DNA of 45,269 nucleotides, taken from the IMG/VR virus record IMGVR_UViG_3300045825_000495, positions 1-45,269 of that record, one strand, 5' to 3'. Under the pieces are notes generated by a model, which saw nothing but the letters and a program-made list of their open reading frames with translations, did no database searches and was not told the DNA's origin. Below are positions 1-45,269 of this stretch, in pieces. This DNA is from a virus. How positions within the stretch are numbered: the stretch's first letter is position 1; every line of letters begins with the position of its first letter. The position numbers and the translations under genes were made by a program.

Positions 1-452
1 GGTGTACTTGAACGAACAATCTCAAGTCCCATTACTTTCATTTTAGGAGATGATAATCTAACACCTTCAACGTCAAGAACACGTGCAACATATTTTTTCT
101 TAGCAACAAAAAATCCACTATCAGCAACAATCTCACGATCCATTGCTTGAGCTTCAGGTTCGAAACAGTTCAAATATTCACTCAATTCTGTAAGGGTATC
201 GTTGATTACAGGTTGCAATTTTTCTTCACAGAAATCACTACAGAATGTTACAATATCATCCTTTGTAACATTAGGATTTTCTTTCTTGTGAATATTCACA
301 ATTGGAGATAAAGTGTGGTAACTATTATGAACTAGAATATGATTAGCAACAAAATTATGTGCTTCCTCAACTTCAATGTCATATACCCATTCTTCTTGTA
401 CTCCTATATCTTCTAAAATAAAATTGTTAGTAATTAACATCTCATATTTCAT
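1..452 (-). CDS. 43: DNA polymerase (gp43) C-terminal part preceded by the C-half of a split intein; partial
   Basis: This reading frame begins at ATG 452 (AAGGA about 10 bases upstream) and runs off the window edge after 150 codons. Residues 1-43 are a C-terminal intein half: block F (VYDIEVEEAHNF) followed by ANHILVHN, with the penultimate His and terminal Asn needed for Asn cyclization. The next residue, Ser44, would be the +1 nucleophile. From Ser44 (SYHTLSPIVN) onward the sequence reads as the part of a family B polymerase that follows motif C, entering the thumb. Joined in trans to the 761-2983 product it would restore GDTDS-SYHTL, matching T4 gp43 DTDSIYV. The start overlaps the end of the endonuclease remnant, so translation is probably coupled. 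The 3' end of the gene is outside the window. Confidence 0.9.
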   Translation of the reverse strand, partial: MKYEMLITNNFILEDIGVQEEWVYDIEVEEAHNFVANHILVHNSYHTLSPIVNIHKKENPNVTKDDIVTFCSDFCEEKLQPVINDTLTELSEYLNCFEPEAQAMDREIVADSGFFVAKKKYVARVLDVEGVRLSSPKMKVMGLEIVRSST

Positions 453-777
453 TCATATCCTTATATTTTTCTTTAATTGTGTTTATAATATTGATGAAAA
501 TATCTTCATTTTTTTCATCAGATTCCCATATATTATAACACATATATCCTTGATTTTTTATTAAATCGGTTTTTATTTTATCTTGTAACCATATAGATTC
601 GGAAGTCAATAACTTATTATATGGGTTAGGTGTATCATCTTTCTTATATAAATTTGGATTCGCATGAAAACAATTGCCATTAAATTCAATACATATTTTA
701 ATATCTGTAAGAACAAAATCATATCTATAATATTTTATGGTGATACCGATACAATTATTTCTAATATTGTACGTGTA
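442..777 (-). pseudogene. Vsr-like (EDxHD) homing endonuclease remnant between the two polymerase halves
   Basis: An open frame between in-frame stops encodes about 111 residues with hallmarks of the Vsr-fold homing endonucleases: YDFVL (catalytic Asp), IEFNG, CFHANP (catalytic His), an IWLQDKIK-like segment with Asp, and GYMCYNIWESDEK. There is no ATG, GTG or TTG before the conserved core, and the N-terminal part that normally carries the first Glu of EDxHD is missing. The frame overlaps the 3' end of the polymerase N gene and ends across the start codon of the polymerase C gene. It is most likely a decayed homing endonuclease that once spread the intein. Rescue by frameshifting from the upstream frame or a non-standard start cannot be excluded. 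Confidence 0.75.
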
Positions 778-2983
778 CTACCTTATCACCATTTTTAATA
801 TCTTTTGGTTTTATCTCTGCAAATATACCATCACGTACTACTATCATTGAATGGTCTTCTGTCATTACAACTGAATTGCCATTAACAGTTAATCTATACA
901 TTTTTTTCTTAACTTTGTGTTTCATTATATAATTCACATTATGATAATGCATACCCTTTTCTTGGATAACACCCAAGGTTTTATCATTTGCATCTTTTAC
1001 ATGTTTTACAAAATGATTTTCTTTTGTATTTTCAACCAATCCATTCATTTTATCATAATAATCAGAAATTGTTATATCACCAAATTTTTCAGTATTAATT
1101 ATAGTATCTCCAAGAACTGAACTATCCGTATCCCCTGCAAGAATTGAATCATACCCATAATTATTCATGGTATATCTTGATATTTCCCATGCAGTAACTT
1201 GATTACTTACACGTCCATTTGCCGTAATAGCAGCAGCGATTTCTTCATTAAACAAAACGAAATGTTTATTAGCCATTGCTCCATATAATGCGTTCATACG
1301 AATTTTAGCTGCTAGTTGTTTCGTGTTAAAGAATGCAATCATCTTCTCAGTTTGTTTGATATCTGATGAATCAATATCGATATCTGCTTTTTGATCTTGC
1401 AATAACATCTCATACTTGAACATTTCATTCTTCGCTACTTTACGACCTGCATATATTTCTTTAATCAGACGGGGAACAATACCTAATTTATCATTACGAA
1501 AAAATGCACCATTTATACCTGCTGAAACATTATGTTTCTTGAGAATTTTACCAACTTTTGCGAGGACATCTTTTTGATCCATCCACCTCATGAAATAACC
1601 TTCACGGGTTGACCATGGTGTTGGATTTTTAGAATCGTAATCATTTGATGTAAAATTTCCATCAAGAAATAATATTTTATCACGAATTTTCTTAAGGTCA
1701 TCATGCATCTTATCTTCTGTTACGTATGTCTCGGGTGACATATTACACCATCTCATAATTGATGGATATAGTGATGCAAAGTCAAACGAAACAATCCAGT
1801 TATGTTTTCCTTTTTTAGGATCTGCAACCCAACCACCAACAACCCCATTATACTCAGGATTACCTGAATCATTTGGAAGAATAAGATTATCGGCATATGA
1901 TTGGTTACTAATGTATATTCCCCAAGGTTTAACCGTTCCTAATGCATCATCTACGTTGATACCTGAACTGTATGCAATCATCCGTGTTAGTTCAACAAGA
2001 TTTAGTTTCTCATCCAGTTGATGTAACAGTACAGCATCTTTGATTCCATAATATACGAACTTCTCCCAATCACCGTGCATGAATGCTGAGATATTTTTGA
2101 ATTCGCCATAATCAACTTTTCCTTCACCTTCACCTAATTCCACCTTAATGATGTTTTCAAGTGAGTATGATGTTTGAGTTGTATATGTGAATTTCTTATA
2201 AAGGTCCATCATATCAAGAAGATAGATACCATCCCATGATGTTTGATATTCTTTTTGATTTGACCCAGGAACCGTTTTTTCTTTTACTGATGCACGACCT
2301 ACTGGACTTAAATTACCTTCGCCATATCCCATTTTCTTTGCACGATTTGTAAGATACGGAAAGTCGAATCCATGTCCGTTCCATGCAGTGATAATAGCAG
2401 GTTTAAGGTTATCCATCAATTTGAAGAACGCATAAAACAATTCTTTCTCGCTTGAAAATGATTTGAATATAAGATTAGGAAATTTCTGTCTTAACTCGTT
2501 GTGATATGATTCTGTGATACCTTCATCTGCAAGAATAATAATTTTTTTATTGAATGTATCATATATCTGAATCATGTTAACGGCTGAAGGTGTCACATCT
2601 GCATGAGGAAATCCTTGGTCAGGAAGAACTCGTGTTTCAATATCAAGGTACCATATTCGTGAGGTAAATTCAGTTTGTTGTGTGTAATAATTTTGTCTGA
2701 TATGCCCATAAACTGATGATATCTGACCGTATGTTGAACCACCGATTTGATCTTGGAATTTTATAAATTCTTTATATTCTTTATCATCATCGAAAACATG
2801 TTTCTCAAGGAATATATTCTCATCAAGTAAATATCTGAAATTGGTTGGTTTATTGCCTTTTGATTTTGTATAAATCTCAGGATTATAATTTGCTTTTCTT
2901 ATTACAGATTCTTTTTTATCCTCATCGAAAAAGCGCTCGTATAATGTGTACCCACTTTGGAAAACGTTTTCATAATTATTCAT
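761..2983 (-). CDS. 43: DNA polymerase (gp43) N-terminal part fused to the N-half of a split intein
   Basis: This 740-residue protein holds the 3'-5' exonuclease and most of the polymerase of a T4-type family B enzyme. Exo I is DIE (114-116), Exo II is in NGHGFDF (about 202-208), and Exo III is YYGIKD (about 311-316). Motif A is DFASLYPS (401-408), motif B is K560...NALYG, and motif C is GDTDS (617-621). Directly after motif C, residues 622-740 are an N-intein: block A begins SVLGDT, and block B contains TEDHS (the TxxH motif). The chain stops at GDKVVHVQY, inside the intein, so activity should require trans-splicing with the product of 1-452. The residue before GDTDS is Ala where many family members have Tyr. 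The start has AAGGAG six bases upstream. Confidence 0.92.
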   Translation of the reverse strand: MNNYENVFQSGYTLYERFFDEDKKESVIRKANYNPEIYTKSKGNKPTNFRYLLDENIFLEKHVFDDDKEYKEFIKFQDQIGGSTYGQISSVYGHIRQNYYTQQTEFTSRIWYLDIETRVLPDQGFPHADVTPSAVNMIQIYDTFNKKIIILADEGITESYHNELRQKFPNLIFKSFSSEKELFYAFFKLMDNLKPAIITAWNGHGFDFPYLTNRAKKMGYGEGNLSPVGRASVKEKTVPGSNQKEYQTSWDGIYLLDMMDLYKKFTYTTQTSYSLENIIKVELGEGEGKVDYGEFKNISAFMHGDWEKFVYYGIKDAVLLHQLDEKLNLVELTRMIAYSSGINVDDALGTVKPWGIYISNQSYADNLILPNDSGNPEYNGVVGGWVADPKKGKHNWIVSFDFASLYPSIMRWCNMSPETYVTEDKMHDDLKKIRDKILFLDGNFTSNDYDSKNPTPWSTREGYFMRWMDQKDVLAKVGKILKKHNVSAGINGAFFRNDKLGIVPRLIKEIYAGRKVAKNEMFKYEMLLQDQKADIDIDSSDIKQTEKMIAFFNTKQLAAKIRMNALYGAMANKHFVLFNEEIAAAITANGRVSNQVTAWEISRYTMNNYGYDSILAGDTDSSVLGDTIINTEKFGDITISDYYDKMNGLVENTKENHFVKHVKDANDKTLGVIQEKGMHYHNVNYIMKHKVKKKMYRLTVNGNSVVMTEDHSMIVVRDGIFAEIKPKDIKNGDKVVHVQY

Positions 2984-2998
2984 ATATCTCCTTCATTT

Positions 2999-3007
2999 AT
3001 TATATCA
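2999..3007 (-). promoter_or_regulatory. Possible extended -10 promoter of the polymerase gene
   Basis: TGATATAAT lies just upstream of the ribosome binding site of the polymerase N gene. The TTTAAG element seen at other promoters is absent, and the leader would be only a few bases long, so this is a weaker call than the others. Confidence 0.4.
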
Positions 3008-3027
3008 TAAAACACATTAGAAAGAGA

Positions 3028-4368
3028 TTAAAGATTATTTAATAATTCTCTTAAATCCTCACGATACATGTCCGCAGGTTCTTTTTCTTTGATGTAATCA
3101 TATTCTGCTTTAGCGTCTTTTACATCCTTAACAATTTTTTCAATTGTTTCTTTTGTCAATGAATGAATCGGCATTCTTAATAGATAATCGTAACCATCAT
3201 CAGAAAAGTATTTTTGTTCTTTACAGTAATCAATCAGTGTTTGTTTAGGAACGTTTTTAATTTCAACCTCACCTGCAACTACAGCTTTTACAAATTTGTA
3301 TTTAGAACCAAGAACTTTTAACTCACGCAATAGATCACTTAAGGTAACATCTTTACGTTTATAGTAATATCCCAATCTATATTCAACAAAATACTTGACA
3401 ACATCAACTTCGGTTTCGAAATATTTTAACTCGCTATTCTCATCAAGTGTATTGATATTTTCTGTAATAGACTCATCAATTTTAAACATCTTACGTAATG
3501 TATTCTTAGATGTTAGTTTTGCAAGATTTTCCTTTGTCATCTTAACGACGTAATGAATATCACCGGAAGATTTGTCCTCGTATGATTGAATCGTTTTATT
3601 CTCCACTAATCCATCAAGATAACTTTCATATTTCTCATATGTAACACTAGGTGCAAGCTCAGTAATCTTTAGTGTAGTTGGATTGACAATCTCAATTTTA
3701 CCCTTTGCAATCCATCGACGAATCATACCGTCTTCCTCGACATCAAGCTCAAATGTACCAGAGAACCCATTGATTTTTGGAACAAGTCGTTTAAGTTCTT
3801 TGTCATCTAACTCGTCAAGACATGCATTAATAACATCTGCTGGGTCACGATTTAGAATATTTGTTGCAAACCCAACAGCAATACCACTTGTACCATTTAA
3901 GATAACTGTAGGAATAATTGGTAGGAAGTATTTAGGTTCAATCGGGTCACCATCATCTTCTTTAAATTGAAGTAGATTTTTGTCTTTAAATAGTTTATTG
4001 AAGTTACTGTTAAGTTTAACACCAATATAACGTGGTGCACCTGCTTGAGTTGAACGCAAAGAACCAAATTGTCCTTCACGGTCGAATAATGGCATATTGT
4101 TTTTGAAATCTTGAGCCATACCAGTAATAGCACTTTGAAGGGATGCATCACCATGATGGTATTTTGCATCTGCAGCAGTAGAACCTGCTAGTTGGAAAAT
4201 TTTCTTAGGTTTTTCACCTGAGACACCTTTCCAAAGGCGTGAAGATATATGTAAAATTTTTCGTTGAACTGGTTTTAATCCATCGATTACACTAGGAATT
4301 GCACGATTCTCAATCGTGTACATAGCATAATCATGATATTCTTTATCTAAATAATCGTTAATTAACAA
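3028..4368 (-). CDS. 52: Type II DNA topoisomerase medium subunit (gp52-like)
   Basis: This 446-residue protein matches the breakage-reunion (GyrA/ParC-like) subunit of T4 topoisomerase. It opens with the family N-terminus (DYAMYTIENRAIPSVIDGLK), then KPVQRKIL and the HHGDASLQSAI helix-turn-helix region. The active-site Tyr is probably Y114 in QAGAPRYIGV. GyrA-type C-terminal beta-pinwheel repeats are absent, as in T4 gp52. It should nick and rejoin DNA together with the ATPase subunit at 11605-13491. The start is TTG with AAAGGA upstream. The promoter at 4402-4423 overlaps a Fur-box-like palindrome. The gene is separated from the polymerase gene by 44 bases. Confidence 0.93.
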   Translation of the reverse strand: MLINDYLDKEYHDYAMYTIENRAIPSVIDGLKPVQRKILHISSRLWKGVSGEKPKKIFQLAGSTAADAKYHHGDASLQSAITGMAQDFKNNMPLFDREGQFGSLRSTQAGAPRYIGVKLNSNFNKLFKDKNLLQFKEDDGDPIEPKYFLPIIPTVILNGTSGIAVGFATNILNRDPADVINACLDELDDKELKRLVPKINGFSGTFELDVEEDGMIRRWIAKGKIEIVNPTTLKITELAPSVTYEKYESYLDGLVENKTIQSYEDKSSGDIHYVVKMTKENLAKLTSKNTLRKMFKIDESITENINTLDENSELKYFETEVDVVKYFVEYRLGYYYKRKDVTLSDLLRELKVLGSKYKFVKAVVAGEVEIKNVPKQTLIDYCKEQKYFSDDGYDYLLRMPIHSLTKETIEKIVKDVKDAKAEYDYIKEKEPADMYREDLRELLNNL

Positions 4369-4388
4369 AATAATCCTTTCTTGATATT

Positions 4389-4407
4389 GATAATTGTTAT
4401 CATTATA
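4389..4407 (-). promoter_or_regulatory. Fur-box-like palindrome at the topoisomerase promoter
   Basis: Plus-strand GATAATTGTTATCATTATA matches the 19-base E. coli Fur consensus at 15 positions by eye. It covers the -10 element and the start of the leader of the topoisomerase gene, a position suited to repression. See the sibling sites at 17820, 20917 and 23279. Confidence 0.5.
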
Positions 4408-4423
4408 ACATAATGTTGCTTAA
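4402..4423 (-). promoter_or_regulatory. Extended -10 promoter of the topoisomerase gene
   Basis: On the minus strand TTAAG is followed after a short AT-rich spacer by TGTTATAAT. This matches the recurrent promoter of the window. Confidence 0.7.
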
Positions 4424-4440
4424 TAAATGATAAATGTTAG

Positions 4441-4674
4441 TTATTCTTGAACACGACATGTCCACATTTTCTCTTCATAGTTTATAAAATTGTGTATTGC
4501 ATCAAGTTCAGAGATTTTTGGTGAGTTGAGGAAATCCAAATATGTCTGTGCATAATTCCATTCTTGCCAAGTTCCGAAATCTCTCTCAGTAAAGTTTAAC
4601 AAAATTTGTTTTTGCATATCGCACGGAAGTAACTCAAGTGTATCCTTAAAATGTTCATAGCATATGAATTTCAT
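4441..4674 (-). CDS. Small hypothetical protein, 77 aa
   Basis: A soluble acidic protein with no recognised domain. Its ATG follows the stop of the P-loop protein gene by three bases (TAAATAATG), so translation is probably coupled. The ribosome binding site is weak. Confidence 0.7.
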   Translation of the reverse strand: MKFICYEHFKDTLELLPCDMQKQILLNFTERDFGTWQEWNYAQTYLDFLNSPKISELDAIHNFINYEEKMWTCRVQE

Positions 4675-4677
4675 TAT

Positions 4678-5508
4678 TTACCACGTGTTGATTTTTGGGG
4701 TGTATTCACGAATTTTATCAACTACTTCATCAGTTATCTTCTGTGAATCAACTACATGACCAGATGTCTTAACAACAACATATGTTGCTTTATCAATATA
4801 CATTCCACCTGCATCTGATTTCTTAACTGAGATATCAACACCACGCTTGTTGAAAGCAAGTATAATAGAACCATCCATATATTTTTTTAGGGCATCACCC
4901 ATATCGATTATCTTTTTCATTGTAAGCGATGCACCTTCATGTGTATCGATCAGAATGTCATCGGATACAACTCGCTTACGTTCCTTATTTTGAACCAATG
5001 CAATCTTGACATCATTTACTACCCATACGATATGGATATTTTCTTTTGCGTAACCGAGGTTTGATACATCTGCTGTTAAATTGTTTAATTTTGTTATATC
5101 TTTTAATGTAACATCAAAGATGATATTAGGTTTTCTTTCAGGATCTGCAACGAGAACACTCATGTATGTTGCAATACGATGTTTATCAAGCACCTTCATA
5201 TCAGTAAGTAAAGAATGTAATCGTGATACATCATCAGGATTTTTTAAATCCATCTTTGAGAAATCAATACCATATTCTTTCTTTGCTCGTGCAGAAATAA
5301 GTTCTGATTTTAGCGCTAGTTCTTTTATCGCATCAACATCACAATTGATACCTTCTATAGCAAGAAGTTTATCTTTAACGAAACCCTTACCTGAAGCGGC
5401 GCCACCGGCAAGTATAACAACGTTTCCTGATAAAGGGTATGGTTTATTGCCAACAGTGATCAATACTTCATTTAGTTCTTTCTCGAACAATAAATTTTTG
5501 AATTTCAT
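4678..5508 (-). CDS. P-loop kinase-like protein with a possible capsid-targeting N-terminus
   Basis: This 276-residue protein has a Walker A-like loop, GGAASGKGF (about residues 35-43), and a later hydrophobic strand ending in Asp (NIIFDVTLKD), as in zeta-toxin or AAA-type kinases. I cannot name the substrate. The N-terminus MKFKNLLFE resembles the short capsid-targeting signals of T4 internal proteins, which are cut after LxE/IxE by the prohead protease; three other proteins here start in a similar way. A late-type promoter core, AATAAATA, lies 22 bases upstream of the ATG, which fits late expression. If the signal is real, the protein would be packaged and injected with the DNA. The packaging idea is inference. 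Confidence 0.75.
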   Translation of the reverse strand: MKFKNLLFEKELNEVLITVGNKPYPLSGNVVILAGGAASGKGFVKDKLLAIEGINCDVDAIKELALKSELISARAKKEYGIDFSKMDLKNPDDVSRLHSLLTDMKVLDKHRIATYMSVLVADPERKPNIIFDVTLKDITKLNNLTADVSNLGYAKENIHIVWVVNDVKIALVQNKERKRVVSDDILIDTHEGASLTMKKIIDMGDALKKYMDGSIILAFNKRGVDISVKKSDAGGMYIDKATYVVVKTSGHVVDSQKITDEVVDKIREYTPKINTW

Positions 5509-5529
5509 AAAGTATCCTTATGTTTCTTG

Positions 5530-5537
5530 TATTTATT
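5530..5537 (-). promoter_or_regulatory. Late-type promoter core AATAAATA
   Basis: AATAAATA on the minus strand, 22 bases upstream of the ATG at 5508 and overlapping the stop codon of the HD gene. It differs by one base from the T4 late promoter TATAAATA. The same core occurs at the same distance before 9744, 37074 and 44239. Confidence 0.5.
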
Positions 5538-5982
5538 TACCTGCATCATCTAGGAAAAGAAAGAATTCAAGGTCACGTTTCAATTCAGGATTGATTTTCT
5601 CCCAACGTTTTCCTACACGACGCCCACGGGCTACAAGACCTTTTTCTTTAGAAAGATACATGTCACGAATAAGATAGTGATGACGAACAACATCTTTAGT
5701 CCAATCAGAAATAAAAGGCCAATTTTTAATAATGTGCCAACTCATTTCCTCGTGATTGGTAAAGCTATAATGCCCATTTAGTTTGTCTTTAGGGTTACGT
5801 TGATGTGCAACAAATGGTTTGCCGACATCATGAAGCAACGCAGGACCAATGAAACGAAATTGACCTGATTTAATTGCGTGGAATGCCACTTTGAGGGTAT
5901 GTCCGAGGACACTATGTTTGTGCCATCGGTTTTGTTTAACAAATAATGATGTTAAAAATGTTTTTGAAAAAAACTTGTTCAT
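5533..5982 (-). CDS. HD-domain phosphohydrolase, 149 aa
   Basis: A compact HD-domain protein. His27 or nearby lies in RWHKHSVLGHT, the paired HD is in GPALLHDVGKPF, then comes TNHEE, and a later VVRHHYL supplies more metal ligands. The family hydrolyses phosphate esters of nucleotides or nucleic acids; the substrate here is unknown. Its LLHDVGKPF core closely resembles the HD part of the kinase fusion at 26665-27753. The start has AAAGGA and a clear promoter at 6004-6026. The C-terminus is very basic (KGLVARGRRVGKRW). Confidence 0.85.
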   Translation of the reverse strand: MNKFFSKTFLTSLFVKQNRWHKHSVLGHTLKVAFHAIKSGQFRFIGPALLHDVGKPFVAHQRNPKDKLNGHYSFTNHEEMSWHIIKNWPFISDWTKDVVRHHYLIRDMYLSKEKGLVARGRRVGKRWEKINPELKRDLEFFLFLDDAGK

Positions 5983-6003
5983 ACTATCTTCCTTTGATAC
6001 AAT

Positions 6004-6026
6004 AATTATATCATATTTAACTTAAA
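6004..6026 (-). promoter_or_regulatory. Recurrent extended -10 promoter
   Basis: TTTAAGT, a short AT spacer, then TGATATAAT, about 20 bases upstream of the HD gene start. It follows the Nudix gene end. Confidence 0.75.
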
Positions 6027-6032
6027 GGAAGT

Positions 6033-6548
6033 TTACAAATATGACTTAACTATAATAGTAATAGCTTTCCAATCTTCAATATGATTTACTTCATCTTGTG
6101 AAAACCATTCAACGGTTGCAAGTGCTTCCATATCATTTTCGGGTTGTGGTTCCACTTGTTTTCGAATATCAACTTCTACCATATAAAGATAGCAGTGCTG
6201 GTTTGATTGAGTGCTGACTAGAACCTTTCCTAGAGTACGAATATCTTCAAAAGAAACAACGAATCCTGCTTCCTCACGACATTCTGCAATGACTATTTCC
6301 AACATATCTTCATCCGAATCAAGAGAACCCCCAAAGGCTGATGCACGAAACTCATTAATAGGACATTTGAACTCACGAACCAATCCATATTTGTTTGTTC
6401 TGTGATCATACAATACGAACGCAATAGAATCAACTCCTGCACGTTCTGAGAAGTAATATCGATTGTCCCACGATTTTACCGACAAGAATGGTTCACCCAT
6501 TCTATTCTTTTGTGGGCTTTCCCACAATGTTGTGAATATATTATCCAT
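6033..6548 (-). CDS. Nudix hydrolase, 171 aa
   Basis: A Nudix box is visible in GGSLDSDEDMLEIVIAECR followed by EEAGF. It fits GX5EX7REUXEEXGU except that the Arg of REU is replaced by Ala. The N-terminal strand ends in a FLSVKSWDNRYYF segment typical of ADP-sugar or NDP-X pyrophosphatases, but the substrate cannot be named. T4-like phages carry Nudix hydrolases that trim NADP, ADP-ribose or capped RNA. AAAGGAAATTA precedes the ATG. Confidence 0.88.
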   Translation of the reverse strand: MDNIFTTLWESPQKNRMGEPFLSVKSWDNRYYFSERAGVDSIAFVLYDHRTNKYGLVREFKCPINEFRASAFGGSLDSDEDMLEIVIAECREEAGFVVSFEDIRTLGKVLVSTQSNQHCYLYMVEVDIRKQVEPQPENDMEALATVEWFSQDEVNHIEDWKAITIIVKSYL

Positions 6549-6557
6549 TAATTTCCT

Positions 6558-6806
6558 TTAAATTTTAAGGTTAACAACTTCAGGAACATATTTAGATTGT
6601 GCAAGTTTTTGTTCCTGGAATTTTTTGATTCTTGCTTTATCTTGAATTGCATATAAGGCGGCATCCTCAATGGTTGCAAACCCTATTCCATTAGTTTTGT
6701 TGTTGATAATTTTCCAGTTAGTGCAGAATATAAAGAAATACTTCTCGCGTGTTTGTACTTGATAACTACCATCTTTTCTTAGCTTGATTACTCTGTATTC
6801 AATCAT
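6558..6806 (-). CDS. Hypothetical protein, 82 aa
   Basis: A small basic protein with the start of a possible single-strand-type beta sheet (EYRVIKLRKDGSYQVQ) and a Lys/Gln-rich helix near the C-terminus. I do not recognise the family. AGAAGGA precedes the ATG, and the gene lies just upstream of the Nudix gene in the same operon. Confidence 0.75.
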   Translation of the reverse strand: MIEYRVIKLRKDGSYQVQTREKYFFIFCTNWKIINNKTNGIGFATIEDAALYAIQDKARIKKFQEQKLAQSKYVPEVVNLKI

Positions 6807-6840
6807 GAGGTTTCCTTCTTACTTTATTTGCGTTATTAGA

Positions 6841-7092
6841 TTAGTAACGAATTGTAGATCCTTTAAAGATCAATCCTGAACATACAGTACCTTCGACAGG
6901 TTTACCTAGGAAGTTTGTTGCTGTAAACCCAGTATGATAAAAATCATCTTTCGAACATGCAAACCAACTATACCCGGTCATTTGAATATTTGACATACCT
7001 TCTGAGCTCAATGCCTTTTCTGCATCTGCACGATTTGTACAACCACTAAATAAAATTCCTGCTAACAGGAAACTTAATGCAAGTTTTTTCAT
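6841..7092 (-). CDS. Small phage lipoprotein, 83 aa
   Basis: The chosen start is the Met of MKKLALSFLL. It gives a proper lipoprotein signal with lipobox FSGC, so the protein should be lipid-anchored in the envelope. The mature part (ADAEKALSSEGMSNIQ, then TGYSWFACSKDDFYHTGFTA, a second Cys in GTVCSG, ending FKGSTIRY) resembles a small lipoprotein type common in phages, of unknown function. The ATG overlaps the upstream stop as ATGA, and GGAGGA lies upstream. An earlier in-frame start would spoil the signal peptide. Confidence 0.82.
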   Translation of the reverse strand: MKKLALSFLLAGILFSGCTNRADAEKALSSEGMSNIQMTGYSWFACSKDDFYHTGFTATNFLGKPVEGTVCSGLIFKGSTIRY

Positions 7093-7313
7093 GAAAGGAA
7101 ATCCTCCCAAAACTCATCGTCTTCTGATAGATCAATTAAGATCATATCACCGATACTTTCTTCATATGTGATACCATTTTCTTCACAAAACTCTTCAACG
7201 AACTCTGAATATTCACCTTGAACGATAAGTGTATCGCCGTCAATTTTACCTTTTAACCCGAAATCCTCTTTTAGCCATTGTTTTGTATATGGCTCATATT
7301 GTTTCCAATCCAT
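7089..7313 (-). CDS. Hypothetical acidic protein, 74 aa
   Basis: A strongly acidic small protein (C-terminus SEDDEFWEDFLS). No family is recognised. Its ATG overlaps the stop codon of the 37-residue gene upstream, and its stop overlaps the lipoprotein start, so the three are translationally coupled. Confidence 0.78.
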   Translation of the reverse strand: MDWKQYEPYTKQWLKEDFGLKGKIDGDTLIVQGEYSEFVEEFCEENGITYEESIGDMILIDLSEDDEFWEDFLS

Positions 7314-7426
7314 TAAAATCCTTCCTTGTGTTTAGTTTTGCGTGTATATTTCGATTTGTCTTTAATAGATCTCGTATTCATACGGATCTCACCACGTTGA
7401 CTTTTTAAAATATTTAAATCTCTCAT
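7313..7426 (-). CDS. Very small basic protein, 37 aa
   Basis: MRDLNILKSQRGEIRM begins a 37-residue, Lys/Arg-rich peptide with AGAAGGA before the ATG. It is the first gene behind the promoter at 7461-7482. The stop TAA shares bases with the next ATG. The position and ribosome binding site support it as a real gene; the function is unknown. Confidence 0.65.
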   Translation of the reverse strand: MRDLNILKSQRGEIRMNTRSIKDKSKYTRKTKHKEGF

Positions 7427-7460
7427 TTGAAATTCCTTCTTTCATTCTTTTGATACACTA

Positions 7461-7482
7461 ATTATAACATATTAAGATTAAA
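7461..7482 (-). promoter_or_regulatory. Recurrent extended -10 promoter
   Basis: TTTAATCTTAATA then TGTTATAAT. A weaker copy of the TTTAAG element, driving the run of small genes ending at 6033 or beyond. Confidence 0.65.
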
Positions 7483-7495
7483 GGAACATTAAGAT

Positions 7496-7630
7496 TTATC
7501 TATAGTTATAATATCCATGTGGTGTATGATAAGAATGGTGTGGTCTATACATATCGTATCTGTATGGGTCATAATATGCAACACATCCACTAAACAAAAA
7601 AGTTATTGCTATCAGAATAAGTATTTTCAT
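7496..7630 (-). CDS. Tiny Tyr/His-rich lipoprotein, 44 aa
   Basis: MKILILIAITFLFSGC is a complete lipoprotein signal with lipobox FSGC. It is followed by a mature tail of about 29 residues rich in Tyr, His and Pro (VAYYDPYRYDMYRPHHSYHT). The ATG lies one base after the stop of the 75-residue gene (TAGAATG). It is likely an envelope lipoprotein with a possible metal- or surface-binding tail; function unknown. Confidence 0.7.
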   Translation of the reverse strand: MKILILIAITFLFSGCVAYYDPYRYDMYRPHHSYHTPHGYYNYR

Positions 7631-7631
7631 T

Positions 7632-7859
7632 CTAACACTTTTCTTTCTTTTTACGAGTTCTTTTTATTTTCTTGACCTCTGTAGCGACTACCACATCTTT
7701 TGGAATATCAGATATCATTGCAATACTTATACCCATGAGAGATGTAATCTGTGCATTTTTCTCTACAACATATTTTTGTAGTTCCTCCATTGCACTTGCT
7801 ACTTCATCAGGTACATCATACCATTCTATAGTTTGTCTAATTACTTTCACCCGTTTCAT
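7632..7859 (-). CDS. Hypothetical protein, 75 aa
   Basis: A helical protein with a highly basic C-terminus (KKIKRTRKKKEKC). GAAGGAAAAGA precedes the ATG, which overlaps the end of the dCMP deaminase gene. Function unknown. Confidence 0.75.
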   Translation of the reverse strand: MKRVKVIRQTIEWYDVPDEVASAMEELQKYVVEKNAQITSLMGISIAMISDIPKDVVVATEVKKIKRTRKKKEKC

Positions 7860-8530
7860 TCTTTTCCTTCTAATGTAATATGCTTACATAATACATCATT
7901 CTCCCTTAAAAACTTATTAAGAATTTCATTATCATTCCGTGGATAATCAACATGATAATAAATCTTTTTTATTCCTGATGCAATAATGTTTTTTGTGCAT
8001 TGTAGACAAGGTTTTGTTGTGCTGTACATCACCGCATACTCAACAGATATACCTTTTCTAGCTGCCCATACAATCGAGTTCATTTCTGCATGTATCTCAT
8101 GAATATTTGACCACTCATGATGTGCAGGATCTCCTTCTTCGAATATTTCACAACAGTTAATGAAACCTTTTGGAGTACCATTATATCCTTCAGAAATAAT
8201 TCTGTCATCCCGTACAATCAATGCACCCACTTGACGAGATACACAAGATGATTTGCTTGAGGTCTCATATGCTTGTCTCATTCTGAGTTGATGGATTCTG
8301 TAATCTTTAATATAGATATTAATGGCGGTTTCAGTTCTTGATGCCATCGTAATTATCATATCTGTTTCCATATTATACGAATATCTTATATCCATATCGT
8401 ATCTAACCCTTGATACTGATTTAATTACATCGTCATTGATTCTTTCTTTAAATTCTTGATGACCTACGAACCCATAGAAATCAAGAATTACGTTTAACTG
8501 CGAGGCCGTTAGATTGTAACGATTCTTCAT
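7856..8530 (-). CDS. cd: dCMP deaminase
   Basis: This enzyme deaminates dCMP to dUMP for thymidylate synthesis. The zinc site is HAE (H147-E149) plus PCLQC (174-178), and the substrate loop is GYNGTPKGFINCCE. The catalytic core begins near residue 80; a helical N-terminal extension of about 75 residues precedes it and is not part of the usual fold. The chosen start is ATG 8530, with AAAGG six bases upstream, rather than the TTG one codon earlier. Its start overlaps the end of the 72-residue gene by 50 bases. Confidence 0.92.
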   Translation of the reverse strand: MKNRYNLTASQLNVILDFYGFVGHQEFKERINDDVIKSVSRVRYDMDIRYSYNMETDMIITMASRTETAINIYIKDYRIHQLRMRQAYETSSKSSCVSRQVGALIVRDDRIISEGYNGTPKGFINCCEIFEEGDPAHHEWSNIHEIHAEMNSIVWAARKGISVEYAVMYSTTKPCLQCTKNIIASGIKKIYYHVDYPRNDNEILNKFLRENDVLCKHITLEGKE

Positions 8531-8699
8531 CAAAACCTTTCAATACTGGATTTTTGTAAATCGTTGAGTACGCTTCATGTGAGAATATTTTCATCATCTC
8601 ATGATTTAATGAAATCAAATCTTCTCGGGACATGATAATGGGTTCCTGATGATTTAAGAAAACTTCGTAATCATTATTTCCCATGTATTGTATTGTCAT
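8481..8699 (-). CDS. Hypothetical protein, 72 aa
   Basis: A small acidic protein with AAAGGAAAAGA before its ATG. It overlaps the deaminase start by 50 bases, long for this genome but backed by the strong ribosome binding site. No family recognised. Confidence 0.68.
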   Translation of the reverse strand: MTIQYMGNNDYEVFLNHQEPIIMSREDLISLNHEMMKIFSHEAYSTIYKNPVLKGFDEESLQSNGLAVKRNS

Positions 8700-8708
8700 T
8701 CTTTTCCT

Positions 8709-9239
8709 TTAATATATAATGTAAAAATCTTCTATATCTGATATGTTTTCGATTAATGCTTTCTGATCTTGCATATGTGAAGGACCAAAATAATTTTGTG
8801 CACTTGACTCATTTCCTTGAATCATAGTTATAATAGTTAATGATTTATTTTCAAGAGGTGATATTACCATTAGATCAAATTTCTTTTTTGGGTTCCTATA
8901 TGCAACCATTGTTTTCTTTTTTGGGTTGTATGTTGGACGGAGAAATAACTTTCTGAATACATTTATTAAGAAATCATTATCAACACCATAATCACGTGGT
9001 GAACCGTCACCATCACGAATCTCACCTGAGTGAACTGATTTGTAAACAGTTATACCATTTACAATACCAACAATATGACTTGCAAATGAATCCTTTGTGT
9101 CTTTGACATCTTTATCATGTACACCTTTTAGAAGGTCATCACGTTTATCAGTTCCTATTCCATATTTTGCACGATAATCATCGGCGCTTCCTAATTTACG
9201 TAAATCCTCAAGCAATGCAACTTCTTCAAAACTTTTCAT
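8709..9239 (-). CDS. Hypothetical protein, 176 aa, possible packaged protein
   Basis: No domain is recognised. The N-terminus MKSFEEVALLEDLRKLG contains an LxE site (LLE) that could be a prohead-protease cleavage point, as in capsid-targeted proteins. The gene sits one base downstream of the 9241-9744 gene and shares its late-type promoter. The C-terminal part (FGPSHMQDQKALIENISD) looks globular. Function unknown. Confidence 0.72.
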   Translation of the reverse strand: MKSFEEVALLEDLRKLGSADDYRAKYGIGTDKRDDLLKGVHDKDVKDTKDSFASHIVGIVNGITVYKSVHSGEIRDGDGSPRDYGVDNDFLINVFRKLFLRPTYNPKKKTMVAYRNPKKKFDLMVISPLENKSLTIITMIQGNESSAQNYFGPSHMQDQKALIENISDIEDFYIIY

Positions 9240-9240
9240 A

Positions 9241-9744
9241 TTAACCCCTCATTGATATAGACACACGATTGAAATCATTGTCCATTAAATTTTTCTTATT
9301 AAAATCAAGGTATTCACCTGACTTAGTGATTACCCTAATTAAGTACTTGGGATTTTTTGCAAGTTTTTGATATGATTTTATTGCATTATCTGATAGACTT
9401 ATATCAGAAAGAATTTCTTTCAAAGATGTATGTTTGAACATATTGGGGAACATTGTATCATAGAACCCACCTGGTAATCGTGAATCACTATAAACAATTC
9501 TCGGTATTTTACCATCAGTTCTTAATTCAATGTATCCGAGATATTTGTCATCTTCAGACGTTAAGAAATATATGTCATCATATAGATACATTTTTTTATC
9601 GTCGAATTTAACAAGAAGTTTTGTGTTCTTCAGATTCTTATCGACAAGGTGATTCCACTTTCCTTCGTATGAATAATCATTTGTGCCGTGTGCAACCTTC
9701 CCGGATGATGCCGCCATCTCAAACAATAAATCTCTGTACTTCAT
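9241..9744 (-). CDS. GNAT-like hypothetical protein with capsid-targeting-like N-terminus
   Basis: The N-terminus MKYRDLLFE resembles the LxE-type capsid-targeting signals of T4 internal proteins. The middle (YLGYIELRTDGKIPRIVYSD, GGFYDTMF, KEILSDISLSDNAIKSYQKL) looks like a degenerate GNAT acetyltransferase fold in which the acetyl-CoA loop is not obvious. A late-type promoter core lies 19 bases upstream. It is probably a virion-packaged protein; activity unproven. Confidence 0.7.
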   Translation of the reverse strand: MKYRDLLFEMAASSGKVAHGTNDYSYEGKWNHLVDKNLKNTKLLVKFDDKKMYLYDDIYFLTSEDDKYLGYIELRTDGKIPRIVYSDSRLPGGFYDTMFPNMFKHTSLKEILSDISLSDNAIKSYQKLAKNPKYLIRVITKSGEYLDFNKKNLMDNDFNRVSISMRG

Positions 9745-9762
9745 ATTAACCTGCTTTTAGGT

Positions 9763-9770
9763 TATTTATT
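9763..9770 (-). promoter_or_regulatory. Late-type promoter core AATAAATA
   Basis: AATAAATA on the minus strand ends 19 bases before the ATG at 9744, overlapping the 3' end of the small gene upstream. Confidence 0.45.
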
Positions 9771-9993
9771 GAATTACCTTAACTTTTTCATCATGTTTCA
9801 AACATGTTGATTTAAATGTTGTGGTAGAATACGATTGAAGATTAGTTGTGTTAGAACACGATTGAAGATTAAATGTTGCTCGATTATAAGTGTTTGCAAC
9901 AGATTTACAAGTTTCATATGTGGGAGTTTCAACATTTATAATGTGAGTTCCATCACATGTGTAAATTGACATGATAAGTAACCATGATGTCAT
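9766..9993 (-). CDS. Small secreted or membrane protein with an internal 9-residue repeat, 75 aa
   Basis: A short hydrophobic N-terminus (MTSWLLIMSIYTC) could be a signal or anchor. The middle contains two adjacent copies of a nine-residue unit (NLQSCSNTT, NLQSYSTTT). Four Cys suggest an oxidised envelope protein. The ATG overlaps the stop of the preceding frame as ATGA, with AGGAAC upstream. Function unknown. Confidence 0.65.
   Translation of the reverse strand: MTSWLLIMSIYTCDGTHIINVETPTYETCKSVANTYNRATFNLQSCSNTTNLQSYSTTTFKSTCLKHDEKVKVIQ
9818..9871. repeat. 27-bp in-frame tandem duplication
   Basis: Two adjacent 27-base units (9818-9844 and 9845-9871) differ at two positions and encode the nine-residue repeat of the 75-residue protein. 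It looks like a recent slippage duplication. Confidence 0.9.
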
Positions 9994-10310
9994 GAATTGT
10001 TCCTATGTTTTAGTATTACTTCATTAGATATTTTATATGCAAGTATAGCAAGTTGGTCGTAATAAATCATAGTTATATCAATGATTTCTTCAATCTCTTT
10101 ACGTGTTGCAATAACTCGTACAGGAATCATTCTTTCAATGAATTCCGTACCGCATGGTGACATTCATTTACCTTTTGTAGGAGTAAGGATTGTCAAACCA
10201 CCTGAGATTTCTTTAACCTTATCATCCCATCCTTTGTGATATTTTGTTTTTATAGGTTTACCATCATTTCTTATTGTTGGTACTAATATTTCCCACATAT
10301 TTCTCTTCAT
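9990..10310 (-). pseudogene. Small phage gene interrupted by an in-frame TGA
   Basis: One continuous frame of about 106 codons is cut by TGA at 10164-10166. The first part (48 residues, MKRNMWEILVPTIRNDG...GGLTILTPTKGK) and the second (57 residues from ATG 10163, MSPCGTEFIERMIPVRV...LAYKISNEVIL) look like consecutive parts of a single small phage protein, in which I recall a Trp at the stop position. A TGG-to-TGA change would explain the break. Because TGA is followed directly by ATG, the two halves could also be made separately by coupled translation. Function unknown. Confidence 0.65.
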
Positions 10311-10609
10311 TAATCAACCACCACACAATTCATCTCATCGATAAGATTTTCTTGCTCGTATCCTACAAAGTTATAATCCCATGTATTAACATATAGATTA
10401 GGCTCTTGTTCATTGAAATACAAGATATGTTTGAAATTATCTTGCACAACAGTTATTAGAACATCGCCATTCATATATTCCCCAAAGGTAACCATTTCTT
10501 TTCCTGAATAATTATCAAGAATTGCTGTTGCATTAAGTTGTTTTAATTTCGAAATGTCAATCTCTAATGTAAATAATGTATTCGCTACATCGGGTGTAAA
10601 TGATAACAT
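10310..10609 (-). CDS. Hypothetical protein, 99 aa
   Basis: Start chosen at ATG 10609 (MLSFTPDV) with AGAAGGA upstream; an upstream TTG start would lie inside the promoter. It appears to be a beta-rich globular protein with no recognised domain. The stop TAA shares bases with the next ATG. It is driven by the promoter copy at 10633-10654. Confidence 0.75.
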   Translation of the reverse strand: MLSFTPDVANTLFTLEIDISKLKQLNATAILDNYSGKEMVTFGEYMNGDVLITVVQDNFKHILYFNEQEPNLYVNTWDYNFVGYEQENLIDEMNCVVVD

Positions 10610-10612
10610 GAT

Positions 10613-10654
10613 ATTCCTTCTTTTGATATACAATTATAACATAATAAACTTAAA
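10613..10654. repeat. 42-bp direct repeat, copy 1
   Basis: Identical over 42 bases to 11156-11197. It contains the promoter and ribosome binding site. The two copies bracket the HNH endonuclease gene, which stops at the first base after this copy. Confidence 0.9.
10633..10654 (-). promoter_or_regulatory. Recurrent extended -10 promoter
   Basis: TTTAAGTTTATTA then TGTTATAAT, upstream of the 99-residue gene. Part of direct repeat copy 1. Confidence 0.75.
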
Positions 10655-11152
10655 TTAAACTTCAACCCATGGGATATATGTATGTCCTGTGTTGTTTTTA
10701 ATTACATAATCAACATATGCATTAACTGCATCACGTTTTTCAACGAATGTTCCAAGTTCAATATTCTTATTATCAACAACTATTTTTGATTTCCACGAAC
10801 CTGAACGTGTTTTGGAAACACCTCTATATCCTGATGTATTTCTTGCTGTTAAAGGTCTTGTGTTCCTTGCCTGTGTAGATTGAGTAGAAAATCTACAATT
10901 ATCAGGAGAATATCCTTTATTGTTATCTATTCTATCAATTTCAAGATGTTGTTCATAACCGTTTGTTAATGCCCAATTAAAGAATGGAATATATGTTTCT
11001 GTTTCTAACCATTCTTTACATATTGTTATACCACGTTCACCATAATGTTTATAATTATGATGAGAAGTATTATAACAACGTCTTTTCATATCGTTTAACA
11101 TTGATTGAATTCTTTTACGGATCTTAACATCGACATCTTTAGGATTAATCAT
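10655..11152 (-). CDS. HNH homing endonuclease with AP2-like DNA-binding domain
   Basis: This 165-residue protein has an HNH core (EHLEIDRIDNNKGYSPDNC, then RFST) in its middle. A C-terminal AP2-like segment follows (TSGYRGVSKTRSGSWKSKI, then VVDNKNIELGTF). This layout is typical of free-standing homing endonucleases in T4-like phages, which cut an allele lacking the gene and are copied in by repair. The start is ATG 11152 with AGAAGGA. Identical 42-bp repeats flank the gene, and an interrupted gene lies immediately upstream, both consistent with a mobile insertion. Confidence 0.9.
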   Translation of the reverse strand: MINPKDVDVKIRKRIQSMLNDMKRRCYNTSHHNYKHYGERGITICKEWLETETYIPFFNWALTNGYEQHLEIDRIDNNKGYSPDNCRFSTQSTQARNTRPLTARNTSGYRGVSKTRSGSWKSKIVVDNKNIELGTFVEKRDAVNAYVDYVIKNNTGHTYIPWVEV

Positions 11153-11155
11153 GAA

Positions 11156-11197
11156 ATTCCTTCTTTTGATATACAATTATAACATAATAAACTTAAA
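11156..11197. repeat. 42-bp direct repeat, copy 2
   Basis: Second copy of the 42-base repeat, located directly upstream of the HNH gene, supplying its promoter and ribosome binding site. Confidence 0.9.
11176..11197 (-). promoter_or_regulatory. Recurrent extended -10 promoter
   Basis: TTTAAGTTTATTA then TGTTATAAT, upstream of the HNH gene and identical to the copy at 10633-10654. Confidence 0.75.
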
Positions 11198-11200
11198 GAA

Positions 11201-11475
11201 TTATGAAATTACCCATGTAGGTTTATTTGTTAAGTCAATAGGAAAGATAGTATTTGATGTACAACTAATAGATCTTGATGTTGGGATTTCTTTAACTTCT
11301 TTATCATAATAAGCTTCACCACGATGAATTACCTCTAGGGTTACTATGGAACTATTATAATCAGACTCATTAAATTTAATCGCCTACCAATAACAACTTT
11401 AACAAACCCATTTTGTCTATTTGAGTAACCATATATATTACCCAAGACAATATCGAATCCTAACGCATCCTTCAT
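11201..11475 (-). pseudogene. Frameshifted small phage gene
   Basis: From ATG 11475 the frame reads MKDALGFDIVLGNIYGYSNR...VVIGR and then leaves sense near 11391. In the next frame the product resumes as FNESDYNSSIVTLEVIHRG and ends at 11201 (LTNKPTWVIS). One lost base in a short A run (a TTAAAATTT-like site read here as TTAAATTT) explains the break. The intact protein would have about 91 residues. A sequencing or assembly error is equally possible. Function unknown. Confidence 0.75.
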
Positions 11476-11603
11476 TTTAACTCCATTAATTTTTTCAATG
11501 TTTCACGCATTTCGAGGACATTTGTCTTGTCCCCTTTTACATATTCATCCAATAGTGATTTAAATCTACCAATGAGGTGTTCAATATATGTCATTTCATC
11601 CAT
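11475..11603 (-). CDS. Small hypothetical protein, about 42 aa
   Basis: MDEMTYIEHLIGRFKSLLDE begins a short, probably helical protein. AAAGGATTGAT precedes the ATG. The stop TGA overlaps the ATG of the frameshifted gene. It sits directly after the topoisomerase large-subunit gene, whose end it nearly touches. Confidence 0.65.
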
Positions 11604-11604
11604 A

Positions 11605-13491
11605 TCAATCCTTTGTAAGTAATTTCTTACGCTCGGCAGGATCTTTTCCAAACCATACGTTTAATTGTTTTGCAGTATCAACATCCGATGATAACATAAC
11701 TTTAACTGGTGAATCCATCATTTCCTTGTAGGATATTTCGTCAAGTGCAGATAATCCTTTTTTGTATGTTGATGTCCATCCTTTACTATCACCAGAATTA
11801 ACGAAATCTTCGAAATCTGCTTCTGTATAAAAATGTTTTAACTCATCTTTCTTTGATGATACAACAATAGGCGTTAAGACCAGGAATATCATTCTACGTT
11901 CAAACAACTGAGGCCAATATTTGTAGAAGAAATTTGTAAGTAGACATGCAATCGACGTCCCATCTGTATCGGCATCAACAAAGAACAAAATTGATCCATA
12001 TCTCAGATTCGCCCAATCAGGTTCCTCACCCATACGCAAACCAATTGCAGACATCAATTTTTGTGCTTCTTCGTTCTCCATTACCTTTTTAGGTGTTAAT
12101 TCAGAAACGTTAATGAACTTACCACCTAATGGAAACGCAGCGAATTTTTGTGCATTTCTGTACTTACGAACACCGTTCAAAGCAGACATACCTTCGAACA
12201 ATCCTAGAACTGCTTCAGAACGATTTGTAGTTGAACATTCAATTAATCCTTCTACTTTTTTCTTTGACAATGCCTTATTTAATGCACGTAACTCTTTATT
12301 CTCATCAGCTTTTGCTTTTTTATCAAGCCAGTCAGAAATTGATTCTACAATCTCAGATTTGAATACCTTATTGAGGAATGCTTGTGTAGGAACATAATTG
12401 TATCTATCACCCGTTCCGTTGAATTCTTTCGATTCTGTAATCAAAAATTCCTTTGTCTGACTATCGAACGCAGGATTAACAACGCTTGCATTAACAAACA
12501 AGAATACATGATTTCTAATATCTGATGGTCGAATATCTGTTTTATATTTTTTAGAGATAAACTCACGAATCTTTGAAATGATTTTCTCACTCACGAACTC
12601 AATGTGATTACCACCTTTATATGTGATAACTGAGTTTACAAATGATGAATGTTTGAAACCATTATCAGAATATCCGATACCAATATCCCAACCATTATCC
12701 TTATCAAACATAACGTCATCACAAAAAATCTTACTATACTCTTGGAAATTTTTAATGTCAATTTTTACATCATTAAAATAAACCTTAAGATTTGCATTAC
12801 ATCCTGCAACGTCAAGCACACGTTTATAAATTAATTTGAGATGTGTTTCATCAAGACCATAATCAGATTCGATACCATCACTTGTTTTCATCTTAAAATA
12901 TTCATAATCAGGAATATAATCGATGATTGTACCGTTCTTTGAACCTTTAGATATTTTCACCTTGCTTTTAACATGCAGATTATCTGTTGCTTCCTGATGA
13001 AATTTATTTTCGCCATCACATGTTGTTACAGAAAAGTATTTTGAAAAGATATTTGTAAGTTTAGAGCCTAACCCATTTGTACCTGCACCTGTACGCTGGT
13101 CATCATCATTGTAATTACTTCCTGAACGTAACTCAAAGAAAATAATTTCAGGTACATATTGCTCATATACCTTATGAATTATGACAGGTATTCCACCATT
13201 ATCGGCAACGGTAATACGTCCTTCAGGTGTTACATTTACTTTAACAGTATTTAACATAGAACCTTGAATTTTTGATGCATCAACACAGTTAGTGATTACT
13301 TCATCAAACAATTTGATAAATGCAGGAATAAAATTTACTTCCCTGTATTCCATCTCATAACTGTCTAAAGATTTTGGAATGAACATATCTAGCTTGTGTG
13401 GTTTTGTGTTCCCCACGTATGTACCCGGGCGAAATCTAACATGTTCAATATCTGTTAATTTTTTATATTTGTCTTCAATCGATTTACTCAT
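11605..13491 (-). CDS. 39: Type II DNA topoisomerase large (ATPase) subunit, gp39/gp60 in one chain
   Basis: A 628-residue GyrB-like protein. The GHKL ATPase shows EVITNCVDAS, ADNGG and GAGTNGLGSKLTNIF. The Toprim part shows EGMSAL..., FPLGGKFINV and the metal-binding DADTDGTSIACLLTN. In T4 the equivalent is split between genes 39 and 60; here it is a single chain. It should act with the medium subunit at 3028-4368. The chosen start is ATG 13491 (MSKSIEDKYKKL) with AAGGAT, rather than the earlier TTG. The gene overlaps the endonuclease gene upstream by 8 bases. Confidence 0.94.
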   Translation of the reverse strand: MSKSIEDKYKKLTDIEHVRFRPGTYVGNTKPHKLDMFIPKSLDSYEMEYREVNFIPAFIKLFDEVITNCVDASKIQGSMLNTVKVNVTPEGRITVADNGGIPVIIHKVYEQYVPEIIFFELRSGSNYNDDDQRTGAGTNGLGSKLTNIFSKYFSVTTCDGENKFHQEATDNLHVKSKVKISKGSKNGTIIDYIPDYEYFKMKTSDGIESDYGLDETHLKLIYKRVLDVAGCNANLKVYFNDVKIDIKNFQEYSKIFCDDVMFDKDNGWDIGIGYSDNGFKHSSFVNSVITYKGGNHIEFVSEKIISKIREFISKKYKTDIRPSDIRNHVFLFVNASVVNPAFDSQTKEFLITESKEFNGTGDRYNYVPTQAFLNKVFKSEIVESISDWLDKKAKADENKELRALNKALSKKKVEGLIECSTTNRSEAVLGLFEGMSALNGVRKYRNAQKFAAFPLGGKFINVSELTPKKVMENEEAQKLMSAIGLRMGEEPDWANLRYGSILFFVDADTDGTSIACLLTNFFYKYWPQLFERRMIFLVLTPIVVSSKKDELKHFYTEADFEDFVNSGDSKGWTSTYKKGLSALDEISYKEMMDSPVKVMLSSDVDTAKQLNVWFGKDPAERKKLLTKD

Positions 13492-14380
13492 TATTATCCT
13501 TATTTTTGCAATTTTCAAAATGATATCTTTTCATATTTCCTCCTGAACCTATTTTTCCACAATGAGGACATTCTTTGTCTTCATACTTATGGCCTTTTAT
13601 AGTTTTTAGTCGACCTAATACATATCCATCAGGTATATTGCTTCTATCAACTCGAAGTTCTTCAAGACTATTATTGACCCATATTGTATCATACATTACA
13701 TTAAGATCACCTGAAATTTGTAAAGAATGTCTTTGATAAGTATTTAAACCATCATCCCCAATCTTTGATTTGGTATCCCTTTCTTTACGCTTAGATTCCT
13801 CAGTATTAAAAATTCCACCCTCATCATGCAATTTTTTAATTGAGCAAGATATCTTAGATTTTACTTCATCCCTGGTTGATGCATTATTCTCACCGTATTT
13901 TGCTGAACGTTGAAAGATTGTTAATCCATCATCACCAATCTTTGATTTAGTTGCAATCATCTTATCTATATGTTCTTTTGATTTATTTACACCCTTCATC
14001 TTGGCACCACCTCTTTGATAACTATTTAACCCGTCAGGTCCCACAATTAATTTTGATACATGAGTTTTTGAGGTTCTTTCCTCGTGCCATATAGGATTGA
14101 ATTTTAATCTATTTTGTTTATTTAGACATCCATTAAATAACATTACCTTATCTATGATTTTTTCTTCATATGCACAGGCATCCTCAGGGGTATTAAACAC
14201 TTTACAAATCTTAATATCAAATGTATCTTTTCCTTCGTTTTCAACTATAGTGTGAATATAACTACTTGATGTAAAATATTTAACCCAGAAATCTGATGGA
14301 TTTGCATTCTTGTTGTATTGAACCCCATAATAAAATTCTTTGGTTATTTTATGTTTTATTCTATATACATATGGTTTCAT
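13484..14380 (-). CDS. GIY-YIG-like (Seg-type) homing endonuclease
   Basis: This 298-residue protein starts with a GIY-YIG-type module (PYVYRIKHKITKEFYYGVQY) followed by FWVKYFTSSSYI and a later YEEKII, consistent with the catalytic fold. Three related motifs follow (GPDGLNSYQR, IGDDGLTIFQR, IGDDGLNTYQR), typical of repeated DNA-binding units in phage endonucleases. A C-terminal zinc-finger-like segment (CPHCGK...HFENC) closes it. The start is ATG 14380 with AAAGGAT, and a TATAAATA late promoter lies 19 bases upstream. It sits directly upstream of the topoisomerase gene, a common homing target. Confidence 0.85.
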   Translation of the reverse strand: MKPYVYRIKHKITKEFYYGVQYNKNANPSDFWVKYFTSSSYIHTIVENEGKDTFDIKICKVFNTPEDACAYEEKIIDKVMLFNGCLNKQNRLKFNPIWHEERTSKTHVSKLIVGPDGLNSYQRGGAKMKGVNKSKEHIDKMIATKSKIGDDGLTIFQRSAKYGENNASTRDEVKSKISCSIKKLHDEGGIFNTEESKRKERDTKSKIGDDGLNTYQRHSLQISGDLNVMYDTIWVNNSLEELRVDRSNIPDGYVLGRLKTIKGHKYEDKECPHCGKIGSGGNMKRYHFENCKNKDNNE

Positions 14381-14398
14381 TATCAATCCTTTTTCTTT

Positions 14399-14406
14399 TA
14401 TTTATA
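14399..14406 (-). promoter_or_regulatory. T4-like late promoter TATAAATA (minus strand)
   Basis: Exact TATAAATA on the minus strand, 19 bases upstream of the GIY-YIG-like gene. Confidence 0.65.
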
Positions 14407-14449
14407 AAACCAATGTACGTGCCTACTCCAAAAATTATCTGTACGTGGA

Positions 14450-14457
14450 TATAAATA
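14450..14457 (+). promoter_or_regulatory. T4-like late promoter TATAAATA (plus strand)
   Basis: Exact TATAAATA upstream of the plus-strand lysis cassette, 25 bases before ATG 14483. Late timing fits lysis genes. Confidence 0.75.
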
Positions 14458-14482
14458 ATAAAAATCAATGAAAGGAAATACG

Positions 14483-14764
14483 ATGTTTGAAAAATTTATA
14501 GTATGGACAGAACAAGAACACACACGAGCAAGAAAAATTATGCTTTTTTCCGTTGTATTTGTTTTCTTGCTTATATCTATATCTATCTTGGCAATGATTG
14601 CCTTTAGAATGGATGTTGCCAGTTATGTTAGTTTTTATGGAATACTTGCAGGATTAGCAGGTACAGCTATAGGTTTTTACACGGGTACAAATGCCTCATC
14701 AGATGCATCAGCAAAAGTTGTTGCTGCGATAGACAATGAAACACCCGATATGTCAAAGGAATAA
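14483..14764 (+). CDS. Holin-like small membrane protein, 93 aa
   Basis: Two hydrophobic segments (about residues 19-42 and 50-72) separated by a short turn suggest a class II type holin or similar inner-membrane protein. Its place just before the spanin genes supports a lysis role. ATG 14483 is preferred because AAAGGAAA lies just upstream; the earlier ATG at 14468 would overlap that site. No endolysin is seen in the window. The holin call rests on topology and context. Confidence 0.6.
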   Translation: MFEKFIVWTEQEHTRARKIMLFSVVFVFLLISISILAMIAFRMDVASYVSFYGILAGLAGTAIGFYTGTNASSDASAKVVAAIDNETPDMSKE

Positions 14765-14765
14765 A

Positions 14766-15161
14766 ATGTTAGGTTTTTTCAGCTGGGATTTAATTTCCAA
14801 GTATAAACAAGAAATTGCAATACTGTTAGCAGGATTAGCAATTGTTGGGTACATAGGATACCTTCATCACACGGTAACATCACTACGAAAAGATTATAGT
14901 GATCTTGATGCATCAATTAAAAAAGAACGTATGGAAGCAACACTTTCTGCAAAGAATAAAGAACTTCAATACAAAGATTTAGAGTCTAAATATGCAATTG
15001 AAACATTGAAAAAACAAGCTGTTGCTAAAGAAACAATCAGAACAGAAATTCATTACATAAAAGGTGACGATGTTAATCATACGTTAATTATGGATGGCAA
15101 TTGTTCTGAATATATGAAAGGGAGATACAATGATAAAAACTCTATTAATCGCCTTATTTAG
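14766..15161 (+). CDS. Putative i-spanin (Rz-like)
   Basis: This 131-residue protein has one N-terminal membrane anchor (EIAILLAGLAIVGYIGYL, about residues 16-33) followed by a long, charged, coiled-coil-like periplasmic region, the classic Rz layout. AAAGGA precedes ATG 14766. Its 3' end overlaps the o-spanin gene, as in many Rz/Rz1 pairs. It should join the outer-membrane partner to fuse the two membranes at lysis. Confidence 0.75.
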   Translation: MLGFFSWDLISKYKQEIAILLAGLAIVGYIGYLHHTVTSLRKDYSDLDASIKKERMEATLSAKNKELQYKDLESKYAIETLKKQAVAKETIRTEIHYIKGDDVNHTLIMDGNCSEYMKGRYNDKNSINRLI

Positions 15162-15435
15162 TGCGATACTGCTTAGTGGGTGTTTCTGGGATGATAAACT
15201 ATGTGTTGTTCCTAAACCAGCTATGTATGATACATCTGCATTTAAACACAAGAATGATATAAAGTATCAGTATTGGGTTGACCAGATCGATGAAAACAAT
15301 TCTATTGTAGTTCAAACCCCAGTAACGTTCTATGATAATATTGAGGAAATTAAAACTTTGAAAAGTGATTATAATTTATTGCTCGATGGTATTAATAATT
15401 TCAATAACGATCTAAACAAGACGCAAAAGGATTAA
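15130..15435 (+). CDS. Putative o-spanin (Rz1-like lipoprotein)
   Basis: A 101-residue lipoprotein: MIKTLLIALFSAILLSGC is a lipoprotein signal with lipobox LSGC (C18). It overlaps the end of the i-spanin gene by 32 bases and has GGGAGA upstream. It ends in a charged helix that could pair with the i-spanin coiled coil. The stop codon lies inside the terminator hairpin at 15423-15446. Confidence 0.75.
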   Translation: MIKTLLIALFSAILLSGCFWDDKLCVVPKPAMYDTSAFKHKNDIKYQYWVDQIDENNSIVVQTPVTFYDNIEEIKTLKSDYNLLLDGINNFNNDLNKTQKD

Positions 15436-15450
15436 AGTCCTTTTGCTTTT
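15423..15450 (+). terminator. Hairpin terminator between convergent genes
   Basis: GCAAAAGGA and TCCTTTTGC form a perfect 9-bp stem around a TTAAAG loop, followed by TTTTCTT on the plus strand. It lies where the lysis cassette meets the convergent basic-protein gene and overlaps both coding ends. T-richness is better on the plus side, so it mainly stops the lysis transcript. Confidence 0.8.
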
Positions 15451-15728
15451 CTTCGAGCCATTGCTCTTCCTCTACTTCTTGTAATCATTCCCATCTTACC
15501 ACGAATTTTACGAACACGTTTTTTTGATGCAACAGCACGCTTATGAATTTGAGCCATTGTGGATCTCATACATGTTCTGCTACCAGGTGATTCTAGTTCA
15601 TATCCTGGGAACATACACTTGAATACAATTCTCTTTCTTCCGGCGGCGTCAATTTTTATTTTTTTAACTGCACGTGTACGATTAGGAATTCTAACGGGTT
15701 TCTTGTTTTTTTCGTCAAGGGTTTCCAT
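15432..15728 (-). CDS. Very basic late protein, 98 aa
   Basis: Arg/Lys-rich throughout, ending ITRSRGRAMARRKAKGL, with CMFPGYELESPGSRTC in the middle. It could bind DNA or act in the head interior, but no family is named. AAGGAGTAC precedes the ATG, which shares bases with the stop of the 15728-15997 gene. The two basic genes look co-transcribed from the late-type promoter at 16014-16021. Confidence 0.72.
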   Translation of the reverse strand: METLDEKNKKPVRIPNRTRAVKKIKIDAAGRKRIVFKCMFPGYELESPGSRTCMRSTMAQIHKRAVASKKRVRKIRGKMGMITRSRGRAMARRKAKGL

Positions 15729-15997
15729 TAGTACTCCTTCTTTTTAATACCAACAAGGTGTTTAGCCTTATGACATCCTTTTCCATCATTATCAACAGTT
15801 TGACCCGTAGGACAATGTTTACGTTTACGAAGTCTTGCAAGAATTTTTTGTTTTAATTTATAAGCTGATTTTTTACGCATACGTTTTTGTTTCATTCTCT
15901 CAGCATTTGCAGTATGGTGTTTAATTCTCATAAGTAAGGATTCTGATAGATCAATCCTTTCTTCAGGTGTTAGATTGTTAAATTCTGAAAATAACAT
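15728..15997 (-). CDS. Very basic late protein with a Cys/His cluster, 89 aa
   Basis: MLFSEFNNLTPEERIDLSES leads into a long, Lys/Arg-rich helix (MKQKRMRKKSAYKLKQKIL) and a short C-terminal part (CPTGQTVDNDGKGCHKAKH). The chosen start is ATG 15997: GGAG lies at the right distance and the late-type core is 17 bases upstream. The alternative is ATG 16009. It may bind nucleic acid; function unknown. Confidence 0.7.
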   Translation of the reverse strand: MLFSEFNNLTPEERIDLSESLLMRIKHHTANAERMKQKRMRKKSAYKLKQKILARLRKRKHCPTGQTVDNDGKGCHKAKHLVGIKKKEY

Positions 15998-16013
15998 TAT
16001 TTTCTCCATTATG

Positions 16014-16021
16014 GATTTATA
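16014..16021 (-). promoter_or_regulatory. Late-type promoter core TATAAATC
   Basis: Seven of eight bases match TATAAATA, 17 bases upstream of ATG 15997. Confidence 0.45.
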
Positions 16022-16023
16022 TG

Positions 16024-16434
16024 TTATTTATCAGATATGAACTTACAACGAAATTTAAATTTGTATTTCATATGTTTAATACCCCATTTGCGGTATGGAC
16101 GTGCAGTTTCAGGATCGATAGAGATACATTCCTCACCACGGGTATCATCTATAGGAAGTTCCTCCACATGATCAATGAACTCTTGAATAGTAAGACTATC
16201 ACGTATAAATTTTACATCATTAACTTTCATTTTCTTAATGAAATCCAATAAGATCGAAGTAACAACCTCATCCGTAAATGAAGACTTTGTTGTTGTTTGA
16301 AGATCTTCAATAAACGATACATATCCCTCTAATTCATTGTTGTCCACAAGAGGTTGATAATCTACAAACTCACATTTACAATCTGAAGGAATATCCTTCA
16401 GCAACATTCTTTCGACAATTGTTCTATCAAACAT
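16024..16434 (-). CDS. Hypothetical protein, 136 aa
   Basis: A mixed alpha/beta protein with no recognised motif; the C-terminus is basic and aromatic (YKFKFRCKFISDK). AAAGGAAAAAT precedes the ATG, which lies 9 bases after the helicase stop, so it is in the helicase operon. Confidence 0.78.
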   Translation of the reverse strand: MFDRTIVERMLLKDIPSDCKCEFVDYQPLVDNNELEGYVSFIEDLQTTTKSSFTDEVVTSILLDFIKKMKVNDVKFIRDSLTIQEFIDHVEELPIDDTRGEECISIDPETARPYRKWGIKHMKYKFKFRCKFISDK

Positions 16435-16443
16435 ATTTTTCCT

Positions 16444-17802
16444 TTAAAAACTAAATACAGATGGAATACCACCTAAACCCATACTATCATGAGAAGTAGA
16501 ACCCTTCATCCCAGTATCAACATAATTGTCTGTTTCCCCGGCGTAATCCGTAAACTTCATACGAGGATAATCGATACAAGTTGTTACTGTATCAAGTTTA
16601 CCAGTATTCCGATTTTTCAAGAACTTCATCAATGCAAGTCCTTCTGCTTTCAATTGATCTGATGTGATAATCGCAAAGAATACATCTGCCGTTTGTACAA
16701 TTCCTAATGAGTCTGCAACGGAATCCATACCTACATCCATGTTACCATATGCAGAACGATTTAATTGTGCCGCTGAAAGAACAGGCAAACCATATTTTTT
16801 TGCAAACCCATGTAACTCTTCAGAAATATTTTTGTAGTAACTGTAGTTATTTCCTGCTTGTGCAAGGGTTGTTCTTGAAGATGCCATCAACGTAAGGTAG
16901 TCAATAATGATAATATCAGGAACAAAATCATCTTCATTTTCAAGTTCAACAAGCAAACTTTCTAAACGTAAAGTATTAAGATATCCTGAGGAATATTCTT
17001 TAATCTTTAATTTACCTGAATGTTTTCTAATATCATCACGTTTAGATTTATACTCATCAAATGACATTGTGCCTATGTCATTAGCATTATGATGCATAAG
17101 ATTAGCGTCAATACGACGAGCAATTTCTTCCTCTGACATCTCGAGTGATAGGTAAAGGACATTTTTACCTTTTAACAACTGTGATGCTGCAGCGGAGATA
17201 AGGAACAATGATTTGCCACCATGAGATGGAGCCGCTACGATGTTTAGTGTTTTTGCACGAAACCCACCAGCAAGTACCTTATCGATTGATGGCACACCTG
17301 ATGTAATACCTGAGAATCCCTGCTTGTAATAATCATAAAGATGTTGTATAGAATCTTCTGAGTTATAATCAAGACCAGTGTTATAATTAAAGGTGATTGA
17401 TATTGCTTTTTCAATCAATCCTATTACTGGATTAAATGCTTCACCTTTATTGATAATATCAACTGATTTGAGAATTGCATCACTTAATTCAATTTTTTGA
17501 ATATATTTTTCTGTCTCTGCGAGTAAGAATGTTTTATTTTTTTGAGGATCTGATGTCAATATTTCTTTGAATTTGGCGAGTACCGCATCCTTATGATCTT
17601 TTTTGATCTTTGCCGAGTTTTTGATTCTAATACCAAGTTCACGTGCTGTCGGTTTATTGTCATATTCCTTGAATATCTCAGATAGTTCACGAAAAATCTC
17701 AATGTTTTCATATGAGTAAAAATGTTTAGGATTAAGGTAACCATATACCTTACCAAAATAGTCTGCATCCATAATTAAATTCTGTATAATTAATTCTTCC
17801 AT
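16444..17802 (-). CDS. 41: Replicative DNA helicase (gp41, DnaB-like)
   Basis: This 452-residue RecA-fold helicase has an N-terminal helical domain and Walker A APSHGGKS (about 191-198). LSLEMSEEEIARRID follows, then Walker B DIIIIDYLTLM and SAAQLNRSAYG with the DnaB motif 3 Gln. An Arg-finger region (FLKNRNTG) lies near the C-terminus. It should unwind DNA 5'-3' as a hexamer on the lagging strand, with a gp61-type primase that is not in this window. The promoter at 17847-17869 is followed by a Fur-box-like palindrome in the leader. Confidence 0.95.
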   Translation of the reverse strand: MEELIIQNLIMDADYFGKVYGYLNPKHFYSYENIEIFRELSEIFKEYDNKPTARELGIRIKNSAKIKKDHKDAVLAKFKEILTSDPQKNKTFLLAETEKYIQKIELSDAILKSVDIINKGEAFNPVIGLIEKAISITFNYNTGLDYNSEDSIQHLYDYYKQGFSGITSGVPSIDKVLAGGFRAKTLNIVAAPSHGGKSLFLISAAASQLLKGKNVLYLSLEMSEEEIARRIDANLMHHNANDIGTMSFDEYKSKRDDIRKHSGKLKIKEYSSGYLNTLRLESLLVELENEDDFVPDIIIIDYLTLMASSRTTLAQAGNNYSYYKNISEELHGFAKKYGLPVLSAAQLNRSAYGNMDVGMDSVADSLGIVQTADVFFAIITSDQLKAEGLALMKFLKNRNTGKLDTVTTCIDYPRMKFTDYAGETDNYVDTGMKGSTSHDSMGLGGIPSVFSF

Positions 17803-17819
17803 TTTGTCCTTTCGTTAAT

Positions 17820-17838
17820 GATAATGATTATCAATATC
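17820..17838 (-). promoter_or_regulatory. Fur-box-like palindrome in the helicase leader
   Basis: Plus-strand GATAATGATTATCAATATC matches the E. coli Fur consensus GATAATGATAATCATTATC at 17 of 19 positions. It lies between the -10 element and the ribosome binding site of the helicase gene. Confidence 0.55.
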
Positions 17839-17846
17839 ATGGTACC

Positions 17847-17869
17847 ATTATATCATAATGTCCCTTAAA
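17847..17869 (-). promoter_or_regulatory. Extended -10 promoter of the helicase gene
   Basis: TTTAAGGGACATTA then TGATATAAT on the minus strand, in the gap after the DHH gene. Confidence 0.75.
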
Positions 17870-17871
17870 TT

Positions 17872-18855
17872 CTACACAATTTTATCAAGTAATTTTGACA
17901 TGTCTTGGACATGCATAATCAATTCATCTGTTGTTGGATTTGGTTCCATTGTGATACCAAATGCCTTATGATGTCCACCAATCGAAATAATTCCATTCAT
18001 ATCTTTGTTATCAATAATATAATCTTTTACCTCTTCAGCTTTCTCATCTGTGATATTACGTGAAATCCTAACACTCATACGAGCATATGTTGATGCAATT
18101 ACGTAATAATCAAAGTTAGGAAAATCTAATGTAATCCATGCTTTGTATTCATCTGCGAATATGAATAATTTGTTTCCATCTTCAAATACCAGTTTGTTTG
18201 ATTTTACTTTTTCAAAATATTCATTCTTTTTCTTGACAAGCACCCGATATTGTTCTTTATGTTTGTCTTTGAGATGGAACGAATTACGCATCTCAAAGAA
18301 AAATGATTTTAGTTTATAGAAAAAGAACAACTCGTTATATGCGAAGCCAACTTTAAAGAATTCTGAATCCTCTAACCATATATCATATGCATTTACAGAT
18401 TCAACATACTTCTCGAGTACTGGTGTTTTAATATTATATTTGGCATCAAGATATTTGTAAGTAAGTTTTGTTGCACACGCTTTTTCCGTATGAATGTATT
18501 TGAAATTTGTAAGTTTTTTCATTTTTTCAAATACACTTTCTAACTCATCTTTATATGGATGATGATCGATGTAGACAAACGTGGTGCTGGAATGATGTTT
18601 GATAATATGGGCAAGTTTAATAGCATTCTTTGTTTCGAATGTTAAGTCAGTGATGTAAACGAGTTCTGGTCTGAACTCAGAGCAGTTATCATCAATGTAA
18701 TCTAAAAATTCGGGTATCTTGTCATAATTACAATTGTATGTTTTCATGTTACCATATACTTGGTCAAGTACAAGCTGACATGAGATTCCATCTAGGTCGA
18801 TGTGAGATAAGGATATTACATTAAACATTAATTTTTCTTTCAATTCATTTAACAT
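17872..18855 (-). CDS. DHH-family phosphoesterase
   Basis: A 327-residue DHH protein: motif I is SHIDLDG (H18, D20, D22), then TDLTF (D70), the signature YIDHHP (D97-H99), and a DHHA1-type GGHH at about 293-296. Members include RecJ nuclease, NrnA nanoRNase and exopolyphosphatase. The size and domain content suggest a small-substrate nuclease or phosphatase rather than RecJ. The chosen start is ATG 18855 with AAGGAT. It may recycle nucleotides beside the replication genes; the substrate is unknown. Confidence 0.88.
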   Translation of the reverse strand: MLNELKEKLMFNVISLSHIDLDGISCQLVLDQVYGNMKTYNCNYDKIPEFLDYIDDNCSEFRPELVYITDLTFETKNAIKLAHIIKHHSSTTFVYIDHHPYKDELESVFEKMKKLTNFKYIHTEKACATKLTYKYLDAKYNIKTPVLEKYVESVNAYDIWLEDSEFFKVGFAYNELFFFYKLKSFFFEMRNSFHLKDKHKEQYRVLVKKKNEYFEKVKSNKLVFEDGNKLFIFADEYKAWITLDFPNFDYYVIASTYARMSVRISRNITDEKAEEVKDYIIDNKDMNGIISIGGHHKAFGITMEPNPTTDELIMHVQDMSKLLDKIV

Positions 18856-18908
18856 ATTTATCCTTGTGTATTTTTATTTTGTTTTGTTATCGTTAAGATA
18901 TTGTTGTT

Positions 18909-18928
18909 TTGTGCAATATACTGTACAA
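18909..18928. promoter_or_regulatory. Imperfect palindrome upstream of the DHH gene
   Basis: TTGTGCA and TGTACAA arms flank a central ATATAC in the roughly 100-base gap before the DHH gene; 16 of 20 positions are symmetric. It could be an operator. No promoter of the recurrent type is present, although TATAAT occurs nearby at 18956-18951. Confidence 0.35.
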
Positions 18929-18955
18929 AATCGTCAAAATATTAACGAATGTACA

Positions 18956-19255
18956 TTATACTTCACATTTTGGCATTTTTGCACTATATCTTGATGAATC
19001 ACACCATGAATTGAAAGGAGATATATATCTAATATGACATGTATATAATTTAAATATTACTGGGATGTAATCCCCATCATAATATGCACCTGTAGTCAGA
19101 TCCATTAATTCACCAAATTGTGTTCTATCTGATACAATACGTTCTTTAGATGCAAACCATCCACGAATAATATCAAATACATAAACACGTTCTTTTTGTC
19201 CATGAACATTTGAGAATTTATGCATCTCATAGTTCTGCATTTTAAAGTAAATCAT
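18956..19255 (-). CDS. Hypothetical protein, 99 aa
   Basis: An aromatic- and Cys-containing protein (CHIRYISPFNSWCDSSRY near the end) without a recognised family. Its ATG overlaps the clamp-loader stop as ATGA, and GGAGGA lies upstream, so it is translated with that gene. Confidence 0.72.
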   Translation of the reverse strand: MIYFKMQNYEMHKFSNVHGQKERVYVFDIIRGWFASKERIVSDRTQFGELMDLTTGAYYDGDYIPVIFKLYTCHIRYISPFNSWCDSSRYSAKMPKCEV

Positions 19256-19716
19256 TTCCGGCGTCCTCCCATATCATATTTTGCTTCAAGTTTTTTTATC
19301 TCATCCTGAGGCATCATTTCAAGATATCGAATTGCAACTTCTTTTCCACATTTATATTCATTACATGCATATTCGATGATCTCTTTATCAAAAATTTCTT
19401 CACTCTTAATATATCGAATGAATTTAATTTTATCTTTCGGAAAACTTATACGAACAAACTTATACTGATATAGTTTTGGAATATCTGGATGATTATTTAA
19501 CTCGTTTGCCCAAAAGACTGATACTGGATTATTGCTCAGATATCGTGCAAACATGTAAGGACTTAATGCTTCAATTTCCTCATCTGTTGCGTGAGGTTTT
19601 TTACGATCATAACTTGATGCCATAACATCAAAAATATTGATCTTTTGTTTTTTCTTGTTTTCTTCTGCTACTTTATCAACAGGTGGGGCACTCATACCCC
19701 ATTCATTTTCGTCCAT
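19252..19716 (-). CDS. 62: Clamp-loader small subunit (gp62-like)
   Basis: A 154-residue protein with the pattern of gp62 in non-enteric T4-like phages: INIFDVMASSYDRKK, then LSPYMFARYLSNNPV, a YQYKFVRISFPKDK segment and KFIRYIK. It would join gp44 to load the sliding clamp on DNA; gp44 itself is not in the window. The chosen start is ATG 19716, inside the end of the phosphoribosyltransferase gene. An earlier start at 19767 is possible but overlaps that gene more. The call rests on pattern memory, not an alignment. Confidence 0.75.
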   Translation of the reverse strand: MDENEWGMSAPPVDKVAEENKKKQKINIFDVMASSYDRKKPHATDEEIEALSPYMFARYLSNNPVSVFWANELNNHPDIPKLYQYKFVRISFPKDKIKFIRYIKSEEIFDKEIIEYACNEYKCGKEVAIRYLEMMPQDEIKKLEAKYDMGGRRK

Positions 19717-20224
19717 GTATAGCCTGCCTTTTTTCCCATTCACCTTCATCCCTTGATCGCACTTCACGCTCCCAAGGAAATACTACCCATTCATGATTGT
19801 GTTCATAACAATATGCGTATTTCTTATCAGAACCCATTAATGCCATTGGATACACCTCGGAACTAGGATATTTTATCTTAAAGAAATCAATACATTTCTC
19901 AATGGTATTTCCTGTGTCTATTATGTCATCACATAGGAAAATAATATCGCCATCTTCAATCTCAGACCATATTAAAATTGGTTCTTTATCATTACCATCA
20001 TATGATTGAAATTTAATAATACTCATAGGTAACTCAGAAAGATTACTTAAATGAGCTGCCATTCCTAAACTTCCACGATGAATTCCGACAACAGAACCTT
20101 TTTTACCACTTTTGGTTTTTTCGTGAATTATAAAGTTGAAGTAACTAATACAGTTATCATAATTACTCCACTCCATATGTAGTTTTTCAACATTACTTGA
20201 TGAATTGACTTCTGATTCCGACAT
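19703..20224 (-). CDS. Phosphoribosyltransferase (purine type)
   Basis: A 173-residue type I phosphoribosyltransferase. The PRPP-binding loop is IIFLCDDIIDTGNTIEK (D99, D100, D103, G105), and the pyrophosphate loop region is GIHRGSLGMA (47-56), as in xanthine-guanine or hypoxanthine enzymes. Its start lies inside the end of folE (32-base overlap) with GGAGGAG upstream, so it is made together with FolE. Purine salvage is the plain reading. The pairing with 7-deazaguanine genes raises the possibility that it handles a modified base; that is inference. Confidence 0.85.
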   Translation of the reverse strand: MSESEVNSSSNVEKLHMEWSNYDNCISYFNFIIHEKTKSGKKGSVVGIHRGSLGMAAHLSNLSELPMSIIKFQSYDGNDKEPILIWSEIEDGDIIFLCDDIIDTGNTIEKCIDFFKIKYPSSEVYPMALMGSDKKYAYCYEHNHEWVVFPWEREVRSRDEGEWEKRQAIHGRK

Positions 20225-20903
20225 CTTCGAATACTCCTCCGAATACTAATGAGGTTGTTGTTGCCTCAACATCATCTGAACCTCGTGTACTTTCACATGT
20301 ATGGATTAGATTTTTCATATAAACCATAACGTCCTCAGAACCTAATGTTTCTACAAGGTCATTACGAACCATGGAACAAAGATTTTCTTGTAGTTGTGGT
20401 CTTCGTGCATAATAATCAACCAATCGGCTTATTTTACTAATTCCCATAAGCATATCTGTTGGTCGATATACAACCATACAATAACTGTCCTGTGAATTTC
20501 CTTCCGTGAAGAATGGTGCAAAGTGATGTGAGCATAGTGATTGAACTTTACATTTTTTAACAACGAACTGCCCACCTACAATGTCATTTGGAAATGCTTC
20601 CATTCGTGGGTGTGAAGAATATCGTCCTACCATCCATTCATTGACATACATGCTTGCAATACGCATTGGTGTATCTAAAACATTTGGGTCTTTACGATCA
20701 ATCTTTAGAATATCTAGTATATCCTCAAATTTTTTTGCAACTTCCTCAGTCATTACGGCACGCTGCATCTCAGTTAATTCACGATTACCATGAGGTGCAA
20801 ACGGTTCAATATCGTCTAGTTCTGCAATGATTTTTTCACGTAATTCTGTATCGTTACCTAATCGTTTAATTTTTTTCTTAATTTTATCTTGTGCGGTTTT
20901 CAA
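20193..20903 (-). CDS. folE: GTP cyclohydrolase I
   Basis: This 236-residue enzyme converts GTP to dihydroneopterin triphosphate, the first step towards 7-deazaguanine bases (and folate). The zinc site is C124, H127 and C203 (LCSHHFAPF and HTCESTRG), with PTDMLMGISKISRLVDYYA and RRPQLQENL as the conserved core. The start is TTG at 20903 with AAGGAAAT upstream. The promoter at 20939-20960 and a near-consensus Fur-like box at 20917-20935 sit just upstream. With queE and dpdA in the next 2 kb it points to phage DNA modification. Confidence 0.95.
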   Translation of the reverse strand: MKTAQDKIKKKIKRLGNDTELREKIIAELDDIEPFAPHGNRELTEMQRAVMTEEVAKKFEDILDILKIDRKDPNVLDTPMRIASMYVNEWMVGRYSSHPRMEAFPNDIVGGQFVVKKCKVQSLCSHHFAPFFTEGNSQDSYCMVVYRPTDMLMGISKISRLVDYYARRPQLQENLCSMVRNDLVETLGSEDVMVYMKNLIHTCESTRGSDDVEATTTSLVFGGVFEDVGIRSQFIK

Positions 20904-20916
20904 TAATTTCCTTTTT

Positions 20917-20935
20917 GATAATGATTATCGTTATC
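20917..20935 (-). promoter_or_regulatory. Fur-box-like palindrome in the folE leader
   Basis: Plus-strand GATAATGATTATCGTTATC matches the E. coli Fur consensus at 17 of 19 positions and lies between the -10 element and the ribosome binding site of folE. Confidence 0.6.
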
Positions 20936-20938
20936 ATT

Positions 20939-20960
20939 ATTATATCATAATAAACTTAAA
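20939..20960 (-). promoter_or_regulatory. Extended -10 promoter of folE
   Basis: TTTAAGTTTATTA then TGATATAAT on the minus strand, directly after the dpdA-like gene. Confidence 0.8.
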
Positions 20961-20973
20961 GACGGCTGAGAAA

Positions 20974-22431
20974 TTATTCCCAGTCGTTCCAGTCATGAAC
21001 ATTATCTTCTTTCTTGCGTTGAAGTTCATCAATCTCTGCTAATGTATTAACATAATTGATTTTACGAGGTCGAAGGTGTGCAAAAATCTTTCTATATTCT
21101 TTTTCATGTGCAACATAATCATCATAATTTTTAAGATTATCGATCATTGAGCTTGCAGTTTTTCTGTACTTGTTTGATGATTTTGATAGGTAGTTTCTGT
21201 TGTTCATAATATCATTTGTAATTCTAAGAAACGTTGCGCTTTCAAGTATAAAACAATTGTATGAATACATATTAGTTCGTCTGACATATTCTTCTTTATC
21301 CTCGAAATCCGCTGCTAAACGTTTTCCTTCCGAATTGAAAGGTGAAAATAATTCGATTAGATCTTCAACCGTTTTACATTCAGGAAAATGTTTTGTCATC
21401 ATAGGACCCACTTCTTCCCACATGTTAGTAAAGTGCATATGTGCTAAACGTGTCATCTTGTACCCACCTAGGTGAATCGCAGTAACCTTACCATCATCAC
21501 GCAATTCAGTCCATTTACCCCATGTTGAGGATGACGTGTGTGTACTTGCATCAAAACTGAATTTGAATGGAAAATCATAATAATCTTTATTTGCAAGAAT
21601 CATGAATGAGAATGTTCTTTCAATTGTACCAGTACCCAATAGATGCACTTGTTTTAAATGTTCCTTTGGCACATGAGTTAGATCACGTTGCAAACGTAAG
21701 TACACATTCATTAGGTCATCAAAACGCTGATATGCCGTTGCACCTAACGCAATACCATGAATACGGTCATAATACTTCTCAGGAATAATTTCATATAATC
21801 CACGTGCATACTCGTTATAATCTTCAATATGATGTCCTTGAAGAATCAACATAATCTTAGTGTGTGTACCTTGTTTGATAAATTCTTCAATCTGATCAAT
21901 AACATTTTTTGCTGATTCTTTACCACGAATATAAGCAAGTTCTTTTACAAAATAATTATTTGATTTTGCTTTATGAAATGTAATCGATTTACCAACTGCT
22001 TTATCGCCAACTGTAACCATAGGCATGAGGTCAAATGACATCGCTAAATCTGAGTATGTTCCTTGTGATTTAAAAATATTAGGTTTTTCTTCTTCGAGAT
22101 CTAAACCTCTTGTAAAAATCTGCAATCCACCTGAATCCGAATGTACTTCAAGGGTCATACCACGTTGTTTTAACAATTCCATCATATAACCGTTTTTCTG
22201 CTCATATTGTGCATTGTACATTACGGACATATCGATTCCGGCTTTATCAAACATACCTTTTAGGTAGTTAACTGAATCAACAATATAATCGACATATTCC
22301 ATCTTATTGTTGTTTGTTGCATGTTTGATCATTGATTCTGCACCTGAGAATCCTAAGAATCCACTTGCACAATATTCAATCTCCACAGGTTTTTTAGCTT
22401 TTTTTAGTTTTACGTTTTTATCAGTAATCAT
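20974..22431 (-). CDS. dpdA: DpdA-like DNA deazaguanine transglycosylase (TGT fold)
   Basis: A 485-residue TIM-barrel protein with tRNA-guanine transglycosylase signatures. HSDSGGLQIF (catalytic D99), HGIALGAT and HLLGTGTIER correspond to the TGT glycine-rich strands, and FSFDASTHTS carries the likely nucleophile D294. The TGT zinc-binding Cys cluster is absent, as expected for the DNA-acting DpdA group. It would swap guanine in phage DNA for a 7-deazaguanine base. ATG 22431 is preferred; an earlier start would run far into queE. GTGTGAGATA spans the coupling site after the queE stop. Confidence 0.85.
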   Translation of the reverse strand: MITDKNVKLKKAKKPVEIEYCASGFLGFSGAESMIKHATNNNKMEYVDYIVDSVNYLKGMFDKAGIDMSVMYNAQYEQKNGYMMELLKQRGMTLEVHSDSGGLQIFTRGLDLEEEKPNIFKSQGTYSDLAMSFDLMPMVTVGDKAVGKSITFHKAKSNNYFVKELAYIRGKESAKNVIDQIEEFIKQGTHTKIMLILQGHHIEDYNEYARGLYEIIPEKYYDRIHGIALGATAYQRFDDLMNVYLRLQRDLTHVPKEHLKQVHLLGTGTIERTFSFMILANKDYYDFPFKFSFDASTHTSSSTWGKWTELRDDGKVTAIHLGGYKMTRLAHMHFTNMWEEVGPMMTKHFPECKTVEDLIELFSPFNSEGKRLAADFEDKEEYVRRTNMYSYNCFILESATFLRITNDIMNNRNYLSKSSNKYRKTASSMIDNLKNYDDYVAHEKEYRKIFAHLRPRKINYVNTLAEIDELQRKKEDNVHDWNDWE

Positions 22432-22435
22432 TATC

Positions 22436-23194
22436 TCACACACCCATTTGATTACCCCAGATAGCAATATGCATTCTATCTGAGTACATGAAATTATGCT
22501 CAATACATAATTCTGCTACTGCAACACGATTCTCATTAAGAACCTCGTTTGTGTCACCTAATGGCATTAAATAAACGTCTGCATAGTACGCAAGCGAGTC
22601 AAGAATCTCACGAATCTCAGTCATGGTACCATCCGAGTTTTTCTTTGCAACAACAAATTTCAAATAACTTTGTTCTGTGTTCTCAAGAATATTTGTGATT
22701 GAGTCGATATTGATACGCTTATGTTTTGACTCACCTGAATTTTCAAGTTTAACACTCATACTGAATTGAATAAGTTTTTGATAATCTTTCGTGAATTCAA
22801 TATCAAGTGATGCGTTGGTTTCAATTGTTACCTTATGTCCACGTGAAATGTAATATACAAGAAGATTTTGAAACTCCGCTGTGTTCCAATAAATCAATGG
22901 TTCACCACCAGTGATAACGACATCATATTTTGATGCTTTTGCAGGAACAGATTTATCACATTCTTTTACAATGTCGATATAGTTGTCTTTAATATCCCAT
23001 TCTTTCTTGAATTTTTGATCTACTGAATAGAATGAATCACAACCGAATTTTTGTTCGCCATCCGGTGTTGTGTAAGGTACGCCAAATCCAGCGCATTTGA
23101 AGTTACATCCGCCAAACCGGATGAATAAAGAATTGTAACCAGCACGACGACCCTCGCCTTGAATACTGTAAAATGTTTCCATTAATGGTAGCAT
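22436..23194 (-). CDS. queE: 7-carboxy-7-deazaguanine synthase (QueE, radical SAM)
   Basis: A 252-residue radical SAM enzyme that contracts the ring of CPH4 to 7-carboxy-7-deazaguanine. The N-terminus METFYSIQGEG is diagnostic. The cluster Cys are C30 and C34 (GGCNFKCAGFG), with the third at C52 (KFGCDS), an insertion-bearing spacing (CX3C then 17 residues) unlike the compact CX3CX2C. TGGEPLIYW binds SAM. It runs directly into dpdA. Genes for QueD and QueC are not in the window and must lie elsewhere or in the host. Confidence 0.93.
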   Translation of the reverse strand: MLPLMETFYSIQGEGRRAGYNSLFIRFGGCNFKCAGFGVPYTTPDGEQKFGCDSFYSVDQKFKKEWDIKDNYIDIVKECDKSVPAKASKYDVVITGGEPLIYWNTAEFQNLLVYYISRGHKVTIETNASLDIEFTKDYQKLIQFSMSVKLENSGESKHKRINIDSITNILENTEQSYLKFVVAKKNSDGTMTEIREILDSLAYYADVYLMPLGDTNEVLNENRVAVAELCIEHNFMYSDRMHIAIWGNQMGV

Positions 23195-23242
23195 TAATTG
23201 CCTTTGTTTTAAATTATATACTATTTACTTTTCAGATTATTC

Positions 23243-23265
23243 ATTATATCATAAAGTACCTTAAG
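23243..23265 (-). promoter_or_regulatory. Extended -10 promoter of queE-dpdA
   Basis: CTTAAGGTACTTTA then TGATATAAT, about 50 bases upstream of queE. Confidence 0.7.
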
Positions 23266-23278
23266 AACACATTAGTTA

Positions 23279-23295
23279 TTGATAACAATTATCAA
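23279..23295 (-). promoter_or_regulatory. Palindrome TTGATAACAATTATCAA upstream of the queE promoter
   Basis: A nearly symmetric 17-base element related to the Fur-like sites at 4389, 17820 and 20917 but weaker against the consensus. It lies upstream of the promoter and overlaps the last codons of the gene before it. Confidence 0.4.
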
Positions 23296-24512
23296 ATATC
23301 TAATTTTAGTAATTCTTTAATCTCTATCATCTCATCAATATCAAAGAAAATATCATTAAATACATCATCATAAACTAATCCTTCAAGTACAGGATAACGC
23401 TTGATCGCTTGCATAAAATTTTCTTCTGAACTTATTGCCCAAGGTAATGCATATGGTTTATTTTTCTTATCAAGATACAACATACCATCTGAATATGCCA
23501 TACGATGTATTTTCTTATGTGTATCATCTGAGAGAATAACACATCTAAGAAGTTCAATGATAATAGCTTTATTTTCAGTCAATCCTGCTTTATTCAAAAG
23601 ATTACTAGGTTCAACATCACTTTTGTGTACACTGTTTCCTTTCATAACCTTAACATGATGTAGATAGAATGATGATTCTTCAGATTTTATCAACGTCTCC
23701 ATAGTATCATTAAAAAATACTTCTGGTATAATGGCAATAGGTGTTTTAGTTACCATATCAATAACTGGTGAGAATTCTGAACCGTACATCATCCATCTAA
23801 GTTCTTTCATATTCTCACCACGAATCTCATGATTTCTATGTGCATCATTTATCTTACCCCATAGTACAGATACTTCTTCAAACATCTGTCTACGTTCAGG
23901 AGCAAGCACAATATCACGATAGTAATGATTATTACGATCACTATACCATGAGTATGAACGGGATATAACACCATATTTTATATATGAGTCACATACATTT
24001 CTTAATGGTCCCACGTTTGCTGTATAGTCAAATAAAATTGAAATGTCATGATTTCTAAAGGTATTGTCTAATACCTGTTGAGCAAGTTCTATCTTACCAA
24101 TATTTAAATCAATAAACGCATTAATGTCTTTTTCATGAATATACCAGTTACCAATATCTGATGCCTCACCAGTGAATCTGAACTCATGATATGTTCCTGA
24201 TTTTGATGGGGTGAATTTCTTGTTATTACCTGTTACCACTTCTGATGCATCAACGGTTCTAGTAATATTGAAAAGAACAACTTGGTTTCTAATAGTGAAA
24301 TTACTACCAAGATGAAATGGTGCTTCCGCATCCGGTTTTCTGGAATCCTGTAGTAAACGATCAAGAAATTCACGACGTATAGATATATCAATATTATTGA
24401 TTACAAATATAGAGTTTTTTGTACTCAGGTGTTTTGCTTTAATTTCCCATAATTTATCGAGCCCTGAAGATTTAAAAAATTCGCTCAAGGTGTTTGTGCT
24501 TAATGTGATCAT
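23292..24512 (-). CDS. Hypothetical protein, 406 aa, partner of the AAA+ ATPase gene
   Basis: A large soluble protein with no recognised catalytic motif. It starts 10 bases after the AAA+ gene stop and is probably in its operon. Notable stretches include FHLGSNFTIRNQVVLFNITR near the N-terminus and a Tyr-rich patch (SYSWYSDRNNHYYRD). The pairing suggests an ATPase-adaptor unit, but no function can be given. The ribosome binding site is weak. Confidence 0.75.
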   Translation of the reverse strand: MITLSTNTLSEFFKSSGLDKLWEIKAKHLSTKNSIFVINNIDISIRREFLDRLLQDSRKPDAEAPFHLGSNFTIRNQVVLFNITRTVDASEVVTGNNKKFTPSKSGTYHEFRFTGEASDIGNWYIHEKDINAFIDLNIGKIELAQQVLDNTFRNHDISILFDYTANVGPLRNVCDSYIKYGVISRSYSWYSDRNNHYYRDIVLAPERRQMFEEVSVLWGKINDAHRNHEIRGENMKELRWMMYGSEFSPVIDMVTKTPIAIIPEVFFNDTMETLIKSEESSFYLHHVKVMKGNSVHKSDVEPSNLLNKAGLTENKAIIIELLRCVILSDDTHKKIHRMAYSDGMLYLDKKNKPYALPWAISSEENFMQAIKRYPVLEGLVYDDVFNDIFFDIDEMIEIKELLKLDI

Positions 24513-24522
24513 GTTTCTTTAC

Positions 24523-25389
24523 TTATTGCATAATTAGATACATTGCATTTTGTTCCCAGTTATTAGGAATGTTTGCACGAACCTTTGTAACTTGTAACAA
24601 ACTACGCATGTTGAGATCTTTACACAATGCTTGGTTTGCATCAAGGAAATCCAATGCATCCTCTTTCAATGACATTCCGTACTCAGGAAGAACATCAGGA
24701 AGAATTAAACGCATACGCTCAATCGCTTCTGATTTTGTCATTGATAAATCAACGTTTAATGAACGTGAAAGGATTGCTTGGTCAATCTTATTACGCTCCA
24801 TGTTGCTGATAAAAACAACTTGTCCAGTAAATTCAAAACATGAAGGAAGATCATCTGCCGCACCAAAACCTTCTGATGCCCAAGTGATGATACGACGGTC
24901 ATAACTGTCAAGCGCACCTTTAAGAATGTTAAGGGCTGTATCATTTTTTAGAACGCTATCACAGTCATCAAATATAATGACTTTACCATTGTTCTCAAAC
25001 AATGTTCTGTACATAGCACGTGCTGTCGAATAACCTTTGATTGTTGTATAATCAATATCATTCTCTAATCCACGTTCCTCAAGAACTTTACCCAATGTGA
25101 ATGATTTACCCAATCCACCTTTTCCTGATACAACGATTGAGTTATTGACGCCATCAAGAACTAATCCTAAAAAGTTTTCATAGAATCCAAAACGGTCATT
25201 GATATTAAAATGAGGCATTTCTACTGCTACTTCATCTGAAGAAACAATATCTGCTGTTGATACGATATAACCACGACGCTTAGCATCTGTACGTGCATTA
25301 TTTTTGCTTGATCGTGTTATGATAATATTACCATCATAAACAACGTCAAACTTTCCACTTGTATTTAAAACTAATTGTGCATTTTTCAT
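24523..25389 (-). CDS. AAA+ ATPase, 288 aa
   Basis: After an N-terminal domain of about 80 residues come Walker A VVSGKGGLGKSFT and Walker B VIIFDDCDSV. A sensor-like strand (QVVFISNMERNKIDQAILSR) follows with its Arg finger candidate, then a helical lid domain. It does not look like gp44: the clamp-loader Zn-free SRC-type motif is absent. It is more like an MoxR/dynein-type remodelling ATPase. AGGAAATTT precedes the ATG and the promoter lies at 25418-25438. Confidence 0.85.
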   Translation of the reverse strand: MKNAQLVLNTSGKFDVVYDGNIIITRSSKNNARTDAKRRGYIVSTADIVSSDEVAVEMPHFNINDRFGFYENFLGLVLDGVNNSIVVSGKGGLGKSFTLGKVLEERGLENDIDYTTIKGYSTARAMYRTLFENNGKVIIFDDCDSVLKNDTALNILKGALDSYDRRIITWASEGFGAADDLPSCFEFTGQVVFISNMERNKIDQAILSRSLNVDLSMTKSEAIERMRLILPDVLPEYGMSLKEDALDFLDANQALCKDLNMRSLLQVTKVRANIPNNWEQNAMYLIMQ

Positions 25390-25417
25390 AAATTTCCTTC
25401 GTTCTTTTAATACGTCA

Positions 25418-25438
25418 ATTATAACAGAATAAACTTAA
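25418..25438 (-). promoter_or_regulatory. Recurrent extended -10 promoter
   Basis: TTAAGTTTATTC then TGTTATAAT, upstream of the AAA+ gene. Confidence 0.72.
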
Positions 25439-25457
25439 TTCAAGCTTGGATTTTCTT

Positions 25458-25781
25458 CTAAAGAAAGCATTCTGGTTCTTTTAATTTTAATTCTTCTAAG
25501 AATGGAATTATAACTCTTTTTTGTATATTACTGAAATTAAAAGGAGATTCACCTGATTGAACAATCTTACCTAATGAAATAAGATAATATATTGCATCAT
25601 AATAATCTCCAAATACAATTTGCTGATGAGCAATTTTTGATGTAATGTTTAACTTAACAATCTTACCTGACGTAGTTCTATATATTTTTGTGAGTGTTTT
25701 TATTTGTGGTTCTGTGTAACTTTCAACAAACGTGCATTCTTCAATTGGAATATCATCCTCAGAGAAAGTTATATACATCAT
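25458..25781 (-). CDS. Small paralogous protein A, 107 aa
   Basis: One of three tandem genes that share a C-terminal pattern: YYDAIYYLISLGKIV near residue 60-75 and a final LKLKEPECFL. The N-terminal half differs among the three. No known family. Its ATG overlaps the stop of paralogue B as ATGATG. Confidence 0.72.
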   Translation of the reverse strand: MMYITFSEDDIPIEECTFVESYTEPQIKTLTKIYRTTSGKIVKLNITSKIAHQQIVFGDYYDAIYYLISLGKIVQSGESPFNFSNIQKRVIIPFLEELKLKEPECFL

Positions 25782-26131
25782 AAGAAGAACTCCGGATTTG
25801 TTTTTTTAGTTGATAAAAGAAATTCATGAATCTCATTTAAAATACATGTATTTTCACCTAATGGATTATTATTATACACAATGCAAAGAACCTCAACTGC
25901 ATCATCCATGCTATTTAATAACATTGTCTTGCCATGTAAAAGAACATAACTAAACTCTTCTTTGGTATCAACATCCAATACTCTATCTAGGACGAAGGTG
26001 GTATTACCACCTTCGTCAATAGACGTTATACCAAATGATTGGATACATACCACTTCTCTAACTTTTATAGGTTGGGTGGGTGTTACATAAAAATATGTTT
26101 TACCTAAATGTGGGTTGGATTCATATATCAT
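25778..26131 (-). CDS. Small paralogous protein B, 117 aa
   Basis: Middle member of the trio: MDDAVEVLCIVYNN and the ending STKKTNPEFFL correspond to the conserved parts of its neighbours. AAAGGAT precedes the ATG. Function unknown. Confidence 0.72.
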   Translation of the reverse strand: MIYESNPHLGKTYFYVTPTQPIKVREVVCIQSFGITSIDEGGNTTFVLDRVLDVDTKEEFSYVLLHGKTMLLNSMDDAVEVLCIVYNNNPLGENTCILNEIHEFLLSTKKTNPEFFL

Positions 26132-26140
26132 GTATATCCT

Positions 26141-26668
26141 TTATAAAAAACATTCAGGCTTAGTTGATTTAAGATCAACTAAAAACTCCCGTAATCTCAT
26201 ATACTTTAGCTCATCAACGTATCGCAAAGGTTTACCATCTTGATTTTTGTCTATAGTAATGAGATAATTAATTGCATCGTAGTAATCCACAAATGCTCTT
26301 GTATGATCTGATAGGGGTAATGTACCATTGTTCTCACGATTGAAAGTATATTTGTTACCATACATGTCTGCATAATACCATGCTACGGGTAATCTAACAT
26401 GATTTTTATTTGGATAGTCGTACCTAATGTCATACATACACAACTGTAGTATCATATTTCTGTATTGCAGATCAGGCAATGTTACCCACACTGTAGTTCC
26501 TGTTAATTGTACATCCCCTAATCCATGCCCAGGATTTCTGATAAAAGAAGACCAGTAATCCTCTACCCATCCTATTGCGGCAGGTCTTACATCTATGGTT
26601 AATGTATCAAATGTAGAAATTGGTTCGTTGAGGAAATCGATTACTGTACCTTTTCCTCGTATTGTCAT
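26141..26668 (-). CDS. Small paralogous protein C, 175 aa
   Basis: Longest member of the trio, with YYDAINYLITIDKNQ and the ending DLKSTKPECFL. An extra N-terminal beta-rich part is present. Its ATG overlaps the stop of the kinase fusion gene as ATGA. Function unknown. Confidence 0.75.
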   Translation of the reverse strand: MTIRGKGTVIDFLNEPISTFDTLTIDVRPAAIGWVEDYWSSFIRNPGHGLGDVQLTGTTVWVTLPDLQYRNMILQLCMYDIRYDYPNKNHVRLPVAWYYADMYGNKYTFNRENNGTLPLSDHTRAFVDYYDAINYLITIDKNQDGKPLRYVDELKYMRLREFLVDLKSTKPECFL

Positions 26669-27753
26669 GTGATAATCATCTCAACTGTATCAAATTCATC
26701 ATACTGAGGATACACAAAGTTTTTAGCCATATTATCGATAACGTAAGGTGGGATATATTTACCAATTGTTTTACGGTCATGTTCATTACGTCGTGTAATC
26801 TCATCCATATCAGTTGCAAAGATGATTGCTTTTTTGTTACCACCATATTGTGCAAGCCATTTACGACGAGATTTCTTAGACATGTTTGTCATATCGATTA
26901 CGACATCTTTACCTGCTTTAACAGCGTTCTGAAATACTGTACCGATAATTGCATCAACGGCTTTTTGGTCATCGTCATTAAGTGCTTTAAACGCTTCTGA
27001 ATAAGTCTTCACATCATAACGTTCTTTTGCATATTTCACCAATGTATCGTCACGAGATATTACTACCTCGTCTGTAACGTTCTGTGCAATCCACGTAGAT
27101 TTACCTGAACGTGGAAGTCCAATAAGAATTGTAAGTGTATTACCATGTTTCTTAACAACAGGTGTGTTAAATGTTTCTACCAACTCTGTATAGAAATCAT
27201 CATTGAATATTCGGTCAAATTTTTCACGAACATCTTCTAGGTCATAACAGAAACGACCCATTGAGTCAGAGATGACTTGCATCTTTATCAGTTCAAGGAA
27301 TTCCTCATCACCACGAAATTTCTTGAAAAAATCTTTTGAGAATTTACCATCACGATGATTATCAAAAATAACACTATGAAGTGCAACAAGTTTAAGGATA
27401 GTTTCACGTTTCTTTGCATCATCTGTAAGTTGCTTAACGACCCCAATTGCTTCCCAAAAAGATACACCCTCATGGTTTTTGAAATATACACGCTCTGTGT
27501 CATGATTTATCTCACGAACATATGGTTTACCAAGGTCGTGAAGCAATGATGATGCAACTACTACATCAGGATATTTCATAAGATTTGCAACATTTACTAC
27601 CATACAAGTATGCGCCCAAATAGATCCTTCTCCGTGATAAACATTAATTTTTGTTTCTGAATAATGATGAGAAGATTCTCTCATAGCCTTTACGTGTTCT
27701 TTATGATTTAACTGAAACCATTCCATAATATCATATGAGTCTTTAAATTTCAT
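26665..27753 (-). CDS. HD hydrolase-polynucleotide kinase fusion
   Basis: This 362-residue protein joins an N-terminal HD domain (GEGSIWAHT, LLHDLGKPYV with H72-D73, KNHEG, SDSMGR) to a C-terminal T4 Pnk-type P-loop kinase. The kinase part has Walker A IGLPRSGKST (211-220), ISRDD and VVIDMTNMSKKSRRKW, and a lid with RRNEHDRK. In T4 Pnk the phosphatase is a DxD domain; here an HD domain takes the place of a phosphoesterase. With the RNA ligase at 29301 it could heal and seal broken tRNAs. The start has GAAGGAAA. Confidence 0.88.
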   Translation of the reverse strand: MKFKDSYDIMEWFQLNHKEHVKAMRESSHHYSETKINVYHGEGSIWAHTCMVVNVANLMKYPDVVVASSLLHDLGKPYVREINHDTERVYFKNHEGVSFWEAIGVVKQLTDDAKKRETILKLVALHSVIFDNHRDGKFSKDFFKKFRGDEEFLELIKMQVISDSMGRFCYDLEDVREKFDRIFNDDFYTELVETFNTPVVKKHGNTLTILIGLPRSGKSTWIAQNVTDEVVISRDDTLVKYAKERYDVKTYSEAFKALNDDDQKAVDAIIGTVFQNAVKAGKDVVIDMTNMSKKSRRKWLAQYGGNKKAIIFATDMDEITRRNEHDRKTIGKYIPPYVIDNMAKNFVYPQYDEFDTVEMIIT

Positions 27754-27777
27754 GTATTTCCTTCTTTTTTATTTAAT

Positions 27778-27786
27778 ATTATATCA
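27778..27786 (-). promoter_or_regulatory. Extended -10 promoter of the kinase fusion
   Basis: TGATATAAT on the minus strand without a clear TTTAAG element (TTAGTTAGTTAA instead). The 27787-27909 stretch upstream holds no gene I can support. Confidence 0.6.
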
Positions 27787-27909
27787 TTAACTAACTAAAA
27801 ATAAAATAAATTATAATCAGTAGTTTCTATACATCCGATGCACGTTTACGCCTATGTTCTTTTGTCTCATTAGATTCATTTATATATCTAATATGATACG
27901 GATTGAATA

Positions 27910-28098
27910 TTAACTAAATAACTTATAGATTCCTACGCATGCTAGAATACTCATCAATGACAAGAATCCGATACCGACATATAGAGTCATTTTAGTTAAG
28001 AAAAATGTTGATTTAATCTGTCTTTTTGTTTCTGATACAGATGTCTCAGCTACTTGATTACCAAGATCTTTTGCACGTTGAATTAACATATCTCTCAT
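27910..28098 (-). CDS. Small single-pass membrane protein, 62 aa
   Basis: An amphipathic, Gln/Lys-rich N-terminal half followed by one membrane segment near the C-terminus (MTLYVGIGFLSLMSILACVG). The layout is tail-anchor-like. AAAGGTTC precedes the ATG. Function unknown. Confidence 0.7.
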   Translation of the reverse strand: MRDMLIQRAKDLGNQVAETSVSETKRQIKSTFFLTKMTLYVGIGFLSLMSILACVGIYKLFS

Positions 28099-28107
28099 AG
28101 TGAACCT

Positions 28108-28392
28108 TTAGTATTTGATTTTAATTTCGAAATGATCATCATCTGTATCAACACAGTTAATACCTGTAAGGTAAACTTTAATCAATGTACGCATCTCAAG
28201 AAGTGTTACAGTTTCAGGTAATTGGAACCATACATCGCTTTCATTATAGATACTTTTAAGTACCTGAACAGTGATACATCCTGGTTTAAATGTAATTTCT
28301 TTGTTATCATCAGCAAATTTATGAATCTGCTCGATTAGAACTTTAGCGTGTGTATTACGTTTTGCATCCTCGGCAATTTTGTGATATACCAT
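28108..28392 (-). CDS. Hypothetical protein, 94 aa
   Basis: A soluble alpha/beta protein with no recognised motif. AGAGGAAT precedes the ATG, three bases after the upstream stop. Confidence 0.72.
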   Translation of the reverse strand: MVYHKIAEDAKRNTHAKVLIEQIHKFADDNKEITFKPGCITVQVLKSIYNESDVWFQLPETVTLLEMRTLIKVYLTGINCVDTDDDHFEIKIKY

Positions 28393-28394
28393 TT

Positions 28395-28697
28395 TTATTC
28401 CTCTATCGTTATATATTGTAGAATTCTGTCACTGTACTGTGTTATCTGTGTACCTTTGTAATAACCAATATTATTATATCCACGAACAATACTTTTCTTT
28501 ACTGATTGATCAATATAATGACATTGATATGATTGATGTCTTATAACACCAAATCCATCTGATACATAACCACAAACTTGTACAGGTTCACGTGTTTCAA
28601 TGTAGTTAACTATAGGATAACTTTGTTCAACATTTATCCGAATGTATCCTGCTGAAAGCGTTGATAACAATAATGATATTAATACTAAACTTTTCAT
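28395..28697 (-). CDS. Secreted or periplasmic protein, 100 aa
   Basis: MKSLVLISLLLSTLSAG is a signal peptide with a likely cut after SAG. The mature part is Tyr-rich with two Cys that could pair (VCGYVSDGFG, YQCHYID). AAGGATTGAC precedes the ATG. Function unknown. Confidence 0.75.
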   Translation of the reverse strand: MKSLVLISLLLSTLSAGYIRINVEQSYPIVNYIETREPVQVCGYVSDGFGVIRHQSYQCHYIDQSVKKSIVRGYNNIGYYKGTQITQYSDRILQYITIEE

Positions 28698-28719
28698 GTC
28701 AATCCTTCTAACTTAACGT

Positions 28720-28750
28720 ATTATACATTAAACATAATTAAAATATACTT
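28720..28750 (-). promoter_or_regulatory. Promoter-like element upstream of the secreted protein gene
   Basis: TATAAT at 28725-28720 preceded by a T-rich tract, with TTTAAG further upstream at a longer spacing than elsewhere. Confidence 0.45.
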
Positions 28751-28789
28751 AAAGATATACTCTAATTATGTTTACTGATATTGCAGAAA

Positions 28790-29172
28790 TTAATCTGAAA
28801 TATCTTCGAGTTTAACACCTTTTGGCAGAGTAACAGAATTGATGAAGTCGTCGATCATTCCATCAATATCAAAATGTTCTGCTACTGTAAGTGCAGCGGC
28901 GGGCATTGTTGCTTTTGAAAGCTTACGTAATTTTACGTTATCTTTGAAACGTGTTTCAACTGCTACTTGCAATGTGTTTGCAAGTACAACCTCAAATAAA
29001 GGACTGTCTGCGTACCCACGGGCGAACATAGGTAGTTTAGGTTTTACAAGTTTACCTGCTGTTTTTAATGCTGCTTTACCGATTGTGATTTCTGCTACTG
29101 CGAGCGCTACTTGTTTGCATCGATTACTTTTGTTGTCACGTCTTTTGTTGTGTTTCCTGATACTGTTGCCAT
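28790..29172 (-). pseudogene. Frameshifted small phage gene (RGYADSPL family)
   Basis: From ATG 29172 the frame reads MATVSGNTTKDVTTKVIDAN and K, then hits TAG at 29107-29109. One base back, at 29110, a second frame continues as VALAVAEITIGKAALKTAGK and LVKPKLP, then MFARGYADSPLFEVVLANTL to 28790. Together they give one protein of about 127 residues of a type I recall from many phages. One missing base explains the break, or a -1 ribosomal slip. If no slip occurs, the 79-residue part from ATG 29029 might still be made. Confidence 0.72.
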
Positions 29173-29295
29173 TGTTTTGTTTTCCTTATTAGTTTTATCG
29201 CCAGAATCCACAAGCCCCAACATTTCATCACATATCAAATTGTTATTACGATTTTCATTATAGTATTCAATAAACTCATCTCACCCAGCTTTCAT
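29172..29295 (-). pseudogene. Small gene with TGA at codon 5
   Basis: ATG 29295 follows GAGGA at good spacing, but the frame MKAG is cut by TGA at 29281-29283. It then continues in the same frame as DEFIEYYNENRNNNLICDEM and LGLVDSGDKTN into the next gene's start. The sense part looks like a real small phage protein. It could be a nonsense mutant, an error, or a readthrough site. Confidence 0.5.
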
Positions 29296-29300
29296 TGAGT

Positions 29301-30500
29301 TTAATCCTCATCTTTCTGGTCAAATTGTGCATTGATACCTAATTCTTTAAGGTATTCTTTAGCAAGACCTAACTTGTTTGTTTTTGATCTTAGATAATTG
29401 ATTACTTCTTTTTCAATTGCTTCATCAGATGGGTCCTGGAACGCTTTCATCAGTAAACCAAAATACTCAGATAGTTTACATGCAATTGCATAATCTTTTC
29501 TTTCAGGATATAAGGTTTTCATATCGATGTGCATTTCTTTGATTTTTTCAGAAAATTCATTAACGTGATCAACTATTCCGTTTGAGATTGTTTCAACGAA
29601 GAAACGTAACTCAAGTGCATCCATAGGAATTTCTGCTAAAACGTCATCGATTTCTTCATCAAGAGTCATACGAATAACTTCGTTTTCTTTTGTGATAGCA
29701 TCGGTCATCAAGTGATGTAAGTGCATATATTCTTCAGTTTTGATTTTAAGCATACCACGTTCTGTAGTAACTACCCAACCTTCAATATCTTCAACGGTTT
29801 CTCGTAACTCAACCATTTTTTCAAAAGTATAAACCTCAAGTGGAAGCTCATCAGCGAATTCAATACCGTAGGTTTCAAAGATCATATCACGGAATTCTTC
29901 TGTAGTATCCGCATAATTACCTGTAAATGAGTCACGAAGTTGGATGACTTTCAATTCTGTCTTGTTATAACGCAAAACAATCTGGTTCATTGGACTTGTT
30001 AACTCAAAGAAAGGTTGGATATTGTTGTTTAATGAATAATCAACGAATCGACGAATACCTTCATTTGTATTGTAGATGTTTTGTGCAACAACTGCTTGTT
30101 CAGATTGAAATGAGAATTTTGTCTTTGCATATACATTACCATTGATTTTAACGAATGAGATCATTGATCCATCGCGTTTGTCTTGCACTTTTAAGATCTT
30201 ATGGTCTTTAACCTCATGATAAAGGTTACCTGGAACCTGATTTAAGTTGTAGAACTTGTGAAGCATCAAGAAACGACGATATGTACCATCGGCTTGCTCC
30301 ACAAATGTTAATCCACGAAGTTCCTCTGCAGTAATAACAATTGCATCTTCAGGTTGATTTAATGGATTTATAAAATCGCTGTGTTTTGCAAGGAAATAAT
30401 TGAATTGATAGACTTTCATCCCATCAATATTTTCTTCCTTGAATTTAAATGATATATTGCTTGCACATATTGTTAGGCATTGTTCGAGTGTTGGTAACAT
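29301..30500 (-). CDS. rnlA: RNA ligase 1 (RnlA family)
   Basis: This 399-residue protein carries the nucleotidyltransferase motif I as DKRDGS with lysine K108 (KxDG), preceded by HKFYNLNQ and the N-terminal block typical of T4 RNA ligase 1. Later FFELTSPMNQIVL, EGWVV and MLKIKTEEY match motifs IIIa, IV and V. It should seal 3'-OH/5'-phosphate RNA ends, classically tRNA cut by a host anticodon nuclease. The HD-kinase fusion at 26665 would supply the matching ends. The start has AGAAGGAAAG, with a promoter at 30529-30550. Confidence 0.92.
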   Translation of the reverse strand: MLPTLEQCLTICASNISFKFKEENIDGMKVYQFNYFLAKHSDFINPLNQPEDAIVITAEELRGLTFVEQADGTYRRFLMLHKFYNLNQVPGNLYHEVKDHKILKVQDKRDGSMISFVKINGNVYAKTKFSFQSEQAVVAQNIYNTNEGIRRFVDYSLNNNIQPFFELTSPMNQIVLRYNKTELKVIQLRDSFTGNYADTTEEFRDMIFETYGIEFADELPLEVYTFEKMVELRETVEDIEGWVVTTERGMLKIKTEEYMHLHHLMTDAITKENEVIRMTLDEEIDDVLAEIPMDALELRFFVETISNGIVDHVNEFSEKIKEMHIDMKTLYPERKDYAIACKLSEYFGLLMKAFQDPSDEAIEKEVINYLRSKTNKLGLAKEYLKELGINAQFDQKDED

Positions 30501-30528
30501 ATTCTTTCCTTCTGTATTTGATACAATA

Positions 30529-30550
30529 ATTATAGCATAATAAACTTAAA
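30529..30550 (-). promoter_or_regulatory. Recurrent extended -10 promoter
   Basis: TTTAAGTTTATTA then TGCTATAAT, upstream of the RNA ligase gene. Confidence 0.78.
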
Positions 30551-30682
30551 CTAAGATAAACAAATTAACCCATACCCATCAGGCATATAGTATGATTTAT
30601 GATATACATCATACAAGGTATGATATGTGATTACATAAAATGTACCACCAGTAACCCTATATACATTAGTTACGGCAGCCAC
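30551..30682 (-). CDS. Possible small protein, 43 aa
   Basis: A GTG at 30682 with GGAG eight bases upstream opens a frame (VAAVTNVYRVTGGTFYVITY then HTLYDVYHKSYYM) overlapping the end of the 91-residue gene. The composition looks protein-like and fills an otherwise empty gap. The start is uncertain. Confidence 0.45.
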   Translation of the reverse strand: MAAVTNVYRVTGGTFYVITYHTLYDVYHKSYYMPDGYGLICLS

Positions 30683-30941
30683 AGCGTTGCTCCAGTATTT
30701 GTTGATATGTAAGCATTAGTTCTGCATCGGTAACATCATCACAATCTCTGTAATGTTTTGATTTTAACGCACGATATGCTATCTTTACCTCATTACAACC
30801 GTAAACATACTGACCGTTATCAAACGATACGAAAGCACGATTACTAGCATTTATAACAATCTCATCTAGACGTTGACACTCATTAGCATTACTACCGAAA
30901 CATATAGTCCAACATGTAAGTAAAATTATAATTTTTTTCAT
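30666..30941 (-). CDS. Periplasmic Cys-rich protein, 91 aa
   Basis: MKKIIILLTCWTICFGSNA is a signal peptide. The mature part has Cys pairs near the start, middle and end (ECQRLDE, YGCNEVK, RDCDD, QRCGC), suggesting disulfides. AGAAGGAACA precedes the ATG. Function unknown. Confidence 0.75.
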   Translation of the reverse strand: MKKIIILLTCWTICFGSNANECQRLDEIVINASNRAFVSFDNGQYVYGCNEVKIAYRALKSKHYRDCDDVTDAELMLTYQQILEQRCGCRN

Positions 30942-30965
30942 TTTGTTCCTTCTTTTGTTACAATA

Positions 30966-30987
30966 GTTATATCATAATAAACTTAAA
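30966..30987 (-). promoter_or_regulatory. Recurrent extended -10 promoter
   Basis: TTTAAGTTTATTA then TGATATAAC, upstream of the periplasmic protein gene. Confidence 0.7.
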
Positions 30988-31002
30988 TATAACTATTGTT
31001 TT

Positions 31003-33036
31003 TTATTTAGATTCGTAAGAGAATCCTTTTTCATTACAGAAATCAATCATTGCAATTGCTTTTTCGATTTCTTCATCACCTGCATAAGAGAAACGCTCAA
31101 GCATCTTGTACGTTTTAAACGCATCATCTGCTTCAACATTTGAATGGTCAATTGTTTCTACTTCTTTTGTAATATTGTAGATATTCATAATTTTACGAAT
31201 ATCGTAAGGAACCTCGACATTTTGTGAGTTACGTTTTAGGTCTGCAAGAGTAACAATTTTCTCAAGGATGCTTCCTTCAGGAATTTTAACACCACGTGTA
31301 ACAATGCTATAAAGCACAGAATCACTGTAAGGGAAATCATGACGAATTTCTTTTACTACTTGAGAACCTTTTAGATATTCCTCTAGGGATGTTGCTTTAG
31401 TTGATTTTACTTGTTTCTCATTCAACCCATACACACGACCTGTAAATACTTGCTCACGAAGGATACACAATGCTTTTACAAACAATTCAGGCTCATAAGT
31501 TGTACTTCCTACTACAACTGAGAAACGATTTGTCTCAACGAAATAATCGTTTGATGTGATATCTGATGCATCCATCTCAATTTCATTCCAACAATCAGTT
31601 TTGTTGTGAATGTAGTAGCGTGAATCAGAAAGAAATTTTACTTTTACAATGTTCTTTGGTTTACGAACAGGTTTAGGTTTTTCATAATTAAGATCATCGA
31701 AATCAGTAATCACAAGGTCTTTTTTACCCAAAAGATTTTTAAGACGACGGATAGTCATATCTGTGAAGATTGCGTAAACATTTACACGTTCATCACGAAC
31801 ACACGAACGAAGTTTGAAATCAAGATGTTTTACACCTTCAGGAACACGAACAATTTTATATCGTGAACTAGTATCGAACTCAAGTGTATTTGCATAGACA
31901 TTACCAACTGCATCTTTTGTTACACCTTTACGACCTTCTTTATACTCGATACATTTTTTAACTTCATCCGTGGATTTTACAGAGATATAATGTGAACCGG
32001 CATCATATTTTGAATTAGCAGGTGAGTTAGGTAATCCACGCATTGTTTTTTTCAATGATGCCCAGCGTTCTTTTGCTGTCCAAAGATCTGAGCATTTATC
32101 AATTTCTTCAGTGATTAATGCATTTACTTCAACAGCAAGTTCCATGAAACGTTTAGCAATTGCTTTTTTAGTGTCATCATCATAACTCAATGCTTCACGT
32201 GAAGGAGCAATGTCTAATGAACCAATTGGAAAATCAACTGCGTAACCAGCGTTAATTAACTCACGAACATTTATATTGAAATCATTTTTTTCAATGTATT
32301 CGGAAATCATGTTTACTTGGATAGGATATGCAACCTGGCCTTGAACGGCAAAAGAATCAGAATATGAATCTGATGCTCTCCAACCGTCACGATTAACTTG
32401 AATTGTATCCTCATTCCATGTAAAATGAGTATATCCAACAATATCAGGTTTAACTGTAAAGAAACGTAATTGTGTGCGAACTTCATAAGCAAATGAACTG
32501 ATAAGCGTATCTTTAACTGCAATCTCAATCTCAAGACCGTTATCTTCAGTTGTCTCCTCTGTTGCAAACATGGTAATGCTTGGAATAAAGTTTTTGTCAA
32601 CGAATACACTAAAGATTGTTTTCATACCGTTAAAATAGCTTGTAACGAAAAAACTATCAGTAATGGCGAACGGTGATTTAGAACCTAAACCTAAACAACC
32701 AACAACGTCGTTAGATTGAGTTTTTGTAGATTCAAAGAATGTTGTATAAACACTCATCATATCCTCGTTTGATAAACCAGTACCGTAGTCACGAATTTTA
32801 AACGTTGGGTCTAAACGTGTTGGGATCTGTAATGTAAATTGACGCTCAGGACATCCAGCCATAATATGTGAGTCATATGCATTTGTGCTTAACTCACGAA
32901 CAACAGAACCAACGGGATTAGAATATAGGTTCTGAGAAAGGATTTTAAATGCCTTTGCAGATGTTTTGATAGTGAATTCAGTTACTTCTGAAATCCCCTT
33001 CGTAGTAATGTTATTTTCTTCTTCTCTCATTATCAT
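31003..33036 (-). CDS. rIIA: rIIA-like GHKL ATPase-fold protein
   Basis: This 677-residue protein has the GHKL nucleotide-binding fold: SVVRELSTNAYDSH (N box), IRDYGTGLSNEDM (G1) and CLGLGSKSPFAITDSF (G2), as in T4 RIIA. T4 RIIA with RIIB affects lysis timing and excludes growth in lambda lysogens; the molecular role is unclear. ATG 33036 has AAGGAATTC upstream. The promoter is at 33071-33090. The rIIB-like gene is about 1 kb upstream, separated by the SprT-like and MazG-like genes. Confidence 0.9.
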   Translation of the reverse strand: MIMREEENNITTKGISEVTEFTIKTSAKAFKILSQNLYSNPVGSVVRELSTNAYDSHIMAGCPERQFTLQIPTRLDPTFKIRDYGTGLSNEDMMSVYTTFFESTKTQSNDVVGCLGLGSKSPFAITDSFFVTSYFNGMKTIFSVFVDKNFIPSITMFATEETTEDNGLEIEIAVKDTLISSFAYEVRTQLRFFTVKPDIVGYTHFTWNEDTIQVNRDGWRASDSYSDSFAVQGQVAYPIQVNMISEYIEKNDFNINVRELINAGYAVDFPIGSLDIAPSREALSYDDDTKKAIAKRFMELAVEVNALITEEIDKCSDLWTAKERWASLKKTMRGLPNSPANSKYDAGSHYISVKSTDEVKKCIEYKEGRKGVTKDAVGNVYANTLEFDTSSRYKIVRVPEGVKHLDFKLRSCVRDERVNVYAIFTDMTIRRLKNLLGKKDLVITDFDDLNYEKPKPVRKPKNIVKVKFLSDSRYYIHNKTDCWNEIEMDASDITSNDYFVETNRFSVVVGSTTYEPELFVKALCILREQVFTGRVYGLNEKQVKSTKATSLEEYLKGSQVVKEIRHDFPYSDSVLYSIVTRGVKIPEGSILEKIVTLADLKRNSQNVEVPYDIRKIMNIYNITKEVETIDHSNVEADDAFKTYKMLERFSYAGDEEIEKAIAMIDFCNEKGFSYESK

Positions 33037-33070
33037 CTTGAATTCCTTCTGTCTTTCTTTTCTTATAACA

Positions 33071-33090
33071 ATTATATCATAATAAACTTA
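33071..33090 (-). promoter_or_regulatory. Recurrent extended -10 promoter
   Basis: TTAAGTTTATTA then TGATATAAT, upstream of rIIA. Confidence 0.78.
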
Positions 33091-33098
33091 ATAGAAGA

Positions 33099-33626
33099 TT
33101 AATTTTTCTTCTCAAGTTTACATTTACATTTTTTACAAGTATACACTGCACCCCTGGCAATTTTTGTGTGCATCAATGGTGTTACCAGATGTGTATCACA
33201 CTTACAACTATACTCAACTGTTCCCCGAGATTTTTGTGTAGTTCTCAATGACTCACTCTTAGAGAAGAGGTTTGTGGTTGCGGAACCTTCGATTCCAAAC
33301 AATGAGCAAACATTTTTAAATTCACGACCATGGGATTGTACTTTACGATAAGCATTATTATAACCTGTTGGGTATAACTTATTGACAATGAGGTGAGCAT
33401 ATTCATGTACAACGACTTCATCGATATACAATTCTTTAAACTCATTAAGAAGTTTTGGGTTAAGACGCATTACAATCTTGTTAGAACTTTTTCTAACCAT
33501 ACCTAATGCACTAACAGAATCTAAATCGTAATTTATTACGAAATCTTTTGGGACAATAATATCGCCCCATTTCTTTGTAACGATAGACTCTAATTCTTTG
33601 ATTTTGTTTTCAACTAATTTACGCAT
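33099..33626 (-). CDS. SprT-like zinc metalloprotease
   Basis: This 175-residue protein has HEYAH (H74-H78, the HExxH zinc motif) in VVVHEYAHLIV, a later QSHGREF with the third ligand, and a C-terminal zinc ribbon (YSCKCD...YTCKKCKCK). This matches SprT/Spartan-type proteases, which degrade DNA-protein crosslinks in other systems. The phage role is unknown. It is the only gene here with a canonical sigma70 promoter (33659-33687). Confidence 0.9.
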   Translation of the reverse strand: MRKLVENKIKELESIVTKKWGDIIVPKDFVINYDLDSVSALGMVRKSSNKIVMRLNPKLLNEFKELYIDEVVVHEYAHLIVNKLYPTGYNNAYRKVQSHGREFKNVCSLFGIEGSATTNLFSKSESLRTTQKSRGTVEYSCKCDTHLVTPLMHTKIARGAVYTCKKCKCKLEKKN

Positions 33627-33658
33627 GAAAATCCTTCTATCTTTCTTTTCTTACATAT

Positions 33659-33687
33659 ATTATAGCAGAAAAGAAAAGGAATGTCAA
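33659..33687 (-). promoter_or_regulatory. Canonical sigma70 promoter of the SprT-like gene
   Basis: TTGACA and TATAAT with a 17-base spacer, plus TGC extending the -10 and an A-rich tract upstream. It is the best match to the bacterial consensus in the window. Confidence 0.88.
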
Positions 33688-33701
33688 GCGTTTTTAGTAT
33701 T

Positions 33702-34016
33702 TTAGTATTTTTCTACTTTTGATTTCCACTTGTTCAGTTTTTTATCGAACATTGCTTTTACTTCTTCATCGGGGAATCCGAGACTGTTAATAATATCAAC
33801 TGCAACGTTTACTACATCACAACATTCTTCTAACACACCTTCGTATGATGATGAACTTGATTTACTTACATTCTTTGAACCTGATACACCTAGATACGCC
33901 TGGGCAACTTCTCCCGTTTCCTCAGATAGTTTGATTACCTTGTTATGTAATGCAACACCAGCATCTGAGGCACTCAAGAACTCGAGTAACTCATAATCAA
34001 TGAAATTTTTTGCCAT
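33702..34016 (-). CDS. MazG-like nucleoside triphosphate pyrophosphatase
   Basis: A 104-residue all-alpha NTP-PPase: KLSEETGEVAQAYL provides the ExxE pair and VLEECCDVVNVAVDII the second E..D pair. Such enzymes hydrolyse (d)NTPs or related alarmones. The ATG shares bases with the rIIB-like stop (TAATGG). Confidence 0.88.
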   Translation of the reverse strand: MAKNFIDYELLEFLSASDAGVALHNKVIKLSEETGEVAQAYLGVSGSKNVSKSSSSSYEGVLEECCDVVNVAVDIINSLGFPDEEVKAMFDKKLNKWKSKVEKY

Positions 34017-35167
34017 TAGTTTCCTTTAAAAATATTTACGAATGTATCAAAGTAGGATCTTGGTTTAGGTTGAGTATTGCATGTACAGTTTGAGATTACG
34101 TTTCTGCAACCTGAACAAATTCTGTTATCTATTACTTCTTCACGTTGTTTAACCGCTTCTACAACTTGCTCTTTCCATTCTTCAGGATTTTCGCATGTAC
34201 AAAGCTCAATAAAATTTCCACAATGTGGGCAACATGTTTTTTCGAGACCAGCTAATTCTTCGCCCATGTTTGCTACCGCAGCTTGGATGATTTCTTTAGC
34301 AGTTTCACGTTGTGTGTTCATTGCTTCTCTCATCTCTTCGTCGTTAGAAATCTCATCCTCGAAATCTTCTTCACCTTCTTCGTCACGATCTCCATCCCAT
34401 TCACCACGGGAATCGTAATCAGTATAGCAATATTTGTTACGCAATTCGTCACATGTCTTATCATCAAGCTCACCAATAACTTTGTATTCACAAACACGCA
34501 TCTTTGTATTGTTATAATCCTTTGGAATTGCAACAACGTCTTTAGGATTTACCTCACAAATAACTACACGGTCAAACCCACCACCGAAATGCGGAAGATA
34601 ATCAAACGAGCATACATGTAATCCATGGGAACATGTATTGTCCGGATTCTCATCAACCTTGAATCGTGACATTGTACATACCTGACCAATCGAATTGTCA
34701 AATTTACCAGAATATATATCCATGTAATCTGCACGTACTTTTTTGTACACGAGAAAATTCCCGTTTGAATTGATTGGAATACCACCATGTTCAAGGAACT
34801 CATACAGCGAGTTAACTGCACGATAAGATGTATTTTGGTACAAATTATCAATGAATTTTTCAAGATATTGTAAATTGTGATTTTCTGACATCATATCAAT
34901 AATACGACCTGACATGAAATCATTCAACGGTTCGCCTTTATACTGGATATGACCATCTTCAAGAACAAATTGTGAATCACGAGATGCAAGGTTTTCTTTT
35001 ACCGCTGTTACGAGATCGATTAACTCAAGAATACCATTATAGTCATCTTTATTTAACTTATCAATAATTGTCTTATAGTTTTGATGAGTAGATTCAACAC
35101 TCTTCATTTTACCATCAATCATGATCGATAACGTTCCGTTACCTTTTAAGATATATGATACTTGCAT
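34016..35167 (-). CDS. rIIB: rIIB-like protein
   Basis: This 383-residue protein carries the conserved rIIB core: SLYEFLEHGGIPINSNGNFL and VYKKVRADYMDIYSG, GQVCTMSRFKVDENPD, CSHGLHVCSFDYLPHFG and VVAIPKDYNNTKMRVCEYKV. After an acidic stretch (DRDEEGEEDFEDE) it ends with two Cys-rich zinc-ribbon-like units (CCPHCGNFIELCTC, CSGCRNVISNCTC), a C-terminal extension I do not associate with T4 RIIB. It is probably the functional partner of the rIIA-like protein. Confidence 0.85.
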   Translation of the reverse strand: MQVSYILKGNGTLSIMIDGKMKSVESTHQNYKTIIDKLNKDDYNGILELIDLVTAVKENLASRDSQFVLEDGHIQYKGEPLNDFMSGRIIDMMSENHNLQYLEKFIDNLYQNTSYRAVNSLYEFLEHGGIPINSNGNFLVYKKVRADYMDIYSGKFDNSIGQVCTMSRFKVDENPDNTCSHGLHVCSFDYLPHFGGGFDRVVICEVNPKDVVAIPKDYNNTKMRVCEYKVIGELDDKTCDELRNKYCYTDYDSRGEWDGDRDEEGEEDFEDEISNDEEMREAMNTQRETAKEIIQAAVANMGEELAGLEKTCCPHCGNFIELCTCENPEEWKEQVVEAVKQREEVIDNRICSGCRNVISNCTCNTQPKPRSYFDTFVNIFKGN

Positions 35168-35168
35168 A

Positions 35169-35327
35169 TTATTTTCCTTCTACATTTTCAACAGGTGTAC
35201 CAAAAATGAAAGCACGTAATTCTGCTTCAGTTTTCTTTGGTTCACGTGATCTACGTGCTTTATCAAGCGAATTTACAACTTTACGTTCTGCTCGTACTAA
35301 TACGTCGTTCTCTGCGTTCTTTGTCAT
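35169..35327 (-). CDS. Small basic protein, 52 aa
   Basis: MTKNAENDVLVRAERKVVNS starts a charged helical protein. AAGGATTAAC precedes the ATG, and it is the first gene after the promoter at 35355-35376. Its stop TAA shares bases with the rIIB-like start region (TAATATG). Confidence 0.72.
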   Translation of the reverse strand: MTKNAENDVLVRAERKVVNSLDKARRSREPKKTEAELRAFIFGTPVENVEGK

Positions 35328-35354
35328 GTTAATCCTTCAATTTGTTATACGATA

Positions 35355-35376
35355 ATTATATCACATTAATCTTAAG
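35355..35376 (-). promoter_or_regulatory. Recurrent extended -10 promoter
   Basis: CTTAAGATTAATG then TGATATAAT, upstream of the 52-residue gene and rIIB operon. Confidence 0.72.
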
Positions 35377-35382
35377 ATTAGA

Positions 35383-36330
35383 TTAATTACTTAATGTAAT
35401 ATAAACTTTTTTGAATCTATTATTGAATGATGAAACATCCATTGATTTGTAATTATCATTTCTGAAAGACCAGTTGAAGCACATCAATGTGCGTGTTGAT
35501 TGGTCTAATGTAATTGGTTTATCTGCCACACGTTGTTTTGGCGTATTATGCGAACCATAATAACCATAATTACGTTCTTCGTGTGAGCAGTACAATGATG
35601 TCCCATCGGATACAATATTATATCCGTGTCGTGTATGATCTGTTCTTGTAGTATTGATTACTAATGCATTATCATCTAACTTATCAACACCAAGGTAGAA
35701 GTATGGATTATCGCCATAACGTTGTGATTGTTCCATTGCACGTTCTTCCCAACCTTCAAACGTTGTAGAACACATTCCTAGATCTTCAACAGCATTTTGT
35801 TTGAAACGATCTGGAACACTATTTCTACAATCTCGTCTAACAGGATCAAAGTATGAGAACACGAAATGTTCTGTACCTTGTTTTGATAACTTGACATTTG
35901 TGTCTTTTACCTTTGCAGAAATATAATTTCGTTTTCCTAAGTAAAGAAATGTACTTCCACAAACAGTTTTGTATGTATGACCTTCAATGAGATCATTCTT
36001 GTTGATGAGAGTTTCAACACGTTTCTCAAATTTTTCTTTCCACTCATTGTACATCTCAACCGTATAGAGACTACGATCATTTCCAATAATGTATGTCCCC
36101 TCAAGTTTATTACCAACTAAGGTAATGTCTTGTTCTTTTAGAAATTGGAAGAAGCGTTTAATACTGATGTCCGCAATGCTTACACCTTCGTCGTTTGACA
36201 GAATACAAGATTCGTTTTTGTTATATGATTTAGCCGTGATTGACCACGTACTTGATAATGTAGGTTTTATCTCAGTTTTCATTGAGATAAATGGCTTGAA
36301 TAGTTTGGAGTTGAAATCGCAATAACTCAT
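35383..36330 (-). CDS. Hypothetical protein, 315 aa
   Basis: A large soluble protein with no recognised motif. A FVFSYFDPVRRDCRNS stretch lies in the middle and a Tyr/Gly-rich patch (ERNYGYYGSHNTPK) near the C-terminus. GAAGGATT lies upstream of the ATG, 15 bases after the Pth2 stop, so the two are in one operon. Function unknown. Confidence 0.8.
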   Translation of the reverse strand: MSYCDFNSKLFKPFISMKTEIKPTLSSTWSITAKSYNKNESCILSNDEGVSIADISIKRFFQFLKEQDITLVGNKLEGTYIIGNDRSLYTVEMYNEWKEKFEKRVETLINKNDLIEGHTYKTVCGSTFLYLGKRNYISAKVKDTNVKLSKQGTEHFVFSYFDPVRRDCRNSVPDRFKQNAVEDLGMCSTTFEGWEERAMEQSQRYGDNPYFYLGVDKLDDNALVINTTRTDHTRHGYNIVSDGTSLYCSHEERNYGYYGSHNTPKQRVADKPITLDQSTRTLMCFNWSFRNDNYKSMDVSSFNNRFKKVYITLSN

Positions 36331-36345
36331 GGGAATCCTTCTTTC

Positions 36346-36765
36346 TTAATCTAAAAGTCTAAGTGACTTTGTTATTGGGTCTATATTACTTGAAAAATCA
36401 GGTCCTATACCTACGCATGTGTATGTTGGTTCATTGAATACAGTAAATCCCGAATCCTTAATAAGGACACATGACAAACCTGCTTCTTTTGCTTGAGCAT
36501 AAATCTTTAGAAGTTTTTCCTCAGATTTAACATAAACAACAATTTTACGGAAACTACCGTTTAACCACTCAGCCCATGCATCACCGGGAATTAAATCAAT
36601 GAACAATTTGACAGGGTATCCTGATACATCAAGGTCATCATGATTGAATCCACGCATCTTCTGCATGAGTGTACCTAGGCTAGCATGTGCCACTTGTGCG
36701 GCAAGTTTACCTGAAGGCATATTTAGATCTTTACGAACAACTATGACCTGTTTTACAATGTCCAC
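36346..36765 (-). CDS. Peptidyl-tRNA hydrolase, Pth2 type
   Basis: This 139-residue protein matches the archaeal/eukaryotic Pth2 fold rather than bacterial Pth. KQVIVVRKDLNMPSGKLAAQ then VAHASLGTL, KIVVYVKSEEKLLKIYAQ, and DSGFTVFNEPTYTCVGIGP are the conserved blocks. It cleaves peptidyl-tRNA to recycle tRNA from stalled translation. The start is GTG at 36765 with AAAGGAAAGAT; an overlapping ATG is out of frame. It may protect tRNA pools during infection, alongside RNA ligase and SmpB. Confidence 0.9.
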   Translation of the reverse strand: MDIVKQVIVVRKDLNMPSGKLAAQVAHASLGTLMQKMRGFNHDDLDVSGYPVKLFIDLIPGDAWAEWLNGSFRKIVVYVKSEEKLLKIYAQAKEAGLSCVLIKDSGFTVFNEPTYTCVGIGPDFSSNIDPITKSLRLLD

Positions 36766-36774
36766 ATCTTTCCT

Positions 36775-37074
36775 TTATTTTTTGGAACCGATAATAGTCC
36801 AATCATATTTTTTAAGATTATAATCTTCCATGTCTTTAAGGACATATTCAGTACAACCCATTTTCAAAAGTTTTGCAACAATTTCTGAGTTATCATCTTG
36901 TTTGCGCTTGTATGTTGCACCATCATCTATGTAAGCAACATATCGATCATAACCTTTGATTAAACTTTCAACCTCTTTTTGATCAAATTCTTGATCAAAT
37001 TTCAATGAGTTGAATTTATCGGAATAATCGAAACTATTACCTTTTTCTTCTGATACGAGTGTTTTGAATTCCAT
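36775..37074 (-). CDS. Hypothetical protein, 99 aa, possible capsid-targeted
   Basis: The N-terminus MEFKTLVSEEKGNS has an xSE site and resembles, weakly, the capsid-targeting-like starts elsewhere here. A late-type core (AATAAATA) lies 19 bases upstream. The rest is charged and soluble. Function unknown. Confidence 0.65.
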   Translation of the reverse strand: MEFKTLVSEEKGNSFDYSDKFNSLKFDQEFDQKEVESLIKGYDRYVAYIDDGATYKRKQDDNSEIVAKLLKMGCTEYVLKDMEDYNLKKYDWTIIGSKK

Positions 37075-37092
37075 TGATATATCCTTTTTACG

Positions 37093-37100
37093 TATTTATT
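37093..37100 (-). promoter_or_regulatory. Late-type promoter core AATAAATA
   Basis: AATAAATA on the minus strand ends 19 bases before ATG 37074. Confidence 0.45.
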
Positions 37101-37314
37101 TAGTTATGTCAAACATACATTTTTCATGCATTCTGGAAAAATCATAAAAATCATCGTATGAAAAATTAACAAGCATTTTTACAACTGTTTCAAATTCTTG
37201 TTCAGATAATCTCACTGTATCGAATGTATCGAACCAGCTGACAACATATGTTTCTGAACTATTGTATGTTATGTTGTATTTTGTGTTGAATTTTAACATT
37301 TCAATATTGGTCAT
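37096..37314 (-). CDS. Hypothetical protein, 72 aa
   Basis: Start chosen at ATG 37314 (MTNIEMLKF) with GGGAGAATAT; an upstream in-frame Met would add hydrophobic residues that overlap the preceding gene. Soluble, acidic, no family. It overlaps the end of the 37301-37534 gene. Confidence 0.65.
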   Translation of the reverse strand: MTNIEMLKFNTKYNITYNSSETYVVSWFDTFDTVRLSEQEFETVVKMLVNFSYDDFYDFSRMHEKCMFDITK

Positions 37315-37534
37315 TATATTCTCCCATAAACATATCAGGCAATACATTATTGACAAAAGATCGCATCTCATCACGTGTAATAGGACGTTTCATCTCACTA
37401 TCAAGAAGCACTAGAAATTCCTTCTCGAACTTTATGTAATTAACACCTGTTGCTTCATCTGTTCCCATAAGGAATGGCAATGTATCATAAAACTCTGCCC
37501 AAGTAAACATTGTCTGTATAAATGCTTCAGTCAT
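37301..37534 (-). CDS. Hypothetical protein, 77 aa
   Basis: An acidic protein sharing a theme with the next gene upstream (DFG/DEATG-type aromatic and acidic segments). GAAGGATCAAA precedes the ATG. Function unknown. Confidence 0.7.
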   Translation of the reverse strand: MTEAFIQTMFTWAEFYDTLPFLMGTDEATGVNYIKFEKEFLVLLDSEMKRPITRDEMRSFVNNVLPDMFMGEYNDQY

Positions 37535-37559
37535 TTTGATCCTTCTTTATAATACAACA

Positions 37560-37568
37560 ATTATATCA
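37560..37568 (-). promoter_or_regulatory. Extended -10 promoter inside the end of the upstream gene
   Basis: TGATATAAT on the minus strand, upstream of the 77-residue gene and overlapping the 3' end of 37566-37853. No TTTAAG element. Confidence 0.55.
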
Positions 37569-37853
37569 GTTTTTATCTTTGTTGTCAATGATTTTTTGAT
37601 CGATCTCAGCAAGATGTTCATCAGTTAAACTATTCAGCATGTTTTCCAATGATGTGTTTACAAACTTTTCGAATTCAGAGACAAATGTATCTTCAGGAAT
37701 ATACTTGTAGCATTCCTGAAGATATTCATCATCAATATCGAATTTAATCATTTCTCCTTCTTCATCCGAAGCAGTGAAAGGAAGTACACCAAAATCCTCA
37801 TGATACTTTTGGATTAATATTGCAATATAATCTTGTGCTGTAAATTCATTCAT
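37566..37853 (-). CDS. Hypothetical acidic protein, 95 aa
   Basis: Start chosen at ATG 37853 (MNEFTAQDYIAIL), overlapping the zinc-ribbon gene stop as ATGA; a GTG three codons earlier is less likely. Strongly acidic. Function unknown. Confidence 0.7.
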   Translation of the reverse strand: MNEFTAQDYIAILIQKYHEDFGVLPFTASDEEGEMIKFDIDDEYLQECYKYIPEDTFVSEFEKFVNTSLENMLNSLTDEHLAEIDQKIIDNKDKN

Positions 37854-38026
37854 GATTTCCACCCATCTGATGTTCTTATACCAACACTAGTATTCCATAT
37901 GCGTTTCAATGGAGATTCACATTTTTCACAAACTTGATTATCAAGTTCAGAATAAGAAATATTTCTTTCAACTTGAACTTCGAAGTTTTCACATTTTTCG
38001 TTCTCACATTTAAAATCGTATGTCAA
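37850..38026 (-). CDS. FmdB-like zinc-ribbon protein, 58 aa
   Basis: MTYDFKCENEKCENFEVQVE and two CxxxxC/CxxC pairs (KCENEKC, VCEKCES) form a small zinc ribbon like the FmdB family; the ending RIWNTSVGIRTSDGWKS is also typical. The start is TTG at 38026 with AAAAGGAG, overlapping the stop of the gene before it. It is probably a small nucleic-acid or protein binding factor. Confidence 0.72.
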   Translation of the reverse strand: MTYDFKCENEKCENFEVQVERNISYSELDNQVCEKCESPLKRIWNTSVGIRTSDGWKS

Positions 38027-38325
38027 ATTTTCTCCTTTTGTTTTTTATTTTTATCATCATACTCACGTGCATAACTACGAGCAGAAATAAATGCATCTTT
38101 TAACACTAGTAATAGGTTATATGCAAGATATGAGCCCATTCCTACAACACCAGTAATAATAAGACCTGCTGCAACCTTTACGAGGAATAATTCAAATCCA
38201 GATACTGCTGCAGATGTTGCCCATGGCGTCAATCCTAACAATAATACATATATGAATCCAGTAACAATCCAGAGTCCTTCGTTATCATTGTACAATTTTT
38301 TGATTACATATATTATCTTATTCAA
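38023..38325 (-). CDS. Membrane protein, 100 aa
   Basis: Two membrane segments (LWIVTGFIYVLLLGL and VKVAAGLIITGVVGMGSYL with following AYNLLLVL) then a basic cytoplasmic tail (DDKNKKQKEKI). The start is TTG 38325 with AAAAGGAT. Function unknown. Confidence 0.72.
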   Translation of the reverse strand: MNKIIYVIKKLYNDNEGLWIVTGFIYVLLLGLTPWATSAAVSGFELFLVKVAAGLIITGVVGMGSYLAYNLLLVLKDAFISARSYAREYDDKNKKQKEKI

Positions 38326-38539
38326 TTATATCCTTTTTATATAAAGCAATCATTTGCTTCTGATCTTCGATTGTAGTTAGCATCATCTGATGTTCTGTAT
38401 ATCTATCATTGCTTCGCTTTATCGTTTTCACTGAATCAATGAATAAATTATAGATTCCATAACACAAATAATAGAACATAATTACAACAAGAACGGAAAA
38501 TGCACCAAGAATGTTTTTAACGCAAATTGACCTAACCAC
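38318..38539 (-). CDS. Single-pass membrane protein, 73 aa, uncertain start
   Basis: A hydrophobic segment (LGAFSVLVVIMFYYLCYGIY) is followed by a Gln-rich helical tail. The GTG start at 38539 has no obvious ribosome binding site. Overlap with the 38325 start suggests coupling. Confidence 0.55.
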   Translation of the reverse strand: MVRSICVKNILGAFSVLVVIMFYYLCYGIYNLFIDSVKTIKRSNDRYTEHQMMLTTIEDQKQMIALYKKDIIE

Positions 38540-38545
38540 GGGACA

Positions 38546-38659
38546 TTAGGGCAATATCATAAGACAAAACCCTAATGCAATTGATAAAATTGTTAATCCA
38601 AGAATCTTGAATGAGTCATTATCGATCAATTCACCTAAAATATATCCAATTCGTCCCAT
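38546..38659 (-). CDS. Tiny membrane protein, 37 aa
   Basis: MGRIGYILGELIDNDSFKIL then GLTILSIALGFCLMILP: one membrane segment at the C-terminus. The ATG lies one base after the stop of the SpoT-like gene, so it is coupled. Confidence 0.6.
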   Translation of the reverse strand: MGRIGYILGELIDNDSFKILGLTILSIALGFCLMILP

Positions 38660-38660
38660 A

Positions 38661-39194
38661 TTATGCTTTTGTGATTTTACGCAGATTTGTGATAACACGA
38701 CATTTATCTAAAATGTCCATTGCAATAGATGCTTGTGAAGCAGTAAGTTTACGATTTTTCTTGACGTGATTTACCAATTCAATGGTATCAAGAAGCATTT
38801 GATCTGATGGATTATCAGAGATATTACCTAAACGGTCTGCGAATTTAAGAATCAAACCATAGTTAGAAATCCCACAGAGTTTGATTTTAAGATATTCATT
38901 TTTACCGATTTGCTTGATAAGGTTTTCATCAGATGTCAATTCCATTACAAGTGATGCAATGAGAGGGGTAAACTCATTTACTATCTCATCAAAGGTTGTA
39001 TCAGTATCTTCAAGTGTATCATGAAGTAAAGCTGCACATACTAGTTCTTCAATATTTTTTGATTGCTTGTATTGAGCTAGGATATAACTCACCATGATAG
39101 GATGAACAATATATGGTTCACCTGAACCTCTACGAGTTTGACCTTCGTGTTTTTCCGTTGCGAATTTAATCGCTTTCAAGATCATTGCTGACAT
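38661..39194 (-). CDS. SpoT/MESH1-like HD hydrolase
   Basis: A 177-residue HD protein of the (p)ppGpp hydrolase type: GQTRRGSGEPYIVHP, LLHDTLEDTDTT and LKFADRLGNISD carry the metal ligands and the ED pair of SpoT/MESH1 hydrolases. No synthetase domain is present. It could lower host alarmone levels or act on NADPH-like substrates as MESH1 does. AAGGATTAAC precedes the ATG; the promoter is at 39221-39238. Confidence 0.88.
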   Translation of the reverse strand: MSAMILKAIKFATEKHEGQTRRGSGEPYIVHPIMVSYILAQYKQSKNIEELVCAALLHDTLEDTDTTFDEIVNEFTPLIASLVMELTSDENLIKQIGKNEYLKIKLCGISNYGLILKFADRLGNISDNPSDQMLLDTIELVNHVKKNRKLTASQASIAMDILDKCRVITNLRKITKA

Positions 39195-39220
39195 GTTAAT
39201 CCTTCTTTTTTGTATGATAT

Positions 39221-39238
39221 ATTATATCATAATAACCT
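39221..39238 (-). promoter_or_regulatory. Recurrent extended -10 promoter
   Basis: TTAAGGTTATTA then TGATATAAT, upstream of the SpoT-like gene. Confidence 0.72.
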
Positions 39239-39483
39239 TAATCTTTCTTGAATCTTGCATACTGGATTTTTTCCGTAGGGATTATAATAAGATCACCTTT
39301 ACGTGTAAGGGTAATTTCTTTTTCTTTGAAATTATATATCATCTGATATTGATTACCAAGAATATCATTGATTGTTCTTTGATAAAAACTATCAAATGAC
39401 TCATTCTTAAAAACAATTTTTACATCATCTACATCAATGATATAGTTTCGTGTTTTTCTCTCAATTGTTACTTTGATTTTCAT
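39238..39483 (-). CDS. Hypothetical protein, 81 aa
   Basis: A beta-rich, charged protein (MKIKVTIERKTRNYIIDVDD). Its ATG overlaps the stop of the gene upstream. Function unknown. Confidence 0.7.
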   Translation of the reverse strand: MKIKVTIERKTRNYIIDVDDVKIVFKNESFDSFYQRTINDILGNQYQMIYNFKEKEITLTRKGDLIIIPTEKIQYARFKKD

Positions 39484-39755
39484 TAGATTCTTTCAACTAA
39501 TGAATATGTAACACCTGCGTAACCATTTGCCGCCGAGTTGTTAACTGCATTGTTCAAGTTTTTAACGAGAATAGAAACTGATTTAGGATTACAATTGATT
39601 TTTGCATTTCCTTTTTCATTTTGGTAAGACTGACCACATTCAAGTGTATAACCGTATGCTTTAATCAATTCTTCCAATGTACCTTCTTGATATGATTTAC
39701 TATCATTACGGTGACGACGACTTTCGATTTTGAATATTTTCGGTGCTTTTGCCAT
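39483..39755 (-). CDS. Hypothetical protein, 90 aa
   Basis: A basic N-terminus (KAPKIFKIESRRHRNDSKSY) and an Asn/Ala-rich C-terminal half. The type is familiar from other phages but has no name I trust. GAAGGATTGA precedes the ATG; the promoter is at 39783-39800. Confidence 0.72.
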   Translation of the reverse strand: MAKAPKIFKIESRRHRNDSKSYQEGTLEELIKAYGYTLECGQSYQNEKGNAKINCNPKSVSILVKNLNNAVNNSAANGYAGVTYSLVERI

Positions 39756-39782
39756 AATTCAATCCTTCTTATTAATACAACA

Positions 39783-39800
39783 ATTATATCATATTAAATT
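39783..39800 (-). promoter_or_regulatory. Recurrent extended -10 promoter
   Basis: TTAAATTTAATA then TGATATAAT, upstream of the 90-residue gene. Confidence 0.7.
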
Positions 39801-39804
39801 TAAG

Positions 39805-39924
39805 TTATCTTGACTGATTTGATTTAATTAGATCAATTAAGGATGTTCTTGGTTGTTTATGAATTATGATAGCCCATCCGATTGATAAAATAATACCAAT
39901 GACAAATAAAACTGTATCGATCAT
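39805..39924 (-). CDS. Tiny membrane protein, 39 aa
   Basis: MIDTVLFVIGIILSIGWAII then a short soluble tail (IHKQPRTSLIDLIKSNQSR). AAAGGGGTTAAT precedes the ATG. Follows the DUF401-like gene. Confidence 0.65.
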   Translation of the reverse strand: MIDTVLFVIGIILSIGWAIIIHKQPRTSLIDLIKSNQSR

Positions 39925-39934
39925 ATTAACCCCT

Positions 39935-40996
39935 TTAAAACTTAAATGTAAATGCGCCGGCAACAAGAAGAAGCAATATTGACCAACTTATCAACGCTGT
40001 GTAATAAACGGTTAATGATGTGCCAAAATATCTTTTACCAATCATAACACAGTCATGAGCAGGCGACAGTAGATATCCAACATAATCAAGCGCAAAGAAC
40101 CATAATAGATAAGGCAAACCAAAGACTGTTGTCATCATAACAGTTATAGCAGCAAACTTTCCGTCACTTCCCATACTGAACGAGCCTGCGAATGTGATTA
40201 TGCTTATAATCAACATACCTTTAAACGTACTTGGATCTAATCCTGTTGAAGTAATTGATTGTTCAATCCATTCTCTATGTTCTTGCATATATCCTGATGT
40301 TATCAATACAACAGATATGATTAATAATGTTTTCCAATTGATATATGAATTTAACACTTTATAATCATATGTTTCTGTAATAATAATATAATATGATACA
40401 AGCATACCAAATATTGAAAATACTAAAGTTGTACCTTCTCCCCCAAAATACATATAACTAAATATCGCAATAATGAAAGGAAGAACATACATTAAGAAAT
40501 CCCAAGGATTTATACTTGGATGAGCTTCTATATTCACCTCATGTTCATCGATCATAAACCATGCATATAATCCTATAAACAATGCACTTACCAGAAGTAA
40601 AGGCCATATCATTCCTATCCATGCGCTGTATCCTAAACCAAACGCAGCCATAGGCAATAATACAGGTTTTTCAATAGGTGACCACATATAAAAATGATGC
40701 GTAGTTAAGAAATCAATTATCCCTAACTTCTTTCGTGAGTCGTTATTATCATGCTCAGATCCGCAACAATTTGACTTTGATGTAGCAGTATCGAGAATAC
40801 TTGCACTTACAGTAGAGCGTCCTTCAATAGGAATAATACCGCTCACAAGACTGAGCATGATAATAACGACACGATTACTTTTGAATCGTGTCTTTAACCA
40901 TCCGTATGTAGAATTAAACAAATTGTGTTCTTTAACAATACCAGCGATAATCATTATTGTAAATAGAACAAAAACATATATTAAGTCATCAAACAT
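39935..40996 (-). CDS. DUF401-like polytopic membrane protein
   Basis: A 353-residue protein with about nine membrane segments. The C-terminal block GYLLSPAHDCVMIGKRYFGT resembles the SPxH-C...YF signature of the DUF401 transporter-like family (related to anion/dicarboxylate exchangers). A charged loop with Cys pair (SKSNCCGSEHDNNDSRKK) follows the second segment. It may move an ion or metabolite across the host membrane. Such a protein is unusual in a phage. AAGG lies upstream of the start region. Confidence 0.7.
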   Translation of the reverse strand: MFDDLIYVFVLFTIMIIAGIVKEHNLFNSTYGWLKTRFKSNRVVIIMLSLVSGIIPIEGRSTVSASILDTATSKSNCCGSEHDNNDSRKKLGIIDFLTTHHFYMWSPIEKPVLLPMAAFGLGYSAWIGMIWPLLLVSALFIGLYAWFMIDEHEVNIEAHPSINPWDFLMYVLPFIIAIFSYMYFGGEGTTLVFSIFGMLVSYYIIITETYDYKVLNSYINWKTLLIISVVLITSGYMQEHREWIEQSITSTGLDPSTFKGMLIISIITFAGSFSMGSDGKFAAITVMMTTVFGLPYLLWFFALDYVGYLLSPAHDCVMIGKRYFGTSLTVYYTALISWSILLLLVAGAFTFKF

Positions 40997-41277
40997 CAGT
41001 ACAAACCTCTCATTATTTTTTTGCCATCTTCACTCATCTCATCAAATCGTTTTATCGATTCTGCAACCCATGAGTCCCAATCTGCAAGGTATTTACGCCA
41101 CATAAAAGTTAAGCGAGGCATACCAACGAGTAACACAGGACTCATCTGTCTTGTGTACATATCGGTAATTTTGTCATTTACCTCATCGAATTTGTTATTG
41201 AATAACATTTCTCGAATATCAATATATAGAGGTAACAATGTCTCAACGCCCTGCACCCTTTGTTGTTCTTCGATCAT
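40996..41277 (-). CDS. Hypothetical protein, 93 aa
   Basis: A soluble helical protein with Met- and Arg-rich segments (MPRLTFMWRKYLADWDSW). Its ATG overlaps the stop of the membrane protein gene (AGATGATC). Directly precedes the DUF401-like gene. Confidence 0.7.
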   Translation of the reverse strand: MIEEQQRVQGVETLLPLYIDIREMLFNNKFDEVNDKITDMYTRQMSPVLLVGMPRLTFMWRKYLADWDSWVAESIKRFDEMSEDGKKIMRGLY

Positions 41278-41777
41278 CTTGATGCAATATCCGTGATTTT
41301 ATCATAAACCTTTCCAAATGCTGCAACGATATTTTTCGCTGTACGGACAAGAAAATCTGATGAAAAATAAACAATGATTGAAATAGGCCAGTAAAGAATC
41401 CACAATACAATATCATCAAGTTTGTCTTTAATTTCAGGTGCTTCCCATTCACGAATTTTATCACCATTTTTCTCAGCACGTGCAGATTTTTCCAACCAGT
41501 AGACCCGTTTCGCACGAACATATCTGTACCATTTAACAAATGACCATATTGTACCAGCAAGAAAATAACCAATGAATGAATAAAGAACACCCATGAACGT
41601 CAACTGGCGTACATCAATAAGACTGTCCCATTGCAATCCTGCGATTAACGCAATAAGTACAAGAACACCCGCATACGACTCAGAAGCGGCCAATCCTAGG
41701 AACAAAAACGCTCCTCCACAAATGAACAAAAGTTCATACCATACCATACCTGCAAACAATCCCATCAAGAATTCCAT
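41274..41777 (-). CDS. Membrane protein, 167 aa
   Basis: Several membrane segments (LMGLFAGMVWYELLFICGGA, GVLVLIALIAGLQW, FMGVLYSFIGYFLAGTIW, IVLWILYWPISIIVYF) with a charged cytoplasmic stretch between (RAKRVYWLEKSARAEKNGDK). Part of the membrane-protein run. Function unknown. Confidence 0.78.
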   Translation of the reverse strand: MEFLMGLFAGMVWYELLFICGGAFLFLGLAASESYAGVLVLIALIAGLQWDSLIDVRQLTFMGVLYSFIGYFLAGTIWSFVKWYRYVRAKRVYWLEKSARAEKNGDKIREWEAPEIKDKLDDIVLWILYWPISIIVYFSSDFLVRTAKNIVAAFGKVYDKITDIASR

Positions 41778-41778
41778 A

Positions 41779-42210
41779 TTATTCCTTTTCGTATTTTTTT
41801 ATGTCTTTTTCACGTTGATCTGCACGTTTATCGTACAACTTCTTGCCCTTACACAGACACAATTTTAACTTAACTCTTCCTTTGTCATTGATATAAATCT
41901 CTGACGGAATAAGAGTTAAGTTTTGATTAACCTTCATCTCATTGAATAAACGTGTAATCTGTTTTTTGTGTAACAACAATTTTCTTACACGTTTTTCCTC
42001 AAGGCGTTCATAAAACACTGCTTGTCCGTAAACAGGTATATGCATATCAAATAAGAAGATCTCGCCGTTTATTATTTTAGCGAAACTTCCCTTAATATTA
42101 CATAAATTTGATGCAATTTGTTTTACCTCGTATGACTTCAATTCGATTCCAACCTCAAGTTCAGAAAGAACTTCATACTCAAATGTGATTGAACGATTTT
42201 TCTGTATCAT
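41779..42210 (-). CDS. smpB: SmpB (SsrA-binding protein) with a shortened C-tail
   Basis: This 143-residue protein carries the SmpB core: LEVGIELKSYEVK (glycine-Glu tmRNA-binding face), FDMHIPVYGQ, RVRKLLLHKKQITRL, LTLIPSEIYINDKGRVKLKL and CKGKKLYDKR. In bacteria SmpB binds tmRNA and frees stalled ribosomes. After DKR only 14 residues remain (ADQREKDIKKYEKE), about seven fewer than E. coli, so residues matching the essential end of the E. coli tail are missing. It may therefore bind tmRNA without supporting full rescue. ATG 42210 has GAGGAAGGA. No tmRNA gene is seen nearby. Confidence 0.9.
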   Translation of the reverse strand: MIQKNRSITFEYEVLSELEVGIELKSYEVKQIASNLCNIKGSFAKIINGEIFLFDMHIPVYGQAVFYERLEEKRVRKLLLHKKQITRLFNEMKVNQNLTLIPSEIYINDKGRVKLKLCLCKGKKLYDKRADQREKDIKKYEKE

Positions 42211-42742
42211 ATTCCTTCCTCTTTAAGATTTTCTTTATTGCAACACCAAGTAGTATACTAAACATTCCTGCTTTCGAAAATACTCTTTTAGTAAATTTAA
42301 CAATTAGCATAATTCGTCTGTATGCATAACTTGATTTGATATAATTAACCAGCGCAACAAATTTCTCATAGAGATATTTAAACCACACAAATGTGAACAA
42401 TTTTTGTTTACCTCGCTCAAGTACCGCAAATGCAATGATAACGGGAATCATTGCAATTCCATACATAACTACACCTGCGATAACATGACCTTCAGCAAAG
42501 AAAGCAAATGAATATACTTCCACCAGTTTTGATAACCCATATATAGATACGAATGAAACCAAGATGAGATATCTGTTCATATTAAACTCGATGTAATCAA
42601 GTGCAATGACATAAAACTCATTTACATTTATTCGTTTATATACGGGGTTTGCCACCTTATCCCAAAGGATATGATCAAAGAAAATATATAATAATGCTAG
42701 GACGCCGATTAATACGTTTCTTAATTTTTTAATGATATACAT
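42179..42742 (-). CDS. Membrane protein, 187 aa
   Basis: At least four hydrophobic segments (NVLIGVLALLYIFF, YLILVSFVSIYGL, HVIAGVVMYGIAMIPVIIA, FSILLGVAIKKIL) with basic loops. The end overlaps the smpB start by 32 bases. Function unknown. Confidence 0.75.
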   Translation of the reverse strand: MYIIKKLRNVLIGVLALLYIFFDHILWDKVANPVYKRINVNEFYVIALDYIEFNMNRYLILVSFVSIYGLSKLVEVYSFAFFAEGHVIAGVVMYGIAMIPVIIAFAVLERGKQKLFTFVWFKYLYEKFVALVNYIKSSYAYRRIMLIVKFTKRVFSKAGMFSILLGVAIKKILKRKEYDTEKSFNHI

Positions 42743-42745
42743 ATG

Positions 42746-43966
42746 TTACCATTTTCGGAGGTTATTTCGATTGATATAACCATTAATTGAATTCATACGA
42801 CTTCCAAAGGTTTCATTATTAATGAAGAACCAAAACGCAATTCCTGATAGGATAAGATTGATAACGATAATCCATACCTCAACCGAGAAAGCAAGATCAA
42901 TATTACTTTCAAGGTATTTGAAGTCTTTCATGTGTGTACGAGTAAAATGAAGTGTAATCTCACGCTCATACTGTTTGACGAACTCATCGCTTGATACACT
43001 CATCCCAGTGTATATTTTTGTATTATCAACAAGGAAATCTGTATTCTTTGTCCATGCAATAATATCTGACCATACGATTGTCCCATTATCATCAACATTC
43101 ACAACAAGAATTGAATCGTTTTTTGAACCATTAACCCAGTAAGCTTTTAGTACTGCTGTAAAATCACGATCTTGACCTTTTACAATATAGATCAAAGGAT
43201 TTACTTGCTTTGTTGGTCCTACCACTGATGCAAAGTTTTCTAACTCACGCTCATTTTTACTTGTGTTTACGTATGCACCTTTAGCGGTAATAACACGATG
43301 AATTGTGCGTGAACCATAATCACACATCATTAACTCAGGGTAATCCATAAGTTGTCCTGCTTTCTTGTATTGCTCGATTTTTTGAGGCAATGTATCTGCA
43401 CGAACAATATTATTTGCCGCTTTTACGTAATTGATTTCTTCTGAAGAGGAAACCACAGGAACGATATCCGTAGGAACTACAACATATGCATTACCATCAC
43501 CATATGATACCTTATCTGATCGTGAAAGGTCTTTAAACGTTGCACCATACTTAGAACGTGCCTGTGAATATTCTGATTGTTCAATGTCAAGTGTACCACC
43601 GATAGTATTTGTCAGCTTCCAATAAGGTGCATGATAATCGTGACGAGTTTTATAAACAGTTGTACAAGTTTGATCTTTACCGGAACCACGACATTGTTGT
43701 TCTGTATAGTGAACTAACTCAGTCCATTCCTCATAATACGTAATTTTGCTAACACTTGAGTTGTAATAAACTTTTGAGTACAGTTTTGTCGTGGTTGCAA
43801 ACAATATCATGTATGCACCTGTTAAGACAACTACGGTAACCCCTAATTGAATTCCGAATTCTTTGATGTCGTAACGATGATCTGTTAGGACAAGGAATAA
43901 ACCAATCGCAAATGGAATTGCAATATTAACCCATAACATTGGGTTCTGAATCATAATATCAAACAT
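42746..43966 (-). CDS. Large membrane-anchored protein, 406 aa
   Basis: The start is ATG 43966 (MFDIMIQNP) with AAGGAAAGA; an upstream TTG would begin in the promoter. Two membrane segments near the N-terminus, a long extracytoplasmic-looking domain containing a Cys pair (QQCRGSGKDQTC), and a final membrane segment (FSVEVWIIVINLILSGIAFW). The pattern suggests an envelope protein with a central periplasmic domain. Function unknown. Confidence 0.78.
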   Translation of the reverse strand: MFDIMIQNPMLWVNIAIPFAIGLFLVLTDHRYDIKEFGIQLGVTVVVLTGAYMILFATTTKLYSKVYYNSSVSKITYYEEWTELVHYTEQQCRGSGKDQTCTTVYKTRHDYHAPYWKLTNTIGGTLDIEQSEYSQARSKYGATFKDLSRSDKVSYGDGNAYVVVPTDIVPVVSSSEEINYVKAANNIVRADTLPQKIEQYKKAGQLMDYPELMMCDYGSRTIHRVITAKGAYVNTSKNERELENFASVVGPTKQVNPLIYIVKGQDRDFTAVLKAYWVNGSKNDSILVVNVDDNGTIVWSDIIAWTKNTDFLVDNTKIYTGMSVSSDEFVKQYEREITLHFTRTHMKDFKYLESNIDLAFSVEVWIIVINLILSGIAFWFFINNETFGSRMNSINGYINRNNLRKW

Positions 43967-43992
43967 TTCTTTCCTTCTTTCTTGATACAATA

Positions 43993-44014
43993 ATTATATC
44001 ACAATAAACTTAAA
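43993..44014 (-). promoter_or_regulatory. Recurrent extended -10 promoter
   Basis: TTTAAGTTTATTG then TGATATAAT, upstream of the 406-residue membrane protein gene. Confidence 0.78.
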
Positions 44015-44020
44015 TTGAGA

Positions 44021-44239
44021 TTAATTGTATTCTTTGTCGAGAAAATCAATGACATCTTTTTTTGTCTTGAATTCAAACGTATGAAGTATAACAGTTTTTT
44101 TACCTGGTGCAATGACACGATATAGATCTTTGTCACCGTCTATTCGTGCTGAGTGAGGGAAGTTATTGTTTTTGAAGTAATCGAGGACAACTGACTTAAC
44201 GTTTAAGTTGCCTTCAATAATGATGTCTTTGAATTTCAT
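44021..44239 (-). CDS. Small protein with capsid-targeting-like N-terminus, 72 aa
   Basis: MKFKDIIIEGNL has the best T4-like prohead protease site of the window (IIE before Gly). AAGGAACAC and a late-type AATAAATA 22 bases upstream fit late expression. The remaining 60 residues form a small alpha/beta unit. It may be an internal head protein; unproven. Confidence 0.7.
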   Translation of the reverse strand: MKFKDIIIEGNLNVKSVVLDYFKNNNFPHSARIDGDKDLYRVIAPGKKTVILHTFEFKTKKDVIDFLDKEYN

Positions 44240-44260
44240 TTGTGTTCCTTGAGTTTTCAG

Positions 44261-44268
44261 TATTTATT
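44261..44268 (-). promoter_or_regulatory. Late-type promoter core AATAAATA
   Basis: AATAAATA on the minus strand, 22 bases before ATG 44239 and overlapping the stop of the LemA-like gene, the same arrangement as at 5530. Confidence 0.5.
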
Positions 44269-44830
44269 TACCGAACGCTCGTGGTGCTTGATCTATACCG
44301 GTATCCCATGTATCTTTGGTTTGTTTGGTTTCGATTACACGCTCCATTGTTTTTTTACAATCAGATGTTGGATAATTAAATACTGCTCCTGCGATGAAAC
44401 CTTTACCAGTAGAACCCAACCATGTTTGGTATTCTTGTGCTTTACTCAATCGTGAAGTTTGTGCATTTTGAATCGCTACAGTATTTTTCTCGTACATATC
44501 CATGAATTTTTCCCAAATCTTTGAGTCAATTTGTTGTGGATTTTCTTTAACGAATTGTGCCATCAATGCAGGTTTATCCGCATAACGTTTTACTTCTTCT
44601 TGAATCGCATTGATTTTTGTCTCACCGAAATTTTGAACTGTTAACCCAGCTGCGTCCATGATTTTATTCATGTTGCTGTAGATGTTCTGATTGTCTTTAT
44701 CAGAATATGTAATCGATGTCTCGAACTCATTCGCTGTAAACTTCGCACTAATAACATAAGAAACAATACCTACTGTTCCCAACACAATTGAAATCACAAA
44801 ACCTAAAACGATCTTTGTTGCTGTACTCAT
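44264..44830 (-). CDS. LemA-like membrane-anchored protein, 188 aa
   Basis: One N-terminal membrane segment (IVLGFVISIVLGTVGIVSYV), then a helical periplasmic or cytoplasmic domain with NQNIYSNMNKIMDAAGL-type repeats of small helices, reminiscent of LemA proteins. The ending DTGIDQAPRAFGK is unordered. AGGAAAGAAAG precedes the ATG. LemA assignment is tentative. Confidence 0.6.
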   Translation of the reverse strand: MSTATKIVLGFVISIVLGTVGIVSYVISAKFTANEFETSITYSDKDNQNIYSNMNKIMDAAGLTVQNFGETKINAIQEEVKRYADKPALMAQFVKENPQQIDSKIWEKFMDMYEKNTVAIQNAQTSRLSKAQEYQTWLGSTGKGFIAGAVFNYPTSDCKKTMERVIETKQTKDTWDTGIDQAPRAFGK

Positions 44831-44859
44831 CTTTCTTTCCTTGTTTTAATTTGACTGAT

Positions 44860-44868
44860 ATTGTAACA
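44860..44868 (-). promoter_or_regulatory. Promoter-like extended -10
   Basis: TGTTACAAT, a one-base variant of the recurrent -10, with an AAACTTATTA spacer, upstream of the LemA-like gene. Confidence 0.5.
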
Positions 44869-44887
44869 TAATAAGTTTAAAGAAACC

Positions 44888-45130
44888 TTATGATAATGCC
44901 GCTTCGATACCATTTACTTTACTTAGATCAATTAAATGACCACCGTAACGGAATGTTTTGTCTTTCTTATTAATGACACGACGAACTTCTTTTGTGTAAC
45001 CTTTTTCATACCAATATTTACTGGTATCTGTTACATTAAAAACAATCTTACCTCTGATAACTGTAACTAAATCAAGTTTATCGCCTCGAACTTCAAACTT
45101 TCCGCTCTCAGGTGCTTTTACTGTTGTCAT
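44888..45130 (-). CDS. Hypothetical protein, 80 aa
   Basis: A basic beta-rich protein (KFEVRGDKLDLVTVIRGKIV). AAGGATAGAAG precedes the ATG, and a TTGTATAAT promoter lies at 45158-45166. Function unknown. Confidence 0.72.
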   Translation of the reverse strand: MTTVKAPESGKFEVRGDKLDLVTVIRGKIVFNVTDTSKYWYEKGYTKEVRRVINKKDKTFRYGGHLIDLSKVNGIEAALS

Positions 45131-45157
45131 CTTCTATCCTTCTTTTCTTATACAATA

Positions 45158-45166
45158 ATTATACAA
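45158..45166 (-). promoter_or_regulatory. Promoter-like -10 element
   Basis: TTGTATAAT on the minus strand, upstream of the 80-residue gene. Confidence 0.5.
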
Positions 45167-45186
45167 TAAAGAAGCTTATAATATAA

Positions 45187-45269
45187 TTAAAGAATTTCTT
45201 TAGGTATAAGAATAATAATAGATTCAGTTGGTGTTTTTTCAATAACTGCAGTTTCATATTCACCATTGA
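45187..45269 (-). CDS. C-terminal end of an unknown gene; partial
   Basis: A minus-strand frame entering from beyond the window encodes the last 27 residues (NGEYETAVIEKTPTESIIIL then IPKEIL) and stops at 45187. Too short to identify. Confidence 0.5.
   Translation of the reverse strand, partial: NGEYETAVIEKTPTESIIILIPKEIL

What the first reader, a model, noticed from the sequence alone, without database searches (positions are those of the whole stretch)
1..2983. DNA polymerase gene fractured by a split intein at motif C
The polymerase is encoded in two genes. The first ends with a 119-residue N-intein that starts right after GDTDS of motif C. The second begins with a 43-residue C-intein ending HN before Ser. 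Splicing would rebuild GDTDS-SYHTL, the catalytic centre. The replicative polymerase would therefore be inactive until trans-splicing, which could be exploited as a control point. The intein has Ser at position 1 and Ser at +1.
Basis: partly seen in the sequence, partly recalled or inferred. Interest (0 to 1): 0.85.

Follow-up and report, generated by a model that had tools for sequence, protein, structure and literature searches.

The report
Split-intein phage polymerase, decayed endonuclease
This T4-like phage makes its DNA polymerase as two pieces that a self-excising protein element should join right at the catalytic site; the arrangement is real but belongs to a known, already laboratory-tested family, and here its 'selfish' DNA-cutting gene has worn down to a stump.

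Summary
On the minus strand, a family-B (gp43-like) polymerase is encoded in two genes. The first ends in a 119-aa N-intein directly after GDTDS of motif C; the second starts with a 43-aa C-intein ending HN|S. An intein-free relative (82% identical, same gene order) reads LAGDTDSSYHTL, exactly the predicted splice product. The class-1 Ser1/Ser+1 signature residues are present.

This is a new member of a known family: cysteine-less PolB split inteins at motif C of phages (Aeromonas Aes123/Aes508, Campylobacter CP21, PTm1, MIJ3/PA5oct). Aes123 and CP21 trans-splice in vitro, and Aes has a crystal structure (9HTH). Nothing supports a regulatory 'control point'.

First, a 111-codon open frame between the halves is the 3' third of the family's VSR-like homing endonuclease; its N-terminal part and start codon are gone, so the element is probably immobile. 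Second, the intein sits one codon downstream (GDTDS^S, Ser at -1) of the usual GDTD^S site; all 71 other distinct inteins tabulated have Asp at -1. Across relatives, endonuclease loss usually spares the 3' end, which carries the C-intein's translation start.

The parts
1121..2983 (-). N-terminal extein: family-B DNA polymerase residues 1-621, through GDTDS of motif C
   Evidence: aligned to intein-free L002
764..1120 (-). N-intein, 119 aa (Ser1, NX Lys-His68, block B TEDH); stop codon at 761-763
   Evidence: TIGR01445 above cut-off; alignment with seven known relatives
442..777 (-). Open frame of 111 codons without an early start codon: 3' remnant of a VSR-like homing endonuclease gene, overlapping the N-intein gene end by 17 nt and the C-intein start by 11 nt
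   Evidence: phrog_22677 1.8e-19 at positions 260-350/353; 104.6 bits at 302-397/399 of a model of full-length relatives
458..462 (-). AAGGA Shine-Dalgarno-like sequence 5 nt before the C-intein ATG, inside the endonuclease remnant
   Evidence: sequence
324..452 (-). C-intein, 43 aa, ending VHN
   Evidence: TIGR01443 above cut-off
3..323 (-). C-terminal extein: polymerase from Ser+1 (SYHTL...), cut by the contig end
   Evidence: phrog_1918 and phrog_262; 91% identical to L002/L016
2988..2993 (-). AAGGAG Shine-Dalgarno-like sequence 4 nt before the polymerase ATG
   Evidence: sequence

Best explanation
A T4-like phage PolB gene is fractured at motif C by a typically split, cysteine-less class-1 intein (Ser1/Ser+1). 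The two precursors are translated separately, the intein halves associate, and trans-splicing joins ...LAGDTDS to SYHTL..., restoring an ordinary gp43-type polymerase. The split came from a mobile 'fractured gene' cassette (N-intein / free-standing VSR-like homing endonuclease / C-intein). In this phage the endonuclease gene has lost about two thirds of its 5' end, including its start, so the element is probably immobile and is kept because the essential polymerase now depends on splicing. The endonuclease 3' end survives, most likely because the C-intein's ribosome-binding site and start codon lie in it. Shown: gene layout, intein identity, splice-product match, endonuclease truncation, biochemically active relatives. 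Inferred: actual splicing in this phage, inactivity of the unspliced halves, loss of mobility, and the reason the remnant persists.
For: Curated intein N- and C-terminal models hit both halves above cut-off. The intein-free relative reads exactly the predicted product. Catalytic motifs are shared with tested relatives, and the family profile finds the solved Aes intein 9HTH at 5e-45. Homologous N-intein/VSR endonuclease/C-intein cassettes occur in CP21, Aes508, PTm1 and VPALA. The remnant scores 104.6 bits against a model built only from full endonucleases, while the best shuffled gap scores 9.9. In 32 of 42 relatives with a full endonuclease its stop overlaps the C-intein start.
Against: No splicing has been shown for this sequence. 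The -1 residue is Ser rather than the Asp of all 71 other distinct inteins tabulated, so efficiency could differ. The C-half is truncated by the contig end and the genome is incomplete. The endonuclease frame is still open over 111 codons, so decay must be recent or the frame is still translated.
Confidence: 0.92

Rival explanations
1. Splicing at the catalytic centre is a regulatory control point: the phage holds replication until a signal triggers trans-splicing.
For: The catalytic motif is divided, so replication by this enzyme would have to wait for splicing.
Against: Tested relatives splice spontaneously and quickly without a trigger. An intein-free sister has the same gene order. A mobile-element origin with an endonuclease explains the layout. 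Insertion into the most conserved motif is what a homing element would choose in any case.
Confidence: 0.03
2. The intein really starts one residue earlier (SSVLGDT..., Asp at -1 as in all relatives), and the spliced polymerase reads GDTDSYHTL, one residue shorter than its sister.
For: It keeps the -1 Asp that is otherwise universal (71 of 71). The extra Ser codon (AGT) does not match the codon of the sister (TCA).
Against: It would shorten the conserved DTDS-x-Y/F spacing of the polymerase and break the block A spacing from Ser1 shared by the relatives. The intein-free sister has DTDSSYHTL. It needs two one-codon indels.
Confidence: 0.1
3. The two halves are not joined; the fragments assemble without splicing into a two-chain polymerase, as other split phage polymerases do (for example 43A/43B of Aes508 or phiKT1024).
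For: Non-intein splits of gp43 do occur.
Against: Both intein halves are complete and keep every catalytic residue. The halves would carry 119 and 43 extra residues next to the catalytic Asp.
Confidence: 0.03
4. The gap between the halves is an assembly artefact: a deletion in the contig has removed most of a full endonuclease.
For: Close relatives have full endonucleases here; this is a metagenomic contig.
Against: Independent 5'-truncated remnants of the same layout occur in other contigs (L117, L123, L131, L134, L120-L122), and the finished phage Aes516 lacks all but a tail.
Confidence: 0.05

Closest known systems
Aes123/Aes508 PolB1 split intein (Aeromonas T4-like phages; crystal structure 9HTH)
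   Same: Same host gene and motif C, Ser1/Ser+1, typical split (about 120 + 40 aa), VSR-type endonuclease gene between the halves
   Different: Inserted at DTD^S; the polymerase is also split elsewhere (43A/43B) and carries an intron; endonuclease intact in Aes508, only a short tail fused to the N-intein in Aes516; 37% identity in the N-intein
CP21 PolB1 split intein (Campylobacter Firehammervirus; splices in vitro, PMC12707363)
   Same: 43% identical N-intein and the same overlapping N-intein/endonuclease/C-intein gene order
   Different: Full 333-aa endonuclease and the DTD^S site; its relative CC_R7 has a contiguous mini-intein without endonuclease
PTm1/PTm5 and MIJ3/PA5oct split PolB inteins
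   Same: Split PolB intein at motif C with an endonuclease gene between the halves
   Different: MIJ3/PA5oct carry an HNH/Hef-like, not VSR-like, endonuclease; in PTm1 the polymerase has a further split upstream
Fractured genes (Dassa et al. 2009, NAR 37:2560; known here only from citations and from memory)
   Same: Essential gene broken by a split intein with a free-standing endonuclease gene between the halves
   Different: Here the endonuclease is truncated
Nanoarchaeum equitans Pol split intein
   Same: Cysteine-less split intein of a DNA polymerase; its position at motif C is recalled from memory, not tested
   Different: Archaeal chromosome, thermophilic

Membership tests
Class-1 Ser1/Ser+1 (cysteine-less) split intein | Nucleophilic Ser at position 1 and Ser/Thr at +1 | tested here: met
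   S1 (TCA) and +1 S (AGT)
Class-1 Ser1/Ser+1 (cysteine-less) split intein | Block B/N3 TxxH, F-block Asp, terminal HN | tested here: met
   TEDH, VYDIEV, VHN
Class-1 Ser1/Ser+1 (cysteine-less) split intein | Motif NX His preceded by Lys or Arg | tested here: met
   Lys-His68, His invariant in the 8-row alignment; motif as defined in PMC10189870; equivalence of the position is by alignment, not structure
Class-1 Ser1/Ser+1 (cysteine-less) split intein | No cysteine in either intein half | tested here: met
   sequences
Class-1 Ser1/Ser+1 (cysteine-less) split intein | Trans-splicing activity | not testable with these tools
   needs co-expression of the two ORFs
PolB motif-C split intein family (Aes/CP21) | Homologous intein in a phage PolB at motif C | tested here: met
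   29-43% identity to seven known members; same HMM family
PolB motif-C split intein family (Aes/CP21) | Exact insertion point GDTD^S (or GD^TDS) | tested here: not met
   Window is at GDTDS^S; the other 71 distinct inteins are 54 GDTD^S and 17 GD^TDS. Exact position is a usual rather than a defining trait: homology is clear, so this is called a positional variant within the family
Fractured gene with free-standing homing endonuclease | Complete endonuclease ORF between the intein halves | tested here: not met
   only positions 302-397 of a 399-position model remain; filed as a decayed derivative of such a cassette

The most novel reading that the evidence does not exclude
The stump of the selfish endonuclease gene has become a working part of the host gene: ribosomes finishing the first half of the polymerase pass along the remnant frame to start the second half, so the tail of a dead parasite gene is kept as a translational bridge. 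This would explain why several relatives that lost the endonuclease keep its 3' end, often in an open frame overlapping both flanking genes.
Probability: 0.2. Interest if true: 0.5.

Novelty: new member of a known kind. Interest (0 to 1): 0.35.

Why it matters
It adds a diverged, naturally cysteine-free split intein (at most 55% identical to any compared here) to a family already used in protein engineering, with an unusual Ser at -1 in place of the family's Asp. It is also a snapshot of a fractured-gene element after its mobility gene has died but before the halves are rejoined or lost. With the comparative set (intact, 5'-truncated, tail-only, endonuclease-free and contiguous versions of one intein family), the order of these steps becomes testable.

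Tried and rejected
Regulatory control point: no evidence, see rivals. Chance intein match: rejected, both halves hit curated models above cut-off. Sequencing frameshift joining N-intein to endonuclease: not needed, because the N-intein ends at the family's usual position. Recent homing exchange with the L002 lineage and flank co-conversion: tested, no raised identity beside the junction. Search of viral contigs with the remnant alone: no relatives found. Dassa 2009 full text is not held. The genome-contig scan gave four weak archaeal or bacterial hits that were not pursued. Structure prediction was not run: the joined intein is not a window sequence, and sequence evidence was sufficient.

Full report
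WHAT IS THERE. The window is a whole IMG/VR virus contig of 45,269 bases, a linear fragment. On the minus strand a type-II topoisomerase gene (4368..3028) is followed by ORF 2983..761 (740 aa) and ORF 452..3 (150 aa, cut by the contig end). Residues 1-621 of the first are a gp43-like family-B polymerase up to GDTDS of motif C. Residues 622-740 are an N-intein (NCBIfam intein_Nterm 31.3 bits, cut-off 24.5). The second ORF begins with a 43-aa C-intein (intein_Cterm 36.1 bits, cut-off 15.6) and goes on as PolB. The boundaries are fixed independently by the closest relative, L002 (IMGVR_UViG_3300036715_002709): same topoisomerase upstream, 82% identical over the N-half, uninterrupted 890-aa PolB reading ...SILAGDTDSSYHTLSPIVN.... 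Joining window residues ...LAGDTDS and SYHTL... gives exactly this. The two intein reading frames differ and have stops between them, so splicing can only be in trans.

Between the halves is a 111-codon open frame (777..442) with no ATG, GTG or TTG in about its first 55 codons. It overlaps the end of the N-intein gene by 17 nt and the C-intein start by 11 nt. It matches the C-terminal part of phrog_22677 (1.8e-19, positions 260-350 of 353) and the proteins encoded between the intein halves in Tenacibaculum phage PTm1 ('VSR endonuclease'), Campylobacter phage CP21 (CP21_248) and Aeromonas phages. Against a model built from 35 full-length relatives, the window excluded, it scores 104.6 bits at positions 302-397 of 399. 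The N-terminal ~240 residues present in CP21_248 are absent. So the nuclease is very probably dead and the element immobile (inference). An AAGGA sequence sits 5 nt before the C-intein ATG, inside the remnant.

KNOWN FAMILY. The same cassette in the same gene is annotated in Aeromonas phages Aes508 and Aes516 and in PTm1 as 'intein-containing split DNA polymerase precursor'. It is visible in CP21, F379, VPALA and PA5oct and reported for MIJ3 (PMC6892783). The Aes123 and CP21 PolB1 inteins, and two metagenomic PolB2 inteins (LCGC14, GOM-OPS-1), trans-splice in vitro: CP21 with a half-time of 36 s and about 40% yield, LCGC14 with 95% yield (PMC12707363); Aes is ultra-fast but about 30% efficient, structure 9HTH (PMC11923092). 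The window intein carries the signature: Ser1, Lys-His68 at the motif-NX position, TEDH, F-block Asp, HN, Ser+1, and no cysteine. A profile of the family finds 9HTH at 5e-45.

COMPARATIVE SET. A profile-guided scan of IMG/VR gave 80 loci; with the phage records and earlier loci, 72 distinct inteins were tabulated.

(a) Insertion site. 54 are at GDTD^S, 17 at GD^TDS, and only the window is at GDTDS^S; the -1 residue is Asp in 71 and Ser in the window. Two relatives whose target also reads DTDSSY (L106, L156) use the usual site, so the target does not force the shift. The alternative, that the window intein is one residue longer and the product one residue shorter, is disfavoured by the block A spacing and by L002, but is kept as a rival. 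How the shift arose is unexplained.

(b) Endonuclease state. In 32 of 42 loci with a full endonuclease its stop overlaps the C-intein start. Among split loci that lost it, clear remnants of the 3' end remain in the window, L120, L117, L134, L164 and L102, with weak traces (E 0.004 to 0.25) in L150, L111, L009 and L127. The one locus that keeps the 5' part instead, L135, has a sister (L144) whose endonuclease does not overlap the C-intein start (22-nt gap). The simple reading is that deletions must spare the C-intein's translation start. Loci such as L118, L113 and L139 show no detectable remnant, so the remnant is not indispensable everywhere, and these loci are not all independent events.

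(c) Contiguous forms. 13 of the 72 inteins are contiguous and need 12 changes on the intein tree, at least 8 of them forced by well-supported branches. Pairs such as CC_R7 against CP21/F379 and L151 against L156 are closely similar in intein sequence but differ in being contiguous or split. The tree is short and unrooted, so the direction is not shown. The window sits on a long branch (0.84) outside any well-supported group; its best match is L095 at 55% identity.

MECHANISM. Most likely the halves are made separately, associate and splice spontaneously, restoring the polymerase. The control-point idea is not supported: relatives need no trigger, an intein-free sister has the same gene order, and a mobile-element origin accounts for the layout. 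No sign of recent homing exchange with the L002 lineage was seen in flanking identity.

LIMITS. Splicing of this pair, inactivity of the halves, and absence of a second polymerase in the full genome were not testable here. The C-terminal part of the polymerase is off the contig.

VERDICT. A real and well-formed feature, a new member of a known, biochemically proven family, with a shifted insertion site and a decayed endonuclease as its distinctive points.

Noticed in passing
window 442-777; loci L120, L117, L134, L164, L102, L135, L144: When the endonuclease between split PolB inteins is lost, its 3' end is usually what remains; the one 5' remnant (L135) comes from a lineage whose endonuclease does not overlap the C-intein start.
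   Followed up: partly
L005 (CC_R7) versus L006 (CP21) and L011 (F379); L151 versus L156: Closely similar inteins exist both as contiguous mini-inteins and as split halves with an endonuclease between; contiguous forms are scattered over the intein tree, suggesting repeated splitting or rejoining.
   Followed up: partly
L011 4341-5340: In Campylobacter phage F379 the endonuclease frame is broken into pieces, another decay stage of the CP21 gene.
   Followed up: no
L097 4338-4535: One of the window intein's nearest relatives carries a GIY-YIG-like frame (KTINEKYYIGMHRT) rather than a VSR-like gene between the halves, suggesting endonuclease swapping.
   Followed up: no
L014, L116, L117, L120, L130, L138 and others: A second insertion position two codons upstream of the usual one, GD^TDS with Thr at +1, is common (17 of 72 distinct inteins), in both split and contiguous form.
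   Followed up: partly
window 13484-14386: A second homing-endonuclease-like gene (phrog_314) lies directly upstream of the topoisomerase large-subunit gene.
   Followed up: no
L007 3989-6922: The Vibrio phage phiKT1024 polymerase is split upstream of motif C with a small cysteine-rich ORF between the halves and no intein: a different kind of split.
   Followed up: no

Follow-up and report, generated by a model that had tools for sequence, protein, structure and literature searches.

The open reading frame (ORF) at positions 41779–42210 on the minus strand of a 45,269-nucleotide virus sequence (IMG/VR record IMGVR_UViG_3300045825_000495; the whole stretch analysed is hereafter called the window) encodes a real and complete SmpB with a short C-terminal tail. 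In the best reading, the phage carries an ordinary SmpB that takes part in trans-translation, using either the tmRNA of the host or a phage tmRNA from the unseen part of the genome; the most economical account of the short end is likewise a protein that still works with a tail of minimal length. We infer activity from sequence, and put at roughly 0.7 the probability that a lytic T4-like phage here carries a functional SmpB.

By means of SmpB, alanyl-tmRNA enters ribosomes without pairing to a codon; the decoding centre is contacted by the DKR-containing root of the SmpB tail and by residue 136, an aromatic residue or His, while binding of the tail helix requires an empty mRNA channel (PMC4151336, PMC8012679). 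The phage protein would bind the tRNA-like part of tmRNA, either the host's or one encoded in the unseen part of the phage genome, and would guide this tmRNA, through the KGKK/DKR root and the short helix of its tail, into ribosomes that have stalled on broken mRNAs. Rescue capacity could in this way keep pace during infection, presumably to the benefit of the phage.

Identification of the gene and its surroundings

The gene runs from an ATG start to a TAA stop and encodes 143 aa. Its product matched PF01668 (E = 5.1e-41) and, over the whole length, both TIGR00086 (136.2 bits, curated cut-off 119.1) and NF003843 (133.4 bits, curated cut-off 130); it also matched phrog_6791 (E = 1.5e-34), which is listed as a PHROG of unknown function. 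An AlphaFold model computed from an input of 35 related sequences had a mean pLDDT of 89, and all 21 PDB matches to this model with E < 0.001 were structures of SmpB or of SmpB with tmRNA, with or without the ribosome. Model and PDB comparison together place the protein in the SmpB beta-barrel fold. The core residues are kept: Glu19, Leu79, KGKK at residues 121–124, Tyr126 and DKR at residues 127–129 (41824–41832, minus strand), the last of these being invariant or nearly so in SmpB by column counts. Tyr126 provides the aromatic residue in the column of E. coli His136. The initial annotation had described a clear SmpB in phage DNA with an intact core, and both parts of this description are confirmed.

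The gene sits in a tight cluster, since the upstream ORF (187 aa; 42179–42742, minus strand) overlaps it by 32 bases and the ATG of the next gene (167 aa; 41274–41777, minus strand) lies one base after its stop codon. Both neighbours encode hydrophobic-looking proteins, for which no family was found. A Shine-Dalgarno-like GAGGAAGG, read from the sequence, is located just upstream of the smpB start (42214–42221, minus strand), and AAAAGGAA within the last smpB codons (41782–41789, minus strand) probably serves as the ribosome-binding site for the gene that follows; this site may have partly shaped these codons. The same arrangement bears on the reality of the short end. A run of seven A's (41794–41800, minus strand) lies inside the tail, a few codons ahead of the stop, and in a metagenome-type virus contig it could mark an assembly or sequencing indel, in which case the true protein end would differ. 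However, the following gene has its probable ribosome-binding site and ATG directly afterwards, as fits a gene end at this point, and we consider such an error very improbable.

No match to defence families was obtained among the five proteins around smpB. The idea that smpB is a prophage-edge fragment, as at tmRNA integration sites, was rejected, the gene lying inside a cluster with no adjoining tmRNA; the end of the window is 3 kb away. A DUF401 membrane protein of 353 aa (39935–40996, minus strand; E = 1.6e-8; phrog_14035, of unknown function) adjoins the smpB cluster. A second translation-linked gene at 36346–36765 (minus strand) encodes a PTH2-type peptidyl-tRNA hydrolase (PF01981, E = 3.9e-32). 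Of 29 SmpB virus records, the window's own included, 7 encode a PTH2; in the L017 record the distance to smpB is less than 8 kb, and in the control set the family was matched by the four archaea only. PTH2 would fit the same ribosome-rescue theme as SmpB.

The tail and its natural equals

Alignment on the DKR motif gives the window SmpB a tail of 14 residues, ADQREKDIKKYEKE (41782–41823, minus strand), exactly seven fewer than the 21 of E. coli K-12 SmpB (L110), and AlphaFold predicts a helix over residues 128–142. The protein ends at the position of E. coli Arg153, with Glu there, and the positions of Ile154 and Met155 are not reached. Thus, the earlier observations that the tail stops about seven residues early and that Ile occupies the column of the E. 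coli tail Trp (Ile137, 41800–41802, at Trp147) are accurate. With the SmpB family as described by PF01668, TIGR00086, and NF003843, the protein shares the whole-length match, the fold, the KGKK and DKR motifs, and the aromatic residue at the His136 position, but its tail has neither the Arg at the 153 position nor a hydrophobic residue beyond it.

The replacement of Trp had also been taken as a sign of a defect, which does not hold because Trp is unconserved at this position. Viral SmpBs most often have Ile there (42 of 84 rows), and Leu, Val, Ile, or Met occur in 28 of 41 Cloacimonadota rows, indicating that Trp is an E. coli-type choice. The 144-residue SmpB of Thermus thermophilus has Val137 at the Trp147 position (PMC3929946).

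Tail lengths were compared with identical sequences counted once and with one locus cut by a contig end (L074) left out. They ranged from 14 to 23 residues in 38 distinct Cloacimonadota SmpBs, from 12 to 23 (median 17) in 48 distinct phage-type SmpBs, and from 20 to 24 (median 22) in 16 distinct prophage/host-type SmpBs, the last group (20 loci) having been hand-picked from context. Tails of 16 residues or fewer were found in 12 of the 48 phage-type proteins, and the SmpB closest to that of the window (L013, 50%) has 17 tail residues. By alignment, the window tail is a short variant within the SmpB family, towards the bottom of the range seen in nature. Compared with most phage SmpBs, its end is pared down, since the Arg153-type and hydrophobic features are missing: Arg or Lys stands at the 153 position in 41/48 phage-type rows (Arg in 36/38 Cloacimonadota rows), and a hydrophobic residue is found at +15 to +17 in 42/48 phage-type but only 19/38 Cloacimonadota rows. 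A phage SmpB that lacks the hydrophobic end (L082) comes from a 597-kb record with its own tmRNA. The phage-type SmpBs are thus recurrent, shorter in the tail than the prophage/host-type proteins, and sometimes accompanied by a phage tmRNA. They form a natural series in which to ask how much tail trans-translation needs, and also whether phages use or block ribosome rescue.

Experiments on E. coli SmpB provide the case for a defective tail. Deleting the last five residues has no effect on tagging, and additional loss of Met155 and Ile154 severely reduces it, according to earlier work cited in PMC8363625; Arg153 and Ile154 meet the loop of tmRNA helix 5 in structures (PMC8363625). The claim that tail residues are needed therefore stands in the E. 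coli frame, where the loss of seven residues is harmful. Exactly 14 tail residues occur in 2 of the 38 distinct Cloacimonadota SmpBs (L114 and L136). Both end at a proper stop codon and have neither Arg at the 153 position nor a hydrophobic end; each is the only SmpB match in its genome (G030 and G057), and the tmRNAs of these genomes score 191.7 and 182.6 bits and encode the ordinary tag ANNNYALAA. The presence of such sole-copy proteins beside strong tmRNAs argues that reaching Ile154/Met155 does not decide SmpB membership. A tail of that reach is a trait of E. coli, not a fixed trait of the SmpB family. Equally short tails in host-clade SmpBs had been named as evidence against a defect; they exist in one bacterial clade, Cloacimonadota, which may or may not include the host. 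The two proteins have in common with the window SmpB exactly 14 residues after DKR and no Arg at the 153 position, whereas they are chromosomal and belong to another branch, the window row falling outside the Cloacimonadota clade.

Two further natural SmpBs are informative. The window protein (143 aa) and T. thermophilus SmpB (144 aa; PDB 1j1h, 4v8q) showed no offset in a phmmer alignment up to residue 139, so that the former is one residue shorter; the additional residue takes the Thermus protein to the position of E. coli Ile154. The Thermus system with that SmpB works in vitro (PMC3929946). Carsonella SmpB (Hudson et al. 2014, PMC4131195) is also a natural SmpB with a reduced tail, but in this reduced symbiont genome both tail and central loop were lost, whereas the window protein keeps its core and most of its tail.

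These comparisons weigh on the suggestion, made in the initial annotation, of a tail-defective inhibitor or of an SmpB specialised for the phage. As a decoy, the protein would keep its tmRNA-binding body, with the tail cut off just before the residues that contact tmRNA helix 5 and uS5; it would bind tmRNA without being able to place it, titrate it, and block host trans-translation as a dominant negative. If this were true, tmRNA would be loaded without ribosome takeover, and host ribosome rescue or its stress signalling would be off during infection. The stop at the Arg153 position matches the seven-residue loss that is so damaging in E. coli, SmpB tail mutants still bind tmRNA (PMC4151336), and the end features common to most phage SmpBs are missing. 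Moreover, inhibition of tmRNA has been reported for a molecule resembling the phage DS6A tmRNA fragment (PMC4131195), a possible precedent for phage inhibition of trans-translation. However, the equally short sole-copy SmpBs of the two Cloacimonadota genomes, the Thermus protein with just one residue more, the retained motifs for ribosome entry, and the tmRNA gene that often accompanies phage SmpB all speak against inhibition, and positive evidence for either suggestion was not found. We regard a decoy as unlikely and favour a working SmpB.

tmRNA in SmpB-bearing viruses

No tmRNA or tRNA was found in the 45 kb of the window, itself a fragment of the phage genome. Whole records were searched for 28 of 80 viral loci, with a few more added (e.g., Lak). 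Weak sub-cut-off matches to RF00023 occurred even in archaea of the control set, and for this reason only matches over the cut-off were counted. RF00023 tmRNA was detected in 8 of the 28 SmpB virus records and alpha_tmRNA in a ninth, just downstream of smpB; the other 19, many of them fragments, had none over the cut-off. Both Lak phage records tested carry tmRNA. In a 369-kb phage record (L035:10001-10849), a two-piece alpha-type tmRNA lies no more than 0.15 kb downstream of smpB. Frequent pairing of phage SmpBs with tmRNA suits activity of the window protein. Within the prophage/host-type group, tmRNA was next door in 12 cases and absent beside L042 and L081, in a scan that left out L031–L033, L044, L090, and L091.

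A special case of the preferred reading, overlapping with it in confidence, is a trans-translation module owned by the phage, in which a matched tmRNA would be encoded elsewhere in the phage and the short tail fitted to it. Such a module would agree with the nine tmRNA-bearing records, with the two-piece tmRNA beside smpB in L035, a member of the window's five-row starred set (see below), and with the incompleteness of the window, which would leave room for a tmRNA gene outside it. The empty 45 kb and the 19 records without tmRNA count against it, the latter less so where they are fragments, and we treat the module as a tentative proposal of rather doubtful standing. An ordinary phage-carried SmpB, working with whichever tmRNA is available, remains the reading that we prefer.

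Some observations concern phage tmRNAs themselves. In L035, the tmRNA gene after smpB sits in a large tRNA array. A phage tmRNA whose tag has 25 residues, ANVELSTWT(F/I)EDA..., was seen in 15 IMG/VR phage contigs (L159–L173), which were found by a pattern for the first residues of the tag, making that part conserved by construction. Two such tmRNAs (L102 and L099) were first found without the pattern, and SmpB is also encoded in 5 of the 15 records. The commonest bacterial tmRNA tag has 10 aa (PMC11915505).

The phage and SmpB carriage among its relatives

A PHROG scan of 20 window proteins returned the names family B DNA polymerase, type II topoisomerase subunits, DnaB-like helicase, RNA ligase/tail fibre attachment catalyst, rIIA, and rIIB. 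This gene set points to a T4-like, probably lytic phage. The frame of the DNA polymerase continues beyond the window at its low end, showing the record to be incomplete. Among 50,697 phage records, the nearest relatives of the topoisomerase large subunit belong to 634–642-kb metagenomic phages (45–46%), and one of these huge phages, LR745206, encodes SmpB as well. Two very close kin (L145 and L146; helicase 92%) are collinear with the window over 5–28 kb and do not extend as far as smpB. A more distant kin phage (G089) has ten window homologues (polymerase 46%, helicase 49%) and a different-looking SmpB that adjoins its helicase gene, and another (G007; helicase 43%, polymerase 33%) encodes SmpB together with a tmRNA of 90.6 bits. 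A scan with rIIA found no kin. SmpB carriage, seen also in G089 and G007, thus recurs in this region of phage space, which does not imply a single vertical descent.

SmpB was initially held to be rare in phages. This is correct in number, as tblastn matched 46 of 50,697 INPHARED records, some of them probably host DNA, but the gene is recurrent: an alignment-based scan of viral contigs returned 167 relatives, of which 80 were kept. The 46 records include Lak and other huge phages, along with Staphylococcus prophages and Listeria and Enterococcus contigs that may carry host smpB. When the window SmpB alone served as the query, no relatives were obtained from the viral contigs. A genome scan returned Cloacimonadota only, which are preselected by the shared peptide EIYINDKG, and hence we make no claim of Cloacimonadota as the host.

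In a first tree of 104 rows, 41 viral rows formed one group (99/92) and 37 Cloacimonadota rows a separate one (100/99). A second tree of 85 rows was thinned by 20 near-duplicates and left out L079, which has a long branch; L074 was kept out of both, and bacterial phyla beyond Cloacimonadota were barely sampled. Here, the smallest starred set around the window comprised L013, L035, L041, L066, and the window, all viral (97/85). Pairing of the window with L013 was weakly supported in both trees (98/37 and 92/22). A topology joining the window to Cloacimonadota was not rejected (p-AU 0.10), and a clade of the window, L013, L147, L034, and L068 was neither found nor rejected (p-AU 0.5).

The occurrence of tmRNA and SmpB in huge phages was already reported by Al-Shayeb et al. 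2020 (PMC7162821). The window is like those systems in that SmpB is found in large phages and its own topoisomerase is nearest to that of an SmpB-encoding 634-kb phage; it differs in that tmRNA was reported there and none was seen here. In the literature consulted, phage-encoded SmpB is mentioned only in passing (PMC7162821), in a passage that says nothing of tails. No paper on phage SmpB tails was found in the literature searched, in which subscription journals were thinly covered.

Other features of the window were noted. The family B DNA polymerase gene (255–2983, minus strand) is broken in the middle: its first ORF ends in an intein-like N part (PF14890, a weak match at E = 1.4e-5), a small frame at 445–729 looks by eye like a small endonuclease, and an intein-like C end at 324–413 stands ahead of the remaining polymerase. 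This arrangement resembles a fractured gene with a split intein. The DnaB-like helicase of a kin phage (L147:10001-11862) is also split, into two ORFs with intein-like ends. Lastly, a possible 7-deazaguanine/queuosine-type cluster at 20193–23194 (minus strand) contains a FolE-like ORF (20193–20903) and a 509-aa Tgt-like ORF without a Pfam match, both named by eye, and a radical SAM protein at 22436–23194.
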